Of a DNA stretch of 64,000 nucleotides, positions 1 through 64,000 are shown in pieces. The stretch is from contig CANKZJ010000001.1 of the NCBI GenBank assembly GCA_947488605.1, positions 1,019,603-1,083,602 of the forward strand, written 5' to 3'. The notes beneath the pieces are model-generated. The model made no database searches and was not told the DNA's origin. It saw only the letters and a program-made list of their open reading frames with translations. A program made the translations under genes and the position numbers. Within the stretch, counting starts at the first letter, position 1; each line of letters starts with the position of its first letter. The stretch comes from an uncultured Paracoccaceae bacterium. GTDB lineage: Bacteria > Pseudomonadota > Alphaproteobacteria > Rhodobacterales > Rhodobacteraceae.

Positions 1-437
1 GTATGAACCTTTATGATACCAAAACAGGTCTCGTGCTGTTCCACATCGCATTTCAGACCGGGTTCTGTACGCTCTTTATGCGTAACTTTATCCGCGCGCT
101 GCCGTTTCCATTGATTGAGGCCGCGCGCGTTGAAGGTATTTCAGAATGGCGCATCTTCTTGTTTGTGGTCTTGCCATTAATGAAGCCTGCATTGGCCGCT
201 CTTGCCGTGCTGATCTTTACCTTCATCTGGAACGACTACTTCTGGGCTGTCGTGCTGACCCAAGGGCCAGACGCACAACCCGTTACCGCCGGGATTACAG
301 AGTTTAACTCGCAGTTCCGTGCGGCCTATCACCTGATGAGCGCAGGCTCGATCGTGGCAGCACTGCCGCCGGTCGTGATGTTCTTTTTGATGCAGAAACA
401 CTTTATCGCGGGCCTCACCCTCGGAGCAGTAAAGTAA
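1..437 (+). CDS. Sugar ABC transporter permease (MalG-like), 5' end outside window
   Basis: This is the C-terminal part of an inner-membrane permease of a carbohydrate ABC importer. The frame is open from the first base, so the gene starts upstream of the window. The EAA loop that contacts the ATPase is visible (EAARVEGISEWRIFLFVV), followed by hydrophobic helices and a typical MalG-like ending. It lies 6 bp before the alpha-galactosidase gene and so is probably part of the same operon. The likely substrate is a galactoside such as raffinose or melibiose, inferred from the neighbours. The family call is firm; the substrate is inference. Confidence 0.9.
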   Translation, partial: MNLYDTKTGLVLFHIAFQTGFCTLFMRNFIRALPFPLIEAARVEGISEWRIFLFVVLPLMKPALAALAVLIFTFIWNDYFWAVVLTQGPDAQPVTAGITEFNSQFRAAYHLMSAGSIVAALPPVVMFFLMQKHFIAGLTLGAVK

Positions 438-443
438 ACCACC

Positions 444-2528
444 ATGAACCGAACGTACCGTATCGACGACGGTCGCCAGACGCTTGTCCTGGCGGCCCGC
501 AACGACCGTCTGCCCGAAGTCGTCTATTGGGGCGCTTTGCTGCCAGCGAGTGAAAACCTTGACACGCTGCATGCAGCCCACGCGATTGACGTTACCGGCG
601 GAATGCTGGACGAAAATCCCGACCTGTCGATCTGTCCAGAGGCGACGCGGAGCTTTCCCGGTCAGCCCGGTCTGATTGTACGGGACAGCGATGGCACGCC
701 ACTTCTGCCAAAGTTTTGTTTTTCAGATGCAGTGCAAAAAGATGACCTTTTGTACCTCGCCTACTGGGATGAAGAAAATCGCATTGGTCTGAAGTTTGCC
801 TTCAAGAGCGACGATGAAACTCACGTCATCGCTTGTGAAACACATCTAGATGCAACGCGCCCGGTCCACCTGCACTGGCTCGCAGCCCCCGTCCTACCGG
901 GACCCCAGCAATCGGACGAGATGATTGATGTCTCGGGTCGCTGGTGTGGTGAATTCCAACTCTCGCGTACCGCTTGGGCACCCGGCATGCGTTACCGCGA
1001 AAACCGCACCGGGCGCACGGGGCACGAACATTTCCCCGGTCTTATCGTGCCCTGCCGTGGTGCGACGAACACCGAAGGCGAAGCCTACGCGTTTCATTAT
1101 GGCTGGTCCGGTGGTCACAAAATGATCGCCGAAGAGCTGCAAGACGGACGCCGCCAAATCCAATGGGGGCATGCCGCACGGATGGAAACCGAGGCGGCAA
1201 CGCAGTTTAAGACCGCACCGCTGTATATCGCCTATTCCAACACCGGACTGAACGGTTGCGCCGTCGCATTCCAACGCCATCTGCGTGACCGCATCGTCAC
1301 TTGGCCCAAGCCAAATGCGCCGCGCCCGGTGCACTATAACTGCTGGGAAGCCGTGTATTTCGACCATAAGCTTCCAGTCCTGCAAGACATCGCTGACCGC
1401 GCAGCAAAACTTGGTGCGGAACGCTTCGTGCTTGATGATGGCTGGTTTGGTAACCGTGACGACGACACGCGCAGTCTGTCGGACTGGACGGTTGATCCGC
1501 GCAAGTATCCTGATGGCCTGCACCCGCTTATTGAACACGTGCACAGCCTTGGCATGACATTCGGCATCTGGTTCGAGCCAGAGATGATCAATGAAGACAG
1601 CGACATTCACCGCGCCAACCCACATTGGGCGTTGGGCAGTGAAGATCAGACGCTTGGCCGCCAACAAAAAGCGCTCAACATGGCGCTGCCAGAGGTCCGC
1701 GATTTCCTTTATGAACGGATGTCGGCGATCCTGCGCGATCATCAAATTGATTATATCAAATGGGATCATAACCGGGTGCTGCCGATGCCGGATGCATCGC
1801 AAACGCGCGGTTCTTATGCGCTGATTGACCGGCTGCGCGCAGATTTTCCGCATGTGGAAATCGAAAGCTGCGCTTCGGGTGGTGGACGCATCGACTTTGG
1901 TATTCTGCAACGCACCCAGCGGGTTTGGCTGTCAGACAGCAATGACGCGCTTGAGCGCTTGCGTATCCAACATGACGCCGCCTTGTTCCTGCCACTGTCA
2001 GTGACAGGCAGCCACGTTGGTCCACGCCATTGCCACACCTCGGGCCGTAACCTTGATATCTCATTCCGGGCATGGGTCGCAGCCCAGCGCCACATGGGGT
2101 TCGAGATGGACCCGCGCGAATTAGACGAAACCGAAGCCGCCGTTCTGACCGAGGTCACAAGCTGGTGGAAGCAAAACCGCGACTGGATGCAGACCGCCGA
2201 TATCCTGCGGCTGGATAGTGCGGACCCCGCCGTTTTGGCCGAACAGCAGCTTGCACGCGACAAAGATCGCTTTGTGGTCTTTGCAGGCAAGGCCGCAACC
2301 AGTGCCCAGATTGCGCCGCGCCCCTTGCGCCTGACGGGCCTAGATCCGGCGGCCACCTACCGGATCAATCTGATTAACCGAAACACTTTGCACCGGCTGT
2401 CCCGCGGCACGACGACCCTTAAGACGGACGCGCTGGAATTGTCCGGCGCTTACCTGATGCGCCAAGGCGTGACATTGCCATGGTCGTTCCCTGAACGGAT
2501 GTGGGTGCTGGAGGGCGCAAAGCTATGA
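444..2528 (+). CDS. Alpha-galactosidase, glycoside hydrolase family 36
   Basis: Hydrolyses terminal alpha-1,6-galactose from sugars such as melibiose and raffinose. The protein has 694 aa, close to the usual bacterial GH36 length (about 700-750 aa). Family signatures are clear: FVLDDGWFGNRDDD, the catalytic nucleophile Asp441 in YIKWDHNR, the conserved SCASGGGRIDFG, and WLSDSND (Asp498 to Asp501), which carries the acid/base Asp. No signal peptide is seen, so it should act in the cytoplasm on sugar brought in by the upstream ABC transporter. The stop codon overlaps the next start (ATGA), which suggests translational coupling with the SDR gene. Confidence 0.93.
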   Translation: MNRTYRIDDGRQTLVLAARNDRLPEVVYWGALLPASENLDTLHAAHAIDVTGGMLDENPDLSICPEATRSFPGQPGLIVRDSDGTPLLPKFCFSDAVQKDDLLYLAYWDEENRIGLKFAFKSDDETHVIACETHLDATRPVHLHWLAAPVLPGPQQSDEMIDVSGRWCGEFQLSRTAWAPGMRYRENRTGRTGHEHFPGLIVPCRGATNTEGEAYAFHYGWSGGHKMIAEELQDGRRQIQWGHAARMETEAATQFKTAPLYIAYSNTGLNGCAVAFQRHLRDRIVTWPKPNAPRPVHYNCWEAVYFDHKLPVLQDIADRAAKLGAERFVLDDGWFGNRDDDTRSLSDWTVDPRKYPDGLHPLIEHVHSLGMTFGIWFEPEMINEDSDIHRANPHWALGSEDQTLGRQQKALNMALPEVRDFLYERMSAILRDHQIDYIKWDHNRVLPMPDASQTRGSYALIDRLRADFPHVEIESCASGGGRIDFGILQRTQRVWLSDSNDALERLRIQHDAALFLPLSVTGSHVGPRHCHTSGRNLDISFRAWVAAQRHMGFEMDPRELDETEAAVLTEVTSWWKQNRDWMQTADILRLDSADPAVLAEQQLARDKDRFVVFAGKAATSAQIAPRPLRLTGLDPAATYRINLINRNTLHRLSRGTTTLKTDALELSGAYLMRQGVTLPWSFPERMWVLEGAKL

Positions 2529-3283
2529 ATGCGACGTTCCATGACCTGCAAGATGCATCCGTCTTTATCACGGGCGGCGGGAATGGCATCGGTGCTGCAC
2601 TGACTGACGGGTTCTTGGCGCAGGGTGCAAATGTTGCCTTTGTCGGGCGTTCTGATGCGTCGGCATTCGTGGATGAAATGGCCGACAAACACGGATCGCG
2701 CCCTTTGTTCGTCCAATGCGACATAACCGATACCCCAGCTCTGCACGCTGCCTTTGATGACGCCGTAGCCGCGCACGGCCCCCTCAACGTCTTGGTCAAT
2801 AATGCCGCGAACGACATGCGGTATGATGCAATGGATATCACCGAAGATGTTTGGGACAGCCAACAAGCCATCAACCTCAAAGCCTATTTCTTTGCTTGCC
2901 AAAAAGCGGCCAAGATGATGGCAGCCAAAGGGTCCATCATCAACTACTCGTCCATCACATATATGATGGGTGCTGCCGGTATGGTGCCATATGTCAGCGC
3001 CAACGCAGGCATCATGGGCATGACACGCGCGCTTGCACGTGAATGGGGCCCACAGGGTATTCGCGTGAATGCCATTGCGCCTGGATGGGTCTTTACCGAC
3101 AAACAAGAAACTCAGTGGGCGACGCCAGAATCCAAGGCTGCGTTCTTGCAAAAGCAATGCCTGCAAGATTTCATCCAACCCAAAGATATGGTCGGCGGAA
3201 CACTGTTTTTGGCGTCATCCGCATCGGCTATGATGACCGGGCAGACCATAGCAATTGACGCAGGCGTGGTAGGAACCGGATGA
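2525..3283 (+). CDS. SDR-family oxidoreductase, probable galactose dehydrogenase, with an atypical active site
   Basis: This is a 252-aa short-chain dehydrogenase. The start at 2525 was chosen because its ATG overlaps the upstream stop (ATGA). A Rossmann glycine motif (GGGNGIG) and the NNAAND motif are present. The active-site Tyr156 sits in YVSAN, so the usual YxxxK lysine is replaced by Asn160. In this operon the likely role is oxidation of D-galactose to galactonolactone, the first step of the De Ley-Doudoroff route, because lactonase, KDGal kinase and KDPGal aldolase genes follow. A dehydrogenase for a different sugar or sugar acid is possible. The missing lysine is unusual and bears on whether it is a normal enzyme. 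Confidence 0.75.
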   Translation: MNATFHDLQDASVFITGGGNGIGAALTDGFLAQGANVAFVGRSDASAFVDEMADKHGSRPLFVQCDITDTPALHAAFDDAVAAHGPLNVLVNNAANDMRYDAMDITEDVWDSQQAINLKAYFFACQKAAKMMAAKGSIINYSSITYMMGAAGMVPYVSANAGIMGMTRALAREWGPQGIRVNAIAPGWVFTDKQETQWATPESKAAFLQKQCLQDFIQPKDMVGGTLFLASSASAMMTGQTIAIDAGVVGTG

Positions 3284-4185
3284 CAGATACAAGCATCAAA
3301 GCCGATTGGATCGCCGTTGACTGGGGCACCAGCAACATGCGTGCTTGGGCGATGTCAGCGTCAGGCACCGTGCTGGCCGAGGCCGCGTCGGATCAAGGCA
3401 TGGGCAAGCTTGCGCGCGACGGGTTTGAACCCGCGCTGCTTGCAACTGTCAGCGATTGGATCGACGGTCCTACCACTGTCATCGCTTGCGGCATGGTCGG
3501 ATCGCGCCAAGGCTGGGTAGAGGCCCCCTATGCAGCCGTACCCTGCCCGGTTCTATCCGACGCCTTTGTCCAAGCCCCCACGACACACCCTGACCTTACA
3601 GTTCACGTCATTCCCGGCATCAAACAAACCGATCCCGCGGACGTCATGCGCGGCGAAGAAACCCAGATCAGCGGGTTCTTGGCGCGTAATCCAAATTGGG
3701 ACGGCGTGATATGCCTGCCCGGAACCCACACGAAATGGGTGCATATCAGCGCCAACGAGGTTGTCAGCTTTCAAACCTTCATGACGGGTGAATTGTTCGA
3801 TACCATCGCCAAGCAAACAGTGCTGCGTCACTCCATCGCTGCGGATGGCTGGGACGATGACGCCTTTGCCATCGGGCTAGATATGGGCATGGCCCGTCCA
3901 GAGCGGCTGGCCGCGCGGCTTTTTTCGCTGCGCGCCAATGGACTGCTGAATGATATGGCGGGTGAAGCAGCGCGCGCGCAACTTTCGGGCCTATTGATCG
4001 GCGCGGAACTCGCCGCTGCAAAACCCTATTGGCTGGGCCAACAGATTGCAGTTATTGGTGATAGCAGCCTGTCCAAGCTTTATGTTGATGCGCTAGCGAC
4101 CCAAGCGGCCCCCGCGACGCAAGTCAATGCAAGTGCTATTACATTGGCAGGCCTCACAGCCGCCTATCAGCGCCTGAAAGGATAA
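3280..4185 (+). CDS. dgoK: 2-dehydro-3-deoxygalactonokinase
   Basis: Phosphorylates 2-keto-3-deoxygalactonate to its 6-phosphate in galactonate breakdown. The 301-aa length fits the DgoK family (about 290-330 aa). The N-terminal phosphate-binding motif VDWGTSNMRAWAM and the central LPGTHTKWV and FMTGELF motifs are typical. The ATG overlaps the end of the SDR gene (ATGA), and the aldolase gene follows 3 bp later, so the two enzymes that act in sequence are encoded side by side. The protein is cytoplasmic. Confidence 0.92.
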   Translation: MTDTSIKADWIAVDWGTSNMRAWAMSASGTVLAEAASDQGMGKLARDGFEPALLATVSDWIDGPTTVIACGMVGSRQGWVEAPYAAVPCPVLSDAFVQAPTTHPDLTVHVIPGIKQTDPADVMRGEETQISGFLARNPNWDGVICLPGTHTKWVHISANEVVSFQTFMTGELFDTIAKQTVLRHSIAADGWDDDAFAIGLDMGMARPERLAARLFSLRANGLLNDMAGEAARAQLSGLLIGAELAAAKPYWLGQQIAVIGDSSLSKLYVDALATQAAPATQVNASAITLAGLTAAYQRLKG

Positions 4186-4188
4186 CTC

Positions 4189-4794
4189 ATGACCCGCCCT
4201 CTGATCGCTATTTTGCGTGGTGTCACGCCAGCTGAGGCAGCACCGATCGCCGCTGCATTGATCGATGCCGGTATTACAAAGATTGAGGTACCGCTGAATT
4301 CGCCTGATCCATTCGACAGCATCAAGGCAATGGCGGACGCCTATGGATCGGACGCGCTGATCGGGGCTGGCACGGTTTTGTCGACAGATGATGTCGGACG
4401 GGTGGCAAACGCGGGTGGTAAATTGATCGTATCGCCTAATTGCGACCAACGGGTGATCGTGGCCACAAAGGCAGCTGGCATGGAAAGCTGGCCCGGGGTC
4501 ATGACACCGACCGAATGCTTTGCGGCGCTGAAAGCCGGCGCAGATGGGTTAAAGATTTTTCCCGCCAGCCTGCTTGGCCCTGAAGGCATCAAGGCGATCC
4601 GCGCCGTCTTGCCACAAGGCACGCAGGTTTATGCTGTGGGCGGTGCAGGCGCCGACAACTTTGCCGAATGGATCGCTGCATCGGCAGACGGGTTTGGTAT
4701 TGGTTCAGCACTTTATAAGACGGGTTTTTCCGTCGCAGATGTCGCGGCGCGCGCGCGCGATATGGTCGCCGCGTACGACGAAGCATCCCAATGA
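4189..4794 (+). CDS. dgoA: 2-dehydro-3-deoxy-6-phosphogalactonate aldolase
   Basis: Cleaves 2-keto-3-deoxy-6-phosphogalactonate to pyruvate and glyceraldehyde 3-phosphate. The 201-aa length fits the class I KDPG/KDPGal aldolase family. The early Glu in [12 protein letters not shown] and the Schiff-base lysine in [11 protein letters not shown] are both visible. The call KDPGal rather than KDPG aldolase rests on the adjacent dgoK and on sequence features such as [10 protein letters not shown] near the N-terminus. It overlaps the next gene by 4 bp. Confidence 0.92.
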
Positions 4795-5612
4795 TTTATG
4801 ACGACACGCAATGCACACTTGGCGAAGGCCCTCTTTGGCATCCTTTGCGCGGGCAGTTGTTCTGGTTCGATATTCTGGATCGCAAGCTGCATACCGAAGG
4901 CCAGCATTGGCAGTTCGCCGACTATGTCAGTGCGGCAGGTTGGATCGATGAAGACACGCTTTTGGTCGCGACAAGTAACGCGCTGCGCCGCTTTGATCTG
5001 ACAACAGGCGATCATCATGTCGTCGTGCCACTTGAGGCTGATGACGCTGTGACGCGCTCTAACGATGGGCGCGCTGACCCGCAGGGTGGTTTCTGGATTG
5101 GCACGATGGGCATCGAGGCCGAAAATGATGCTGGCGCGATTTACCGCTACTACAAAGGCGAGCTACGTCAACTTTTTGCACCCATCACTATCTCGAATGC
5201 GATCTGTTTTGCACCGGATGGCAAAACAGCATATTTCACCGACACGCCTACGCAAAAGATCATGTGCGTTGCACTTGATGCTGATGGATGGCCCGCGGCT
5301 GATCCTGCCGTGCATCTTGATTTGTCCGGTACAGAGTTCCGCCCCGACGGTGCCGTGATCGATGCGGGCGGCAACCTTTGGAGCGCACAATGGGGTGTCG
5401 GGCGTGTTGCAGGTTATGATCCCAAGGGGGCTTTCTTGGAGAGCTTCAATTTCGCAGCAAGCCAGACATCCTGCCCGGCATTTGGTGGTGACGACCTGAC
5501 CACGTTGTTTTGCACCAGCGCAGCCGTTGGCACAAACGGCACCGAAGACGGCAAGACATTCTGCGCACAAACACGCTATAAAGGACAGGCAGAGCATCGC
5601 GTCATCCTGTAA
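4791..5612 (+). CDS. SMP-30/gluconolactonase family protein, probable galactonolactonase
   Basis: This is a 273-aa six-bladed beta-propeller lactonase of the SMP-30/regucalcin/LRE family. Typical motifs are LGEGPLWHP near the N-terminus, [18 protein letters not shown], and FTDTPTQKI. The conserved metal ligands (the Glu in GEGP, and Asn and Asp residues) appear to be present. In this operon it probably opens galactono-lactone after the dehydrogenase step. Pentonolactones are possible alternative substrates. The start overlaps the aldolase stop (ATGA). Confidence 0.88.
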
Positions 5613-5657
5613 CGCATTGTTTCGCGATCCCGGCCCTTAACTGCAAAGGTTCTTGCC

Positions 5658-7562
5658 ATGAAACGCACGCTTGGCGTTTGTTATTATCCCGAACATTGGC
5701 CCGAAGACCAATGGACCACGGACGCGGCCCAAATGGTTGCAGCTGGCCTGTCTTGGGTCAGAATTGGCGAATTCGGATGGAGCAGAATGGAAGCCGCACC
5801 CGGCACCTTTACATGGGACTGGTTGGACCGTGCGATTGCGGTTTTGGGTGACGCGGGGCTTCAGGTTATCCTTGGCACGCCAACGGCGACCCCACCGCGT
5901 TGGATGATCGACAAATACCCCGATATGCTCGCTATGGATGCCGACGGCCGGCCACGCAAATTTGGATCACGCCGCCACTATGACTTTAGCCATTTAGGCT
6001 ACCGCGACGAATGCAAGCGCATCGCGCGCTTGATGGGCGAGCGTTATGGCAAGAACCCCCATATCGCCGCTTGGCAAATCGACAACGAATACGACTGCCA
6101 CGAGACAACATTGAGCTATTCTGATGCCGCGCGAACAGGGTTTCAGGACTGGCTGGCGCAGAAATATCAATCCACAGATGCGCTAAACCGCGCGTGGGGA
6201 AATGTGTTTTGGTCAATGGACTATGACAGCTTTGACCAAATTGATCTGCCAAACTTGACCGTGACCGAGCCGAACCACCCCCATCAATTGGCGTTTCGCC
6301 GTTATAGCTCCGATCAGGTTGTCGCGTTCAATAAGGTGCAAGCCGATGAGCTACGCAGGCATACGGATGCACCATTGATACATAATTACATGGGTCGGAT
6401 CACGGCCTTCGATCATTGGAAAGTTGGCGCTGACCTCGATATCGCCTCTTGGGATAGTTACCCGATTGGCTTCCTATCGGACCGCCTTGAAGGAAGCCCT
6501 GCTTTCAAGCAGGCTTTCTTGCGTCAAGGCCACCCTGACAATCAAGCCTTCCACCATGATCTTTACCGTGCCGTCGGCAAAGGCCGCATGTGGGTAATGG
6601 AACAGCAGCCCGGTCCGGTGAACTGGGCACCCTACAACCCAGCCCCGCTGGCGGGCATGGCGCGTCTTTGGGCATGGGAAGCATTTGCGCATGGGGCAGA
6701 AACGGTCTGCTATTTCCGGTGGCGACAAGCCCCTTTTGCGCAAGAACAAATGCACGCAGGTCTGTTGCGCCCGGACAGCACTCCGGCCCCGGCCTTGGCC
6801 GAAACACGCCAGATCGCGGATGAATTCGCATCATTGGGCGATGTTGGCACTGCAAAAGCACAAGTCGCGCTTGTTTTCGATTATGAGAGCGCATGGGCTT
6901 GGGACACGCAGCCGCAAGGCGCTGATTTTGAGATGTTCCGTTTGGCATTTGCCGCCTATTGCGCGCTGCGGCGTGCAGGGTTGAGCATTGATATCTTACC
7001 GCCTGACACATCTGATCTGTCAGGCTACAAATTGGTATTGGCGCCGGGCATCATGACGCTGTCTGACAACATGCGCACAGCACTTACGTCCTTCGAGGGC
7101 ACGGCTTTGATTGGCCCGCGCACCGATACCAAGACCTCTGAACTTGCAATCCCCGTGCCGATGGGGCCGCTGCTACCTGAACTCGATGTCACGGTTGTAC
7201 TGACTGAAAGCATGCCACCAGACGACAAAATCAAGCTGCAGGGTGGAGGGCGCTTTGTGCATTGGTTTGAGCATCTGGAAGGCACAGCGCCAGTTCACTT
7301 GACCACAAAAGCCGGACAGCCAGCGATCATGGGTGGCGATCACATCAGGTACCTTGCGGGATGGCCGGATGACGCCACATTCGACAGCATTATCGGCGGT
7401 CTGTGTGACGCGTTAGAGTTGGAAACCCTCAGTTTGCCCGAAGGTTTGCGGATACGTGATACGGATACGCACCGTTTCGTCTTCAACTATGCGGCACACA
7501 CCCAGTCGTGGAATGGGACCATTATTCCGGCCGCAGGCGTCCATTGGGAGCCGCTCGCGTGA
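5658..7562 (+). CDS. Beta-galactosidase, glycoside hydrolase family 42
   Basis: Hydrolyses terminal beta-galactose, for example from lactose or plant and algal galactans. The protein has 634 aa, in the usual GH42 range. It begins with the family hallmark GVCYYPEHWPEDQW. The acid/base Glu144 is in WQIDNEYDCHET and the nucleophile Glu315 is in VMEQQPGPVNW. The trimerisation and C-terminal beta domains follow. No signal peptide is seen, so it should be cytoplasmic. It sits 45 bp after the lactonase gene, in the same direction. The mutarotase gene start overlaps its stop. Confidence 0.94.
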   Translation: MKRTLGVCYYPEHWPEDQWTTDAAQMVAAGLSWVRIGEFGWSRMEAAPGTFTWDWLDRAIAVLGDAGLQVILGTPTATPPRWMIDKYPDMLAMDADGRPRKFGSRRHYDFSHLGYRDECKRIARLMGERYGKNPHIAAWQIDNEYDCHETTLSYSDAARTGFQDWLAQKYQSTDALNRAWGNVFWSMDYDSFDQIDLPNLTVTEPNHPHQLAFRRYSSDQVVAFNKVQADELRRHTDAPLIHNYMGRITAFDHWKVGADLDIASWDSYPIGFLSDRLEGSPAFKQAFLRQGHPDNQAFHHDLYRAVGKGRMWVMEQQPGPVNWAPYNPAPLAGMARLWAWEAFAHGAETVCYFRWRQAPFAQEQMHAGLLRPDSTPAPALAETRQIADEFASLGDVGTAKAQVALVFDYESAWAWDTQPQGADFEMFRLAFAAYCALRRAGLSIDILPPDTSDLSGYKLVLAPGIMTLSDNMRTALTSFEGTALIGPRTDTKTSELAIPVPMGPLLPELDVTVVLTESMPPDDKIKLQGGGRFVHWFEHLEGTAPVHLTTKAGQPAIMGGDHIRYLAGWPDDATFDSIIGGLCDALELETLSLPEGLRIRDTDTHRFVFNYAAHTQSWNGTIIPAAGVHWEPLA

Positions 7563-8524
7563 TTGCTTTTGGCACGACCAAGACGGGCCAAGACGTCCAT
7601 AAGATCACACTCGGTTCTGGCGACTTGACAGTCAGCGTGCTGACTTGGGGCGCTGTGGTGCAAGACGTGCGGCTCGCAGGTGTTGATCGGTCCCTCACGA
7701 TGGGATCGGATCATTTGGCAGACTACGAGGGCGAGATGCGCCATCATGGAGCGTTGATCGGACCGGTTGCCAATCGGATCAGCACGGCACGTGTGCGTCT
7801 TGATGGAATGATGCACGAGTTGGAGCGCAACCAAGACAATCGCATCCACCTGCATTCAGGCGCGCAAGCGACCCATCTACAGGTTTGGGATGTCATTGAC
7901 GTAGCCGCCGACAAGGCGACGCTTGCAATCAACCTCACTGACGGGCAATGCGGCCTGCCCGGCAATCGAAGAATAACGGCGACATTTGAAGTTACACCGG
8001 CCGCGACACTCACACTGAAAATCACAGGTGTAACTGACGATACGACGCTGATGAATTTCGCCAATCACTCTTACTGGAACCTCGATGGTAGCCGCCGGTT
8101 TGACGGGCATAGCCTACAAATCAAGGCTGACCATTTCCTGCCGACGACAGCTGATTTCACCCCAACCGGTGAGGTCTTGGACGTGACGGGCACAGACATG
8201 GACTTTCGAAAGGCCCGCCGCATAGAGGCGCAAGCACCCGCGCTTGATCACAACTTTTGCCTTTCACAAAGCGACCAACCGCTGCGCGATGTGCTGATCC
8301 TGACAGGGCAAACAGGTGTGCAGATGACAATGGCGACGACCGCATCAGGTCTTCAAGTCTATGACGGACGCGGTCCCGCCCGACCCGGCAAAGACATCTA
8401 TGAAGGTCTCGCCGTTGAGGCGCAGTCCTGGCCAGATGCACCAAACAATCCGGGGTTTCCATCTATCAAGATCACCCCGGATGCGCCTTACCATCAAACG
8501 ACGGTTTGGCGATTTAAGGCTTAG
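7559..8524 (+). CDS. galM: Aldose 1-epimerase (mutarotase)
   Basis: Interconverts alpha and beta anomers of galactose, so that galactose freed by either galactosidase becomes usable by the dehydrogenase. The GTG at 7559 was chosen because it overlaps the GH42 stop (GTGA) and gives a normal 321-aa protein. Family motifs include the HGALIGPVANRI region and its HLHSG, the catalytic His in NFANHSYWNLDG, and LDHNFCLS. It is the last gene of the galactoside operon and converges on uraH, with which it overlaps by 4 bp at the 3' ends. Confidence 0.92.
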   Translation: MIAFGTTKTGQDVHKITLGSGDLTVSVLTWGAVVQDVRLAGVDRSLTMGSDHLADYEGEMRHHGALIGPVANRISTARVRLDGMMHELERNQDNRIHLHSGAQATHLQVWDVIDVAADKATLAINLTDGQCGLPGNRRITATFEVTPAATLTLKITGVTDDTTLMNFANHSYWNLDGSRRFDGHSLQIKADHFLPTTADFTPTGEVLDVTGTDMDFRKARRIEAQAPALDHNFCLSQSDQPLRDVLILTGQTGVQMTMATTASGLQVYDGRGPARPGKDIYEGLAVEAQSWPDAPNNPGFPSIKITPDAPYHQTTVWRFKA

Positions 8525-8865
8525 CTTCCGCGGTACGTTGAAAAACTGAAGGGCGATACCAACAACGGGACATGATAGTGCGAGGTTGGATCATTGATGC
8601 CAAAACGGAGCGGGATCTCATCAAGAAAATGGATCGCTTCATCACGTCCGAAATAGGCGCCAGCCTGAAAAACCAGCTCATATTTCCCAACGACAAAATC
8701 ATCTGTTGGCAGGATGGGACTATCCGTGCGCCCATCATCATTTGTGACCATGCCAACGACATGATGGCGACCACTTTCGTCCAAACGGTAAAGGTCAATT
8801 TGCATACCAGCAGCGGGTAAACCGCTGGCCGTATCCAAGACGTGTGTTGTTAAAAATCCGCTCAT
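8521..8865 (-). CDS. uraH: 5-hydroxyisourate hydrolase (transthyretin-like)
   Basis: Hydrolyses 5-hydroxyisourate in urate breakdown. The protein has 114 aa, a normal length. It starts with the family pattern LTTHVLDTASGLPA and ends with the diagnostic C-terminal tetrapeptide YRGS. The ATG at 8865 was preferred over the TTG at 8877 because a purine-rich GGGGGA stretch lies 5 bp upstream of it. No other urate-pathway gene is nearby in the window. Confidence 0.93.
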   Translation of the reverse strand: MSGFLTTHVLDTASGLPAAGMQIDLYRLDESGRHHVVGMVTNDDGRTDSPILPTDDFVVGKYELVFQAGAYFGRDEAIHFLDEIPLRFGINDPTSHYHVPLLVSPFSFSTYRGS

Positions 8866-9052
8866 GTGGTCCCCCAAATATTGCCGGCAACATTCCGGAT
8901 ATTGCGCAGAATGTCACGTGGCTTTTTGATCATGTCGCAACCGGTCTAATATGTCCGAAATACCCGCGCTGTGCTGTCGCACCCTCATGATCTTTGCTGC
9001 AGCGCAGCTATATCAGGTTCAAAGGTAGAATTGCTGAAAGCTGAGGCCCACG

Positions 9053-10447
9053 ATGGAACTCGAAACATTGCTATTGTCGCGTATTCAATTTGCGGCAAAC
9101 ATCTCTTTCCACATTCTGTTCCCGACGATTACGATCGCATTGGGCTGGGTGCTGTTGTTCTTTAAACTGCGCTACAACCGCACTGGCGAAGAACGCTGGA
9201 TGGAAGCTTACCGCTTTTGGGTGAAAATCTTCGCGTTGTCTTTTGCGATGGGCGTTGTCTCGGGCATTACAATGTCATTCCAATTCGGCACAAATTGGCC
9301 CGGATTTATGGAAAAAGTCGGCAATATTGCAGGACCGCTCCTTGCCTACGAGATCATGACGGCCTTCTTCCTTGAGGCCGTTTTCCTCGGCATCATGCTG
9401 TTTGGGTTTAGCCGTGTTCCCAACTGGGTGCACACAATGGCAACGTTCCTCGTCGCATTCGGCACGTTGATGTCGGCCTTCTGGATCATTGTTCTGAACT
9501 CTTGGATGCACACACCTCAAGGCTTTGAGATGATCGACGGTGTCGCCCATGCAACCGATTGGTCAGCCATCATCTTTAACCCGTCAATGCCGTACCGCTT
9601 TACGCACATGGTGCTGGCCAGTTTCCTGACCGTCAGCTTTCTGATTGCCGGTATCAGCGCGTTCCGCTGGTTGATCGGCGGCAAAACCGAAGGCGTGCGG
9701 GTCGCGTTGAAAACCGCCATCGTGGCCGCAGCCTTGTTGATCCCCGTGCAAATCCTTGTCGGTGACTTCCACGGCCTGAACACAAAAGAGTATCAGCCTG
9801 CGAAAGTGGCCGCGATGGAAGGCAACTGGGAAACCGGCACAGGCGTGCCTTTGATCCTGTTCGCGATCCCCGATGAAGAAGCCCGCGAAAACAAGTTTGA
9901 GATCGGCATCCCAAAACTGGCATCGTTTATCCTGACGCATGACTGGAACGGCGAAGTAAAAGGCCTGAACGACTTTGTGACCGACGATGGTGAAGTGCTT
10001 CACCCGCGTGTGTCGCCTGTCTTTTGGTCGTTCCGCGTGATGGTGGGGACAGGCCTGCTGATGCTCTTGGTCAGCTGGACTGCGACCTACATGATCATGC
10101 GCCGCAAACGTGGGGTCGAAGGGCTACCCAAGCCAATGCTTTACGCGCTTGTCGGCATGAGCTTTAGCGGATGGCTTGCCACTTTAGCCGGTTGGTACAC
10201 AACCGAGATCGGACGCCAGCCTTGGTTGGTTCATGGTGTCATGTCCACGAAGGAAGCGGTCGCAGATGTTCCTGCGCCTTTGGTTCTGTCGACACTGATC
10301 GCCTATCTTGTTGTCTACGCCGCACTCTTGGCAGCTTATATCTTCGTGATTTTCTATCTCGCGCGGAAAGCGGCCAAAGGCGAAAGCATCGGCACGAGGA
10401 TCGCACCCACACCAGCGGCGGCACCTCGCCCCATGCCAGCGGAGTGA
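9053..10447 (+). CDS. cydA: Cytochrome bd ubiquinol oxidase subunit I, CIO type
   Basis: This is the catalytic subunit of a quinol oxidase that reduces O2 at heme b595/d. Several transmembrane helices are visible. The axial His20 is in FAANISFHILFP, and the conserved GRQPW motif is at residues 387-391. The length of 464 aa is shorter than the E. coli protein (about 520 aa), and the Q-loop after GDFHGLN is short. This points to the cyanide-insensitive (CioA) subfamily. cydB follows directly. The enzyme would support respiration at low oxygen or under cytochrome c oxidase inhibition. Confidence 0.94.
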   Translation: MELETLLLSRIQFAANISFHILFPTITIALGWVLLFFKLRYNRTGEERWMEAYRFWVKIFALSFAMGVVSGITMSFQFGTNWPGFMEKVGNIAGPLLAYEIMTAFFLEAVFLGIMLFGFSRVPNWVHTMATFLVAFGTLMSAFWIIVLNSWMHTPQGFEMIDGVAHATDWSAIIFNPSMPYRFTHMVLASFLTVSFLIAGISAFRWLIGGKTEGVRVALKTAIVAAALLIPVQILVGDFHGLNTKEYQPAKVAAMEGNWETGTGVPLILFAIPDEEARENKFEIGIPKLASFILTHDWNGEVKGLNDFVTDDGEVLHPRVSPVFWSFRVMVGTGLLMLLVSWTATYMIMRRKRGVEGLPKPMLYALVGMSFSGWLATLAGWYTTEIGRQPWLVHGVMSTKEAVADVPAPLVLSTLIAYLVVYAALLAAYIFVIFYLARKAAKGESIGTRIAPTPAAAPRPMPAE

Positions 10448-10451
10448 TGTG

Positions 10452-11462
10452 ATGTACTATTTTGGTGATCCAACCATTTGGCTACCCTTCGTCTTTGCAG
10501 GTCTGATGGGTGCCTCGATCCTGATATATGTTGTTTTGGATGGATTTGACCTTGGTGTGGGCGTCCTGTTCCCTTTTGCCAATGATGACGAAAAAGACCG
10601 GATGATCGCATCGATTGGCCCGTTCTGGGACGCAAACGAGACATGGCTTGTACTTGCAGTCGGGTTGCTGCTGGTCGCTTTTCCGTCAGCACATGGCGCT
10701 ATCCTGACAGCGCTTTATCTACCTGTAGCCATCATGTTGATCGGGCTGATATTGCGCGGCGTGGCTTTTGAGTTTCGCGCCAAAGCACCCGCACCCCACA
10801 AAAGACTTTGGAACAATGCATTCTTTGCAGGATCACTGATGACCTCGCTTAGCCAAGGTTTCATGCTCGGCATGTATGTGATGGGGCTGGAATGGACCTG
10901 GCTGAACTTCGCGTTCGCGCTGCTGACAGCGGTGTTTCTGACAGTCGGTTACAGTTTCATCGGTGCGACCTGGGTTATTCATAAAACATCCGCCGCGCTG
11001 CAAATCAAAGCGGTCGATTGGGCTAAAGGTGGCATTTGGGGATTGATCCTTGGGATTGGCGCGGTCTCGCTAGCGACCCCATTCGTCAGCACCCGTATTT
11101 TTGACAAATGGTTTAGTTGGCCAGAGGCGCTCTATCTGGTGCCATTACCAATTCTGTCTGCACTTCTGGTTTATTGGTTATGGGCGATGTTGCGTAAAAT
11201 GCCCTATCCGGAAGACCGCCGGTCATGGCAACCTTTTGCTGCGGCAACAGCGCTTTGGGTTATGGCATTTGGGGGCATGGCATATAGTTTTTACCCCTAC
11301 GTTGTGCCGGAACAGATCACGATTTACGAAGCGGCCAGCGCGCCTGAAAGCCTGTTCATCATCTTGATCGGCACCTGCGTGGTGTTGCCAACAATCATGG
11401 CCTACACCGTCATGTCATACTTTATTTTCCGCGGGAAAGCGACTGAACTGCGTTATGACTAA
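10452..11462 (+). CDS. cydB: Cytochrome bd ubiquinol oxidase subunit II
   Basis: This is the second membrane subunit of the bd-type oxidase, 336 aa with about eight to nine hydrophobic helices. The signature DGFDLGVGVLFPF is near the N-terminus and GPFWDANETWLVL follows it. The ATG at 10452 is preferred over the GTG one codon earlier because GGAG at 10441-10444 gives a better spacing. It follows cydA by 4 bp. No cydX-like small gene is evident directly downstream; the next bases hold palindromes and a tRNA. Confidence 0.94.
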   Translation: MYYFGDPTIWLPFVFAGLMGASILIYVVLDGFDLGVGVLFPFANDDEKDRMIASIGPFWDANETWLVLAVGLLLVAFPSAHGAILTALYLPVAIMLIGLILRGVAFEFRAKAPAPHKRLWNNAFFAGSLMTSLSQGFMLGMYVMGLEWTWLNFAFALLTAVFLTVGYSFIGATWVIHKTSAALQIKAVDWAKGGIWGLILGIGAVSLATPFVSTRIFDKWFSWPEALYLVPLPILSALLVYWLWAMLRKMPYPEDRRSWQPFAAATALWVMAFGGMAYSFYPYVVPEQITIYEAASAPESLFIILIGTCVVLPTIMAYTVMSYFIFRGKATELRYD

Positions 11463-11467
11463 GGGGC

Positions 11468-11531
11468 GGTGGATCACGTTCCACCTTACAATCCAGACCG
11501 CCGCGATATGTAAGGTGGGTTTAAACCCACC
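11468..11531. repeat. Two adjacent palindromes, intergenic repeat family
   Basis: The first is GGTGGA-TCACGT-TCCACC at 11468-11485, followed by TTAC. The second is the perfect 18-bp palindrome GGTGGGTTTAAACCCACC at 11514-11531, preceded by TAA. They lie just after cydB. The first is similar to the 26-bp palindrome at 34176-34201 (shared GGTGGATCA and the TCCACCTTAC end). This suggests a dispersed intergenic repeat that could also act as a terminator or mRNA-stabilising hairpin. Neither is followed by a long T-run. Confidence 0.6.
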
Positions 11532-11591
11532 CCATCCGCAGAATCGGTTTGACACCCCTGTCCCCATTGCGTAATCGGTCGCTCGTGGTAA

Positions 11592-11668
<77 letters not shown>

Positions 11669-11814
11669 CCAAACCTCTCACAGTCAAAATTCTAGACCTA
11701 TGGCATGAACGATGGCCCGACTTTTGGGCGTTTGGCTGCGCCAAGCCACCTTGAGTTCCCGGAATTGAAATCGTCGCCTTCCGGTCGTGGACCGGACATG
11801 CCACGTTACGTCGC

Positions 11815-12354
11815 ATGTCCGATATCTTCACAACAGCAATCATCACGACACCTCGTCTGCGATTGGAGCCCTTCGCGCCACTCCACGCACCTGCGCTGAA
11901 TGCCATCAACAATGAACCACAAGTCATGGAGTTTCTGAGTGATGGAACGCCTGAGACCATGGAGAAAACTCACGCAAACATCGCACGTGTCCGCGAACGT
12001 TGGGAGCAGCTTGGCTATAGTTGGTGGGCCATCATCAACCCAACATCAGAAACGGTAATCGGTGCGGCGTGCGCGCAAAACGTAGCCAACGAGGATGACG
12101 CAGAAATCGAAATTGGTTGGCGTCTAGCCACAAGTGCCAACGGACACGGATATGCAACCGAAGCTGGCAAAGCCGTGGCCACCTATGCATTTGAAACCAT
12201 CGGCGTTGACCATGTCGTTTCTGTCGCACACCCCAAAAACATCGCGTCGCACAAAGTCATGCAGCGTGTCGGCATGACCTATCGCGGCATCGAGACCCAC
12301 TATAACGAATCCTGCACCACCTATGTCCTGCACAAATCAGATCACATCGCATAG
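11815..12354 (+). CDS. GNAT-family N-acetyltransferase, RimJ/RimL-like
   Basis: This is a 179-aa acetyltransferase of the Acetyltransf_3 type. It begins with the TPRLRLEPF strand typical of RimJ/RimL-like proteins. The acetyl-CoA loop region is in the IGWRLATSANGHGYATEA stretch, and the IASHKVMQRVGM motif near the C-terminus is conserved in this group. The substrate is unknown: a ribosomal-protein N-terminus or a small amine is possible. It stands alone between the tRNA and the FAD-linked dehydrogenase. Confidence 0.85.
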   Translation: MSDIFTTAIITTPRLRLEPFAPLHAPALNAINNEPQVMEFLSDGTPETMEKTHANIARVRERWEQLGYSWWAIINPTSETVIGAACAQNVANEDDAEIEIGWRLATSANGHGYATEAGKAVATYAFETIGVDHVVSVAHPKNIASHKVMQRVGMTYRGIETHYNESCTTYVLHKSDHIA

Positions 12355-12420
12355 CAACATAGCATCTTTTCGCGCAGGGTCTTTGGAAGTAGCGTAACGC
12401 TGATACTGGCTGGAGGCCCC

Positions 12421-13833
12421 ATGACACTTCTCTCACAACTCGGCGATGCTATCGGGCCATCCAACGTCCTGACAGGCAATGACGCCGCTGCATATGGCAA
12501 AGACTGGACCGGTGCATATACCTCGACACCCCTCGCGGTCCTGCGTCCCGCGAATACCAGTCAAGTTGCGGCTATCTTAAAAATTGCGAATGAAACCAAA
12601 ACGCCTGTCGTTCCGGCCTCCGGGCGCACGAGCCTGACCGGTGCCACGCTCGCGCAAGACGCACTGATGCTGTCGGTTGAACGGCTCAATGACATCTCAG
12701 ACATCAATGTCGCTGGACGCACCGCAACAGTTGGCGCAGGCGTTATCCTGTCTAACTTGCACGATGCAGTCGACGCGCATGACTTGATTTTCCCACTCAC
12801 ATTGGGTGCACGTGGATCTGCGATGATAGGTGGCTTGCTGTCGACAAATGCGGGTGGATCGAACGTGGTCCGCTATGGCAGCACGCGCGGGCTTTGTCTG
12901 GGACTTGAGGTCGTCATGGCCGACGGTCGGATCATGAACTTGATGAGTGCTTTGCACAAAGACAATTCCGGGCTTGATCTGCGCAATCTGGTGATCGGAG
13001 CGGAGGGCACGCTGGGCATTATCACAGCGGCCGTCTTGAAACTGCGGCCAAAACCGCAGGCTTATGCCACAGCAATGGTCGCGGTCCCATCGCTGAGTGA
13101 TGCACTTGCGTTGTTGCACAAACTGCAAGACGAAACAGGTGGCGGCGTCGAGGCGTTCGAATACATGCCGCGCAGCTATATCGACAAACACATGCAGCTT
13201 TTCCCCGATATCTCCGCGCCATTTGATGACAGCTATGACGTCAACATCATGATCGAGGTCGCCGCAACGCAGGCGAAAGACGCAAAACCCAATTCAGACG
13301 GAAGCCTCCCCGTTGTCAGCGCGCTGGAAGACACGCTTGGCGCCATGTTGGAAGCGGGTACTGTGCTGGATGCCGTCATCGCCCAGAACGAAGCCCAGCG
13401 CCGTGATATTTGGAAACGCCGTGAAGATGCAGGAGAGGTTGCATTCTTTGGAGGCGTTTTTGTGAACACTGATGTCGCCGTTCCTTTGGATAAGGTCGCG
13501 GCGTTTGAGCAAGCGCTAACACCTCGGATCAAAGCGATTGATCCCGATGCAAGCGAAATCATCGTCGCCCATCTGGGTGACGGTAATATTCACCATACCA
13601 GCTATATCAGCCGCAATGACCCCGCCGTTATGGACGCACTCGTTGAAGCCGTCGAAGATGTCGTGCAAGAACTGGGCGGATCGTTCAGCGCCGAACACGG
13701 GATTGGTGTATCAAAGCTAGAGACAATGAAGCGCCGCAAAGACCCCGTTGCCTTGGATGCGATGCGCGCGATCAAAGCAGCGCTTGATCCAAATAATATC
13801 CTAAACCCGGGCAAGGTTATCCCTGGCATCTAG
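12421..13833 (+). CDS. FAD-linked 2-hydroxyacid dehydrogenase (GlcD/D-lactate dehydrogenase type)
   Basis: This is a 470-aa flavoprotein with an N-terminal FAD_binding_4 domain (PASGRTSLTGATLAQ and GLLSTNAGGSNVVRYG around residues 60-150) and a C-terminal FAD-oxidase_C domain (AHLGDGNIHH and the ending ILNPGKVIPGI). Such enzymes oxidise D-lactate, glycolate or D-2-hydroxyglutarate and pass electrons to quinone or cytochrome c. The exact substrate cannot be read from motifs. There is no adjacent glcE or glcF, which argues for a single-subunit D-lactate or D-2-hydroxyglutarate enzyme. The 3' end faces hemC with a 3-bp gap. Confidence 0.87.
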   Translation: MTLLSQLGDAIGPSNVLTGNDAAAYGKDWTGAYTSTPLAVLRPANTSQVAAILKIANETKTPVVPASGRTSLTGATLAQDALMLSVERLNDISDINVAGRTATVGAGVILSNLHDAVDAHDLIFPLTLGARGSAMIGGLLSTNAGGSNVVRYGSTRGLCLGLEVVMADGRIMNLMSALHKDNSGLDLRNLVIGAEGTLGIITAAVLKLRPKPQAYATAMVAVPSLSDALALLHKLQDETGGGVEAFEYMPRSYIDKHMQLFPDISAPFDDSYDVNIMIEVAATQAKDAKPNSDGSLPVVSALEDTLGAMLEAGTVLDAVIAQNEAQRRDIWKRREDAGEVAFFGGVFVNTDVAVPLDKVAAFEQALTPRIKAIDPDASEIIVAHLGDGNIHHTSYISRNDPAVMDALVEAVEDVVQELGGSFSAEHGIGVSKLETMKRRKDPVALDAMRAIKAALDPNNILNPGKVIPGI

Positions 13834-13836
13834 GCT

Positions 13837-14772
13837 TCAGAAAAAGTTCGGACCGGCTTGTTCCAGCAACTTTGCCGCCATCGCGCGGCCCATCTCTGCG
13901 CCGTCTTCAATTGCGCCGCCCATATCGTCGCCATAGACCTCCGTCCCATCCGTGCGCAGAATCTCACCGCGCAGACGCACAGACCCACCATCAAGCTCGG
14001 CCAATGCGCCAATTGGCGTTTCGCACGATCCGTCCAGATGCGCCAGAAATGTACGTTCTGCTGCCAGACGTTGCCCGGTCGGGCCATGATGGATTGCTTC
14101 CAGCATTTCGGCCGCGCGGCTGTCATCGCCGCGACGTTCAATGCCAATCGCACCTTGTGCGACGGCAGGCAGCATGTCCTCTGGGGAGACGGCCGTGCGT
14201 GGCACATCCGTCATATTCAGACGGTTCAGCCCTGCCATTGCGAGGAAGGTCGCCTCGGCAACCCCGTCGCCTAATTTCTTCAACCGGGTCTGCACGTTGC
14301 CGCGAAACTCGACAATATTCAGATCGGGGCGCTTTGCCAGCAATTGCGACCGGCGGCGTAGCGACGAGGTCCCAACGGTGGCCCCTTGGGCAAGGTCATC
14401 CAGACCCTTGGCATTGAGCGACACAAATGCGTCACGCACATCTTCACGCGGCAAGTACGTATCCAACAGCAACCCATCGGGCTGATCAACTGGCATGTCT
14501 TTCATCGAATGCACTGCAATATCGATGGACCCATCCAACAACGCCTCTTCGATCTCGCGGGTGAACAAGCCTTTGCCGCCGATCTCTTTTAACGGCCGGT
14601 CCTGAATAGCATCGCCCATCACCTTGATGACACAAATTGCAAAGGCATCTTCGGGCAAGTCAAACGCGGACATCAGGCGCGACCGGGTCTCATGCGCTTG
14701 GGCCAAAGCCAAAGGCGATCCACGGGTTCCAATATTGAAGGGCGAAGCGGGAGTGGGCAAAATCAGTGTCAT
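13837..14772 (-). CDS. hemC: Hydroxymethylbilane synthase (porphobilinogen deaminase)
   Basis: Polymerises four porphobilinogens to hydroxymethylbilane in heme synthesis. The protein has 311 aa, the usual size. Clear motifs are IGTRGSPLALAQ, KEIGGKGLFTREIE, AVHSMKDMP and GTSSLRRRSQLL. The cofactor-binding cysteine is in LDGSCETPIGA. It is divergent from hemE, with about 94 bp between the two starts, so the heme genes may share a control region. Confidence 0.97.
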   Translation of the reverse strand: MTLILPTPASPFNIGTRGSPLALAQAHETRSRLMSAFDLPEDAFAICVIKVMGDAIQDRPLKEIGGKGLFTREIEEALLDGSIDIAVHSMKDMPVDQPDGLLLDTYLPREDVRDAFVSLNAKGLDDLAQGATVGTSSLRRRSQLLAKRPDLNIVEFRGNVQTRLKKLGDGVAEATFLAMAGLNRLNMTDVPRTAVSPEDMLPAVAQGAIGIERRGDDSRAAEMLEAIHHGPTGQRLAAERTFLAHLDGSCETPIGALAELDGGSVRLRGEILRTDGTEVYGDDMGGAIEDGAEMGRAMAAKLLEQAGPNFF

Positions 14773-14866
14773 ATTTGGATTGTTAGACGTGTCAACCTAG
14801 CCTGACAACTCCCTTGACAACATCTTCTGCAATTGGGACCACAGGGGCGATAAAAAAGGACACCTC

Positions 14867-15901
14867 ATGGCGCAGCAAAAGACCATCCTTCGGGCCCTCG
14901 CGGGCGAAACACTTCCTACACCTCCGATTTGGATGATGCGGCAAGCAGGGCGCTATTTACCTGAGTATAAAGCCACGCGGGCACAAGCCGGAGATTTCTT
15001 GTCGCTGTGCTACAATCCTGAACTGGCAGCCGAGGTAACGTTGCAGCCCATTCGCCGCTACGGCTTTGATGCAGCGATTCTTTTTGCAGACATATTGCTT
15101 CTCCCCCAAGCGCTCGGCGCTGATCTTTGGTTTGTGACCGGCGAAGGTCCACGGCTTTCCACGATCACCTCTGCCGATGAACTTGCCAAGCTGAAGCCAA
15201 CCGAGGCTATTCACGATACGCTGAACCCGATCTACGAGACTGTGAAAATTCTGTCGCGCGAACTGCCCAAAGAGACGACTTTGATCGGCTTTGCGGGCTC
15301 TCCTTGGACGGTCGCGACTTATATGATCGCGGGTCAAGGCACGCCAGACCAAGCCCCCGCACATGCATTGAAGGCCGAAAATCGCGCCGTCTTTGACGGC
15401 ATCATGGCCCGCATCACCGAGGGCACGATCGCGTATCTGTCAAAGCAGATCGAGGCTGGAGCCGAATGCGTAAAGCTCTTCGACAGCTGGGCGGGGTCCT
15501 TGCAAGGCGAGGACTTTATCAATTATTCAATCAAACCGATGCAGCAGATCATTGCCGCATTGAAAGAGAAACACCCCGGCATTCCGGTTATCGCGTTTCC
15601 GCGCGGTGCAGGTACAAGTTACGTAGGCGTGCATGCAGCGACGGGCGCCGATTGTGTGGCCGTTGACGACGGTGTCGATGCCGCTTGGGTGGCCGAGCAC
15701 GTACAAAAAGACGGCTGCGTGCAGGGCAATCTGAAATCATCGCATATGGTGACGGGTAGTGACGCCTTGGTCAGCGAGACACGTCGCATCTGTGATGCAC
15801 TCGCGGGCGGACCGCACATCTTCAACCTTGGACACGGGATCACGCCTGACGCGGACCCTGAGAATGTTCAATTGATGATTGATACGGTTCGCGGGTCGTA
15901 A
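14867..15901 (+). CDS. hemE: Uroporphyrinogen decarboxylase
   Basis: Decarboxylates uroporphyrinogen III to coproporphyrinogen III. It has 344 aa, the normal size. The N-terminal signature [16 protein letters not shown] and [13 protein letters not shown] are diagnostic, and [16 protein letters not shown] is near the C-terminus. AAAAAGGACACCTC precedes the ATG and gives a good ribosome binding site. It is divergent from hemC, and hemF lies about 0.4 kb further on. Confidence 0.97.
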
Positions 15902-15950
15902 ATCTGCCTCAAAAGCGATTTACGCATGGCAATGAATTGGAGCTTGCCCA

Positions 15951-16331
15951 GTGAAACTGCCGCTCACATTGCGTATTGCCTATCACAGTTTCCGCTCGGT
16001 CGTTCGGGCGGGACTTTTGTTCATGATCGCTTGGGTGGTGTTCATTCCCGCCAGCGCAGATGAAAACGCGGCATTGGGCGTGCCGCAAAGCATCCAGTAC
16101 CCGCCGGGCCTGCGGACGATGCGTATGGCACAAGTCGTGGTGAACGTCGCTCCACCGCAGCTATACACCCTTGTTGCACGTGCCTCTGGCCGGGATATCC
16201 CACCGTTTCTGATCCAGGTCGCCATGATGCAGATGGCGGCTGGTAACGTGTTGCCAGCCACCGCAACAGTTACCCCAAAGATCGACAGTTCACGCGATAT
16301 CGATGGTCCGCGCTTTATTCAGGTGGATTAG
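15951..16331 (+). CDS. Hypothetical exported or membrane-anchored protein
   Basis: This is a 126-aa protein starting at GTG 15951, with GGAG at 15939-15942 about 8 bp upstream. A hydrophobic segment at about residues 16-34 ends in PASADE, which could be a signal peptide cleavage site. The remaining sequence has no motif that I recognise. It sits between hemE and hemF in the heme cluster. Its stop codon overlaps the hemF stop on the other strand (TTAG, convergent). A link to heme metabolism is only suggested by position. Confidence 0.65.
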   Translation: MKLPLTLRIAYHSFRSVVRAGLLFMIAWVVFIPASADENAALGVPQSIQYPPGLRTMRMAQVVVNVAPPQLYTLVARASGRDIPPFLIQVAMMQMAAGNVLPATATVTPKIDSSRDIDGPRFIQVD

Positions 16332-17206
16332 ACCCACTTCGCCAAAGGCGGCAAGCTCATCAAAACTGCATTCGCATCATGCCCAGTTGCGAGGCCGAAT
16401 TTTGTGCCCCGATCATAGACCAGATTGTATTCTGCATAGAGACCACGGTGCACAAGTTGCGTGTCTTTATCCGCATCTGTCCAATCGGTGTTGCGACGCT
16501 TTTCAACCAGCGGCACATAGGCAGGCAAGAAGGCTTTACCGATGTCTTGGGTGAGCGTGAAATCAGCATCCCAATCGCCTGTGCAGTAGTCGTCCATGAA
16601 AATGCCGCCGACGCCCCGCGCCCGATTGCGGTGCGGAATGTAGAAATACTCATCCGCCCATTCTTTGAGCTTTGGATAATGCGCCTCGCCGTGCGGGTCG
16701 AGATGAGCCTTTTGCGTGGCGTGGAAATGGGCGGTATCTTCGTCATATTCGATACAAGGGTTGAGGTCCGAGCCACCACCAAACCACCAAGCATGGGGGG
16801 TCCAGAACATGCGTGTGTTCATATGGACCGCGGGAGCATGCGGGTTTTGCATATGCGCGACCAGTGAAATACCCGATGCCCAGAAGCGCGGGTCATCGGC
16901 CATGCCGGGCACACCGCGTGCGGCCATCGCTTTCTGTGCTGATGCACCCAATTCGCCGTAGACGGTCGAGACATTGACGCCGACTTTTTCAAAGACGCGA
17001 CCACCGCGCATGACAGACATCAAACCGCCCCCTGCGTCTGACCCATCGTCAGATGTGCGCTTGGTCTCGGTTACTTCAAATCGTCCAATGTCGCCTTGCC
17101 TCTCAAAGCTATCTTCTAATCCCTCAAAGGACGCTACAATCTCGTCGCGCAACGTGCGGAACCATGATGCTGCTTTGTTTTTTTCCGCCTCAAACCCGTC
17201 TGACAT
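16328..17206 (-). CDS. hemF: Oxygen-dependent coproporphyrinogen III oxidase
   Basis: Converts coproporphyrinogen III to protoporphyrinogen IX with O2. The protein has 292 aa, typical of HemF. Conserved stretches include VHMNTRMFWT, WWFGGGSDLNPC, RGVGGIFMDDY and the C-terminal DRGTKFGLATGHDANAVL. It converges on the preceding hypothetical gene, with which it shares overlapping stop codons. With hemC and hemE it forms a compact heme cluster. Confidence 0.97.
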   Translation of the reverse strand: MSDGFEAEKNKAASWFRTLRDEIVASFEGLEDSFERQGDIGRFEVTETKRTSDDGSDAGGGLMSVMRGGRVFEKVGVNVSTVYGELGASAQKAMAARGVPGMADDPRFWASGISLVAHMQNPHAPAVHMNTRMFWTPHAWWFGGGSDLNPCIEYDEDTAHFHATQKAHLDPHGEAHYPKLKEWADEYFYIPHRNRARGVGGIFMDDYCTGDWDADFTLTQDIGKAFLPAYVPLVEKRRNTDWTDADKDTQLVHRGLYAEYNLVYDRGTKFGLATGHDANAVLMSLPPLAKWV

Positions 17207-17305
17207 TCTGCGCTCTTGTCCCTGATATTGAATAACATGCTAACTTAGCTTTTATGCACCATAAAGATGATACAGTTATGATCCAGATCAAAACCGGAGA
17301 GAGCC

Positions 17306-17692
17306 ATGCGCCCTGCCCTAATAATTCTACCACTTGTCGTTCTTGCGGCCTGTGCGACCCCGCGCGAGCAATGCATCAACGATGTGACCCGCGATACCCG
17401 TGTGCTCAGCAGTTTGATCAATGAAACACGTGGAAACCTGGATCGCGGTTATGCCTTGGAAGAACGTCAGGACGTGCGTACCATACGTTCAACCTGTCGC
17501 GGGCGCGATGATGCGGGTGACCTCTTTGAGTTCCGCTGCGACAAAACGAACACGTTCACAACGACAGTGCCCGTCGCGATTGACCTGAATGTCGAGCGTG
17601 CGAAGCTTGCATCGTTGGAAGAACGCTTTGCACAAGCACAGTCGTCGTCAAATCAGGCAGTGGCACAATGTATCGCGGTGCATCCAGAATAA
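17306..17692 (+). CDS. Small lipoprotein, function unknown
   Basis: This is a 128-aa protein with a clear lipoprotein signal peptide: a hydrophobic stretch ending in the lipobox LAAC at Cys16. The mature part has four more cysteines and short charged segments, but no domain that I recognise. GGAGAG lies 7 bp upstream of the ATG. It is probably anchored in the envelope. It converges on the SDR gene with no spacer between the stop codons. Confidence 0.75.
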   Translation: MRPALIILPLVVLAACATPREQCINDVTRDTRVLSSLINETRGNLDRGYALEERQDVRTIRSTCRGRDDAGDLFEFRCDKTNTFTTTVPVAIDLNVERAKLASLEERFAQAQSSSNQAVAQCIAVHPE

Positions 17693-18496
17693 TTAATGTG
17701 CCGAAACAGCCGCCGGATCGATAAGTGTCCGGCCGCCATCGACCGTAATGATCTGGCCTGTGACAAAAGCAGACGCATCCGAGGCAAGATATTGCACCGC
17801 GTCTGAAACTTCACCCGGGCTCGCGATCCGATGCAAGGGCGTGCTTTCCACAATAGCATCACGCAATTCTTCATGGTCTTTAAGCGACCCTTTCAGGCTC
17901 GCGCTCATGACGCTACCGAATGCCACCGCATTCACGCGGATACCGTTCGGTGCAAGCGAGACCGCCAGTGAACGCGTCATCTGATCCAAGGCCGCAGAGC
18001 TTACAGAATATGCCAAAAGGTTTGGGTGTGTACGCCGTGCCGCGATTGAGCTGAGGTTCACAATAGATCCAATGGGGGATGAAAAATCACCGTCTGCTTG
18101 CTTAATCATCTTGCGGGCAACAGCCTGACTAACCCGCAAGGCTGTGAGCGCGTTTTGCTGCAAGAGTTCCTCGACAGAGTTATCATCGGGGTCAAGCGGA
18201 TCGGTCTCCATGACCTGACGCGATGCATTCACCAGAATATCAACACGCTCGAACGCTTCTACGGTCGCTGAAAGCAAATTGGCGATGGTCAGTTTCTTGC
18301 GCAAATCGCCTGCAAAAATCCTGACATTTTCTTCTTTGTCCGCGTCTTCACCCATCTCGTGGGTTAAAGTCTTTTCATCCATATCGGCGAATACAACATT
18401 GGCACCCATCTGCACAAAATGCCTGCCAATCGCGAGGCCCACGCCGTTGGCCGCCCCTGTCACAATCGCAGTCTTTCCAGCAATAGAAAATGACAT
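17693..18496 (-). CDS. SDR-family protein lacking the catalytic lysine
   Basis: This is a 267-aa Rossmann-fold short-chain dehydrogenase-like protein. The cofactor motif TGAANGVGLAIG and the active-site Ser region (SIVNLSSIAARR) are present. The catalytic Tyr163 is in YSVSSAAL, where the normally invariant YxxxK lysine is Ser167. The NAG motif reads NAS. The C-terminal motif ASAFVTGQIITVDGG is intact. The fold is therefore sure, but activity is doubtful; it may be a binding protein or use an altered mechanism. The next gene upstream on the same strand is the rsmC-like gene, 21 bp away. Confidence 0.82.
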   Translation of the reverse strand: MSFSIAGKTAIVTGAANGVGLAIGRHFVQMGANVVFADMDEKTLTHEMGEDADKEENVRIFAGDLRKKLTIANLLSATVEAFERVDILVNASRQVMETDPLDPDDNSVEELLQQNALTALRVSQAVARKMIKQADGDFSSPIGSIVNLSSIAARRTHPNLLAYSVSSAALDQMTRSLAVSLAPNGIRVNAVAFGSVMSASLKGSLKDHEELRDAIVESTPLHRIASPGEVSDAVQYLASDASAFVTGQIITVDGGRTLIDPAAVSAH

Positions 18497-18517
18497 CAGA
18501 GAACTCCTTTGAGCCGA

Positions 18518-19486
18518 TCAGCGATGCGGACGGGTGGCGTGAAATATCTTGAACGCACCATTCCCACCAATCGTGTCCACATTACGGAAACTTTCGGTCA
18601 GGCTGCTTTCATATGGCAAATGCCGGTTCGCAACCATCCATAACTTGCCGCTTGGTGTCAGTAGGCGTGCAGCGGCCTGAATAAAGGCGCGACCTAAACT
18701 TGGATCAGACGCGCGGCCCACATGGAAGGGTGGGTTAATGACGATGCCGTCATAAGCCGCGCCCTGAAAACGTGTGGCGTCCGCCCAATGGAACGACACG
18801 CGCGGGTCATCCACGTTTCGCCTAGCGCAGTCCAGTGCGAGTGCCTCGGCCTCGATCAGATCTAATGACGTCACACCTTTGCGCGATAAAACGGGTGCGG
18901 CCAGATACCCCCAACCTGCGCCCAAATCTGCCATCCGGTGCGGCAGTTTAGCTGGCAATGCATCAACGAGAAGCGCGGACCCCGCATCAACGGCCCCGTC
19001 CGAGAATACGCCAGCGGTTGTGACATAGCCATGCGGGCCTTTGGCAGGCGGTGGCGACGCCCAATCAGCAAAAGCATCAGTTGCCTGAAACCAAAAAATG
19101 CGACCGTGCCCCTTTGTCAGGGTTGGCAATTGACCCAGTGACTTTCGGCAGGCCTTGAATAGACTATCTACGCCATCGGTCTTCTGTCCATCAACAATGA
19201 CGACGTCGGCGTTTGCGCAGGCGGCGGCAACCATCGCACGCGCCAAAGCCTTAGCGCGCGGAACAACGACGATTGCCACAGTCGCGCGCGGCAGTTCTTG
19301 CGCTACGGGATAACCGGCGCTTTCCCATGCTGCATAGTCGGGATAAAACCCGTGAACGATAGTGACCCGGTCGCGGGGCAAAGCCGACACATCATAGGTG
19401 GCAGACGGGCGCATAACGGCGATCTGACCTTCTGGCAGCGCCAACAGGCCGTCTTCTAGGGCGGTACTTAAACGGGATTGGGACAT
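18518..19486 (-). CDS. RsmC-like rRNA (guanine-N2) methyltransferase
   Basis: This is a 322-aa class I SAM-dependent methyltransferase with two related halves, as in RsmC, which methylates G1207 of 16S rRNA. The SAM-binding motif LADLGAGWGYLAAPVL and the catalytic NPPF motif (VINPPFHVGR) are in the C-terminal half. The N-terminal half is degenerate. The family also holds RlmG, so the exact rRNA base is not certain. Confidence 0.85.
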   Translation of the reverse strand: MSQSRLSTALEDGLLALPEGQIAVMRPSATYDVSALPRDRVTIVHGFYPDYAAWESAGYPVAQELPRATVAIVVVPRAKALARAMVAAACANADVVIVDGQKTDGVDSLFKACRKSLGQLPTLTKGHGRIFWFQATDAFADWASPPPAKGPHGYVTTAGVFSDGAVDAGSALLVDALPAKLPHRMADLGAGWGYLAAPVLSRKGVTSLDLIEAEALALDCARRNVDDPRVSFHWADATRFQGAAYDGIVINPPFHVGRASDPSLGRAFIQAAARLLTPSGKLWMVANRHLPYESSLTESFRNVDTIGGNGAFKIFHATRPHR

Positions 19487-19510
19487 ATCTGATCGAAAAG
19501 CGGCAGGCCG

Positions 19511-19852
19511 CTATTCTTTCTCCATTGTGCACTGGAGCGGGTGCTGATGACGTTGCGCGAAATCCATGACCTGCGCCACTTTGGTTTCGGCGATTTCATG
19601 ACTGAACACGCCAACAACAGCCAGACCCTTCTTGTGGACAGTCAGCATCAGCTCAAATGACTGCGCATGCGAAAGTCCAAAGAAACGTTCCAGCACATGA
19701 ACGACGAACTCCATCGGAGTGAAGTCATCATTTAAAATCAACACCTTATACATAGGTGGGCGCTTCGTCTTAGGCTTGGTTTCAAGCACAACACCGACGT
19801 CGCCGTCGTCATCACCCTTTTTATCCGCCATCATTTGAAACTCTACCAGCAT
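19511..19852 (-). CDS. clpS: ATP-dependent Clp protease adaptor ClpS
   Basis: Delivers N-degron substrates to ClpAP. The protein has 113 aa with an acidic, flexible N-terminus and the core [20 protein letters not shown] followed by [18 protein letters not shown], both diagnostic. The start at 19852 has AAGGCGG nearby; the Met at 19834 or 19831 is an equally reasonable start. clpA is not adjacent in this window. Confidence 0.95.
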
Positions 19853-20136
19853 TGATCCGCCTTGGTTGGTTGGCGTTATATATAAGGCACACGGTGGCCA
19901 AGAAAACCCCCTGCGTTTTCACATTGTAAACGCTGTATTTTACCCCTGCAATTCGCCGATATTGCGATCACAGCAAGAACCGACACTAGATATGGATAAG
20001 TTGCGCGATGATCACAATGAAAGTCCTTGAAATAAAGGTGTTTTCTGAAAATCGAACCTGTGCTAGCGTCCTCTCATAATAATAAGGTCACCGGAAAAAT
20101 CTGGGGCCAGAGGCAGTAAAAAATGAGGCAAGCGAC

Positions 20137-21591
20137 GTGACAAGTCGTCCGGGACAGTGGGCCCTCCAAGGGCTATTTCTATGTGTGTTGTTGATATCCG
20201 TCCTGCTTGCGCCGATCCGCGCAACGGCAGCGCCGTATGCTGCAATGGTGATGGACGCGCGAACAGGCGAAGTGCTGCATTCACGTAATGCCGACACCCA
20301 ATTGCATCCAGCATCGCTTACAAAAATGATGACGCTTTATGTAGCGTTTCAAGCTATTGAACGCGGCGAAATCTCGCTTGATACACCGGTGCGCATCAGC
20401 CGCCTTGCGGCGTCAGAGCCACCTTCAAAGCTTGGCCTGCGTTCTGGTCAAACGATCCGCCTACGTTTCCTTCTGCGGGCAGCAGCCGTGAAGTCAGCCA
20501 ATGATGCTGCCACTGCCATCGGCGAAGCGATCTCTGGCTCTGAAGAAGCTTTTGCCACACGCATGAACCGCACGGCCCGCGCAATGGGTATGCGCAACAC
20601 AAATTTCCGCAATGCACATGGTTTGACCCAATCCGGGCACCTGTCAACGGCACGCGACATGTCCGTGCTCGGCCGTCATGTCATCTACGACTTTCCCCAG
20701 TATTATAACCTCTTCTCGCGCCGCTCTGCGAATGCAGGCATTGCCACAGTGCGCCACACGAACCGCCGCTGGTTGGATAGTTACTCAGGCGGTGACGGAA
20801 TCAAAACAGGATATACACGCGCGGCGGGCTTTAACCTTGTTGCCTCTGCCCAGCGCGGACAAGAGCGCGTCATTGCGACCGTCTTTGGTGGATCATCAAC
20901 GGCCGCACGGAATGCACGCATCACAGAATTGATGGATATGGGCTTTAACCGTGCACCAGCGCGCGCCACGATCCGCAGGCCAAACCCGCCAGCTGCAATG
21001 CTTTCAAGCAACGAGACACCGCGCAGCACAACAGGCGGCAGCAAGACTATTCGTGTCAGTGGTTCGGTGAACACAAGCATCCGTCCCGTTTCGCGCCCAA
21101 CCGTCGCGCCAGTTGCCGAAGAGTTACTGGTTGCAGCTGTTGAGCCGGACATCATCAATGCCGCGATAGCCTCGGCTGTTGATGCCGCTGTCGCCGAAGC
21201 CTTGGCAAGCAGCGTTGCTGTGGCACCACAGGTCACGCCCACAACACGGCCAGCACAAAACGAAACAATTATGACTGCGGCAGCAGCACCCGCCGCCGCC
21301 GCGCCAATTGAGATCGGACCCGAAGTCGTTACGCGCATCTCTACATCAGGGGGCCGCCACTGGGGGGTCAACGTGGGACGTTATGACACGCGTTATGCCG
21401 CTGAACGCGTTTTACTCCGCGTGGCGCTGAATGAAATGAGCACGCTTGATGGATCACTGCGCCGGGTCGTTCAACGCTCCGGTGGGTTTGATGCCAACTT
21501 TATGGGTCTGACCCGCGAAGGCGCTGATCTGGCCTGTCGCAGATTGCAAGCACGTGGCACGACCTGCTTTATGATAGGGTCCGAAGGTTAG
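20137..21591 (+). CDS. D-alanyl-D-alanine carboxypeptidase with C-terminal SPOR-like domain
   Basis: This is a 484-aa penicillin-binding protein of the DacA/PBP5 type that trims peptidoglycan stem peptides in the periplasm. It starts at GTG 20137, since the nearby ATG frame stops at once. A signal peptide covers about residues 8-31. The catalytic triad motifs are SLTK (Ser60), SAN (120-122) and KTG (223-225). After an Ala-rich linker, the last 80 residues (GRHWGVNVGRYDTRYAAERV onward) look like a SPOR peptidoglycan-binding domain. A role at the septum or in cell-wall remodelling follows from the family. Confidence 0.92.
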   Translation: MTSRPGQWALQGLFLCVLLISVLLAPIRATAAPYAAMVMDARTGEVLHSRNADTQLHPASLTKMMTLYVAFQAIERGEISLDTPVRISRLAASEPPSKLGLRSGQTIRLRFLLRAAAVKSANDAATAIGEAISGSEEAFATRMNRTARAMGMRNTNFRNAHGLTQSGHLSTARDMSVLGRHVIYDFPQYYNLFSRRSANAGIATVRHTNRRWLDSYSGGDGIKTGYTRAAGFNLVASAQRGQERVIATVFGGSSTAARNARITELMDMGFNRAPARATIRRPNPPAAMLSSNETPRSTTGGSKTIRVSGSVNTSIRPVSRPTVAPVAEELLVAAVEPDIINAAIASAVDAAVAEALASSVAVAPQVTPTTRPAQNETIMTAAAAPAAAAPIEIGPEVVTRISTSGGRHWGVNVGRYDTRYAAERVLLRVALNEMSTLDGSLRRVVQRSGGFDANFMGLTREGADLACRRLQARGTTCFMIGSEG

Positions 21592-21594
21592 AAA

Positions 21595-21999
21595 CTAGAC
21601 CTCGCGGTAACGTTGCAGCCGTTCTTCCAACGTGCCGCTATGTAGCTCGAACATGTGGTTGTCGAAATCATAAAAGTAGATCGAATGCCCTTCACCGGCG
21701 ACGCGTGAGCGGCCTTCTTTCACTTCCAAGCCCAGCGATTGAATGCGCTGTAGCCTGTCATCATAGTCTTCAGGGGCCATCTTAAACGCGACATGATTGT
21801 ACGTCTTGTTGGGTAGGGGGTCGCCTTGCATGGTTGCAAGCCAGACACCACCAACATCGAAGAAGCGTTCTTTGGACAGCGAAAAAGTTGCATCACCGCT
21901 GTCATAAATCTTCTTGGCATCAAGAACCGTGGTGAGCATCTGTTCCATTTTGTCCAGATCGCGCACGATAAAAGTCATATGGCTGAGGCCGTCAATCAT
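21595..21999 (-). CDS. fosX: FosX-type fosfomycin hydrolase (VOC family)
   Basis: This is a 134-aa vicinal-oxygen-chelate protein. It starts MIDGLSHMTFIVRDL, as in the FosX proteins of Mesorhizobium and Listeria. Residues matching the metal ligands His7, His69 and Glu118 are present at the same numbers, as is the catalytic Glu44, which activates water to open the fosfomycin epoxide. This separates it from FosA and FosB, which use thiols. It lies 3 bp after the ATPase gene of the peptide ABC operon and is probably cotranscribed with it. The natural role may be another epoxide; resistance is inferred from family knowledge. Confidence 0.85.
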   Translation of the reverse strand: MIDGLSHMTFIVRDLDKMEQMLTTVLDAKKIYDSGDATFSLSKERFFDVGGVWLATMQGDPLPNKTYNHVAFKMAPEDYDDRLQRIQSLGLEVKEGRSRVAGEGHSIYFYDFDNHMFELHSGTLEERLQRYREV

Positions 22000-22002
22000 C
22001 GC

Positions 22003-23601
22003 CTAGGCCACCTTGCCCTCAAAGGCAGCAGCCATCAGTGCACGGGTGTATTCAGTTTGCGGGGCGTCAAAGATTGCGGCGGCGTCACCTGCCTCTACGA
22101 CATCGCCCTGCTTCATCACCATGACTTTATGAGACAGGGCGCGAACAACCTTCAGATCGTGGCTGATAAACAAATAGGCCAGTCCGTACTTTTGCTGCAA
22201 CTCCCGTAACAAATGCACGATCTGAACTTGCACCGTCATATCCAGCGCAGACGTTGGTTCGTCCAAAATAAGCAGTTTGGGTCGCAAGATCATAGCGCGC
22301 GCAATTGCGATCCTTTGGCGTTGACCGCCTGAAAACTCGTGCGGGTAGCGGTCCATCAGTACCGGATCCAGCCCGACCTCGGCCATAATCTCGCCGACCA
22401 TATCGCGGCGATCCCTGCCCGGCTCAACGCCGTGCACGCCAAGACCTTCGGCAATGATCTCGGCGACGGTCATGCGTGGGGAAAGCGACCCATATGGATC
22501 TTGAAAAACGATCTGCATCTCACTGCGCAAAGGGCGCATCTGGCGTTGATTTAAGCGGTGAATATCGGCGCCTTGAAAGGCAATGCGACCCTCGGACCGG
22601 ATCAAACGCATCACTGCCAATGCAAGTGTTGTCTTGCCCGACCCACTTTCGCCCACAACCCCAAGCGTTTCGCCCGCGCGCACTGTCATCGTGGCCTGAT
22701 TGACCGCCTTGATGTGACCAACCGTCCTTTTGAGAAGTCCGCGATGGATCGGGAACCAGATTTTGGCGCCTTCAGTCTCTAGCACAACAGGCGCTTGCGC
22801 TGACACCGGCACTGGCACGCCTGTTGATTCAGCCGCCAAAAGCGTTTGTGTGTAGGGATGTTGAGGATTTGCAAAAATCTCGGCCGTTGACCCGCTTTCA
22901 ACGATTTCGCCGTCTTTCATAACACAGACGCGGTCTGCGATTTTGCGGACAATCGTCAGATCATGCGTGATGAAGAGCATCGACATGCCCTCGTCGCGCT
23001 TAAGGTCTTCAAGCAAATTTAGAATTTGCGCCTGAATAGTCACATCAAGTGCGGTTGTCGGCTCGTCCGCAATAAGCATCTCGGGACCATTGGCCAACGC
23101 CATCGCGATCATCACGCGCTGACGCTGCCCGCCGGAAAGTTCATGAGCATAAGCACCCAAGCGGCTTTCTGCATCGCGGATGCCCACACGGTGCAACAGC
23201 TGCACGATGCGATTGCGGACAGCGGCACCACGCAAACCTTGGTGCAACTCGATACTTTCGGCCAATTGTTTTTCAATGGTGTGTAATGGGTTCAGGGACG
23301 TCATCGGCTCTTGGAAAATAAAGCTGATGTCGTTGCCGCGGACACGGCGCAGTGCGGGCTCGTCCGCACCAACCATTTCTTCGCCGTTGTATTTGATCGA
23401 CCCGGCCATTACAGCACTGTCGCCAAGCAACTGCACGGTTGAAAGGGCGGTCACCGATTTACCTGACCCGCTCTCACCCACAATCGCAACCGTTTCACCC
23501 CTATTCACCTGAAAGGATACGCCGCGCACAGCATGGGTCGTGTCCCCATCTTGCCGGAATGCGACGCGCAGGTCTTGGACATCTAGAACCACGTCACTCA
23601 T
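22003..23601 (-). CDS. yejF: Peptide ABC transporter, double ATP-binding protein (YejF-like)
   Basis: This is a 532-aa protein with two fused ABC ATPase domains, each with Walker A (GESGSGKS and GESGSGKT), an LSGGQ-type signature (ELSGGQRQRVMIA and EFSGGQRQRIAIA) and Walker B (LIADEPTTALD and LILDEPTSALD). It energises import of oligopeptides through the YejB and YejE permeases. The start overlaps the stop of the yejE-like gene (ATGA). In enterobacteria this importer also takes up microcin C; here that is only inference. Confidence 0.92.
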   Translation of the reverse strand: MSDVVLDVQDLRVAFRQDGDTTHAVRGVSFQVNRGETVAIVGESGSGKSVTALSTVQLLGDSAVMAGSIKYNGEEMVGADEPALRRVRGNDISFIFQEPMTSLNPLHTIEKQLAESIELHQGLRGAAVRNRIVQLLHRVGIRDAESRLGAYAHELSGGQRQRVMIAMALANGPEMLIADEPTTALDVTIQAQILNLLEDLKRDEGMSMLFITHDLTIVRKIADRVCVMKDGEIVESGSTAEIFANPQHPYTQTLLAAESTGVPVPVSAQAPVVLETEGAKIWFPIHRGLLKRTVGHIKAVNQATMTVRAGETLGVVGESGSGKTTLALAVMRLIRSEGRIAFQGADIHRLNQRQMRPLRSEMQIVFQDPYGSLSPRMTVAEIIAEGLGVHGVEPGRDRRDMVGEIMAEVGLDPVLMDRYPHEFSGGQRQRIAIARAMILRPKLLILDEPTSALDMTVQVQIVHLLRELQQKYGLAYLFISHDLKVVRALSHKVMVMKQGDVVEAGDAAAIFDAPQTEYTRALMAAAFEGKVA

Positions 23602-24797
23602 CTTGTGTTTGTTCCTGCAACTTTCGAGGGTTTCGTGCTCTCAAAAACCATATCATCTGTGACGACATTGCCGTCCGCCACAAAGGTCTTGCGCGGATCA
23701 AATGCGTCCCGCACCCCCTCAAAGATAAAGACCAAGAGCGACAGCATCACAGCAAAGGTAAAGAACGCGGTGAAGCCCAGCCAAGGCGCTTGCAGGTTTT
23801 GCTTGGCCTGCAAGGTCATTTCACCCAGCGAAGGCGCAGACGATGGCAAACCGAAGCCCAGGAAATCAAGCGACGCCAGCCCGCCAATTGCACCGGTAAC
23901 AAGAAACGGCAGCATGGTGACGGTTGCGACCATCGCATTGGGCAACATATGGCGGAACATGATCGTGCGGTCGCGCACGCCCAATGCCTTGGCGGCGCGT
24001 ACATATTCCAAATTGCGGGCGCGCAGGAACTCGGCCCTGACCACACCGACAAGCGCGGGCCATCCAAATAACACTGTGAGGAACACAAGAAGCCAGTAAC
24101 TTCGCCCCAATATCGCAAAGACAATGATGATCACATAAAGCGACGGCATTCCTGTCCAGATTTCAATGAACCGTTGAAAGATCAAATCGGTCCATCCACC
24201 AAAATACCCCTGCACGGCACCAGCCATGATCCCAATGATCGAGGCCGCAACTGTGACCGTCAGGGCAAATGTCACCGATAATCGGAAGCCGTAGATGACA
24301 CGTGCGGTGACATCGCGTTTGGTATCATCGGTGCCCAGCCAGTTTTGCGGGCTTGGCGGTGCAGGCGCCACGCCGCCTACATCTACAATCGTGTTGTATG
24401 AATACGGAATAATCGGCCAAAGCATCCAACCTTTTTGGAAATCACCATCCAACGTCTCACCCGCATCCACAGCGGCAATCAATTCTTCCGGTGCATCAAA
24501 ACAAGCTTCCAGCCCGCCTGTGACAATTAAACAGTCCACTTCTGGCTCGCCGTAACCTGCCTCTGTCGGGAAATCCCCACCGAAGTCACGCTCGGAATAG
24601 AAATTGAAAATCGGCATGTGAAGCTCACCGCGATAGCTGACCGCAATGGGTTTATCGTTCGCGACGAATTCGGCCATCAGAGAAAGTCCGAACAACACGC
24701 TAAAGATCACCAGCGACCAATACGCACGTCGATTACGCCTGAAATTGCGCAATCGGCGTTGATTGAGCGGGGAAAGAAAAGGACGCTTTGCCATCAA
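23598..24797 (-). CDS. yejE: Peptide ABC transporter permease (YejE-like)
   Basis: This is a 399-aa inner-membrane permease. It has a hydrophobic N-terminal helix, a long periplasmic insert (about residues 60-165) typical of YejE, then a DppC-like core of five helices with the EAA-type loop ([25 protein letters not shown]). The start overlaps the end of the yejB-like gene (ATGA). The last residues overlap the ATPase gene start. Confidence 0.91.
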
Positions 24798-25867
24798 TTT
24801 CGCGCCTCGAAATCAATACGCGGATCAATCAGGACATAGGTGAGATCTGTTAGAATACCGACCACCAGCCCGATAAGCGAAAATGCGAACAAAGTGCCGA
24901 AGACAACAGGGTAGTCGCGTGAAACAGCAGCCTCGAACCCCAATCGGCCTAGCCCGTCGAGAGAAAATAGCGTTTCGATAATCAAGGATCCACCAAAGAA
25001 CACACCGATGAACAGTGCGGGGAATCCCGAGATCACAATCAACATGGCATTGCGGAACACATGCCCGTAAAGCACCTGATTTTCTGAAAGGCCCTTCGCG
25101 CGCGCAGTTATCACGTACTGCTTTTTGATCTCGTCCAGAAAACTATTCTTGGTCAGCAAAGTCAGCGTCGCAAAGGCCGAGATCGTTGAGGCCAAGACCG
25201 GCAAGGTGATGTGCCAAAGGTAATCAAGAACTTTGCCGATCAGGGTCAGGTCTTCGAAGTTGCTGGATGTCAGACCGCGCAACGGGAATATCCGGTAGTA
25301 TGACCCCCCCGCAAAGAGCACGATCAACAAGATCGCAAACAAGAACCCGGGGATTGCGTAGCCTACGATGATCGCGCCCGACGTCCACGTATCAAAGGGC
25401 GTGCCGTCGCGAACCGCCTTTTTGATGCCGAGAGGGATTGATATCATGTAAGCAATCAACGTCGACCAAAGTCCCAGCGTGATGGACACCGGCATCTTTT
25501 CGAGCACCAAATCCAGCACACTGATCGAGCGGAAATAGCTCTCGCCAAAATCAAAACGCATGTAGTTCCACATCATGTTGAGGAACCGCTCTAGGGGTGG
25601 TTTATCAAAGCCGAACTCGCGTTCGAGATCGGCAATGAAATCTGCGGGCAAGCCACGTCCGCCGATGTAGTCGCTGTCTCCTGTATCGAGAATCTCGCTT
25701 CCGCCACCAGAAATGCCTTCAAAGACATCCCCCCCGCCTTCCATTTCGGCCAATATCTGTTCGATCGGTCCGCCGGGGACGAATTGGGTAAGCGCAAAGT
25801 TGATCATCATGATCCCGAGCAAAGTCGGGATCACAAGCAACAGTCGCCTGAGTATATATGCGCCCAC
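24794..25867 (-). CDS. yejB: Peptide ABC transporter permease (YejB-like)
   Basis: This is a 357-aa inner-membrane permease of the DppB type. The N-terminal [19 protein letters not shown] helix is typical. A periplasmic insert with a Gly/Asp-rich stretch (about residues 45-75) distinguishes YejB from DppB. The cytoplasmic loop [20 protein letters not shown] is the EAA-type motif. It lies 10 bp after the solute-binding protein gene and is part of the same operon. Confidence 0.91.
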
Positions 25868-25877
25868 TTATGCTGCC

Positions 25878-27797
25878 TTACTGAAACGCGCCGGCGGCAC
25901 GTAGTTCGGCTGAGCGGTCAGCGTTGTACCACCAGTTATCGATTGGTGACAAACCAAGTGGCGGGATTTCCTTGAACTCGAACAGATCGTAATAGGCCAC
26001 CGTATGCACATTCTTTTGCCACTGCGGGATCCAAAACCTTTCAGCGCGCAGGACGCGATCAAGCGCACGGGTAGCAGTTGTCAGATCTTCCAGAGTTTTT
26101 GCGGCAACAACTGTCTCAATCAACCGATCGGCGGCGGGCATTTTCAGACGCATTGGATTGCGCGAGCTATCTTCTGCTGCGGCAGACCCAAAGAACTGCG
26201 CCAACTGCTGTCCGGGCTCATAGCCTTGGCCCAGGGACGCGTTGGTAATATCAAACGCACCTGAGCGCCGGCGTTCGATATATTGGGCGGTGTCGACCCG
26301 CTCTAACACGGCATCAACGCCAAGACGTTTGAGGTTTTCAACGATGGGGTTGATGACGCGGTCGAATTGCGGCGACCGCTCCAAGAACGACACTGACAGA
26401 ACTTCGCCATCCTTGCGACGTAAACCATCATCGCCAGCGATCCAGCCTGCTTCGTCGAGCAGCGCAGATGCCGCACGCAACTGCCCACGATCCAGCTGGC
26501 GTTCGGCAGAGGCCGAGACCGGAGGAATCACAGCCTCTGTTGTCAGGATTTCCGCGTCAAGCAACCCTTCGTCGACCAATGGCTGCAAAATCGCGATCTC
26601 TTCGGGTGATGGCAGGCCAACAGCCTTTAGATCAGAGTTATCCCAGAACGATTCAGGCCGTTCAAACAGGTCGTAGAACAGCGTCTTGTTCATCCATTCA
26701 AAATTGATCATCCGCGACAATGCTTCACGCACACGTCGGTCTTGGAATTTCTCTTGGTTGAGGTTGAACACAAAACCTTGGCCTGTGCCAATTGCCCCAT
26801 TATTCAATTCTTCGACATTGACCCACCCGTTTTCACGCGCGGGAAAATCATAACCGGTGGCCCATTGCAGCGAGCTGTTCTCGTTGCGGTAGGTGTAAGC
26901 GCCAGATTTGAACCCCTCAAACGCCGCACTGCTATCGGCAAAGTATTCAATCCGGATCGTTTCGAAATTATTACGGCCTTGGTTGATGGGCAGGTCTGCA
27001 CCCCACCAGTTTTCATCATACCGGTAGATGATCTGCCGCCCGATATCGACTTCATCCAACCTGTAAGCACCGGTCGCCATAAATGGCTCATCTGATGCCT
27101 CATCTAGCCGCGTTCCAGTTTCTTCAAACCATGCCTGCGACAAAGCCGATGTGCCGCCCACCCATCTGACAACATCGCGCCGCGGGGCGCTTTCGGTAAA
27201 CGTAAATTTGATTGTGAAGTCGTCGATCACTTCGACGGAGTCGATAAATTCGGAGTAAACCGAACGATATTCTGTGATCCCCTGCTCCAATGACAGTTCG
27301 AATATGAATTTCAGATCACCGGCAGTCATCGTGCTGCCATCCCAAAATTTGACGTCATCGCGCAGGTTGAAAATCACCCAATCGCGACTTTCCGGATATT
27401 CGAGCGTTTCACAAAGATAGCAGTATGTCCCATACGGGTCGTCTAACGTGGCGGTTAGAATGCTTTCAGAGCCAATTGTGGCAAGCGCTGCGGGAACGCC
27501 TTTGCGCGTTCTCAAATTGAAGCTGTCGAATGTGCCCATCGCCCACTGCGAAAACTCGCCGCCCTTTGGTGCATCAGGATTGACATAGTCGAGTACCGCG
27601 TCCGGCCCGTATTTCAGATCGCCAAAGTTCGTGTATCCGTGGCTTACCGTGATATTTTCATGCGCTTCCGCGAAAACCTCGGATCCGGCCCAAATCGCTG
27701 CAACTGCAATGACAGAGCCAACAATCCAATGTTTTGCGACGCTTTCACGGCGATCACGTTGGGCGGCAAGAGCACGAGACTGGGGACGATTTGGCAT
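25878..27797 (-). CDS. yejA: Periplasmic peptide-binding protein of the ABC importer (YejA-like)
   Basis: This is a 639-aa SBP_bac_5 family protein. It has a positively charged N-terminus and a signal peptide core at about residues 24-43, cut near SEVFAEAHE. The segments HGYTNFGDLKYGPD and YVNPDAPKGGEF are characteristic of YejA-like binding proteins. It is the first gene of a five-gene minus-strand operon ending with fosX. CGGAGA before the ATG is a good ribosome binding site. Confidence 0.92.
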   Translation of the reverse strand: MPNRPQSRALAAQRDRRESVAKHWIVGSVIAVAAIWAGSEVFAEAHENITVSHGYTNFGDLKYGPDAVLDYVNPDAPKGGEFSQWAMGTFDSFNLRTRKGVPAALATIGSESILTATLDDPYGTYCYLCETLEYPESRDWVIFNLRDDVKFWDGSTMTAGDLKFIFELSLEQGITEYRSVYSEFIDSVEVIDDFTIKFTFTESAPRRDVVRWVGGTSALSQAWFEETGTRLDEASDEPFMATGAYRLDEVDIGRQIIYRYDENWWGADLPINQGRNNFETIRIEYFADSSAAFEGFKSGAYTYRNENSSLQWATGYDFPARENGWVNVEELNNGAIGTGQGFVFNLNQEKFQDRRVREALSRMINFEWMNKTLFYDLFERPESFWDNSDLKAVGLPSPEEIAILQPLVDEGLLDAEILTTEAVIPPVSASAERQLDRGQLRAASALLDEAGWIAGDDGLRRKDGEVLSVSFLERSPQFDRVINPIVENLKRLGVDAVLERVDTAQYIERRRSGAFDITNASLGQGYEPGQQLAQFFGSAAAEDSSRNPMRLKMPAADRLIETVVAAKTLEDLTTATRALDRVLRAERFWIPQWQKNVHTVAYYDLFEFKEIPPLGLSPIDNWWYNADRSAELRAAGAFQ

Positions 27798-27913
27798 CTG
27801 TTTCTCCGGTTAGAAGGCATCTTGTTTCAACTAAATGAAGTAAAAGGACAGTTTGGCAAACTTTCAAGATGCGTTTACGTGAACAGATGGTGAGCAAACC
27901 GTAACATTTAACG

Positions 27914-27938
27914 AAAAAGGCCGCCCCAGAGGACGGCC
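27914..27938 (-). terminator. Rho-independent terminator after the cytochrome c gene
   Basis: On the minus strand the stem GGCCGTCC / GGGCGGCC (loop TCTG, one G-T pair) is followed by five T. It starts 26 bp after the stop codon of the cytochrome c gene and separates it from yejA downstream. Confidence 0.85.
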
Positions 27939-27963
27939 AATTGCGTATTCAAAGGACGAAAGC

Positions 27964-28479
27964 TTACCCACCAATCGTGGCCAGATATGCAATCAAATTC
28001 GCACGATCTTCGACGTCACGCATGCCGTTATAGCTCATCGCTGTACCTGGTGCATAACCGCGTGGGTTTTCCAGGAACGCGCTTAAGTTTTCAGGGGTCC
28101 AAACATCGGCCGCCTCAATCAAAGCGCCAGAGTAGGCGAAGTCATCGTAGAACTGTACGGGACGGTTCACGACACCGTAAAGCGCTGGTCCTGTTCCGTG
28201 GCTACCGGATTCAAGCGCGTGGCAAGACCGGCATCCGCGCCAGAGGCCCTCACCGTCGGATGCACTTGCTGATGCAAAGACCACTGCGAAAGGTACTTCT
28301 TCAACAACTTCGACGTCACCGTCCGCTTCGGTTTCAACTTCGATGACATAGGCCTGTTCGCCATAGCCATGCCCGCCGCTATGATAAATCTCTTCGGAAA
28401 GCCAAGCACCGAGCAAGAAAATAAGGAAAGTGCTGCAAAGACCACCAATCACTTTGGTCATTGTCATTGTGTCGAACAT
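27964..28479 (-). CDS. Membrane-anchored c-type cytochrome (cytochrome cy/c552-like)
   Basis: This is a 171-aa protein with an uncleaved N-terminal anchor (about residues 8-28, VIGGLCSTFLIFLLGAWL), an acidic linker and one class I cytochrome c domain. Heme is bound by CRSCH; the distal Met is probably in the PGTAMSYNGM segment. Such cytochromes carry electrons from the bc1 complex to terminal oxidases in Rhodobacterales. Start choice: the Met at 28479 gives a short N-terminus as in relatives; upstream starts at 28491 or 28512 are possible. Confidence 0.9.
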   Translation of the reverse strand: MFDTMTMTKVIGGLCSTFLIFLLGAWLSEEIYHSGGHGYGEQAYVIEVETEADGDVEVVEEVPFAVVFASASASDGEGLWRGCRSCHALESGSHGTGPALYGVVNRPVQFYDDFAYSGALIEAADVWTPENLSAFLENPRGYAPGTAMSYNGMRDVEDRANLIAYLATIGG

Positions 28480-28600
28480 GTCGCGATCCATTCTGTTCAA
28501 AGATTCATGCACATCTATCCGCTTCCAACACCGGGTTGCAAGGTATACTCCCGCGACCTAACGCCCATTTTTTCAGGGTGACACGAGGGAGGTCACAAAA

Positions 28601-29449
28601 ATGTCGCAGAAAATCGCTTTTCAAGGAGAGCTCGGCGCTTACGGGCACGAGGCTTGCGTCACGGCAAGACCAGAGTTTGACCCGCTACCATGTGCGACAT
28701 TTGATGCCGCTATTGACGCTGTGCGCAAGGGCGACGCTGATCTGGGGATGATCGCTGTCGAGAACTCGACCTACGGACGCGTGGCAGACGTACACTCTTT
28801 GTTGCCAGAAAGCGGTCTACATATCGTTGATGAAACATTTGTGCGCGTCCACATCAACTTGCTCGGCAAACCCCAAGCTGAGCTGACGGACATCACGGAG
28901 GCCCACGGCCACCCCGTGATCTTGCCTCAATGCGGTAACTTCTTGCGTGATCACGCGATCATACCCCGCACCAGTTCCGACAACGCGCGTGCGGCACGTG
29001 AAGTGGCGGCAGGTGATGATATCGGTGTTGCGGCGCTTGCATCAGAATTGGCCGCAGAAATATATGGGCTAAAGCTTCTGGCGCGCCACATTGAAGACCA
29101 TTCGCGCAACACAACCCGTTTCCTGATCATGGCGCGCGAACCTGATTATACGCGCCGCGGTGACTACGAAATGATGACCAGCTTTGTGTTCCGTGTCCGC
29201 AACATCCCTGCGGCACTGTACAAGGCGATGGGTGGTTTCGCGACCAACAGCGTCAACATGACGAAGCTGGAAAGCTACATGGTTGATGGTGAATTCACTG
29301 CAACACAATTCTATTCAGAGATCGAAGGGCACCCTGACGACGCTAACGTAAAGCTGGCTTTGGAAGAATTGGGATATTTCACAGACCACCTGCACATCAT
29401 GGGCGTCTACCCATCCGCCGCGCGCCGCCACGAGAAGAACACAAGCTAG
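28601..29449 (+). CDS. pheA: Prephenate dehydratase
   Basis: Converts prephenate to phenylpyruvate in phenylalanine synthesis. It has 282 aa: a catalytic domain (IAFQGELGAYGHEA at the N-terminus, the GMIAVENSTYGRV segment, and the catalytic Thr motif NTTRFLIM near residue 167) and a C-terminal ACT domain (SFVFRVRNIPAALYKAMGGF; KLESYMVDG) for feedback control by phenylalanine. No chorismate mutase domain is fused. GGGAGG lies upstream of the ATG. It converges on the next gene, and the two share the palindromic stop CTAG. Confidence 0.95.
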   Translation: MSQKIAFQGELGAYGHEACVTARPEFDPLPCATFDAAIDAVRKGDADLGMIAVENSTYGRVADVHSLLPESGLHIVDETFVRVHINLLGKPQAELTDITEAHGHPVILPQCGNFLRDHAIIPRTSSDNARAAREVAAGDDIGVAALASELAAEIYGLKLLARHIEDHSRNTTRFLIMAREPDYTRRGDYEMMTSFVFRVRNIPAALYKAMGGFATNSVNMTKLESYMVDGEFTATQFYSEIEGHPDDANVKLALEELGYFTDHLHIMGVYPSAARRHEKNTS

Positions 29450-29910
29450 GTGCCGCGACGAAAGTCGTCTTCGACGCTTTCAGCGAATTCGGTAACGCGG
29501 GCCTTGAAGCGGTTCGTCATCTTTGACTTTGCCAGTTTCAAAGACTGCAAAAGCAGTCTTGCAGTGAGTGTTTTTGCACGCAGTTCAAAACTGACCAAAA
29601 CCCGGGTGCGCGTCTGCGAAAGCGGGACAAGCTCGACTTGGGTCAAAGCGATCAAACCATCGGAGTGGCTTTCAATTTCAATCGCTTCTGACGGGTCCAT
29701 TCTGGTCAATTCTGCCACGACCGCACGATGCCGTCCGCGGAATTCGAATGCGATGTCCCAAACGGTGCCAAGTTCGACATCGCCCTTTTTTTGGCGGGCC
29801 ACGTTGATACCTTGCCGCATGGCGCGACGTTCAAACCCATCAAAATCACTGACCCGGGCAAAGGCATAGTCAATTGGGACCTCAAGATCTTCGCGTGTGC
29901 TGAGTTTCAT
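29446..29910 (-). CDS. SRPBCC-superfamily protein
   Basis: This is a 154-aa protein with the START-like/polyketide-cyclase fold pattern: an N-terminal strand MKLSTREDLEVPIDYAFARVSDF, a middle of alternating strands (TVWDIAFEFRGRHRAVVAELTRM) and a long C-terminal helix. These proteins bind small hydrophobic ligands. The specific role is unknown. The stop codon shares CTAG with the pheA stop on the other strand. It lies 23 bp after the nudC gene on the same strand. Confidence 0.8.
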   Translation of the reverse strand: MKLSTREDLEVPIDYAFARVSDFDGFERRAMRQGINVARQKKGDVELGTVWDIAFEFRGRHRAVVAELTRMDPSEAIEIESHSDGLIALTQVELVPLSQTRTRVLVSFELRAKTLTARLLLQSLKLAKSKMTNRFKARVTEFAESVEDDFRRGT

Positions 29911-29933
29911 CGTCTCATTCCATTGTCGTCAAA

Positions 29934-30881
29934 CTAATCAAGCCGGTCTGCAAGCCAGGCTTCAAGCAAGAAATGCGCGATCGCGCCCTTGCGTGCAGGC
30001 AATATTTTGGGGTGTTCACCACTGAATGCCAACGCCATGTCTTCGCGTGTGACCCAAAGTGCATCCTCAATTTCCAGTGGATCAATATTCAAGTCAGTGG
30101 TCAGAGCCACGCCCGCACACCCAAACATAAGCGACGCAGGAAATGGCCAAGGCTGGCTGGACAGATAGGTCACAGCGCCAACGCGCACGCCAGATTCCTC
30201 AAAGACTTCGCGACGCACGGCGGCCTCAATCGTCTCACCGGGTTCAACAAATCCAGCAAGCAGGGAATACATCCCATCGGGCCATCCCGGCGACCGCCCG
30301 ACCAACACCGAGTTGCCATGCGTAATCAACATGATCACAACCGGGTCCGTGCGCGGAAAGTGATGGCCGCCGCAAGCCGCGCAATCGCGTTGCCAACCGC
30401 CCATCGCCAATTTGCTTTCAGCGCCGCACCGCGCACAAAAACGGTGCGTTTCATGCCAGCCCATGACAGCTTTTGCCGTTGCCGCCAGTTCTGCATCACG
30501 GGCCGTGAGGCGCGTCATGATCGCCCGCAGTTCTGCAAAATGGGCATCTGGCAAAGCCGGGTGTTGTTGTTCGGATGGGTCAAGGAAACCGTCTAAGGTC
30601 GATGGGTCCAACCCTTGTGGCGTCCAGCCTGATAAATCGGCAGCAAACACAGGTGCACCATCTTCGCGGCCTAAGAAAATCAAGTCAGTGGCGGCATCTG
30701 CCATTGCCGGATGATCAAGCGACAAACGCACAACTGCATCTGCGGCGATCATTGGCTTACCGCGCCACAAAAGGATGGTCCGGGCATCCGATTGCACCCT
30801 CAATTCTTCGGTCTGATCCCGGAGCTGCGCCGCGCGATCTAGTCCTGACCCACCGAAGGTCACTGTCTCTGCAATTTTCAT
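29934..30881 (-). CDS. nudC: NAD(+) diphosphatase (Nudix hydrolase)
   Basis: Hydrolyses NADH or NAD to NMN and AMP, and removes NAD caps from RNA in the E. coli homologue. It has 315 aa with an N-terminal NADH-PPase domain, a four-cysteine zinc ribbon (CARCGAES...CAACGG near residues 153-171) and the Nudix box GFVEPGETIEAAVRREVFEE followed by SGV. The SQPWPFPASLMFGC motif after the box is diagnostic for NudC. Confidence 0.95.
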   Translation of the reverse strand: MKIAETVTFGGSGLDRAAQLRDQTEELRVQSDARTILLWRGKPMIAADAVVRLSLDHPAMADAATDLIFLGREDGAPVFAADLSGWTPQGLDPSTLDGFLDPSEQQHPALPDAHFAELRAIMTRLTARDAELAATAKAVMGWHETHRFCARCGAESKLAMGGWQRDCAACGGHHFPRTDPVVIMLITHGNSVLVGRSPGWPDGMYSLLAGFVEPGETIEAAVRREVFEESGVRVGAVTYLSSQPWPFPASLMFGCAGVALTTDLNIDPLEIEDALWVTREDMALAFSGEHPKILPARKGAIAHFLLEAWLADRLD

Positions 30882-30973
30882 TATGCCGAGATGACACGGA
30901 CGTTGCGTAAGTTCAAATTATTCCATCATTTTCTATGGTCGAGGACAGTCATACACGTTAAGATTGAATTAAT

Positions 30974-32821
30974 ATGTCCCTCACTGAAACTTCATCCGGA
31001 ATGCCCCCCGTAAAGGGTCAACTGCGTTTGCTCCAAACGACGGATTTGCACATGCAGCTTTTGGCATATGACTATGTCTCTGATCGATCTGACGACAGCA
31101 TCGGATTGATAGGTCTCGCAGACCAAGTTGCCGCCCTCAGGAATGATAAAAGCGCCACCACCGTGCATTTTGACACAGGTGATTTGATCCAAGGCAATCC
31201 ACTCGCGGATACGGTAGCCGCGACATTGGAACCATTGCAAACACATCCGATGATCGCCGCTCTTAACCTTCTTGGGTGCGATGCCATGACCGTTGGCAAC
31301 CACGAGTTCGACTATGGATTAGCAAAGCTGCGAAGCGTTCTATCCAAAGCTGCATTTCCGGTCGTCACCGCCAACATCACGCCAAGGGACGGTCCCGCTA
31401 TTGGCCCCGAGTTTGTCATTCTAGACCGTACTATTTTTTGCGGCGACGGCGTCATACGACAGATCAAGCTTGGCGTCGTTGGGTTTGGCCCGCCGCAGAT
31501 AGCAAGCCTCGACAGCGATATGATCGATACCAAAGATATCGTGACCGCAGCGCAAGACGCCGTGCCGCAGATCCGTGCTGCGGGGGCAGATTTGGTCATC
31601 GCACTTTGCCACACCGGTCTTGGCACAGCCTCAAACACAAAAGGGATGGAAAACGCAGCAATACCCTTGGCAGCCGTTGACGGGATTGATGTCCTGCTTA
31701 CCGGCCATACGCATGAAACCTTTCCGGATAAAAAGCGTGTAGCTTCGGTCAGTGTTGATCCAATTGCCGGAACGATACACGGCAAACCAACCGTGATGGC
31801 TGCCTATTGCGGCAAATCGCTGGGTGTTATTGATCTCGCGTTAAAATGGAATGCAGGGCATTGGACCATCAAGGACCATCTGGTCAGTTTCAAATATCCA
31901 GAACCCGCGACCGGTGCGCCATCACTTCTGCGCGCACGATTGACCCAACTTGTGGCTGAAGCTCACGAAGCCACCATCGTAAAAATGAACACGCCAATTG
32001 CGCGAACGGCCCTACCAATCCACAGCTATTTCGCAACAATCCAACCAGAGCTGAGCCAGCAGATTCTCGCAAGGTCTGCACGACAAGCTGTCCAAAAGGC
32101 TCTGCACGAAACGCCACATGCACACCTTCCCGTTCTCGCGGCCAAATCCTCCTTTCGCTTTGGCGGCAGGAGTGGGTTTGGGCATTACATCGACATCTGC
32201 GAAGGCCCGATCACCCTGCGCGATGCAACGGCGATCTTTCCGTTCGTGGACAGACTATTTGCGGTGAAGCGAAGTGGTGCGCAAATCAAAAGGTGGCTGG
32301 AAAGGAGCGCCTCGCACTACAATCAAATGACCACAGGAGTCTGCGACCAGCAGCTTCTTAATCCGCTAAGCGCTGGCTACAATTGTGATGCGATCCTAGG
32401 GCTGACCTATCAGATCGATCTTACGCAACCCGCTTGCTTCGATCCGCATGGACATGAACTACGCTCGGCGGCGTCCCGGATCACGGCACTGCATTTTGAT
32501 GGGAATCCCGTTCTCGATACAGACATTTTCATTGTCGCCACCAATAGTTTCCGCGCGAAGGGAGGTGGTGGGTTTCCGACATTTCCCGATTCAGATATTT
32601 TGCATAAGTCGACGGGCAACATGCAGGAAATCCTTGCCGCATATCTCAATCAGATCGACTGCATCTCGGACCCTATCCAACCGACATGGTCGTTCAGTCA
32701 GATAGAGAGTACCGCCGCCCAATTCCAAAGCGCGCCGAAAGCGTATTACCACATGTCGGGGCCAATCACACATATCGGGCGCGGAATGGACGGGTTTGAC
32801 ACCTACCAGATCAGTTTCTGA
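30974..32821 (+). CDS. 2',3'-cyclic-nucleotide phosphodiesterase / 3'-nucleotidase-like protein (CpdB family)
   Basis: This is a 615-aa protein with an N-terminal metallophosphatase domain (LQTTDLHMQLLAYDY, FDTGDLIQGNPLAD, VGNHEFDYGL, ALCHTGLG and LTGHTHETFP give all metal ligands) and a C-terminal 5_nucleotid_C domain with the substrate-stacking region. CpdB enzymes act in the periplasm, but here the N-terminus is polar and lacks any signal peptide, so export is unclear. It is divergent from nudC. The SRP RNA gene follows. Confidence 0.88.
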   Translation: MSLTETSSGMPPVKGQLRLLQTTDLHMQLLAYDYVSDRSDDSIGLIGLADQVAALRNDKSATTVHFDTGDLIQGNPLADTVAATLEPLQTHPMIAALNLLGCDAMTVGNHEFDYGLAKLRSVLSKAAFPVVTANITPRDGPAIGPEFVILDRTIFCGDGVIRQIKLGVVGFGPPQIASLDSDMIDTKDIVTAAQDAVPQIRAAGADLVIALCHTGLGTASNTKGMENAAIPLAAVDGIDVLLTGHTHETFPDKKRVASVSVDPIAGTIHGKPTVMAAYCGKSLGVIDLALKWNAGHWTIKDHLVSFKYPEPATGAPSLLRARLTQLVAEAHEATIVKMNTPIARTALPIHSYFATIQPELSQQILARSARQAVQKALHETPHAHLPVLAAKSSFRFGGRSGFGHYIDICEGPITLRDATAIFPFVDRLFAVKRSGAQIKRWLERSASHYNQMTTGVCDQQLLNPLSAGYNCDAILGLTYQIDLTQPACFDPHGHELRSAASRITALHFDGNPVLDTDIFIVATNSFRAKGGGGFPTFPDSDILHKSTGNMQEILAAYLNQIDCISDPIQPTWSFSQIESTAAQFQSAPKAYYHMSGPITHIGRGMDGFDTYQISF

Positions 32822-32860
32822 CATCTTGCAGACCACACCAATCCATCCTATATCATCTTT

Positions 32861-32953
32861 GAGAGGTTGGCGCGGGCGAGCGCCTCGCCAACCTGGTCAG
32901 GTCCGGAAGGAAGCAGCCATAACGAGCCCCGCTTGGGTCGTTGTCAGCCTCTC
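32861..32953 (+). ncRNA. ffs: Signal recognition particle RNA, small bacterial type
   Basis: The conserved apical part GTCCGGAAGGAAGCAGCC, with the GGAA tetraloop and the internal loops that bind Ffh, is present at about 32900-32918. The ends GAGAGGTTGG and CAGCCTCTC pair to close the hairpin, giving about 93 nt. This fits the short (4.5S-type) alphaproteobacterial SRP RNA. Ends may be off by a few bases. Confidence 0.93.
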
Positions 32954-33013
32954 ACCTTCGATTTGCGCGGCAAATTGAAGCTTTGGAAACACCGGCAGCA
33001 AAGGAGGATGTTC

Positions 33014-33055
33014 ATGATTGTCGCAAAAAACTCCCTCCCGGTCCGGGTGCGCTGA
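33014..33055 (+). CDS. Possible micro-ORF (13 codons) with a consensus ribosome binding site
   Basis: AAGGAGG at 33001-33007, a perfect Shine-Dalgarno, lies 6 bp before ATG 33014. The ORF reads MIVAKNSLPVRVR and ends with TGA at 33053-33055. An ATG at 33008 is in frame but too close to the SD. It sits between the SRP RNA and rsgA. It could be a leader peptide or an unannotated small protein, or chance. Seen directly: the SD and the short frame. Expression is not shown. Confidence 0.4.
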   Translation: MIVAKNSLPVRVR

Positions 33056-33134
33056 AGTTATTTCCGCCCCCTCGTCCACTTCTCGCTGATCTACCTAGAT
33101 CAGCGCCAAAAAACACTTTGACGAGGATAGATCA

Positions 33135-34166
33135 TTGACAGATCTCACACGCGACGCCCTTGGCTGGTCGCCCTTTTATATGTCCCAACTTGAAATTGAA
33201 GAACTTGAAACACACACGCCCGCCCGCATTGCAACGGTCCACCGCGACCGCGTTGTTGGCTTCTCGGAAATCGGAACGATTGAGCTAACGCTTGATCCTG
33301 GCATCACCACCGCAGCCGTTGGCGTCGGAGACTGGGTTCTTTGCATACCCGAGCAACGCCGCCTGTCCCGCGTGCTGGAACGAAAGACCGAGCTGTCGCG
33401 CGGAACGGAATACCATACTGGTGAAAAGCAACTGATTGCGGCCAATCTTGATACGCTTTTTATTACGTCATCGTGCAACAATGATTTCAACCCTGCCCGC
33501 CTGGAGCGCTATCTGGCGATGGCGCATGACGCGTTGATCACGCCGGTGATATTGCTCACTAAGGCAGACCAAACAGACGACCCCGATGTCTACATCACGC
33601 AGGCGCAAGCCTTGGGGCGCAATCTGGAAGTCATTGCAATAGATGCCAAGAATGACGATGTGCCGGCAGCGCTCGCACCTTGGTGTGGCAAAGGTCAGAC
33701 TGTTGCACTGGCTGGATCATCGGGTGTGGGCAAAACAACGGTTGCCAACGCACTCACTGGCGGCAATGCCGCGACCCGAGATATCCGCGAAGACGACGCA
33801 CGCGGACGACACACCACAACCGGGCGCTCACTGCACCGTATGGCAACGGGTGGCTGGCTGATCGATACGCCGGGCATGCGCGGTTTGGGTGTGGCAGAAG
33901 TCGCTTTTGGCATTGATGCGACATTTCCTGAAATCTCGGAAAGCGCTGAACTGTGCAAATTTCGCGATTGCGCCCATGAGGGAGAGCCCGGCTGCGCCGT
34001 GCAAGCCGCGCTAGAGGCAGGTGACATCACCCCTGAGCGGCTAGTGCGGTTCAAAAAGCTCAAACGCGAAAATGAGCATGCGACGGAAACCATAGCGCAA
34101 GCGCGCGACCGGGGACGCAAGTTGGGTAAGATGTACCGCTCGGCTGTGAAAAAGAAGGGCAGATAG
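33135..34166 (+). CDS. rsgA: Ribosome small subunit-dependent GTPase A
   Basis: This is a 343-aa circularly permuted GTPase that helps late 30S assembly. After an N-terminal OB-fold, the motifs come in permuted order: G4 LTKAD, then G1 GSSGVGKTT and G3 DTPGMR. The C-terminal zinc site CKFRDCAHEGEPGCAV is diagnostic. The TTG at 33135 has GAGGATAGATCA just upstream. A 26-bp palindrome follows the stop. Confidence 0.94.
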   Translation: MTDLTRDALGWSPFYMSQLEIEELETHTPARIATVHRDRVVGFSEIGTIELTLDPGITTAAVGVGDWVLCIPEQRRLSRVLERKTELSRGTEYHTGEKQLIAANLDTLFITSSCNNDFNPARLERYLAMAHDALITPVILLTKADQTDDPDVYITQAQALGRNLEVIAIDAKNDDVPAALAPWCGKGQTVALAGSSGVGKTTVANALTGGNAATRDIREDDARGRHTTTGRSLHRMATGGWLIDTPGMRGLGVAEVAFGIDATFPEISESAELCKFRDCAHEGEPGCAVQAALEAGDITPERLVRFKKLKRENEHATETIAQARDRGRKLGKMYRSAVKKKGR

Positions 34167-34175
34167 TCCCTTAGG

Positions 34176-34201
34176 GTAAGGTGGATCATGATCCACCTTA
34201 C
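34176..34201. repeat. Perfect 26-bp palindrome between rsgA and the phosphatase gene
   Basis: Each arm is GTAAGGTGGATCA followed by its exact reverse complement, with no loop. It lies 9 bp after the rsgA stop and 7 bp before the end of the convergent phosphatase gene. It resembles the palindrome at 11468-11489 near the tRNA. It may act as a bidirectional terminator or be a member of a dispersed intergenic repeat family. Confidence 0.65.
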
Positions 34202-34208
34202 TGAATTG

Positions 34209-34700
34209 TCAGCCAGCGCGCGCCCATGCCATCTGCGCATCTGTTTCCACTGCGCAGGGGCGCACCTTGCGCAAGCGCACAAGCGCCGCTTCGGGTTCCT
34301 CGCCTGCTGCAATCATCAATCGCAGAACCATCATGCCGGAACGGCCACATCCACCAAAGCAATGCACCAACACGCGCCCACCGTTGCCAAGTACGGGCAA
34401 TGTCTGGTCGCGCACGCCCGGCCAATCCAAACCATCCGGCACACCAAAATCGACAACGGGCAAGTGAAGCCATCCAATATTTTTATTACCCAAATCAACC
34501 CCAAGGCTGCCGGCACCTTTCCGGTCCAACTCAGCCTGTGTTGTCATCGTCAGAACCAAGTCTGGCCGCCAAGCAAGAAGCCGCTGCCAGTCCGTGCCAT
34601 AGTGCCGCGTGCGGCCCGGCATTGGTGCTATGGCCAACTCACCGCCGCCGGCCTTTAGGCTATGGATCACAAACTCAATCATGGGGTCGCTGCCGTCCAT
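34209..34700 (-). CDS. Cysteine-based protein phosphatase (DSP/PTP-like)
   Basis: This is a 163-aa phosphatase with the CX5R signature loop HCFGGCGRSG (Cys114 to Arg120) and a likely general acid in PVVDFGVPD (Asp84). The short length and the WPGVRDQ helix before the signature fit the small dual-specificity or atypical group. The substrate (protein or small phosphate ester) is unknown. A start at 34682 is also possible. It is divergent from the DUF202 gene. Confidence 0.83.
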   Translation of the reverse strand: MDGSDPMIEFVIHSLKAGGGELAIAPMPGRTRHYGTDWQRLLAWRPDLVLTMTTQAELDRKGAGSLGVDLGNKNIGWLHLPVVDFGVPDGLDWPGVRDQTLPVLGNGGRVLVHCFGGCGRSGMMVLRLMIAAGEEPEAALVRLRKVRPCAVETDAQMAWARAG

Positions 34701-34749
34701 CTTACAATTCCGCTTCGCTTTCTGCGGATCAAATCATACGTTACCGGCT

Positions 34750-35112
34750 ATGACCAACACTGACAAACAGGCGCAGAAGCGCACCGAATGGGCAGAAGAT
34801 CGCACGATCATGGCGAATGAACGCACGTTTTCAAGCTGGATGGGAACGGGTTTGGGCGCGATTGGCGTCGCCATCGGCCTGAAAGCCGTATTCGGTGCGT
34901 TTGAACCGACGTGGGCTGCGAAACTCGTTGCGAGCATTTTCATAGGTGTCGCCATTGCGATTTTCTGGTCGGCACGGCACCAGGCTTGCAAGACCTTCGC
35001 ACGACTAAGCGAGCGCGATATAGAGGCAACGCCTTCACGCAATTATACGCGGCTTGCCAGCATCATGACGATTGCAGCAGTTGCGACAGGGATCATCCTT
35101 TGGTCATTGTGA
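34750..35112 (+). CDS. DUF202 (YidH-type) membrane protein
   Basis: This is a 120-aa protein starting at ATG 34750. It has the DUF202 N-terminal motif (TEWAEDRTIMANERTFSSWM) and three hydrophobic helices at about residues 30-48, 58-74 and 99-117. The function of the family is unknown. It stands 68 bp before the dnaX start. Confidence 0.85.
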   Translation: MTNTDKQAQKRTEWAEDRTIMANERTFSSWMGTGLGAIGVAIGLKAVFGAFEPTWAAKLVASIFIGVAIAIFWSARHQACKTFARLSERDIEATPSRNYTRLASIMTIAAVATGIILWSL

Positions 35113-35132
35113 TACGGTAGACCTCGGACGGT

Positions 35133-35154
35133 GTTGCACCTAACCTGGTGCAAC
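35133..35154. promoter_or_regulatory. Hairpin upstream of dnaX
   Basis: The inverted repeat GTTGCACC / GGTGCAAC (8 bp, loop TAACCT) lies 26 bp before the dnaX ATG. There is no T-run after it, so it could be an operator or an mRNA hairpin rather than a terminator. Confidence 0.45.
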
Positions 35155-35180
35155 GCGCGAATCCCACCTTAAGGGCCAAA

Positions 35181-36929
35181 ATGACAGATCAACCGCAGTA
35201 TCAAGTACTCGCCCGGAAATATCGTCCCGAAACATTCGCAGACATGGTCGGGCAGGATGCGATGGTGCGGACGCTCAAGAACGCGTTTGCGGCGGACCGC
35301 ATCGCGCAAGCCTTTATCATGACCGGCATTCGCGGGACTGGCAAAACCACGACGGCGCGTATTATCGCAAAGGGTATGAACTGCATTGGGCCCGATGGCA
35401 CAGGCGGTCCAACGACCGAACCTTGCGGGCAATGCGAGCATTGTGTGGCGATCATGGAAGGGCGTCATGTGGACGTCATGGAAATGGACGCGGCATCACG
35501 TACAGGCGTCGGTGATATCCGTGAAATCATCGACAGCGTCCACTACCGCGCAGCCTCCGCCCGCTTCAAAATCTATATTATTGACGAAGTTCATATGCTG
35601 TCAAAGAACGCGTTCAACGCGCTTTTGAAGACATTGGAAGAGCCGCCTGACCACGTCAAATTCATCTTTGCTACGACGGAGATCCGGCAGGTGCCTGTAA
35701 CCGTACTTTCGCGCTGCCAACGCTTTGATTTGCGACGCATTGAGCCAGAGGTGCAAATTGCATTGCTGCGCAAAATCTCAACCGCAGAAGGCGCTGAGAT
35801 CACCGATGAAGCCCTAGCGTTGATCACACGCGCTGCGGAAGGCTCTGCCCGCGACGCCCAATCACTGTTGGATCAGGCAATCAGCCACGGCGCTGGCGAA
35901 ACGACCGCAGATCAGGTCCGCGCGATGCTGGGACTGGCAGATCGCGGACGTGTGCTTGATCTTTTTGACATGATTTTGAAAGGCGAAGCTGCGCGCGCTT
36001 TGACCGAGCTGTCAGGACAATATGCTGACGGTGCTGACCCAATGGCCGTTTTGCGGGATTTGGCAGAAGTCTGTCACTGGATCAGCGTCATCAAAATCAC
36101 ACCCGAAGCTGCAGAAGACCCAACCATCGGCCCGGACGAGCGATCACGCGGACAAGCGATGGCAGCCGAGCTACCGATGCGCGTGATGTCGCGGATGTGG
36201 CAAATGCTATTAAAGTCGTTGGAAGAAGTGGCAATGGCACCAAACGCCATGATGGCGGCCGAAATGGCGGTTATCCGGCTAACCCATGTCGCGGACCTGC
36301 CCAGCCCCGAAGAACTGGTGCGCAAATTGCAAGACGCGACACCGCCGCCCTCTGGTCCGGGCGGTGGGCGTCCTGCCCCGCAAGGTCAAGCGACAACAGC
36401 AATCAGCAACACTGTAACACCGACCCATTCTGCCCCTACGGGACCATCCGCATCCGGCGCGCAGATGGCAGTCGCGGTAGCTGAAAATCCGTTGCAGCAC
36501 TATGCGCGCTTTGAAGATGTCGTTGAGTTGATCCGCACGCACCGCGACGTCAAATTGTTGGTTGAGGTGGAAACCGGGTTGCGCCTTGTGAACTATCAGC
36601 CCGGCCGCATCGAGGTGAACCCAACACCATCCGCTGCGCGCGATCTTGTCGGCAGGCTGCAATCGCGACTACAGGCTTGGACGGGCAATCGCTGGGCGAT
36701 CACGGTTGTGACAGACGGCGGCGCGCCCACAATTGCAGAAACACGCGACGCTGCGGAAACTGCAATCATGGAGCAGGCGCACCAACATCCATTGGTACAA
36801 GCCGTGATCACTGCATTCCCAAAAGCGAAGATCACGGACATCCGAACAGAAGCCGAAAAAACCCAAGAGGCGCTGACCGACGCACTGCCCGAAGTCGACG
36901 AGGAATGGGATCCTTTTGACGACGATTGA
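35181..36929 (+). CDS. dnaX: DNA polymerase III subunit gamma/tau
   Basis: This is the 582-aa clamp-loader ATPase. The start at 35181 (MTDQPQYQVLARKYRPETF) matches the normal N-terminus and has AAGGG 5 bp upstream; an upstream GTG at 35148 is less likely. Walker A is GIRGTGKTTTAR, the zinc module has CIGP...CGQCEHC, and Walker B is IIDEVHML, followed by the TTEIRQVPVTVLSRC sensor region. A Pro/Gly/Thr-rich linker (about 400-430) leads to the tau C-terminal region. I saw no obvious slippery sequence for gamma production. Confidence 0.96.
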   Translation: MTDQPQYQVLARKYRPETFADMVGQDAMVRTLKNAFAADRIAQAFIMTGIRGTGKTTTARIIAKGMNCIGPDGTGGPTTEPCGQCEHCVAIMEGRHVDVMEMDAASRTGVGDIREIIDSVHYRAASARFKIYIIDEVHMLSKNAFNALLKTLEEPPDHVKFIFATTEIRQVPVTVLSRCQRFDLRRIEPEVQIALLRKISTAEGAEITDEALALITRAAEGSARDAQSLLDQAISHGAGETTADQVRAMLGLADRGRVLDLFDMILKGEAARALTELSGQYADGADPMAVLRDLAEVCHWISVIKITPEAAEDPTIGPDERSRGQAMAAELPMRVMSRMWQMLLKSLEEVAMAPNAMMAAEMAVIRLTHVADLPSPEELVRKLQDATPPPSGPGGGRPAPQGQATTAISNTVTPTHSAPTGPSASGAQMAVAVAENPLQHYARFEDVVELIRTHRDVKLLVEVETGLRLVNYQPGRIEVNPTPSAARDLVGRLQSRLQAWTGNRWAITVVTDGGAPTIAETRDAAETAIMEQAHQHPLVQAVITAFPKAKITDIRTEAEKTQEALTDALPEVDEEWDPFDDD

Positions 36930-36986
36930 TTGCGCAAATCGGTGAAAACGCCTAACTGAGTACAAACGAAATGCAGGAGGCAGAAA

Positions 36987-37331
36987 ATGCTCAAAGGACT
37001 TGGTGGGCTTGGCGACATGGCCAAGATGATGAAGCAGGCGCAAGAGATGCAGGGCAAAATGGCCCAGATGCAAGAAGACCTTGAGACAATCATGGTCGAA
37101 GGCGTCAGCGGCGCAGGTCTTGTAAAGGCGACAGCGACTGCCAAAGGCGAGTTGAAGGGTCTCGATATTGATCCATCAATCTTCAATGGTGACGATAAAG
37201 AAGTCGTCGAAGACCTGATCCTCGCGGCCATCAAAGACGCGCAGACAAAAGCCGCAGAGCGCGCGCAGGAAGAAATGGGTAAGATGACCGAAGGGCTCGG
37301 CCTACCTCCCGGAATGAACCTGCCGTTCTAA
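36987..37331 (+). CDS. Nucleoid-associated protein, YbaB/EbfC family
   Basis: This is a 114-aa small DNA-binding protein with the typical N-terminus MLKGLGGLGDMAKMMKQAQE, a helical Met/Gln-rich dimerisation segment and the central VSGAGLVKATATAKGELKGL. AGGAGG before the ATG is a strong ribosome binding site. It lies between dnaX and recR, the usual bacterial arrangement. Confidence 0.95.
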   Translation: MLKGLGGLGDMAKMMKQAQEMQGKMAQMQEDLETIMVEGVSGAGLVKATATAKGELKGLDIDPSIFNGDDKEVVEDLILAAIKDAQTKAAERAQEEMGKMTEGLGLPPGMNLPF

Positions 37332-37375
37332 ACAGCCAAGAATTTCCCGCGAAATTCTTTTGAAGGCAGAACAAA

Positions 37376-37969
37376 ATGACAAACGGCACCGAAGATCTGG
37401 ATAATCTCATCGCGTTGATGGCAAAGCTGCCCGGTCTTGGGCCGCGGTCGGCCCGTCGCGCTGTGCTGCATTTGATCAAGAAACGGTCTTTGGTGTTACT
37501 CCCGCTTGCTGATGCGATGCACAGGGTCGGCAGTACCGTGCGCGAATGCCTCAATTGTGGGAACGTTTGCACCACAGATATTTGCGACATTTGCAGGTCT
37601 GAAAAGCGGAATGTCGGACAGATTGCCGTTGTCGAAGACGTCGCCGATCTTTGGGCGATGGAGCGCGCGCAAGTCTTCAAAGGGCGCTATCATGTGTTGG
37701 GTGGAACACTGTCCGCGTTGGACGCCGTTGGACCCGATGAGCTGCGGATACCCAAGTTAATTGATCGCATCAAAACCGAAGAGGTCACAGAAGTGATCTT
37801 GGCACTGGGTGCCACTATCGATGGCCAAACGACAGCACATTATATTGCAGATCAGTTGCCCGGTGTTGCAGTGACCTCACTGGCGCAAGGCGTACCCGTG
37901 GGGGGCGAACTGGACTATCTTGATGACGGAACAATCACTGCCGCGCTCAATGCGCGTAAAGCAATATGA
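37376..37969 (+). CDS. recR: Recombination mediator protein RecR
   Basis: This is a 197-aa protein that helps RecFOR load RecA at gaps. It has an N-terminal helix-hairpin-helix ([16 protein letters not shown]), a zinc finger ([16 protein letters not shown]) and a Toprim domain ([35 protein letters not shown]). It closes the dnaX-ybaB-recR cluster, 44 bp after ybaB. Confidence 0.97.
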
Positions 37970-38065
37970 ACGAAACATTAAAGTTGCAAAGAATTGCCAC
38001 AACTTCGGACTTCATGCGCCTTTTTCTCGTTGTAGCCGGATGCTCGAACAAGGGAACGTCGTAAG

Positions 38066-39385
38066 ATGAGTGAAGACCAACGCCAGAAAGATTTCGCGGA
38101 GCGCCTTAAGCGCATTCACGGCCAGCAAAATGAACCCGAGCAAGCGCCGGAACCCGCTAAGCCCGAACGCAGCTCTGGTGGGTTTGACTATAACCCACCC
38201 AAAGAAAGCCATGTGGTCCGCAACAGCTTTATCTGGCTTGCATTCTTGGGCCTCATTGGTGTTGGCGGTTATGTGGCATGGAGCGCTTTGCCGCGCGATA
38301 TGATCGAGGCGGTCGCAGGACTGGCTGGTATCGAGGTGGATGCGCAACAAGCAACGGAAGCGGGCGAAGACCCCGCCGCTGATATCTTCTTGCAAGAAAC
38401 AGAGACGATGTCGATCCAAGGCCCGATCTTCGCGTCTCCAAATGTTGTGCAGGCAGGTTCGGCGCCGGTCCTACTTTCTGATATTGCGACGGGCATTGAA
38501 CTGACTGATGACAGCACGCAAATTGGGCAGATACTACCATTCGCGCGCAACGCACGGTGCGACCTACGCCAACCTCTTGCAGGCGAAACGGTATCCAATG
38601 TCCGCATCGAGAATGCACTCCTTTCTGCCCCGCTTCAGGCGTTCTCGGATGACCAGTTGATTGATCGGCTTGTTGAGAACGTCGAAGCCGTGACACAAGA
38701 TGGTCAGGACCTCCCGGCAGATGGCCATATGATTGGTCTCAAAGACAGCATCGACGTCTTCGTCACGGACACGTCCGCACCGCATTATCTTGTTCTGCAG
38801 AATATGGGGCCAGGTGTGATTTGGAACGTGCAAACAGCGCCGGGTACTACCGTGGCGCATGTTGCGATCATCGGCTCCAACTACTCCGGCGTGATCGTAC
38901 AATCACAAGATACCACCGTTGAGGGGTTGTTGGTTGGGGATTTTGTCGAACCCTATCGGTTTGGCGATGACAGTAGCGCACGCAGTTGCATGATACGCCC
39001 GTGGCGTAACCCACAGCCCGACTGGATTGGCGTTAAAAATGCACAATTGGGTGACACAGTCGCCGACAACGATATGTTCGCCTACTCCAAAGGCTATGAG
39101 GCATACAACCGTTGGTACACTGGCGCTCTGGGTATTGATGCGAGCACCAATCTGGTGACGGCCCGTGACGCAGCACATGTCCTTGTCGGTCCAGTGCCTA
39201 CTGCACCCCTGCAATACCAATCACTGGAAGGGCAAGACGTGCGTTTGATGGAAACCGATCATATGCTGACAGGCAATGCGGCAACCTTGGACAACCTCAG
39301 CAAAAATTTGCATGACAGCTTGTTGCAGGCAGCCGTTGGTGGGGACGTTAGACTGCTGAACCCCGCTACCTTGGAAAGGAACTGA
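38066..39385 (+). CDS. Hypothetical membrane-anchored envelope protein
   Basis: This is a 439-aa protein. A charged, Gln/Glu/Pro-rich cytoplasmic N-terminus (about residues 1-50) is followed by a single transmembrane helix (about 54-72, FIWLAFLGLIGVGGYVAW) and a large periplasmic part with few cysteines. I recognise no domain. It is followed 2 bp later by a second hypothetical gene with its own signal peptide, so the two are probably translated together and may form one envelope complex. It shows no sign of recent transfer. Confidence 0.75.
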   Translation: MSEDQRQKDFAERLKRIHGQQNEPEQAPEPAKPERSSGGFDYNPPKESHVVRNSFIWLAFLGLIGVGGYVAWSALPRDMIEAVAGLAGIEVDAQQATEAGEDPAADIFLQETETMSIQGPIFASPNVVQAGSAPVLLSDIATGIELTDDSTQIGQILPFARNARCDLRQPLAGETVSNVRIENALLSAPLQAFSDDQLIDRLVENVEAVTQDGQDLPADGHMIGLKDSIDVFVTDTSAPHYLVLQNMGPGVIWNVQTAPGTTVAHVAIIGSNYSGVIVQSQDTTVEGLLVGDFVEPYRFGDDSSARSCMIRPWRNPQPDWIGVKNAQLGDTVADNDMFAYSKGYEAYNRWYTGALGIDASTNLVTARDAAHVLVGPVPTAPLQYQSLEGQDVRLMETDHMLTGNAATLDNLSKNLHDSLLQAAVGGDVRLLNPATLERN

Positions 39386-39387
39386 CC

Positions 39388-40230
39388 ATGAAGGGACTTT
39401 TCATTTTGGTTTTGCTTGCAGCCCTTGCTGTCGGCGGAAACATCGTAGCGTTCAACGTTTGGGGTTTTGACGTCAGGGTTTGGGCGCAAGACTTGATGGC
39501 GCAAGATGCAACAACGCCTGCCGCGGTCGAAGACACGGCAGCTGAGACACCGGCCGCACCGACCGGCCCACTCGCGTGGATGCAGGGCGATGCCGCGTTA
39601 CGCGATACTTTTGCAGCTGATGAAATCACCAGTGAACGCTACGTTGTGTTCGAAGAATTGGTTGAACCAGAAGAACTACTCAATCTTGGTGAAGCGTTAC
39701 CCAATGAAGACCTGATTGAGCTTTATGCAGCCGCGCGCACGCCCGTGCGCATGATCGGGTATTGCTCTGAGGTGCTCGCAACTATCGGTGCGACTTGCGA
39801 TGTCATCCATACGGAAGTCAGCGACAACCGTGACGGACGGCTTCAGTTGTCCGGGCGTTTGGGCTTTGCCGCTGGTGTCAGACTGGGTGAACCAGAACAG
39901 GTTGAGAATGGCGCGTTGATCAGCACTCAGGTGGTCTTGCCGTTTGAGGGTGATCTACGTCCCGCAAATGAACCCTCATCACGCATCGATATGATCAGAC
40001 AAGCCCAGTCCGCTTGCGACACGCTGCGCGCCCAATTTGGCAACTGTGTGCTCACGCGCGTGAATCTTAACATATACGAGCTTTGGATTACCGATCTTGA
40101 GGTGCTGCCGGCTGGCACTGATCCGCAACGCATCGAGGCGACAGCGCGTTTTACCGTTTATGCAGACAGTACCGAATGGGACACGCAGAGCTTCAATACG
40201 CTAGTGAGCGAGCTTGTGAATCCAAGCTAG
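39388..40230 (+). CDS. Hypothetical exported protein
   Basis: This is a 280-aa protein with an N-terminal hydrophobic segment (FILVLLAALAVGGNIVAFNV) that is a signal peptide or anchor. An Ala/Thr/Pro-rich linker (about 42-64) leads to a soluble domain with four cysteines (YCSEVL, TCDVI, SACDTL, NCVLTR), likely disulfide-bonded in the periplasm. AAGGAA precedes the start. Function is unknown; it is paired with the preceding gene and followed by a strong terminator. Confidence 0.75.
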   Translation: MKGLFILVLLAALAVGGNIVAFNVWGFDVRVWAQDLMAQDATTPAAVEDTAAETPAAPTGPLAWMQGDAALRDTFAADEITSERYVVFEELVEPEELLNLGEALPNEDLIELYAAARTPVRMIGYCSEVLATIGATCDVIHTEVSDNRDGRLQLSGRLGFAAGVRLGEPEQVENGALISTQVVLPFEGDLRPANEPSSRIDMIRQAQSACDTLRAQFGNCVLTRVNLNIYELWITDLEVLPAGTDPQRIEATARFTVYADSTEWDTQSFNTLVSELVNPS

Positions 40231-40250
40231 CAGCGGTGCTTCAAAACCAA

Positions 40251-40278
40251 AAAGAGCGCCCCGATTAGGGCGCTCTTT
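40251..40278. terminator. Strong terminator between convergent genes
   Basis: The inverted repeat AAAGAGCGCCC / GGGCGCTCTTT (11 bp, loop CGATTA) gives a T-run on both strands. It can therefore end transcription of the hypothetical pair (plus) and of trcR (minus). Confidence 0.9.
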
Positions 40279-40302
40279 TCATTTCAGATTGGCGAAAAGC
40301 GA

Positions 40303-41058
40303 TTAGTCTTTGCTGTCTTCATCATCTGGCAGGTTAAAGAAGCTATCCGCGTCGGACACGTCGCGTTTATCTGTTTCTTCTTCAGCTTCGCCATCACGTG
40401 GGTCGGACAAGCTAAATGTCTCAAGCCCAGCCAAAGCACTTGGCATTTTTGGCTCTGCCGGCATCGAAAGTGATTGCTCTGTACCAACGAGTTTGCGGCG
40501 CTCGTCATCGGACATAGCCGCGCCTTCTTTTTCCTTCTTGGCGTTGGCTTTTTGTACAGCCGCATCCAATTCAGACTGCTTGCACAGACCAAGCGCCACA
40601 GGATCAATCGGTTCGATGTTATTGATGTTCCAATGCGTGCGCTCGCGGATCGCCTGAATGGTTGGCTTTGTTGTACCAACCAGCTTGGAAATCTGACCGT
40701 CCGTTAATTCGGGGTGGAATTTCACCAGCCAATAAATTGACGCCGGGCGATCCTGACGCTTGGATAGCGGCGTATACCGCGGACCACGGCGCTTTTCTTC
40801 GCCAGCGGCAGCCGCATAAAATTTGAGCTTCAGTTTGTGCGCCGGATCAGCTTCGGCTTTGTCGAGCTCTTCTTGGGTCAACTGGTTGTTCGCAATCGGA
40901 TCAAACCCTTTAACACCGGTTGCGACATCACCATCCGCGATGCCTTGAACTTCGAGCTCATGAAAGCCACAAAAGTCGGCGATTTGCTTAAAGGTCAGCG
41001 TTGTGTTGTCACAAAGCCAAACAGCGGTCGCTTTGGCCATAATCGGTTTATCGGACAT
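40303..41058 (-). CDS. trcR: DUF1013 cell-cycle transcriptional regulator TrcR
   Basis: This is a 251-aa protein of the alphaproteobacterial DUF1013 family. It begins MSDKPIMAKATAVWLCDNTT, which is characteristic, and has the core RRGPRYTPLSKRQDRPASIY and the helix-turn-helix-like segment LTDGQISKLVGTTKPTIQAI. The C-terminus is acidic. TrcR is known from Caulobacter as a transcription factor tied to cell-cycle control. GGAG precedes the ATG. It is divergent from the RNase T2 gene. Confidence 0.93.
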   Translation of the reverse strand: MSDKPIMAKATAVWLCDNTTLTFKQIADFCGFHELEVQGIADGDVATGVKGFDPIANNQLTQEELDKAEADPAHKLKLKFYAAAAGEEKRRGPRYTPLSKRQDRPASIYWLVKFHPELTDGQISKLVGTTKPTIQAIRERTHWNINNIEPIDPVALGLCKQSELDAAVQKANAKKEKEGAAMSDDERRKLVGTEQSLSMPAEPKMPSALAGLETFSLSDPRDGEAEEETDKRDVSDADSFFNLPDDEDSKD

Positions 41059-41194
41059 CTTTCATCTCCATCTTATCAGCGCACATGCCTCTCCCGCACC
41101 CTTGAATTGGGCAGACTACGTTAGCAGCCGGGTTCGCATTGTCGGGGAACTTGAGGTGTATATAGTGATGGTGATGAAAATTGGAAAGATCAAA

Positions 41195-41824
41195 ATGCAT
41201 CGGGTTATTGCCCTCTTCCTCATCCTGGCAGCGCCATTGCCCGCGCAAGATCGTGCAGGTGACTTTGATTACTATGTGATGTCGCTGTCATGGTCCGCCA
41301 ATTGGTGCGCCATTGAAGGGGATGCGCGCAGCTCGCCGCAGTGTGATGCCACTGAGGACTTTGGTTGGATTTTGCATGGGCTATGGCCGCAATACGAGCG
41401 TGGCTTTCCGGCAAATTGCGTCACAAGCCAACGCCCACCCAGCCGCAGCGATACAGGTGCCATGGCCGATATCATGGGAACCGCTGGACTGGCATGGCAC
41501 CAATGGCGCAAACATGGTGTCTGTTCCGGCCTAACGTCAGATGCGTACTATGAGTTGTCCCGCGACGCCTATGCCCAGATCGAACGACCTCAGATTCTGC
41601 GCGACCTCGACCGGTCGGTAACTCTGCCCGCCAAGTTGATTGAAGACGCCTTTCTGGATGCAAATCCAACACTTGAACCTGATCAAATCACAATCACCTG
41701 CAAGCAAGGCTACATTCAAGAAGCTCGCATTTGTCTCACGCGTGATCTGACGTTCAGGGACTGCGGCGCAGATGTCGTTCGTGATTGTAATATGACAAAC
41801 GCACAGTTCGATCCCATGCGTTAG
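41195..41824 (+). CDS. Ribonuclease T2-family protein with Glu-to-Gln change in the active site
   Basis: This is a 209-aa secreted RNase T2 homologue. The ATG at 41195 was chosen for its GGAAAGA ribosome binding site and because it directly starts a signal peptide (VIALFLILAAPLPAQ). The two conserved active-site segments are FGWILHGLWPQY (His61) and WHQWRKHGVC (His102, Lys106, His107). The second segment normally reads HEW; here Gln103 replaces the catalytic Glu. Activity may be reduced. Paired cysteines suggest periplasmic folding. Confidence 0.86.
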   Translation: MHRVIALFLILAAPLPAQDRAGDFDYYVMSLSWSANWCAIEGDARSSPQCDATEDFGWILHGLWPQYERGFPANCVTSQRPPSRSDTGAMADIMGTAGLAWHQWRKHGVCSGLTSDAYYELSRDAYAQIERPQILRDLDRSVTLPAKLIEDAFLDANPTLEPDQITITCKQGYIQEARICLTRDLTFRDCGADVVRDCNMTNAQFDPMR

Positions 41825-41833
41825 CTAGCCAGC

Positions 41834-42139
41834 TTAGGTGTTGGAAGGCTCTCGCTCTGACGGCATCGTGCTACCATCTTTTAGCGTAATTTGGCCACGA
41901 GCGTCCTGACATTTTGGCGTCCCATCGCGATTCAATCGCGGTGTCATAAAGCCTTCAAGCCCGTCGTCGATATACCAATGCTGGCACCCATCCGGGTCTA
42001 CCCAAACATTCGCTACACCGTCACGCAATAGACCGCCATCAAGGCCACCATCTGTGACTGTGTTGTCATCGCCCACGCGTTCACATGCAACAAGCGCACC
42101 TGCTGCCAGAACTATCATCACACCTCGTGCAAAACTCAT
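41834..42139 (-). CDS. Hypothetical lipoprotein
   Basis: This is a 101-aa protein starting at ATG 42139 with a lipoprotein signal (GVMIVLAAGALVAC, lipobox Cys at residue 18). The mature part contains the motif VWVDPDGCQHWYIDDGLEGF and PKCQ, with two further cysteines. I do not assign a function. It is convergent with the RNase T2 gene. Confidence 0.7.
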   Translation of the reverse strand: MSFARGVMIVLAAGALVACERVGDDNTVTDGGLDGGLLRDGVANVWVDPDGCQHWYIDDGLEGFMTPRLNRDGTPKCQDARGQITLKDGSTMPSEREPSNT

Positions 42140-42245
42140 TTCCAAGACCACCCAAAAGTTCACGACTCGCGCCAATTCGCCAGTGCGGATAGTCTAAAGC
42201 TTGTTTGCATGGAGGTCCACAGACTGCGCTGGCTCGCTGGAATCC

Positions 42246-43022
42246 TTAAGCTAACAATTGACGCGTCAGCTGCGCATCTGGATCAGCAAGTCCATCAATG
42301 ACACTAAAATGATGATGGCCCGCATCGATGACTTGGTGGCAATTCCAAGTATCCGTCAACGCTTGTGCCTGTTGCAAGAACACGGGCCGTTCGTCCGCAC
42401 CGACCCATACGGTCACTGGAACATCGGGATTTGGCAAATGAACCGGGCTTTCACTGCGCACCTCAGCAAGGTCAAGTTTCAGGTCGGCGTTCATCGATGT
42501 CTGCATAAGAGGTTCCAAATCCGCAACGGGCGAAATTGCGACGACCTTTTCGACACGCTGCTGCCATGCGGCATCAATGCGCGGCGCCGTCATCCGCGCG
42601 ACCAATTGCCCACCGGCAGAATGCCCCACCAGACGGATCGGACCGGGTACCCGGTCCGCCGCGCATTGGATCGCAGATGCAATTTGATTGCCAATCTCGG
42701 TAATCCGCACCGCAGGGCACAGATCATAAGACGGCATAGCGACAGCCCAGCCATGCGTTAACGGGCCCGCAGCCAAATGTGACCAAAAGGATTTATCAAA
42801 ACGCACCCAATATCCACCGTGCACAAAGACAACCAACCCTTTGGCAAGTCGCGGCGGGTGAAAGAGGTCAAACCTTTGCCGCGCGCTTTCCCCGTATGGC
42901 AAATCCAACTCGCACAGTGTCGCCCCGCGAAACGCCGCGGCGGCCTGCGTCCATTTGCCGGGATAAGCATCAGCGCCCTTAATATAGGCCGCATTGGCAT
43001 AAGCATCGTCGAAGTCCATCAT
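42246..43022 (-). CDS. Alpha/beta hydrolase (kynurenine formamidase/esterase-like)
   Basis: This is a 258-aa hydrolase. The oxyanion motif VVFVHGGYW and the nucleophile elbow GHSAGG (catalytic Ser) are clear; the acid is probably Asp near VTVWVGADE and the base His near AGHHHFSVID. The HGGYW variant is common in arylformamidase-like enzymes, but there is no tryptophan-breakdown gene nearby, so a general esterase is equally likely. A start one codon later (43019) is possible. Confidence 0.85.
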   Translation of the reverse strand: MMDFDDAYANAAYIKGADAYPGKWTQAAAAFRGATLCELDLPYGESARQRFDLFHPPRLAKGLVVFVHGGYWVRFDKSFWSHLAAGPLTHGWAVAMPSYDLCPAVRITEIGNQIASAIQCAADRVPGPIRLVGHSAGGQLVARMTAPRIDAAWQQRVEKVVAISPVADLEPLMQTSMNADLKLDLAEVRSESPVHLPNPDVPVTVWVGADERPVFLQQAQALTDTWNCHQVIDAGHHHFSVIDGLADPDAQLTRQLLA

Positions 43023-43085
43023 GTCCCCCCTTTACGGCACTGCCTTGTATGGTTCAGATAGCGACCAAACCCAAGGGAGGCCATC

Positions 43086-44564
43086 ATGCTTGACGAAACA
43101 ACAAACCTCAAATCCATGCTCTCGCGTCCTGATCTGGTCTGCGAAGATGCATTCTTGGCAGGCAAATGGGTACAGGCTGAAAGCGGCAAGACATTTGCGG
43201 TGACCAACCCGGCCCGCGGCGATGTGATTGCCAACGTCCCTGATCTGTCGCGTGCAGAGGTCGCCAAAGCGATCGCAATCGCACAGGTCGCACAAAAATC
43301 TTGGGCCGCCTTGGCCGCAAAACAGCGCGCGAACATCTTGCGCAAGTGGTTTGATCTGATGATGGCGAACCAAGAAGACCTCGCGATCATTATGACTGCC
43401 GAGCAAGGCAAGCCTTTGGCAGAGGCACGCGGTGAAATTGCATATGGTGGGTCGTTCGTTGAGTGGTTCGCAGAAGAAGCAAAGCGGATCTATGGCGAGA
43501 CAATCCCCGGTCATATGGCGGACAAACGCATTACAGTGATCAAGCAGCCTATCGGCGTTGCCGCTGGCATCACACCGTGGAATTTTCCAAACGCCATGAT
43601 CGCCCGCAAAGTTGCTCCGGCCTTTGCTGCGGGCTGCGCATTCATCATCAAACCGTCAGAGCTGACGCCGTTGTCCGCGCTCGCGATGGCAAAACTGGCC
43701 GAAGAAGCCGGTGTTCCCGAGGGGCTATTTTCAGTTGTAACCTCATCTGATGCGTCTGCGATGGGCAAAGAGTTTTGCGAAAACCCCATCGTGCGCAAAC
43801 TGACTTTTACAGGCTCGACCCAAGTAGGTCGTATTCTTCTGGCGCAAGCGGCAGACCAAGTTATGAAATGCTCGATGGAGTTAGGCGGAAATGCGCCTTT
43901 CATCGTCTTTGATGACGCTGATCTGGATGAAGCCGTCATCGGCGCCATCGCCTGCAAATTCCGCAACAATGGCCAAACCTGCGTCTGCGCGAATCGGATT
44001 TACGTGCAATCAGGTGTTTATGACGCGTTTGCCGCGAAGTTTAAGACCGCTGTCGAGGCACTTGCGGTTGGTGACGGGATGTCTGACGGCACCACTCTTG
44101 GTCCGCTGATTGAGCCCAAAGCAGTTGATAAGGTGCAAAGCCATCTTGCAGACGCGCTGTCGAAAGGTGCTGAAATCCTGACCGGCGGCAAACCCCACGA
44201 TCTTGGTGGTCAGTTTTTCGAACCGACCATTGTCACGAAAGCTACCAAAGACATGCTCGTCAGCACTGATGAAACCTTTGGCCCGTTTGCGCCACTCTTT
44301 ATGTTTGAAGACGAAGATGACGTGATCGCACAAGCCAATGACACGATCTTTGGCTTGGCGTCCTATTTCTACGCCAAAGACCTATCGCGCGTCACCAAAG
44401 TCGCCGAAGCGCTGGAATATGGCATCGTTGGTGTGAACACCGGCATCATCTCAACCGAGGTCGCGCCATTTGGTGGGGTCAAACAATCCGGCCTTGGTCG
44501 GGAAGGATCGCACCACGGCATCGAAGACTACCTCGAGATGAAATACATCTGCATGAGTGTATAG
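43086..44564 (+). CDS. gabD: NAD(P)-dependent succinate-semialdehyde dehydrogenase
   Basis: This is a 492-aa aldehyde dehydrogenase. The general-base Glu is in MELGGNAPFIVFDDADLD and the catalytic Cys in NNGQTCVCANR; GSTQVGRIL is the cofactor loop. The full pattern, including PWNFPNAMIARK, fits the GabD group, which oxidises succinate semialdehyde or glutarate semialdehyde. AGGGAGG precedes the ATG. It is the last core gene before the accessory island. The 180 bp after it are AT-rich, with a weak AATAAGG / CCTTATT hairpin at 44577-44611 and no gene. Confidence 0.92.
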   Translation: MLDETTNLKSMLSRPDLVCEDAFLAGKWVQAESGKTFAVTNPARGDVIANVPDLSRAEVAKAIAIAQVAQKSWAALAAKQRANILRKWFDLMMANQEDLAIIMTAEQGKPLAEARGEIAYGGSFVEWFAEEAKRIYGETIPGHMADKRITVIKQPIGVAAGITPWNFPNAMIARKVAPAFAAGCAFIIKPSELTPLSALAMAKLAEEAGVPEGLFSVVTSSDASAMGKEFCENPIVRKLTFTGSTQVGRILLAQAADQVMKCSMELGGNAPFIVFDDADLDEAVIGAIACKFRNNGQTCVCANRIYVQSGVYDAFAAKFKTAVEALAVGDGMSDGTTLGPLIEPKAVDKVQSHLADALSKGAEILTGGKPHDLGGQFFEPTIVTKATKDMLVSTDETFGPFAPLFMFEDEDDVIAQANDTIFGLASYFYAKDLSRVTKVAEALEYGIVGVNTGIISTEVAPFGGVKQSGLGREGSHHGIEDYLEMKYICMSV

Positions 44565-44745
44565 ATTTATCATATAAATAAGGGTTTTTTGATTTTCCGA
44601 ATCTCCTTATTGGAACACTATTGTAACCGCTATTGGGACAAGGATTGAATGTAAGCCCATTTATTCACACGTTGATCCATCCGTTGGCAGAGAAACAACT
44701 CGTCGCCTTTGATGACTGGTGATGGTCCTACCTTCGGCAATCGGT

Positions 44746-45915
44746 TCAACTCAAACTGGCCGACCTCGGGTCGTAGGCCAGCCCCTTGATCGATCCATCC
44801 CTGATTCGTTCGACAGCTTCATCGATTGCGAACACCGGAACGAGGAACCATTCTCTCGGAACTACAGGGTGACCAAACCGATCCTTGATTTCGATATCCA
44901 GACGCGCTCGTTCAAAGATACGGTGAAGCAAATTCTCCAATTTGACCCGATTGATGTTGTAGAGTTCATAGGTTGTGACGATGTCCACGTCGGCCATGAG
45001 GAACGTTGGGTCGAGTTTTGCGTTGGCGATGCGGCGTTCGACCGTACCACCAGTGACACCGATCTTGTGGAGTAGGTCACGATTTTCAGCCACAATCGGA
45101 AGGTCGGACTTACTGCGTAGAACATAGATCGTCCCGCTGGCCTCATCGCCATCAGTCGAGGCATCAGTGAACAATGGGCCAGCATCGGCTTCAGTCACCC
45201 GTCGGCTGGCGTCGTCATCGTTAAGAGCGCGTTGAAGTGACCGCATTAAGAGATTGCTCTCGGTACCATTGTCAAAGATCACACGCAGCCGAGCTTCAGT
45301 CATTCCGTTTTGGTTGACATAAACGTCACCTTTTACGGCGACATATGCTTTCATCCCCTTGAGAACGAAGAACCGCCCGACTTCGATTTCAGACTTCGCC
45401 TCAAATGGTCGAGTTGTTCGTAAACCAGCATCAAGCTCGGCTTGCACCTTTTCGAACAGCGGTTTGAACTTGTCAAAATCCGCGCAGGTTTCGCGGTTGG
45501 CGATCTCCTCTGCTGCCCGCTTCTCTGCGACGGGCCGCACATGCCGAAGCTGGGTGATATCATCCGCTACATCATCCAAATCCTCCAATTCGGCGGCCAA
45601 CGCATCGAGATCGAGTTCATCGTCAGCCTCGGATGCCTCTGTCGCCCCCTGGAGCAGCCCCTGGTGGTCAAGTGGCTTCAGGATGGCCACATAGTCAGCA
45701 GATGCAGCGAGGCGCTCTAGTCGTACCGCGTAGAGCCGCTCAAAGATATCCCGATCCTCGCCATACTGGGGCGGATGCTCTTCACGTTCCGTGAACCGTT
45801 GAATTTCTTCAAAGCCTGCGATCACCCGTTCTTCAATCGGGGAGCGTTTGACTAGCTTCTCCTCGACATCGAACTCAGCAAGATCACCGGCAAGGGCATC
45901 AAGGTCATCACTCAT
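44746..45915 (-). CDS. GIY-YIG nuclease-domain protein of a restriction-like operon
   Basis: This is a 389-aa protein. The start at 45915 was chosen because it overlaps the helicase stop (ATGAGTGA). The N-terminal two thirds are acidic and helical (an Asp/Glu-rich stretch at 95-120). A GIY-YIG-type nuclease domain is near the C-terminus: GTIYVL (Tyr264), KIGVT (284-288), Arg295 and Glu327 match the catalytic positions of the T5orf172-like group. It is the last gene of a seven-gene minus-strand operon. With the helicase it recalls the GIY-YIG plus SF2 motor pair of the CglI restriction enzyme. It probably cuts DNA on command of the motor; this is inference. Confidence 0.82.
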   Translation of the reverse strand: MSDDLDALAGDLAEFDVEEKLVKRSPIEERVIAGFEEIQRFTEREEHPPQYGEDRDIFERLYAVRLERLAASADYVAILKPLDHQGLLQGATEASEADDELDLDALAAELEDLDDVADDITQLRHVRPVAEKRAAEEIANRETCADFDKFKPLFEKVQAELDAGLRTTRPFEAKSEIEVGRFFVLKGMKAYVAVKGDVYVNQNGMTEARLRVIFDNGTESNLLMRSLQRALNDDDASRRVTEADAGPLFTDASTDGDEASGTIYVLRSKSDLPIVAENRDLLHKIGVTGGTVERRIANAKLDPTFLMADVDIVTTYELYNINRVKLENLLHRIFERARLDIEIKDRFGHPVVPREWFLVPVFAIDEAVERIRDGSIKGLAYDPRSASLS

Positions 45916-47956
45916 AACGACCCTCTTTGCGGAACCGCATAAACGCAGTGGCACCCTCGGCCATCAGCTTCTCGTATGGGTCAGTTGCAGTCATCGATGG
46001 TGAGCGTCCATTTTCCTTTTTGAAGCGGCTGGCCCGTTTTGCCCATGTCACGGCGTCTTCTGGGCTAATCTGCGTCCGCTTCGAGGTGATAACGGCTTGC
46101 ACCTGTTTCAATCGTTCTTCATCCATCGACTTCGATAGGATCGAGTATGCCTCGTTGAACGGGTTGATGGCATCAATCAGATCGATATCAAGATCGCGCA
46201 CATCCATGGCGAACTTACGGACCCCGTCGATCAGCGCGGTGTTGGCAGTTGGCTCTCGATCATCATCGTCTTCAAGCACAGCTTTCTTGGCCTGCTGGGT
46301 CAAGTTCATCGCGGCGACAGCACGTTGACGCACAGCCTCAATATCGCCCTCCTCCAATTCAGGATACCGATCTTTGATAATCTTCCCCATGCGCACGACT
46401 GTTAGTTCTTCAGGAACCAATTCCTCATCGAAGAGACCACGTTCAATCACGGGCTTGTCCTGTACGAATGCGGTGATCACTTCATTCAGGTCTTCCTGAC
46501 ATATCCGTTCAGCTTCTTTGGTCTTCGGCTCGGCGAGGCCCTTGATCTCAATCTGAAACTGACCGGTTTCTTCATTGAAGCCGACATTGGTCTTTGTGGG
46601 ATCATACCCGTCTTCGCCATACTCAAATCCCGGCTCCTCTGTGGAAGTGGTTGTTTTCGGCGTGAAGTTAAAACGTGGGGCAAGGACCTGCTCCATCAAC
46701 AGACTCGCGGCAATGGCTTTGAGCGTATCGTTGATCGCTTCGGTCACTGCGCCTTCCGATGCATCGGGTTCAGCTATCAAGTTGGTGAACCGTGAACGGG
46801 TCTTACCAACCGCATCACGTGTGGCACGGCCAATGATCTGGACAATTTCGGTCAGACTGGCACGGTATCCGACAGTCAGGGCGTGTTCGCACCAAATCCA
46901 GTCGAAGCCTTCCTTGGCCATACCAAGCGCGATGATGAGGTCTACATGATCGCGGTTGTTCTTCTGGTTTGGTTCCTTCAATGCAGTGGAAACTCGTTCG
47001 CGTTTGCTGGGATCATCCTCCACCAGATCAGCGATCTTGATTACACGGCCTTCAGCGGTTTTCACTAGATGGAAGCCCGTCGTCGAATCAGTTTCCACAT
47101 ACTCGCCAAGAGCGTCAATGATGTGATCGACCTCTTTGTGCTTGTCGCCGGTACTCTCCCGTGCGTTCACGTTCGGGATGTGCAGGATCGTTTTCTCATT
47201 CGGGTTCAGAACCGACAGCAGTTCATCCGCATATGAACCAGTGTAAAAGAAATACCCGATATCGAGCGTCTTCAGATGCTCGTAACCATTCAACTGCTCG
47301 TAGTAGGTATAGGTGACCGTGTCGAACTTGGACTCATCCTCGGGGGACAGCACAGCCTCTGCATCACCACGGAAATAGCTACCGGTCATGGCAACGACAT
47401 GCACCCGATCACGGGCGATCAACTGGCCCAGATGTGCGCCCAGTTTGTTGTCTGGATTGGCGCTGACGTGGTGGAATTCATCGACGGCGATCAAACGATC
47501 ATCGAAGACCTCAATACCAAACTTATCGACCGCGAACCGAAACGTAGCATGGGTGCAGATTAGGATACGGTCATCGCTTTGGAGGAATTTTCCGACAGAC
47601 CCAACCTTACCATCGTCGCCGCCGGGTACGTTGCAAAGGTTCCACTTTGGAACGACCGTCCAATCGGACCAGAAACCATACTTTGATAGTGATTCGTTAT
47701 TGAAACTCGACCCGATGGATTTCTCCGGCACCACCACAATGGCCTGTTTCAGCCCTTGATTTTCCAACTTGTCCAAAGCGATGAACATCAACGCCCGAGA
47801 TTTACCCGAAGCTGGTGGGGACTTGATCAGCAGGTATTGTTCACCGCGCCGTTCATAGGCCCGCTCTTGCATGGCCCGCATGCCGTATTCGTTCGACGTA
47901 GTGGACGCACCGTTCTGGGCGTAGGTGACGGAGACTGAGGGGATCGGTTTGGTCAT
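45908..47956 (-). CDS. DEAD/DEAH-box SF2 helicase of a restriction-like operon
   Basis: This is a 682-aa superfamily 2 helicase/translocase. Motif I is SPPASGKSR (46-54), motif II DEFHH (159-163), motif III TGSYF (191-195) and motif VI QIIGRATRD (373-381). It resembles the Res subunits of type III restriction enzymes but has no C-terminal nuclease motif that I can find, so cutting is probably done by the partner GIY-YIG or PD-(D/E)xK proteins. The start overlaps the stop of the upstream gene (ATGA), and the stop overlaps the GIY-YIG start, a sign of tight co-translation. Confidence 0.87.
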   Translation of the reverse strand: MTKPIPSVSVTYAQNGASTTSNEYGMRAMQERAYERRGEQYLLIKSPPASGKSRALMFIALDKLENQGLKQAIVVVPEKSIGSSFNNESLSKYGFWSDWTVVPKWNLCNVPGGDDGKVGSVGKFLQSDDRILICTHATFRFAVDKFGIEVFDDRLIAVDEFHHVSANPDNKLGAHLGQLIARDRVHVVAMTGSYFRGDAEAVLSPEDESKFDTVTYTYYEQLNGYEHLKTLDIGYFFYTGSYADELLSVLNPNEKTILHIPNVNARESTGDKHKEVDHIIDALGEYVETDSTTGFHLVKTAEGRVIKIADLVEDDPSKRERVSTALKEPNQKNNRDHVDLIIALGMAKEGFDWIWCEHALTVGYRASLTEIVQIIGRATRDAVGKTRSRFTNLIAEPDASEGAVTEAINDTLKAIAASLLMEQVLAPRFNFTPKTTTSTEEPGFEYGEDGYDPTKTNVGFNEETGQFQIEIKGLAEPKTKEAERICQEDLNEVITAFVQDKPVIERGLFDEELVPEELTVVRMGKIIKDRYPELEEGDIEAVRQRAVAAMNLTQQAKKAVLEDDDDREPTANTALIDGVRKFAMDVRDLDIDLIDAINPFNEAYSILSKSMDEERLKQVQAVITSKRTQISPEDAVTWAKRASRFKKENGRSPSMTATDPYEKLMAEGATAFMRFRKEGRYE

Positions 47957-48420
47957 ACGTCGTCCTCGGACTTGGCTAGTGGGGGAATTTCAAATGGGGC
48001 CAGTATCTTCGTGGCCCACGCAGGGACGCTTGGCCATGAATAGCTGCGGTGTTCGCTCCATGATTTGGATTTGTTGATCTTGTCAGCTTCACTGATCAAG
48101 ACACCCACATGGTCGTGAGGGTAAACGTAGCAACGTTCATTCTTACGATCAAAGAAGGCGATATAAAGACCCTTTTTCTCGTACTTCTTATTCAGCGTCA
48201 GTCGACCCTTGAGTTGAACGCGATAGAAGTCTTTTCCATTATGGTGGTAGGCGATAAAGTCTGCGCCCTGCCAATCGTCTGACAATAAAAGACTGTTGTA
48301 GCCGTAATCGGCAAGCCGCGCTGCAATCTTGTGGAAATTGTAGGTTTCCTTCTGTCGGGCGTTCATTGCCGCATACGCGGTGGGTGCAAGCACCAAAGGT
48401 TCACTATGCTGCTCAGACAT
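47953..48420 (-). CDS. PD-(D/E)xK-like nuclease or DNA-binding protein
   Basis: This is a 155-aa protein starting at ATG 48420 (GCGGA upstream; an upstream start at 48462 is possible). The segment GADFIAYHHNGKDFYRVQLK has the order Asp54, then Gln69-x-Lys71 on a strand, after a long N-terminal helix with Glu25. This fits a small PD-(D/E)xK fold with Q in place of D/E, as in some restriction and intron endonucleases. No named family is certain. The stop overlaps the helicase start. It could be a second nuclease or a recognition subunit. Confidence 0.6.
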   Translation of the reverse strand: MSEQHSEPLVLAPTAYAAMNARQKETYNFHKIAARLADYGYNSLLLSDDWQGADFIAYHHNGKDFYRVQLKGRLTLNKKYEKKGLYIAFFDRKNERCYVYPHDHVGVLISEADKINKSKSWSEHRSYSWPSVPAWATKILAPFEIPPLAKSEDDV

Positions 48421-48525
48421 TGATAAATCCGCATGGCTCGGATGCCAGCAGTCCTCTTGCACTCGATTTCGTAGGCTTACCCTTCTTAGGACATCTGAAG
48501 GTGGCTGAGCGGATTGCGCGACTCA

Positions 48526-48735
48526 TCAATTTGCCTTCGCGTCGAAGTGGTCAACAAAGGCTGCAATCGAACCATACTCTTGCTTAATCCTGGGTGCGGC
48601 CTGATGCATGAATTGCTGGCCATCCTCCAAAGTCCATCGGTGGTGTGCGAACATCACCCGATAGCTACCGTTGAAATGAGCCTTCGCGATACGTGATATC
48701 GCCTTGGCATCCCAGCCCGGTTGTTTTTCTCTCAT
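48526..48735 (-). CDS. Small protein (69 aa) coupled to the zinc-ribbon gene
   Basis: The start codon overlaps the upstream stop (TGATG), so it is likely translated by reinitiation. The protein is rich in His and aromatic residues (YRVMFAHHRWTLEDGQQFMH) and ends in a helix (SIAAFVDHFDAKAN). I recognise no family. Its place inside the operon suggests a small accessory subunit or regulator of the restriction-like system. Confidence 0.6.
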   Translation of the reverse strand: MREKQPGWDAKAISRIAKAHFNGSYRVMFAHHRWTLEDGQQFMHQAAPRIKQEYGSIAAFVDHFDAKAN

Positions 48736-49226
48736 CAGTGCTTGGGTCCCCGCTTTGGCGTGTCGAGCCTATGGCCGTTCAGCATTTTGCGTTGCTCCTT
48801 GGTCAGCATCGCGGCCTTCTTCTTTTTTGCCTCGTACCGTGCCGTCGCTTTGCGGAAAGCACTGACATCCATCACAACACCTTCGGCTTTTGATTGCATG
48901 TTCTTCTTTAAAACAGGCTCACCGTCCGTGATCAGAACGCCCTGCATCTTTTCCGCGAACGCCGGACAGCCATGTTTGGGCCAAGGCGCTCCCAGATCAT
49001 CAAAAAACACCTTACTTCCAGCATCGTTGCGATAAAAAAAGACTCTCTTGCCACAGCCCCAACAATTCATCTGATAGGTTTGTTGGCCGTTCACATGTGC
49101 ATTGCCATGCCGCCACGATAGCCTTTGTGAGTGAGAGGCATCGCCCGGAGCGAAATCATGTTCGCGTACCTTGGTCGTTCTTCCAGATGACAGCTTTCTT
49201 GTATGTGCGCTTCTCTTCGATGTCAT
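48735..49226 (-). CDS. Zinc-ribbon protein of the restriction-like operon
   Basis: This is a 163-aa basic protein. A zinc-ribbon pattern is seen: CWGCGKRVFFYRND (Cys55, Cys58) and WPKHGC (His85, Cys87), with KVFFDDLGAPW between. The N- and C-termini are Lys/Arg-rich, which fits nucleic-acid binding. The start overlaps the methyltransferase stop (ATGA). The function is unknown; a role in DNA recognition is plausible. Confidence 0.65.
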   Translation of the reverse strand: MTSKRSAHTRKLSSGRTTKVREHDFAPGDASHSQRLSWRHGNAHVNGQQTYQMNCWGCGKRVFFYRNDAGSKVFFDDLGAPWPKHGCPAFAEKMQGVLITDGEPVLKKNMQSKAEGVVMDVSAFRKATARYEAKKKKAAMLTKEQRKMLNGHRLDTPKRGPKH

Positions 49227-51982
49227 TGCTTCGGCACCTCTCGGGTCATCTTCGTGTACATCTCAAAGAGCTTCTCCAGCCGCTCGGTGTCGTTGCGGAA
49301 GCGTCTGCCGATGTAGATGCGTTCCAGCACTTCGTCGTTGCGGTCGTGGGCGGCGCGGAGGTTTTCGGGCATGGCGTCGGGTTTGTAGAGGTCGGCGATG
49401 GTCGCGGGGAAATGCGCCTCGCGGGCCAGCAGGATATCCTCTGCACAGCGGGTCAGGTCGGACTTGTTTTTTTCGGTGAGCTTGGGGACGGGGAAAGTGT
49501 TCCAGCCGAGGGTGTTGGAGTAGCGGAAATCGGTCTTCAGTTTGCCACAGACGGTAGCGATCCATACGAGGTGGATGCGGGAAGCTATTAGAGCCATATT
49601 CCAAAGTGGGGCGTCGTAGAGGGCAAACGTACTATCCGTAACAATGGATTGTTCTGGTAGAAAACCGCATGGCAAGTAATTTCGAGTTTCGGAAGATACC
49701 CTTGGTACTGCGATTACCAACTCTCCACCAATCTGCCTTAGTTCGTCAAAACGATGTGGGTTACTTGCTCCAGCGCGAGTAGCTTCTTTCGAGCTTGCGA
49801 GACGCATCTCCCGTACCGCTTCAATTCGGGCCAACACTGATGGGATCATTTCTGCTTCTTCAGCGTGCTCGTCAGTTATCCAGAGGCAATAGCGCTGAAT
49901 ACCCCGAATAAATTCGGCAGAACCAAACACTGGTCTTATGTAGGCATCCCGTTGATCGTGACTGAGTCCCAGTTCTTCAACTTCACTCGACGTTAAGAGA
50001 AGGTTTCCTCCGTCGGTTGGCTTGCTTCCGTAGTCCATTTCGGCGGTCTTACTGATTGGTTTTTGCGCCTTAACAACGACTATGCTTTGTCCACCAACAA
50101 GGTACGCATTTAGGTTCTGGACTTCATGCACAAACACCTCACCGCTATCACCAACCGAGAACAGTTTCTTTTCGCGACCTTTCACATTGGTGATCGCAAC
50201 AATCGCCACGGTCACGCCCGCATTGTGGCTGGCAAGGTTCGCCCATTTGAAGGACGTGTGAGCAAAGGTGATCTCATGTCCATCTCTGAAGATCGAAGGC
50301 CAGAGGATGGGAACCTGCTGCCCTTGGCAAATTGAGTTGGTGGTTACAAAAGCGCTGACAGTCGGCGTGTGTAGTGCGTAGTCCGCTGCCTTCATAAACC
50401 ACCCCGCAACGTAGTCCAGCGACTTCCAGCCCTTCACCCGACCGTCAAAGATACGGCCAAGGTCTTCTTTCTGTTCCGTCGATTGCCACGTTGACCCCAA
50501 ATACGGCGGGTTCCCACAAATATAGGTCTCACCACCCTCATTCTCGAAATCAATCGCGGCTTGTTCTAGTGGTGTATCGAAAAGATCATCCGAGGTCAGC
50601 TTGACCGCTTTACCGGTAGGCGGACAGACATCCAGCCAGTCCAGCCGCAGAGCGTTGCCTTGAGTGATCCAGTTCTGCGCATCCAATGGCAGGAAGGTGT
50701 CCCGTGCCACCTTGGGGCCACGGTACAGCACGTCACACTGATACTCAGCGATGATCAGGGCCAGACGGGCGATCTCGGCTGAGAAATCCCGCAGTTCGAT
50801 CCCACGGAAGTTCTGGATGCTAATGTCCGACGCCCGGTCCGCCTCTCCCCGTCGTTTGTTGATCTTGGCCTCGATCTCTCGCATCTGTTTGTAGGCGATG
50901 ACGAGGAAGTTGCCCGACCCGCAGGCCGGATCGAAGACACGGATGTTGGACATCCGTTTGCGCAGGTTGATCAGCTTTTGTGGGCTGTCACCGGCGCGGT
51001 CCAGATGGTCGTTCAGGTCATCGAGGAACAGCGGGTTCAGCACCTTCAAGATATTCGGCACCGAGGTGTAGTGCATACCCAGTTTCGAGCGTTCCTCATC
51101 ATCGGCCACGGCTTGGATCATCGACCCGAAGATATCAGGGTTGATCCGCTGCCAGTTCAGGTTGCCGATCTTGATAAGGTACCGTTGCGCGATGAGCGAG
51201 AAGCGCGGCACCTCTGTGCTGCCCGAGAACAGGCCGCCGTTCACGTACGGGAAGGCATCGGCCCAGCGGGGCAGGTCTGCGGTGGCACGATCCTTGATCG
51301 GTGTGTTCATCGCACGGAAGAGTTCGCTGATCACCTCATGCGTGTTGGACCCATCACGGTTGGCCATCGTTTCGACTGTTGCGGTGAAGAGGTCATCACC
51401 AGCTAGGATGTCGGTATCCTCGGCAAAGAAAAGAAAGATCAGACGGGCCATGAAGTGGTTCATCTCATGGCGGCGTTCAGGGGTACCCCATTCGGGGTTG
51501 TCGGATCGTAGCGTGACGTAGAGCTTATTCAGCCGCAGCGTGGCCCGTACGTCGAACTCGGACTCGCTGAGTTGCTTTGTTTTGCTGAGGCCAGCCAGTG
51601 GCCAGAAGAAGACGAAGTGGTTCGGGAAGTCGTCGTATTTACAAGAGACGATATCACCAGAGACGAGGTCTTCGGCTTCGAAATGCTCACCATCAGTGGC
51701 CAGTACAAACCGGACCTTGTTGCGTTTGGTCTGGGTCGCCTTACTGTCCTTCAGCGCGGTCAGCGTTTCTGGAACGAGGCCCACATCGCAGGTTTTGATA
51801 TGGATGTTCCCAACCTGAAGAACCCCATCGATGTCAGATTTGTTCGACGTACCTTTGCGCAGCTTCTTGGACCGCGCATCGCTGTTGTCGAAGCACTCCA
51901 AGAACGCGAACGGGAACTCGGCAGCGTCATATGGCTGGTCGGCCAACTCACTGATGGCCTGTTCGATTTCAACTGCGTTCAA
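49223..51982 (-). CDS. MmeI-like N6-adenine DNA methyltransferase, nuclease motif degenerate
   Basis: This 919-aa protein has the layout of MmeI-type (type IIG/IIL) restriction-modification proteins: an N-terminal nuclease-like domain (1-130), a helical spacer, a gamma-class methyltransferase core and a C-terminal target-recognition region. The SAM motif DPACGSGNF is at 351-359 and the catalytic NPPY at 491-494. In the N-terminal domain Asp50/Asp52 and Lys63 are present, but the expected D/E/Q before the lysine is His61 (IHIK), so cutting by this domain is doubtful. It lies 3 bp after the HTH gene. The role is probably to protect host DNA while separate subunits restrict. Confidence 0.85.
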   Translation of the reverse strand: MNAVEIEQAISELADQPYDAAEFPFAFLECFDNSDARSKKLRKGTSNKSDIDGVLQVGNIHIKTCDVGLVPETLTALKDSKATQTKRNKVRFVLATDGEHFEAEDLVSGDIVSCKYDDFPNHFVFFWPLAGLSKTKQLSESEFDVRATLRLNKLYVTLRSDNPEWGTPERRHEMNHFMARLIFLFFAEDTDILAGDDLFTATVETMANRDGSNTHEVISELFRAMNTPIKDRATADLPRWADAFPYVNGGLFSGSTEVPRFSLIAQRYLIKIGNLNWQRINPDIFGSMIQAVADDEERSKLGMHYTSVPNILKVLNPLFLDDLNDHLDRAGDSPQKLINLRKRMSNIRVFDPACGSGNFLVIAYKQMREIEAKINKRRGEADRASDISIQNFRGIELRDFSAEIARLALIIAEYQCDVLYRGPKVARDTFLPLDAQNWITQGNALRLDWLDVCPPTGKAVKLTSDDLFDTPLEQAAIDFENEGGETYICGNPPYLGSTWQSTEQKEDLGRIFDGRVKGWKSLDYVAGWFMKAADYALHTPTVSAFVTTNSICQGQQVPILWPSIFRDGHEITFAHTSFKWANLASHNAGVTVAIVAITNVKGREKKLFSVGDSGEVFVHEVQNLNAYLVGGQSIVVVKAQKPISKTAEMDYGSKPTDGGNLLLTSSEVEELGLSHDQRDAYIRPVFGSAEFIRGIQRYCLWITDEHAEEAEMIPSVLARIEAVREMRLASSKEATRAGASNPHRFDELRQIGGELVIAVPRVSSETRNYLPCGFLPEQSIVTDSTFALYDAPLWNMALIASRIHLVWIATVCGKLKTDFRYSNTLGWNTFPVPKLTEKNKSDLTRCAEDILLAREAHFPATIADLYKPDAMPENLRAAHDRNDEVLERIYIGRRFRNDTERLEKLFEMYTKMTREVPKQ

Positions 51983-51985
51983 GGT

Positions 51986-52405
51986 TTATTTCCTAAAGAT
52001 CAGTTCGATCAGCCGCCGGTGGCGTGACGGGTCGAATTCTTGCTTAGGGTGATTGAAAACATACTCGATTTCGGTCTGGTAGACCTCAGCTACTGCATCC
52101 GCGACTTTCTCGGGAGAGGGGCGCACATCGAGATTGGCGATGGTATGCTCGATCTCGGTAACGACCTGCTTCAACCGGTCCATGTCCAGCCGGTGCGGTA
52201 GCCTCACGATGGAACCCTCCAGAAGCGCACCAGCCGATACGTCAAATATCTTGGCCAAATCGCTAAGCCGTTCGGTAGTAACTGCCGACAGACCCGCCTC
52301 CAGACGAGAATATGACGCTGGCGTAATTTCCAAAGCACCGGCGACCTGCGCCTGTGACATGCCGACCTGTTGGCGGGCCTCTTTGATCTTCCCATGTAAC
52401 GACAC
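51986..52405 (-). CDS. HTH (Cro/CI-type) regulator, likely controller of the restriction-like operon
   Basis: This is a 139-aa protein starting at GTG 52405, with GAGG 7 bp upstream. The N-terminal helix-turn-helix is clear (ARQQVGMSQAQVAGALEI, residues 10-27, then PASYSRLEAG). The C-terminal half is helical and unassigned. As the first gene before the methyltransferase it resembles C proteins of restriction-modification systems, which time methylase and nuclease expression. An operator-like palindrome lies directly upstream. Confidence 0.85.
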   Translation of the reverse strand: MSLHGKIKEARQQVGMSQAQVAGALEITPASYSRLEAGLSAVTTERLSDLAKIFDVSAGALLEGSIVRLPHRLDMDRLKQVVTEIEHTIANLDVRPSPEKVADAVAEVYQTEIEYVFNHPKQEFDPSRHRRLIELIFRK

Positions 52406-52414
52406 AGCGTCACC

Positions 52415-52435
52415 TCAAACATGAACTGTGTTTGA
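52415..52435. promoter_or_regulatory. Operator-like inverted repeat before the HTH gene
   Basis: TCAAACA and TGTTTGA form a perfect 7-bp inverted repeat with a 7-bp spacer. It starts 10 bp upstream of the GTG of the HTH gene and abuts its ribosome binding site. It is a good candidate for autoregulation by that protein. Confidence 0.55.
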
Positions 52436-52521
52436 TCATTGCATGGCACGTAACGGAGTGACAGCATGTTTCTTCAATACCTGTTGCGAATCAATTGCGT
52501 TAGACGTAACTAATACATCAT

Positions 52522-52797
52522 ATGCAACTCAATGATTTCCTCACAAAAAACGGATTGACCATGGCGGCGTTCGGGAGCCGCGTGGGCACCTCTGCTGCCA
52601 CCATAAGTCGCGTAGCCAATAATACGGTGACAGCGAGAATGTCTTTGGTGAAGCGTATCTACGAGGAAACAGGCGGACAGGTGACCCCAAACGATTTGGC
52701 GGGTCTGTATTGTAAGACCCCTTGCCACGTCCGCAAATCGGATATCGACGGACGTTGGCAAGAGATCAATGAAAGTGACACGTTCGATGAGCAATGA
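52522..52797 (+). CDS. Small HTH regulator (Cro-like), divergent from the restriction-like operon
   Basis: This is a 91-aa protein with a helix-turn-helix (LTMAAFGSRVGTSAATISRV, about residues 12-31). There is no Shine-Dalgarno before the ATG; a TAATAC box at 52511-52516 would place transcription start close to the ATG, so the mRNA may be leaderless (inference). It could control its own operon and the neighbouring divergent operon. The end overlaps the next gene. Confidence 0.78.
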   Translation: MQLNDFLTKNGLTMAAFGSRVGTSAATISRVANNTVTARMSLVKRIYEETGGQVTPNDLAGLYCKTPCHVRKSDIDGRWQEINESDTFDEQ

Positions 52798-53125
52798 TGA
52801 CCGAGATGCCCATTCAGATGAACCAAGCACTCAGGATGCGATTCTTGGGTTAGGCATTATTGTCGGTGTGGCGCTGCTCGTTTTCTGGCTGTTCTTTGAT
52901 GGTGACCGTGCCGAAGTGAAACGGTGCATTGATACAGCGGCTGAGGCAGACCAAGCGGGGGCGCAGGTTCTAACGCGGACCCTAAGGCAATTGCAGTTCG
53001 CCGTTGAGCATGCAGATGAGGTGCGGATTGTTGAGACATCTACCACCCCCTTTGCCAGCATAAGACTGAAGACCATCCGTTTTACAGTCGATGGTAGGCC
53101 TCAAGTGATCAGGTGCGCGACCTAA
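52769..53125 (+). CDS. Hypothetical single-pass membrane protein
   Basis: This is a 118-aa protein with one hydrophobic helix (about residues 26-42, LGLGIIVGVALLVFWLF) after an acidic N-terminus. The rest looks periplasmic. It overlaps the HTH gene by 29 bp, so the two are probably translated together. A later start at 52787 is possible. No family was recognised. Confidence 0.6.
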   Translation: MKVTRSMSNDDRDAHSDEPSTQDAILGLGIIVGVALLVFWLFFDGDRAEVKRCIDTAAEADQAGAQVLTRTLRQLQFAVEHADEVRIVETSTTPFASIRLKTIRFTVDGRPQVIRCAT

Positions 53126-53271
53126 TAGCATCACAGCATTGGGTCGGTCTGATTCCACCGCTGGCTCCAATCAACGCCATCGACCTGTGCTACGACATAC
53201 AACCGAGCGAGGCGGACAAAGACTGGCATCAATACTTTGGGTATGACCTTAGCGACGGAGGAGAACACTAG
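53113..53271 (+). CDS. Possible small ORF (52 aa) bridging two genes
   Basis: An open frame from GTG 53113 to TAG 53269-53271 fills the space between the membrane protein and the lipoprotein gene, whose ATG follows directly (TAGATG). It overlaps the previous gene by 13 bp. The sequence WVGLIPPLAPINAIDLCYDI looks protein-like. The GGAGGAG inside its 3' end serves as ribosome binding site for the next gene. No family was recognised. Confidence 0.45.
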   Translation: MRDLIASQHWVGLIPPLAPINAIDLCYDIQPSEADKDWHQYFGYDLSDGGEH

Positions 53272-54438
53272 ATGATCAGGATGATCGTGATGGCGGGCGT
53301 TCTTGCTCTATCAGGATGCATGGACACAGTATCGGGCGTCTCCGGTGTCAGCCGTGCTGAGAAGCCGACATACTTCATCGCCGACCAACTTGGTCCAAGC
53401 TGCACCCGTGACAATCGTGGCGGCAGCGCAAGTGTCGAATTAGCCGATAGGGCGTTGACCGCATTGCGAGTGAATAGCGAACGGTACATTGCGGATCTGC
53501 AGCAATCGACGTCTATGACCGTGAAGTTCGATGACTTCAGGTTGCACTGGCAGCCGGTCCTGTTCAACAGCTACGCCGCCGCTGCGTCCAACGATGTCGA
53601 ATTAGCACGGACAATTATTGATGGTCTCAAGCAGATGGCCGTGGCCGGAAGCTACACGAATGAACCGAGCTTGATCACCCGCCAACAAGCAATTCAAATG
53701 ACCGACTGCTATTCGAGTGGCCCGAACTCACCCTGCGCACAATTTACCCCGTTGTTCGTGGCACGGATGTACGCGCTCTTGATGATCTCGACCGCTGTCC
53801 TTGATGTCTACGTCACCGATGAGGATCGGGACGTGCTGATCCCTTGGTTCGATCAAGCCTATCAGCGCTTCGTCAGAGACGCCGTAGAGATGGACCAGGA
53901 AGGCATCTATGATTTGGGCAACATGGGGATGGCCCGTCTCGCATATGCCGCGTTAAAGAATGATATGCGGCTGGCAGATCGCGAGTTTCATAAACGGCGG
54001 GCCGAATTTATCAACCGGATAGAACCATCCGGATACATTGATCGGAATTCGTACCGTGGCGTACGCGGTTTTTGGTATCATACATATGGGCTGGATGTAG
54101 CCTTGTCCTACGCTCTCGTCGCACGTGCGTGGGGATATGACTTTTTTGCTGATGAAACCCTCGGACCGCGTCTTCGAGCCGCCGTAGATAAGACCACACT
54201 GGGTATCAACGATCTTCGCGCATTCCGTTCAGTTGGTAACCGAGGCGACAACATCACAACCAATCCCGCCGATGCGAAGCCGCATGTCTTCCAACTATCC
54301 TTGAACCTCTACCAGATTTCTGAACGCGAATTCGGTGTCCGACTTCCACCGGACCGTCGATACCAAGAGATCGCCCGGTTCGAACAGTACCCAGCGATCT
54401 CGGGGATGGCAGCGAGTTGCTATTACAGCGGGCGATGA
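53272..54438 (+). CDS. Alginate-lyase-like (PL5/alpha-alpha toroid) lipoprotein
   Basis: This is a 388-aa protein with a lipoprotein signal (lipobox LSGC, Cys16). The segment YRGVRGFWYHTYGLD (261-275) resembles the RGxxALxYHNYAL motif of PL5 alginate lyases, including the catalytic Tyr region. The helical repeat pattern of the rest fits an (alpha/alpha) toroid. The conserved NNH motif that carries the catalytic His appears as GNMGMARLAY (216-225), with no His. It may be a divergent lyase or a binding protein for uronate polymers. It is part of a short plus-strand run with the preceding small genes. Confidence 0.6.
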   Translation: MIRMIVMAGVLALSGCMDTVSGVSGVSRAEKPTYFIADQLGPSCTRDNRGGSASVELADRALTALRVNSERYIADLQQSTSMTVKFDDFRLHWQPVLFNSYAAAASNDVELARTIIDGLKQMAVAGSYTNEPSLITRQQAIQMTDCYSSGPNSPCAQFTPLFVARMYALLMISTAVLDVYVTDEDRDVLIPWFDQAYQRFVRDAVEMDQEGIYDLGNMGMARLAYAALKNDMRLADREFHKRRAEFINRIEPSGYIDRNSYRGVRGFWYHTYGLDVALSYALVARAWGYDFFADETLGPRLRAAVDKTTLGINDLRAFRSVGNRGDNITTNPADAKPHVFQLSLNLYQISEREFGVRLPPDRRYQEIARFEQYPAISGMAASCYYSGR

Positions 54439-54510
54439 TGGTCGGCAAAGCAGAGTGGCATGTGGATTTAGAGCGACCGGAGCGAAACCGTTCGTGAGGA
54501 AAAAAGCACC

Positions 54511-54687
54511 ATGAGCCATGCTCGTCGGCGTCCGACGGCTCAGCAGCGGCAGCGCATCCTCGAACGTTTGTGGCTGCGTAACGCACATTTGCGGGCCAAG
54601 GGCATGCCGATGCTGGATGTCCGGCATCACTACGCGGCCCGGCTCCGGCTGATCAACAGCCAAACCAGTCTGACCAAGCCGAAGTAA
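54511..54687 (+). CDS. Small basic protein (58 aa), function unknown
   Basis: ATG 54511 is preceded by GAGGA with a good spacing. The product is Arg/Gln-rich (MSHARRRPTAQQRQRILERL) and mostly helical, which suggests nucleic-acid binding. No family was recognised. It is 72 bp after the lipoprotein gene on the same strand. Confidence 0.5.
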   Translation: MSHARRRPTAQQRQRILERLWLRNAHLRAKGMPMLDVRHHYAARLRLINSQTSLTKPK

Positions 54688-54795
54688 TCCAACTCGATTG
54701 TTGAGTTATCAGTACAGGTGGTTCGACCCGTCAGGAACCTTCTCCCTGCGCAGCCCCTTTCGGCCAAATACGGTGGCAAAGAAAGGGAACCTACC

Positions 54796-55155
54796 ATGCT
54801 TTATTCAATCCACACCGCCGATCTCGCTTCATCAATGCCAAGGATGCTTCCACTTCCATTGGTCACCGGCATCCTCCACCTTCAAGCTGGTATGCCACTG
54901 GAAGACGATGTCGCAGATTTCATTAATAGGAATGGAGGGAATGCAATGTCAGCGAATCACCGATGGTACATGGAGATTATGGACATGGGTGTAGGTGGTC
55001 ACATCGCTGCACAGGGGTCTTTCATCCGAGATGATGGGCAGATGGTCACAGAGGCGATGGTGGTCGATCCAGACTACGCTGGGGCGAACATAGGTCCGTA
55101 CCTGCAAGGCTTGGCTGAGCGGCTGTTTGGGTTGGGAAATAATTCTACAATTTGA
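54796..55155 (+). CDS. Hypothetical protein (119 aa)
   Basis: The start at 54796 (MLYSIHTADLASSMPRML) is preceded by AAAGGGAACC. The C-terminal part MVTEAMVVDPDYAGANIGPY recalls the acetyl-CoA region of GNAT-like folds, but this is weak and no motif is decisive. It ends before a 10-bp inverted repeat and converges on the ribbon-helix-helix-like gene. Confidence 0.5.
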   Translation: MLYSIHTADLASSMPRMLPLPLVTGILHLQAGMPLEDDVADFINRNGGNAMSANHRWYMEIMDMGVGGHIAAQGSFIRDDGQMVTEAMVVDPDYAGANIGPYLQGLAERLFGLGNNSTI

Positions 55156-55193
55156 CTTGAATTGGTGAACCGATCCGCCAACGTTTAACGGTA

Positions 55194-55270
55194 CCCGATC
55201 CTAGCATGCCCTAGTCAAGATGCCGCTCCGCTATTGTGTCGTTGTGAAAGCGTCGAGCCATAGGATCGGG
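55194..55270. repeat. Inverted repeat with 57-bp loop between convergent genes
   Basis: CCCGATCCTA (55194-55203) and TAGGATCGGG (55261-55270) are perfect inverted copies. The structure lies between the 119-aa gene (plus) and the small minus-strand gene. It could be a bidirectional terminator or the remnant of a small mobile element. Confidence 0.45.
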
Positions 55271-55276
55271 ACCCTA

Positions 55277-55456
55277 CTACACACTCGCCGGTTCTCTTAG
55301 ATCATGCCCGTCATCGATGTACGCGTTCCATAGCGCCTCCACGCTGTCATCCAGCAGTGCACCATAAGGCAGTCTGCTGTAGACCTTCAGCGCCCTTAGT
55401 CGATCCTGTGTGCGGCTCGACACTGATCTGACAGACAGTTTTACGTCATTACTCAT
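55277..55456 (-). CDS. Ribbon-helix-helix-like small protein (59 aa)
   Basis: A strong ribosome binding site GAGGAGG lies 8 bp before ATG 55456. The N-terminus VKLSVRSVSSRTQDRLRALK has the strand-then-helix pattern of CopG/ParD-type ribbon-helix-helix proteins, followed by a second helix LPYGALLDDSVEALWNAYI. Such proteins are DNA-binding antitoxins or plasmid copy-control repressors. It is divergent from the probable HUH initiator gene (229 bp apart), an arrangement that suggests regulation. No toxin gene is seen beside it. Confidence 0.65.
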   Translation of the reverse strand: MSNDVKLSVRSVSSRTQDRLRALKVYSRLPYGALLDDSVEALWNAYIDDGHDLREPASV

Positions 55457-55684
55457 CTTCGTTTCCTCCTCTTGGTATTTACCGTTTGGACGAAAAACTG
55501 GCCATAACTACAGGTGTTGAAGGTCTGCGCCTACATATGAGTACGTCGCACACTGGTCGGACACATGACCGCCTGCGCGTCATGTTCAAAATAACACCCG
55601 AGGCCCGCTTCTTTGACGTACCCGACGAAAAATACCTTTGCTCACAATCGGATGGAATTCACGCCGATGCAGAAGGACAATCGG

Positions 55685-56842
55685 ATGCTGAGCCTTGAGT
55701 GGAACATTCGCAATATGCGGCTGTCACAGCATCCCAAGGGTTCAGCGGCATGGATCAAAAGTGCGACCTCCTCGGCCTTGGCACTCGGGCATCCAGAGCT
55801 TGAGGACATACCCATCGTCAGAGGGAAACCCGCGTTTCTAGCCAATGCTGGCAACCCAATACGCAAGGCATGGAGCAAATCCGAACGGATTAATTTCAAG
55901 CGGATCAACCACGGCTACGGAAAGCGCTTTTCAAAGCGTGTTGTGCGGACAATGCGGCTTCTAGAAGACTGCCCCATACAGAACATTGGCTTTATCACGC
56001 CGGTGGTCGCCTACGCGACCACGAAAGAGGAAGCCTATGCACTCGCTCGTTCAGCCGGTACAAAGCTGAGCAGGTTCATTCGAAACCGGTTTCCCCACGC
56101 GATTTGGCTTCTCTTCCCAGAAGTGGATCAGGTGACCGTTGGCAGTGTTGCAGATAACATCTTAGTTGATCGTGGCTGGAAGCAGGGCCTTTCGGACAAA
56201 ACCTTGGTTTACAAGGTTCACTTCCACGGACCAATTTACGTACCGGGCTTGGACGCTCAGGCAATTGAGGCAGGGTTTCGTTGCTATCGTTCAGGCAAGC
56301 GTGTCAGTCACTACTGTGGCGTCAACCAAGTGCGTGTTTTACCGATACGTCCTGATCCTGATCAAACAGGCTCTCGTCCCGACATTGTGGGTGTGTCAGG
56401 TTATTCAACCAAGAAGCATTATCGTCCGGCTTGTGTTGCTCGAATGTTAGAGGGCTATGCCGAATGGATGTGGTTGACGCATCAGATCGCATCAGACGAA
56501 AGCCTTGTGCAGATTGGTGGTGTGATATCCGGCATACATGAATACTGCGCGGCTTGTGATCACTACTACACAAGAGGTGACGATTGTCGATGTGAGCCTG
56601 TAGTCGGACCAGATGACTCTATTGGGTTTGATAATGTCATCAATTCCTTCAAAGGTTCATCACCTGACAGTATCGTTAACATCAGTGATCAGACTGGGTT
56701 CCTCTCATCTTTAAACTCGGTCGGCTCAAGCATCTGGAATTCCTACAAGAAAAAGCCAACCGTGGAAAAAGTTACTTCCCGTATATTCAACGGTGTTTCG
56801 ACGCTCTGGTGGTGGATGCAAAACCATATTCGCGGTCCATAG
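55685..56842 (+). CDS. Probable HUH-endonuclease replication initiator (Rep-like)
   Basis: This is a 385-aa protein starting at ATG 55685, with AAGGA 8 bp upstream. Three motifs in the right order suggest a rolling-circle Rep fold: IGFITPVVAY (101-110), the HUH motif YKVHFHG (His179, His181) and a Tyr-x-x-Lys motif YSTKK (Tyr240, Lys243). A cysteine cluster (Cys288, Cys291, Cys301, Cys303) may bind zinc. A hairpin terminator follows. It is probably a remnant of an integrated plasmid or phage. A transposase or relaxase of the same fold is an alternative. Motif reading only. Confidence 0.55.
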   Translation: MLSLEWNIRNMRLSQHPKGSAAWIKSATSSALALGHPELEDIPIVRGKPAFLANAGNPIRKAWSKSERINFKRINHGYGKRFSKRVVRTMRLLEDCPIQNIGFITPVVAYATTKEEAYALARSAGTKLSRFIRNRFPHAIWLLFPEVDQVTVGSVADNILVDRGWKQGLSDKTLVYKVHFHGPIYVPGLDAQAIEAGFRCYRSGKRVSHYCGVNQVRVLPIRPDPDQTGSRPDIVGVSGYSTKKHYRPACVARMLEGYAEWMWLTHQIASDESLVQIGGVISGIHEYCAACDHYYTRGDDCRCEPVVGPDDSIGFDNVINSFKGSSPDSIVNISDQTGFLSSLNSVGSSIWNSYKKKPTVEKVTSRIFNGVSTLWWWMQNHIRGP

Positions 56843-56893
56843 AAACGATTGCGGCCCCAAAACACCCCAATCTTCGCTCAGTCCGACTGATGC

Positions 56894-56918
56894 AACCGCT
56901 TAATAAATCGAAGCGGTT
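56894..56918 (+). terminator. Probable terminator after the Rep-like gene
   Basis: The stem AACCGCTT / AAGCGGTT (8 bp, loop AATAAATCG) lies 51 bp after the stop codon. The following T-run is short (TTCTTTGG), so the termination strength is uncertain. The rest of the 247-bp gap up to 57090 shows no gene. Confidence 0.5.
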
Positions 56919-57089
56919 CTTTGGACGTGGACTGTGATTACGTTGGCCTTGTTCGGATGCTCTGTTCCCACCAGATGACGGGCTTGCCCCATCAATGAAC
57001 GTCAGCAAGTGAGGCCGAGGGTTGTCATCTATAAATACTGGCATCGACCGAATGTCTGTCACGGTAGCAACCCAAAGGAAGGTATGAAG

Positions 57090-57461
57090 ATGGAAGACAA
57101 AATAGACCACTTGGAAGAGCCGATAACTGGATTGTCCGACGCACTGTCATTCTTGGAAGAAAACAGCGACGACGCTCTGCATGGGTTTCTGCGGCGGATG
57201 CCGATGTACGCAGGGAACGTGGATGAGCCAATGACGCTGGGTGATCTGATCTACGAACTGAAGCTGGTTCCGTTCATCAAGGCAGCGTGGGTGTCCGTGA
57301 AACCGGGTGGTGGATTGGCCGGTCAGATCGGCGCGACGTTGCAGGTACTGAAGGCCGCTGAAGCCGCGTTGGAGAAAGAGACCGGCGACACCAGACGGCT
57401 TAAGCGAAGCGTCAACCTCTTCTCCTTCATGCAGGTTTATCAGTCCGGCGAAATTCAATAA
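57090..57461 (+). CDS. Hypothetical acidic-helical protein (123 aa)
   Basis: AAGGAAGG lies 7 bp before ATG 57090 (ATG 57084 is also possible). The protein starts with an acidic region and has a Gly-rich middle (KPGGGLAGQIGATLQVLKAA), then a charged C-terminal helix. No family was recognised. It converges on the zinc-finger methyltransferase gene. Confidence 0.55.
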   Translation: MEDKIDHLEEPITGLSDALSFLEENSDDALHGFLRRMPMYAGNVDEPMTLGDLIYELKLVPFIKAAWVSVKPGGGLAGQIGATLQVLKAAEAALEKETGDTRRLKRSVNLFSFMQVYQSGEIQ

Positions 57462-57560
57462 TGTTGCCGACGAAACCGACAAATATGAGTGTATACCAAA
57501 ATCACTAAGCTCGGCAGTTGTTGCGGTTAACGCTTCCAGAATCTTTTGGCCTGACCACCT

Positions 57561-58289
57561 TCATTCCATATCGAAGACCCATAGATATGAATGCGGCTTT
57601 CTTGCATGGTGCTGGATGTCCCATCGGGAATTTGGAACCCGTGATGTTGCGTCGAGGATGAACAGGTCCCGTCCGACCAATCCGATATCTTCTGCGTCGG
57701 CAAGGACATGGTGGTGCAGCCATCGTTGCCTCTGGCCGCTGACCTGATCCTTGCACTTCACCCAAACCTGACGACGCGCAACACGTGCCGCCTCGATGAC
57801 CCCCAACCGGTAAAGTTCACGGATGTCTTCATATAGCAAACCCTTTGTTGTCTCAGCGTTGCGATAACGGTCATCAGTGAAATGCGCACCGGGACTCGCA
57901 ATGTATGGCGGATCGAGAACAACAATATCAAACTCATCATCAGCGTATGGCAGGTCTCGAAAATCAAATGGTCGTTCTGGAACTGTGAGTAGATCTGAGC
58001 CGGTGACGTTCAGGTGAGGTGCCTTCTTCCAGAATGCGCCCCTTCCAAAAGTGACGTCGGCAATCCGCAAAGACGGATCGGTTGCGTAGAGGCGGGCCAC
58101 CTGTTTGATCAGGTCAGCATTGCCACCTCGCACCAGCGCCTCGACGGGTTTGTTCTTCACGTTCTGTCTACGTCGGTAGTCTGCCTGTCGGCAGCGGTTG
58201 GAACAGAACCGTCTGTCAGACCGGCTCGTTGTTGCTGGGATTGGATCGCGACAATGGATGCAAGCCGTAACGGAAATATCGGTATTCAT
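57561..58289 (-). CDS. DNA methyltransferase with N-terminal zinc finger
   Basis: This is a 242-aa protein. The first 45 residues carry a zinc-finger pattern CxxC (Cys10, Cys13) and CSNRC (Cys29, Cys33) with a basic tail (RQADYRRRQN), as in FCS-type fingers. The rest is a class I methyltransferase: ADVTFGRGAFWK (motif I-like, 78-89) and VVLDPPYIASP with catalytic DPPY at 126-129. DPPY points to amino methylation of DNA (N6-adenine or N4-cytosine). No nuclease gene is adjacent, so it looks like an orphan or phage-type methyltransferase. Confidence 0.75.
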   Translation of the reverse strand: MNTDISVTACIHCRDPIPATTSRSDRRFCSNRCRQADYRRRQNVKNKPVEALVRGGNADLIKQVARLYATDPSLRIADVTFGRGAFWKKAPHLNVTGSDLLTVPERPFDFRDLPYADDEFDIVVLDPPYIASPGAHFTDDRYRNAETTKGLLYEDIRELYRLGVIEAARVARRQVWVKCKDQVSGQRQRWLHHHVLADAEDIGLVGRDLFILDATSRVPNSRWDIQHHARKPHSYLWVFDME

Positions 58290-58459
58290 CCGTTACGGGT
58301 AATAGCTTTTTCGACCCGCTTCAATCATGCCATACTCATGATGACCCCGACAACGAAGCACAGGAATTCTCGTTCACAGCACGGATACAACGAGGCAAAG
58401 CTGCTCTTCGCCGTCAAATGCAGCATCGTCTCCAGTGCGAGACAAACCTGCCGTTTGTA

Positions 58460-58993
58460 TCATTCAACGGAAAGCCAATTTTGCGCCGCCTCGCGCTTCA
58501 TCATTTCAGTCTCAACGGGGCAGTTTTCGCACACCGGGCGGTTGCACAGCCGACAAACCCGAAACGCATGGTTTTCATCTCGAAGCAGTTCGCCCAAAAC
58601 TTTGGTGGATAGCTTAGCAAGCATGTCTTGCTCGTCCTCGCTCAGGGTTTCGAGCGCAGTCCTCAGCTTCTCCTGTCGCTGACGCATTTGGCTGGCATGA
58701 AGTTCGGCACCGTTTTCGCTTAAGCGGAGAACAACTATGCGCCCGTCGGTCTGTGAAGCGGAACGCTCAATGAAGCCACGATCTTCTAACCGCGCGACAA
58801 GCCTCACGGTCGCAGCGTGAGACAACGATATCGCATCAGCTAGATGAGTGATTGTCATATCCGGTGCATGGCCCAAATGCCCGACTGCTTCTGCTTCCGA
58901 GGGGACAAGGCCGTTTGATTGGATGCAGGCATGGATATCATCACTTAGGGCAAGGGCCAAAGCGCCAAAGGCATTTTCAAGAGCAGCGGTCAT
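58460..58993 (-). CDS. MarR-family regulator with C-terminal four-cysteine motif
   Basis: This is a 177-aa winged-helix regulator. The recognition region is ITHLADAISLSHAATVRLVA and the wing QTDGRIVVLRLSENG. The C-terminal tail holds four cysteines CRLCNRPVCENC (Cys147, Cys150, Cys155, Cys158), which could bind zinc or an Fe-S cluster, or sense thiol stress. It is divergent from a GNAT gene. Two matching palindromes in the shared gap are likely operators, so it probably represses itself and the GNAT operon. Confidence 0.87.
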   Translation of the reverse strand: MTAALENAFGALALALSDDIHACIQSNGLVPSEAEAVGHLGHAPDMTITHLADAISLSHAATVRLVARLEDRGFIERSASQTDGRIVVLRLSENGAELHASQMRQRQEKLRTALETLSEDEQDMLAKLSTKVLGELLRDENHAFRVCRLCNRPVCENCPVETEMMKREAAQNWLSVE

Positions 58994-59007
58994 AGAAAAT
59001 TAGATAT

Positions 59008-59056
59008 ATGCATCATGCATGGACATCAAGGAGATAAAGGTTTATGCACCGTGCAT
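59008..59056. promoter_or_regulatory. Two matching MarR operator-like palindromes
   Basis: ATGCATCATGCAT (59008-59020) and ATGCACCGTGCAT (59044-59056) share the pattern ATGCAYCRTGCAT. Their centres are 36 bp apart. The outer flanks are also AT-rich in a mirrored way (ATAT before the first, ATAT after the second). They lie between the divergent MarR and GNAT starts, the normal place for MarR control. Confidence 0.65.
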
Positions 59057-59077
59057 ATATAAGCATAGGATTCTGAA

Positions 59078-59530
59078 ATGATACGCAACATGACCCGAGA
59101 TGACCTTCAAGCTGTGAAGGCTCTGATCGACTCTACAGGTTTGTTCCCCGGAGAAATGCTCGATGACATGGCCGGTGACGCACTGGACGGCAAAAGTGAA
59201 ACAGAACGTTGGATGGTTTTGGACGACAGCGGGCCAATTGGTGTTGTCTACTTCGCGCCCGAACGAATGACTGAAGGTACCTGGAACCTCTACCTCATCG
59301 CGATCCATGCAGATCGACAAGGCACAGGCGAGGGTTCCAAGCTCATCGCACATGTCGAAAGGACGCTGGCCGATGAAGGGCACCGCGTCCTGCTGGTAGA
59401 AACCTCCGGCAACCCGGATTTCGAACAGACACGTCAGTTCTACCACAACAACAAGTACAGCGAGGAAGCCCGGATACGGGAATTCTACACAACCGGCGAA
59501 GACAAAATCGTGTTTTGGAAAAAGCTGTGA
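59078..59530 (+). CDS. GNAT-family N-acetyltransferase
   Basis: This is a 150-aa acetyltransferase with the N-terminal start MIRNMTRDDLQAVKALID, the acetyl-CoA binding region LYLIAIHADRQGTGEGSKLI and the late motif TRQFYHNNKYSEEARI. The substrate is unknown; regulation by the adjacent MarR protein suggests modification of a toxic compound. A membrane-protein gene overlaps its stop (GTGA), so the two form an operon. Confidence 0.87.
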   Translation: MIRNMTRDDLQAVKALIDSTGLFPGEMLDDMAGDALDGKSETERWMVLDDSGPIGVVYFAPERMTEGTWNLYLIAIHADRQGTGEGSKLIAHVERTLADEGHRVLLVETSGNPDFEQTRQFYHNNKYSEEARIREFYTTGEDKIVFWKKL

Positions 59531-59931
59531 CCATCGAAGAAGCCGTCGCGTTCCAGCCCATGTGGGTGCAATGGTGGCTCATCATCTTGACGATTGTCAC
59601 CATTGCGCTGCCTGTCCTGCTGGTGTTCCACAACAAGACCCGCATCATTGGCATCGTCGTGCTGGTAACGTCCTTTGCCGGTGGCTTTGGTGTCCAATGG
59701 CTTTTTGACCAGTTTGGATATGTACGGCTTTTGTCGCTCCCACATGTGATCCTTTGGACGCCCGCCCTCATTTACCTGGTCATTGTCTTGAGGCGTCCCG
59801 ATGGCGTCGCGTGGGCACGCTATGCTGGCATTGCCCTTGCAGCCGTTTTGGCCGTATCGCTTGCCTTCGATTGGTGGAGCTTGATTGTATACCTTTCGGG
59901 CCAGACTGCGCCGGTCAACTTACCGGTTTGA
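59527..59931 (+). CDS. Small membrane protein in the MarR-controlled operon
   Basis: This is a 134-aa protein starting at GTG 59527, overlapping the GNAT stop (GTGA), with GGAAAAA upstream. Four hydrophobic helices are visible, at about residues 17-34, 40-58, 67-86 and 98-118. No family was recognised. Coupling to the acetyltransferase suggests a shared task, such as handling a membrane-active compound. Confidence 0.7.
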   Translation: MTIEEAVAFQPMWVQWWLIILTIVTIALPVLLVFHNKTRIIGIVVLVTSFAGGFGVQWLFDQFGYVRLLSLPHVILWTPALIYLVIVLRRPDGVAWARYAGIALAAVLAVSLAFDWWSLIVYLSGQTAPVNLPV

Positions 59932-60141
59932 CTGGTTGGAAAAGTTCCTTCGATTTAATGCAAACCCGACATTCGCTACGGTGCGGAAAGTTGGTAGGTG
60001 TGGGCTCGAACCGGAACTTCTCTGCGGCGAGTACCAATTGCCGCTAATGCAATATCCCGACAAATAGGCTTCACCGGTATCTCCCGTGAAGGTGCCCGTA
60101 TGAGTATGGTGTAGCGGGCACCACACAGCCTTCCCTTCATG

Positions 60142-60206
60142 ATGTCCGTAAAGGTTGATCCAACCATACGTACTCTGATATCTACGGACAGGAATCATAC
60201 GGACAT
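60142..60206. promoter_or_regulatory. res-like repeat cluster upstream of the serine recombinase
   Basis: The 8-mer TACGGACA occurs directly at 60183-60190 and 60198-60205, and inverted (TGTCCGTA) at 60143-60150. A small hairpin GGTTGATCCAACC lies between at 60153-60165. This spacing and position, just before the recombinase gene, fit a resolvase binding/crossover site that also controls the gene. Confidence 0.5.
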
Positions 60207-60217
60207 AAGGGGATACT

Positions 60218-60850
60218 TTGACAACCATATTCTATGCAAGAGTTTCAACGCGGGACCAAACACTCGATCACCAGATCGTGCAGGCTAGGGCAGCGGGTTT
60301 TGAGATCGATCAGGTGGTCGCCGACCACGGTGTATCCGGCGTCAAGCACAGGCTGGATGAACGTCCAGAGGGGCGCAGGCTCTACGATAAACTTCGGAAC
60401 GGTGATACACTTGTACTGCGATGGTTGGATCGCCTAGGGCGTAACTACGATGACGTGACCGATGCGGTGCGGCATTTCATCCGACAGGGTGTGATCATAC
60501 GAACGGTGATCAACGATATGACGTTTGATGGTTCAACCACTGACCCCGTCCAACAGGCCGTCAGAGACGCAATGATCGCGTTTCTCGCAGCCACTGCACA
60601 GGCGCAGGCTGAGGCGACAAAGGTCGCACAGCGGGCTGGAATCGAGCTTGCAAAGGAAAAGGGAGATCGGTTTCGAGGGCGTAAACCGTCATATGATCGC
60701 AAGACATTTGATGAAGCCGTGAATCTACTGGGGCTTGGTAACGGACCAAGTACGGTCTCAAAGGAGACAGGGCTATCCCGCCAAACTTTGATCCGAATCC
60801 GAGATGACCCAGCCGCTGCTGCTGCGGCAATGGATCGATGGGGACTTTAG
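60218..60850 (+). CDS. Serine recombinase (resolvase/invertase family)
   Basis: This is a 210-aa small serine recombinase. It starts at TTG 60218, with AAGGGGA 4-5 bp upstream. The catalytic Ser10 is in FYARVSTRDQTLDHQ. The domain continues with VVADHGVSGVKHR, LRWLDRLGRN and the long E helix. The C-terminal helix-turn-helix is GPSTVSKETGLSRQTLIRI. It could resolve or invert DNA of a transposon, plasmid or island. No Tn3-type transposase is seen in the window. Confidence 0.92.
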   Translation: MTTIFYARVSTRDQTLDHQIVQARAAGFEIDQVVADHGVSGVKHRLDERPEGRRLYDKLRNGDTLVLRWLDRLGRNYDDVTDAVRHFIRQGVIIRTVINDMTFDGSTTDPVQQAVRDAMIAFLAATAQAQAEATKVAQRAGIELAKEKGDRFRGRKPSYDRKTFDEAVNLLGLGNGPSTVSKETGLSRQTLIRIRDDPAAAAAAMDRWGL

Positions 60851-60913
60851 TATAGAACACGCCGAGTAGAGCGATCTTTGGCCATTGACCACTTTCATAC
60901 GATATCACTTGAC

Positions 60914-60957
60914 GATTTCCGATTCTTAACCTACTCGTAGGTATGAAATCGGAAATC
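60914..60957. promoter_or_regulatory. Nested palindromes upstream of the ImmA-type gene pair
   Basis: The outer inverted repeat GATTTCCGATT (60914-60924) / AATCGGAAATC (60947-60957) encloses an inner one ACCTAC-TC-GTAGGT (60929-60942). A TTGACG box (60909-60914) precedes them. The position, 10 bp before the 228-aa gene, suggests an operator for autoregulation, possibly by the XRE protein of the pair. Confidence 0.6.
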
Positions 60958-60967
60958 GGAGAGCGTA

Positions 60968-61654
60968 ATGCCTGATCAACAAGAAGTGCCAGAGACCGCA
61001 ATTATCCGCGGCTGCACGGTATACGCCACACCAGTCGCGAGACGTGAGAAGCTGAAATCTTTAGGTATACCTGAGCAACTTCTTATTGATGCAGTGCAGT
61101 ATGGCGTCGCCGAGAAGTTGACCCAGGTGGTTTACGATCCAGCTACGTCCGGTGGTATAGACCTTTACCGATACACCACGAGAGAAGTTCGTCGCGGACT
61201 TCACGAACTTGGGTGGGAACTGAGCGACAGCAACAATATCGCGCTAGTGCGAAACCCTATAAACGACACGACTGTTATCGTGTGCAGTGGGGATCAGCAA
61301 ACGGGTCAATTGATCGGTGATCTGCCGAAGACAAAACGCTCGAAGGGTGAGGTGTTCTTGGAAGTTACCGAAGTTCAATCCGTTGATCTATTCGGAAATG
61401 AGGAAGTCACCACACGGCTTGTTGCTGTACCAGACAAAGAGGTCTGGCTGCTGCTTCACTACCACTTGGATTGCAAAGACGGACAAACTCTACGTGCGGA
61501 ATTGTCTCGACCATTAGAGGCTGAGGACGGGATAATCACGAAATGGAGTGAGAGGATTATCTTGCACATACCACTTCCTGATGCGATGCCGGACGACGAT
61601 TCTGGCACCGACACCGGGCCTGTTGTCATTCCAAATGTGAAGATTAGGATTTGA
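60968..61654 (+). CDS. Unknown protein paired with an XRE-ImmA/IrrE protein
   Basis: This is a 228-aa protein with GGAGAG before the ATG. It has no motif that I recognise. It has a mixed charged N-terminal half and a strand-rich C-terminal half (EVWLLLHYHLDCKDGQTLRA) ending in an acidic linker. The next gene starts 1 bp after its stop, so they are a tight pair. Pairs of an unknown protein with an ImmA/IrrE-type protein are often toxin-antitoxin or phage-defence modules; this is inference. Confidence 0.65.
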   Translation: MPDQQEVPETAIIRGCTVYATPVARREKLKSLGIPEQLLIDAVQYGVAEKLTQVVYDPATSGGIDLYRYTTREVRRGLHELGWELSDSNNIALVRNPINDTTVIVCSGDQQTGQLIGDLPKTKRSKGEVFLEVTEVQSVDLFGNEEVTTRLVAVPDKEVWLLLHYHLDCKDGQTLRAELSRPLEAEDGIITKWSERIILHIPLPDAMPDDDSGTDTGPVVIPNVKIRI

Positions 61655-61655
61655 A

Positions 61656-62729
61656 ATGAATGGAAGTAGGTTGTCCGTTGCTAGAAAGCGGAAGGGCTTA
61701 ACAAGGCCACAGCTTGCTGAGAAACTCGGGGTAACTTCACGCACCATTAATGGTTGGGAAACCGGTGCAGAAGTGCCTGAAGAGCGGATTGATTCGTTGG
61801 TCAGGGAGTTGGGGTTTTCGCGTGGTTTCCTTGGACTAGCCGACCCGGCAAGTGTCTCCACCAATGCTGTTAGCTTCCGCTCCCTTAGCAGGAAATCCGC
61901 AACCCAGCGTGACGCTGCGTTGGCGATGTGTGACATGGCAGTCGATTTGTCTGAGTGGATTGATCCTCGGTTTGGGCGCAATGATGTCGCGATAGCCGAT
62001 CTGTCAGAGGAAGCGCCCGATTTTGCCGCCGATCTATTGCGGAGAGATTGGGGCCTCGGGCATGCGCCACTCTCCAATTTGATCCATCTACTTGAAGCAA
62101 AGGGCGTCAGGCTATTTGGGCTTCCTGACAACTGTCGTGAGATTGATGCATGCTCTTTTTGGCTCGATGACATCCCGTACGTGCTTGTGGATACAACGCG
62201 ATCAGCAGAACGCATACGCTTCAATCTGGCCCACGAACTCGGGCATTTGGTTCTTCATCGTCACGGTGCACCAGTTGGGCAGACCGCCGAAAAGGAAGCA
62301 AACTTATTTGCGTCGAATTTCCTGATGACAACTTCAAGCCTTCACCAGCACCTGCCAAGACAAATGTCAGTAGGGGCCTTGGTTAAGTTGAAGAGAAAAT
62401 GGGGCGTTTCGGCCATGGCGCTGGCCTACCGATTGAATAAGATTGGACGGCTTAGTGATTGGCATTACAAGACGATGATTATCGAGATGCGGAGACGGAA
62501 GTACCACGAGGTTGAGCCGGAACCCATTCCACACGAACAGTCCTATGTTCTGGATGTCGTGTTGCGCACCTTGGTCTCACGGGATATTTCACTCCGCTCG
62601 ATAGCCGACGATACCAACCTGCCGCTGTCAGAGATCGTCGGATTGATGCAAGGCTTGGCGACTTTGGCAATCTCTGAACATGACATGGCCACCCCCACTG
62701 AAAGAAGGGCTGAGCTACGATTAGTGTGA
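61656..62729 (+). CDS. XRE-family regulator fused to ImmA/IrrE metallopeptidase
   Basis: This is a 357-aa protein of the COG2856 type. The N-terminal helix-turn-helix (LTRPQLAEKLGVTSRTINGW, about residues 15-34) is followed by a zinc peptidase domain with HELGH (in NLAHELGHLVLHRHG, near residue 195) and the third ligand region EKEANLFASNFLM. Such proteins cleave repressors or partner proteins in mobile-element control, toxin-antitoxin and defence systems. The upstream 228-aa protein is the likely partner or substrate. Confidence 0.88.
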   Translation: MNGSRLSVARKRKGLTRPQLAEKLGVTSRTINGWETGAEVPEERIDSLVRELGFSRGFLGLADPASVSTNAVSFRSLSRKSATQRDAALAMCDMAVDLSEWIDPRFGRNDVAIADLSEEAPDFAADLLRRDWGLGHAPLSNLIHLLEAKGVRLFGLPDNCREIDACSFWLDDIPYVLVDTTRSAERIRFNLAHELGHLVLHRHGAPVGQTAEKEANLFASNFLMTTSSLHQHLPRQMSVGALVKLKRKWGVSAMALAYRLNKIGRLSDWHYKTMIIEMRRRKYHEVEPEPIPHEQSYVLDVVLRTLVSRDISLRSIADDTNLPLSEIVGLMQGLATLAISEHDMATPTERRAELRLV

Positions 62730-62800
62730 AACGTGGTAGCAACCCAATTTCAATCTACCGGCATGACGGATAGGACAAACAGCAACAAGAATCAGCAGCT

Positions 62801-63007
62801 GTGTCTTTAGACTTTATGGCTAAATTTTCGGAGCAGCCTCTGCTTGGGTCCGATCAAACCAAAGAACTTAGGCGACGGCATCGAGACGCTACCGAGACTA
62901 GGCAAACTCTTTTGTATGGAGACCGGAGAGAAGAGGTATTGGGGTCAATCCCAACGTCGCCACTGTCCGTCGTCAGAGTTTTTGGAACCAAGAGCGGCGT
63001 AGACTAA
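62801..63007 (+). CDS. Short ORF next to the transposase, possibly truncated gene
   Basis: The open frame from GTG 62801 (or ATG 62816) codes up to 68 aa, rich in Arg and Glu (LRRRHRDATETRQTLLYGDR), and stops just before the mobile element. No good ribosome binding site is visible and no family was recognised. It may be the 5' part of a gene cut by the insertion. The rest of the 308-bp gap 62730-63037 shows nothing else. Confidence 0.3.
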   Translation: MSLDFMAKFSEQPLLGSDQTKELRRRHRDATETRQTLLYGDRREEVLGSIPTSPLSVVRVFGTKSGVD

Positions 63008-63037
63008 GAGAGAGTTTGGCTCATCTGTTTGGTTTGA

Positions 63038-64000
63038 TTATGCGGCGTGTTTGCGGTGATGCAAGCGTCGCGCTTCGAGTGTCTTTCGTTTGATCCTTTC
63101 GCGTTGTTGCAGAATGGCTTTGTCACGCCCAAAGTAGACGTCAGCTGGTGTGACGTTGTTGATACTCTCGTGATAGCGCTGGTGATTGTAGTGGTCGACG
63201 AAGGCTGCGATCTGGGCTTCAAGATCACCGGGCAGGAAGTAGTTTTCTAGCAAGATGCGGTTCTTGAGTGTTTGGTGCCAGCGTTCGATCTTGCCTTGGG
63301 TTTGCGGGCGATACGGCGCACCGCGCGAGTGCTTCATGCCTTTGTCGTGCAGCCATTCCGCCAGGTCCCCAGAGACATAGCTTGAACCGTTGTCACTGAG
63401 CAGGCGCGGCTTGTGAACGACATGCACCTGATCACAGCCAGACGCCTGCAATGCGAGGTCCAGCGTATCCGTCACGTCCGCCGCGCGCATGTTTGTGCAG
63501 AGTTTCCAGGAGACGATGTAGCGGCTGTAGTCGTCGAGAACCGTGCTGAGGTAAAACCAGCCCCATCCCATCACCTTGATATAGGTGAAGTCAGTTTGCC
63601 AAAGCTGGTTGATGGCCGTCGTCTTGTGCTGGAACTCATTCGCTGCCTTGAGCACAATGAAGGCGGGACTGGTGATCAGATCATGGGCCTTCAGCACACG
63701 GTACACCGTAGATTCCGAGACAAAGTAGCGTTTCTGATCCGTGAACGTCACTGCCAATTCGCGCGGCGACAGCTCTGTTTCCTGCAAGGCGAGGTCGACA
63801 ACCTTGCGCTTCACCTCGTCAGGAACACGATTCCAGACGTGCTTCGGCTTGGGAGATAGATCCTGCAATCCAGCCTCACCGCGTTGCAGATAACGATCAT
63901 ACCAACGGTAGAATGTCGTCCGTGGGATACCCAGTTTGGCCAATGTCCGACGCGCCGACAGATGGCTTTCCTCGACCAGCCGGATGATCTCAAGCTTCTC
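63038..64000 (-). mobile_element. DDE (rve) transposase of an insertion sequence, IS3/IS481 kind, 5' end outside window
   Basis: The minus-strand frame is open from the window edge, so the gene starts beyond it. The N-terminal part is a helix-turn-helix (EKLEIIRLVEESHLSARRT, then LAKLGIPRTTFYRWYDRY). The integrase core shows DFTYIK (first Asp), LLSDNGSSYVS (second Asp) and YRPQTQGKIERWHQT (Glu), i.e. DDE. It ends HHRKHAA. The visible part is 320 aa. The right terminal inverted repeat is not in the window, so IS boundaries cannot be set; one end should lie near 63000-63035. Confidence 0.88.

Follow-up and report, generated by a model that had tools for sequence, protein, structure and literature searches.

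The gene pair at 55277-56842 of the window (the entire stretch of 64,000 nucleotides analyzed here) raises the question of whether a small ribbon-helix-helix (RHH)-like protein and a divergently encoded protein with the signature of an HUH replication protein (Rep) are leftovers of a plasmid or phage or a functional part of something larger. Rather than a decayed plasmid scrap, the pair forms the conserved core of mobile chromosomal islands that make up a rare family in marine bacteria. The islands insert at the ends of genes and bear phage defense genes; after excision, their DNA is probably nicked and copied, or handed over, by the Rep-like enzyme. The movement of defense islands is largely obscure because many of them lack a recognizable transfer gene. 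The family described here is delimited and consists of small islands with an integrase in each and defense cargo in nearly all, and the only DNA-processing candidate common to them is the unannotated protein with the HUH signature. If this protein nicks and copies the island, it would provide a handle to find and test such elements in marine bacteria and would add to the continuum of Reps and relaxases a sequence family missed by present profile libraries.

The divergent gene pair

The pair and its motifs are located as follows.
55277..55456, minus strand: RHH-like protein of 59 aa, encoded divergently to the Rep-like gene and preceded by a strong ribosome site
55531..55537, plus strand: CTACATA between the two genes, candidate nick site or operator/promoter element
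55613..56842, plus strand: Rep-like protein with HUH signature, 409 aa from TTG 55613 or 385 aa from ATG 55685
56219..56227, plus strand: motif II (HUH), codons H179-F180-H181, unchanged in each of the six copies, the truncated one among them
56402..56413, plus strand: motif III, codons Y240-x-x-K243, invariant in all five full-length copies

The Rep-like frame is present where the preliminary description placed it; it lies on the plus strand, ends at 56842, and reads 385 aa from ATG 55685. This length is probably too short: the frame is open from TTG 55613, the probable start of a 409-aa product. The longer form is likelier because the residues before ATG 55685 (TYPTKNTFAHN...) align with the N termini of the homologues, two of which are exactly 409 aa long. 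With the TTG start, the intergenic region shrinks to about 55457-55612. Residue numbers given here count from ATG 55685.

Four other Rhodobacteraceae genomes contain homologues of the Rep-like protein, at five loci in total: Y. litorea, whose copy shows 44 to 46% identity with that of the window; G166, which holds two copies (G166a and G166b); G462, of the same genus as the window genome; and G436. The reported motifs FITPVV, HFH, and YSTKK are all present in that order, which is the order of Rep-type (Y1) HUH proteins: a hydrophobic motif I, an HxH motif II, and a motif III with a tyrosine (YxxK). It matches the Rep-type HUH nuclease motifs described in PMC5714925. The core alignment has 195 columns without gaps, and 59 positions are invariant across the five full-length copies, whose identity goes down to about 30%. 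Conservation in these copies indicates that the motifs exceed chance: H179 and H181 are the only invariant histidines among the 12 of the protein, and E146 (on the strand preceding HFH), Y240, and K243 are invariant as well. Only 2 of the 14 tyrosines are invariant, Y185 and Y240, so that the three residues singled out earlier for a conservation check, Tyr240, His179, and His181, all pass unchanged through the family. Given the constraint on its motif residues, the Rep-like protein is likely an HUH nicking enzyme, in which E146 may be the third metal ligand. The evidence does not support the term remnant used previously: the frame remains intact, with constraint on the catalytic positions; the copy in G436, which ends after HFH at 244 aa, is the sole truncated one of the six. 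A C4 zinc cluster as a family feature is rejected on five-copy conservation, with only one cysteine being invariant and the G462 copy lacking most of them.

Searches of the Rep-like protein against Pfam, PHROGs, and NCBIfam models return no matches, so membership in the known Rep families is rejected, and a PDB sequence search is likewise negative. Profile comparison supports neither homology to phiX174 gpA, with which the HFH stretch alone aligned, nor homology to E. coli YfjJ. A search of 72,556 plasmids and 50,697 phages found no Rep similar to this protein, and neither this protein nor the RHH-like one has a match in phage or viral collections. A plasmid or phage origin by homology is rejected for lack of matches in plasmids, phages, and viral contigs.

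The predicted fold of the Rep-like protein is compatible with HUH without establishing it. The AlphaFold model of the full protein has a mean pLDDT of 52, with core residues 91-200 at about 68 to 84. The core modeled with six sequences reaches 75.6 and forms a beta-alpha-beta-beta arrangement with HFH on a strand; this part, much of the first half, is at about 90, compared to less than 50 around YxxK, so that the region of Tyr240 is poorly modeled. In a Foldseek search of a viral library, the top match of the full model is an unnamed protein (E of 2.7e-3, probability of 0.99), and several proteins named replication-associated or initiator rank below it. Nothing in the PDB matches at an E of ≤0.001; the full model comes closest to a parvovirus HUH nuclease (E of 0.087, probability of 0.14), and the core model finds only general ferredoxin-like folds.

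The 59-aa minus-strand frame at 55277-55456 and its strong ribosome binding site are present as first described. Its RHH assignment derives only from a residue pattern, (I/V)RS(I/V)S-helix-G-DD.(V/I)E.LW, and no RHH (CopG/Arc) profile or solved structure in Pfam or PDB matches the protein. The protein is nevertheless conserved, with homologues at the five other loci that are 44 to 75% identical to the window copy. The gene is divergent from the Rep-like gene at all six loci. The pairwise identities of the Rep-like and RHH-like proteins correlate across the six loci (r of 0.68, Mantel P of 0.06), and those of the resolvase and integrase do not follow this correlation, which indicates that the pair travels together while the remainder is reassorted or exchanged. 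About 115 bp 3' of the RHH-like gene (55155-55270) shows 71.5% identity with the same place in G166a, contains no apparent gene, and is common to the window and G166a only.

The proposed search for an origin between the two genes yields one candidate, CTACATA, which lies 77, 78, and 79 nt from the RHH start codon in the window, Y. litorea, and G166a, respectively. About 4% of shuffles share any 7-mer when position is disregarded. The candidate could serve as a nick site, operator, or promoter and is confined to one subgroup; the other subgroup has a CACTA-containing motif in its place. A conserved hairpin origin is rejected, as hairpins are found in each intergenic region yet out of register.

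An integrative element inserted at an aldehyde dehydrogenase 3' end

The window covers the last part of contig C1, which stops at window base 64000; the genome measures 3.87 Mb and belongs to the genus of Yoonia litorea DSM 29433. The features of the element in the window besides the pair are as follows.
44540..44553, plus strand: left attachment core, GAAATACATCTGCA, at the aldehyde dehydrogenase (ALDH) gene 3' end; synteny stops here
44608..44639, plus strand: three TAT(T/C)G(G/T)(A/G)AC repeats, probable integrase arm-type sites, with three matches at C18 1219-1261
44746..48462, minus strand: three cargo genes in synteny with element G166a, two of which encode a GIY-YIG/T5orf172 protein and a DEAD/ResIII helicase
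49223..51982, minus strand: cargo, MmeI-like type IIG restriction-modification (R-M) enzyme (Pfam MmeI domains; PADLOC REase_MTase_IIG, 2e-290)
51986..52405, minus strand: XRE-family regulator (RstR/DicA-like HTH), probable element repressor (Pfam HTH_3, 1e-14), with homologues in four other elements
52522..52797, plus strand: small HTH protein divergent from the XRE regulator, with weak HTH matches and homologues in three other elements
54718..55155, plus strand: conserved 145-aa protein upstream of the pair; the Yoonia litorea element has a homologue at 46% identity
57009..57461, plus strand: conserved 123- to 154-aa protein, core gene of the element family, with homologues in three other elements and no family match
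60218..60850, plus strand: serine resolvase/invertase (Pfam Resolvase, 1e-25)
60968..62729, plus strand: cargo, RmrT-RmrA defense pair adjoining the serine resolvase (PADLOC, 8e-42 and 8e-121)
63038..63943, minus strand: insertion sequence transposase at the contig end (Pfam rve, 1e-27)

The ALDH gene at 43086-44564 is matched in 41 of 41 Yoonia genomes searched, and chromosomal similarity (synteny) stops near 44553-44565. In the window genome, the genes that follow ALDH elsewhere lie on another contig, C18, from base 1543 onward. C18 begins with a tyrosine integrase (Pfam), followed by a second ALDH 3' end with the core GAAATACATCTGCA at 1381-1394, and both ends of the element bear the three repeats. 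The duplicated ALDH 3' end, the matching arm repeats, and the integrase at the other end identify the window element as integrative, and an insertion that was ambiguous from the left boundary alone is settled by the location of the right end on C18. The pair of the window thus sits in an integrative element at the ALDH 3' end of a Yoonia genome, with an integrase at one end and a flanking target site duplication. The element extends over at least 19.4 kb in the window and 1.4 kb on C18 (at least 21 kb in total), and the insertion sequence at the contig end probably caused the assembly break between C1 and C18 within it. The integrated replicon or new Rep family proposed at the outset comes close to this evidence, which is for an unannotated Rep-like family in a delimited integrative element.

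Related elements and their defense cargo

The gene pair is conserved across six related elements, of which the five outside the window have the following insertion sites, sizes, and cargo.
Y. litorea element: tRNA-Tyr; 24-bp direct repeat; 13.07 kb; NgoMIV-type R-M, DndB-like, HNH
G166a element: tRNA-Ala; 23-bp direct repeat; 23.5 kb; MmeI-like, DarT/macrodomain pair
G166b element: tRNA-Cys; 20-bp direct repeat; 19.7 kb; HsdM, GmrSD
G462 element: tRNA-Arg; 12-bp match only, far end uncertain; about 15 kb; type I R-M
G436 element: same ALDH 3' end at both ends; roughly 9.5 kb; integrase 49% identical to that of the window element

In three genomes (G016, G011, and G029), tRNA-Tyr directly adjoins the right-flank gene of the Y. 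litorea element, which represents the empty site. The ends and the integrase of the window island and, for the Y. litorea relative, this empty site identify the island as an integrative element. A 34-bp repeat was considered as the attachment site of the G436 element and rejected; it is made of arm repeats, and the ALDH 3' end provides the actual core. The truncated Rep-like gene of G436 (L018/L005) overlaps a resolvase 58% identical to that of the window, as if fused by deletion.

The family is rare, with 5 genomes (the window genome included) in about 1,670 genome scans, a number in which certain genomes are counted more than once and certain scans were made with other queries. None lies outside the Rhodobacteraceae, and Rep-like homologues are absent from the remaining sampled Rhodobacteraceae and the other sampled families of the class.

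R-M genes are found in five of the six elements; none was identified in G436 among the cargo genes scanned, which are part of its cargo. A resolvase is present in every element, with differing lineages. No conjugation, packaging, or virion gene is recognized among the element genes scanned, the scan covering part of the genes of G166a, G166b, G462, and G436. The region 44746-51982 of the window (GIY-YIG, DEAD helicase, small genes, and MmeI-like enzyme) is largely syntenic with G166a, with about 80% DNA identity over 44766-48420, which suggests a transferable defense cassette; no strong PADLOC model matched its helicase and GIY-YIG part. The window also encodes, at 53272-54438, a lipoprotein-like protein with an alginate-lyase-type domain (Pfam, 3e-07) that is 86% identical in G166a. 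An XRE-methyltransferase forms one 493-aa frame in G166a and two overlapping frames in Y. litorea (L003 9885-11350), a split that reflects a frameshift or sequencing error.

Proposed copying, possible transfer, and alternative roles of the pair

The pair is interpreted with moderate confidence as a replication or processing module. In it, the Rep-like protein would act as an HUH initiator whose nick sets off rolling-circle copying of the island after excision, and it may also serve as a relaxase. Here, the integrase would excise the island as a circle, followed by nicking of one strand by the Rep-like protein with Tyr240 at the origin, for which CTACATA at 55531 is the candidate. The metal for nicking would be held by H179, H181, and E146, and the nick would start rolling-circle copying with the host helicase and polymerase. 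The divergent RHH-like protein would bind the shared intergenic region and repress the Rep-like gene and its own gene, keeping the island quiet while integrated, and the XRE pair farther upstream probably controls excision. The lack of sequence similarity to any known HUH family speaks against this interpretation, as do the unspecific PDB matches, the poorly modeled Tyr240 region, the restriction of CTACATA to one subgroup, and the size of the elements, which at 13 to 23 kb are large for rolling-circle replicons; larger integrative examples are discussed in PMC5714925.

The analogy to CopG/Rep plasmids that was drawn in the preliminary description is weak. The pair resembles pMV158-type CopG/RepB replicons in that a small RHH protein adjoins an HUH initiator. 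In the rolling-circle plasmid pMV158, copG and repB are codirectional and form one operon, in contrast to the divergent genes of the six loci here; the element is also far larger, and no sequence similarity to plasmid or phage Reps is found.

A relaxase role, alone or additional, is the main rival. In this rather unlikely reading, the Rep-like protein would be a noncanonical relaxase that nicks an oriT and leads the island strand into the conjugation system of another element, as in an integrative mobilizable element (IME). The RHH-like protein would then assist in the relaxosome, a role common among RHH proteins, and the complete 13-kb Yoonia litorea element contains no other relaxase that could be found. 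In many IMEs and ICEs of Firmicutes, Rep-type HUH proteins provide the relaxase, often in addition to their role in replication (PMC5704250, PMC5714925), but the published examples are Gram positive, no oriT was identified, and the element genes scanned include no coupling protein or conjugation gene. One close comparison is with the streptococcal IMEs, which have rolling-circle-type relaxases (MobT/Rep_Trans, Rep_2, PHA00330, and Viral_Rep) and share with the islands an integrase, insertion at gene or tRNA 3' ends, a Rep-type nicking protein, and, in certain ones, R-M cargo (PMC5704250). Unlike these, the islands described here are alphaproteobacterial, their Rep is nonhomologous by sequence, no coupling protein is found, and the RHH-like gene is divergent.

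It is improbable that the islands are phage satellites, amplified by the Rep-like protein after helper phage infection and carried off in helper particles. Their size (9.5 to 23.5 kb), integrase, divergent regulators, and defense cargo resemble those of satellites (PICI and P4-like), which often bear defense systems (PMC11389934). In contrast to satellites, no primase-helicase is recognized in the islands, Pfam searches of the scanned element genes give no match for a capsid, terminase, or packaging gene, and the pair is without counterparts in phage or viral collections. The cryptic prophage CP4-57 of E. coli K-12 is similar as an integrase island with an AlpA-type regulator and defense genes, but its YfjJ, which we take to be Rep-like, lacks profile similarity to the family described here.

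The assignment of the protein as a single-strand-specific nuclease or Y1-type transposase, acting for example in defense or element excision rather than as a replication initiator, is very improbable. The spacing of about 60 residues between HUH and the tyrosine falls within the range of Y1 transposases, and the fold assignment is unspecific; however, YxxK replaces the transposase-type motif, and each genome has one or two copies, each in an island with its own integrase. Least credible of all is a DNA-binding protein of another kind with coincidental motifs, which would fit the lack of homology and of a specific fold match but not the strict conservation of exactly the motif residues.

A broader form of the rolling-circle interpretation can be proposed only tentatively: a new family of HUH initiators may define a new class of Gram-negative integrative elements that, controlled by a divergent RHH repressor, undergo rolling-circle copying once excised and carry R-M and other defense genes from one member of the Rhodobacteraceae to another, with the same enzyme as initiator and relaxase. 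The Rep-like family itself is new by sequence, and the kind of system to which it belongs is already known.
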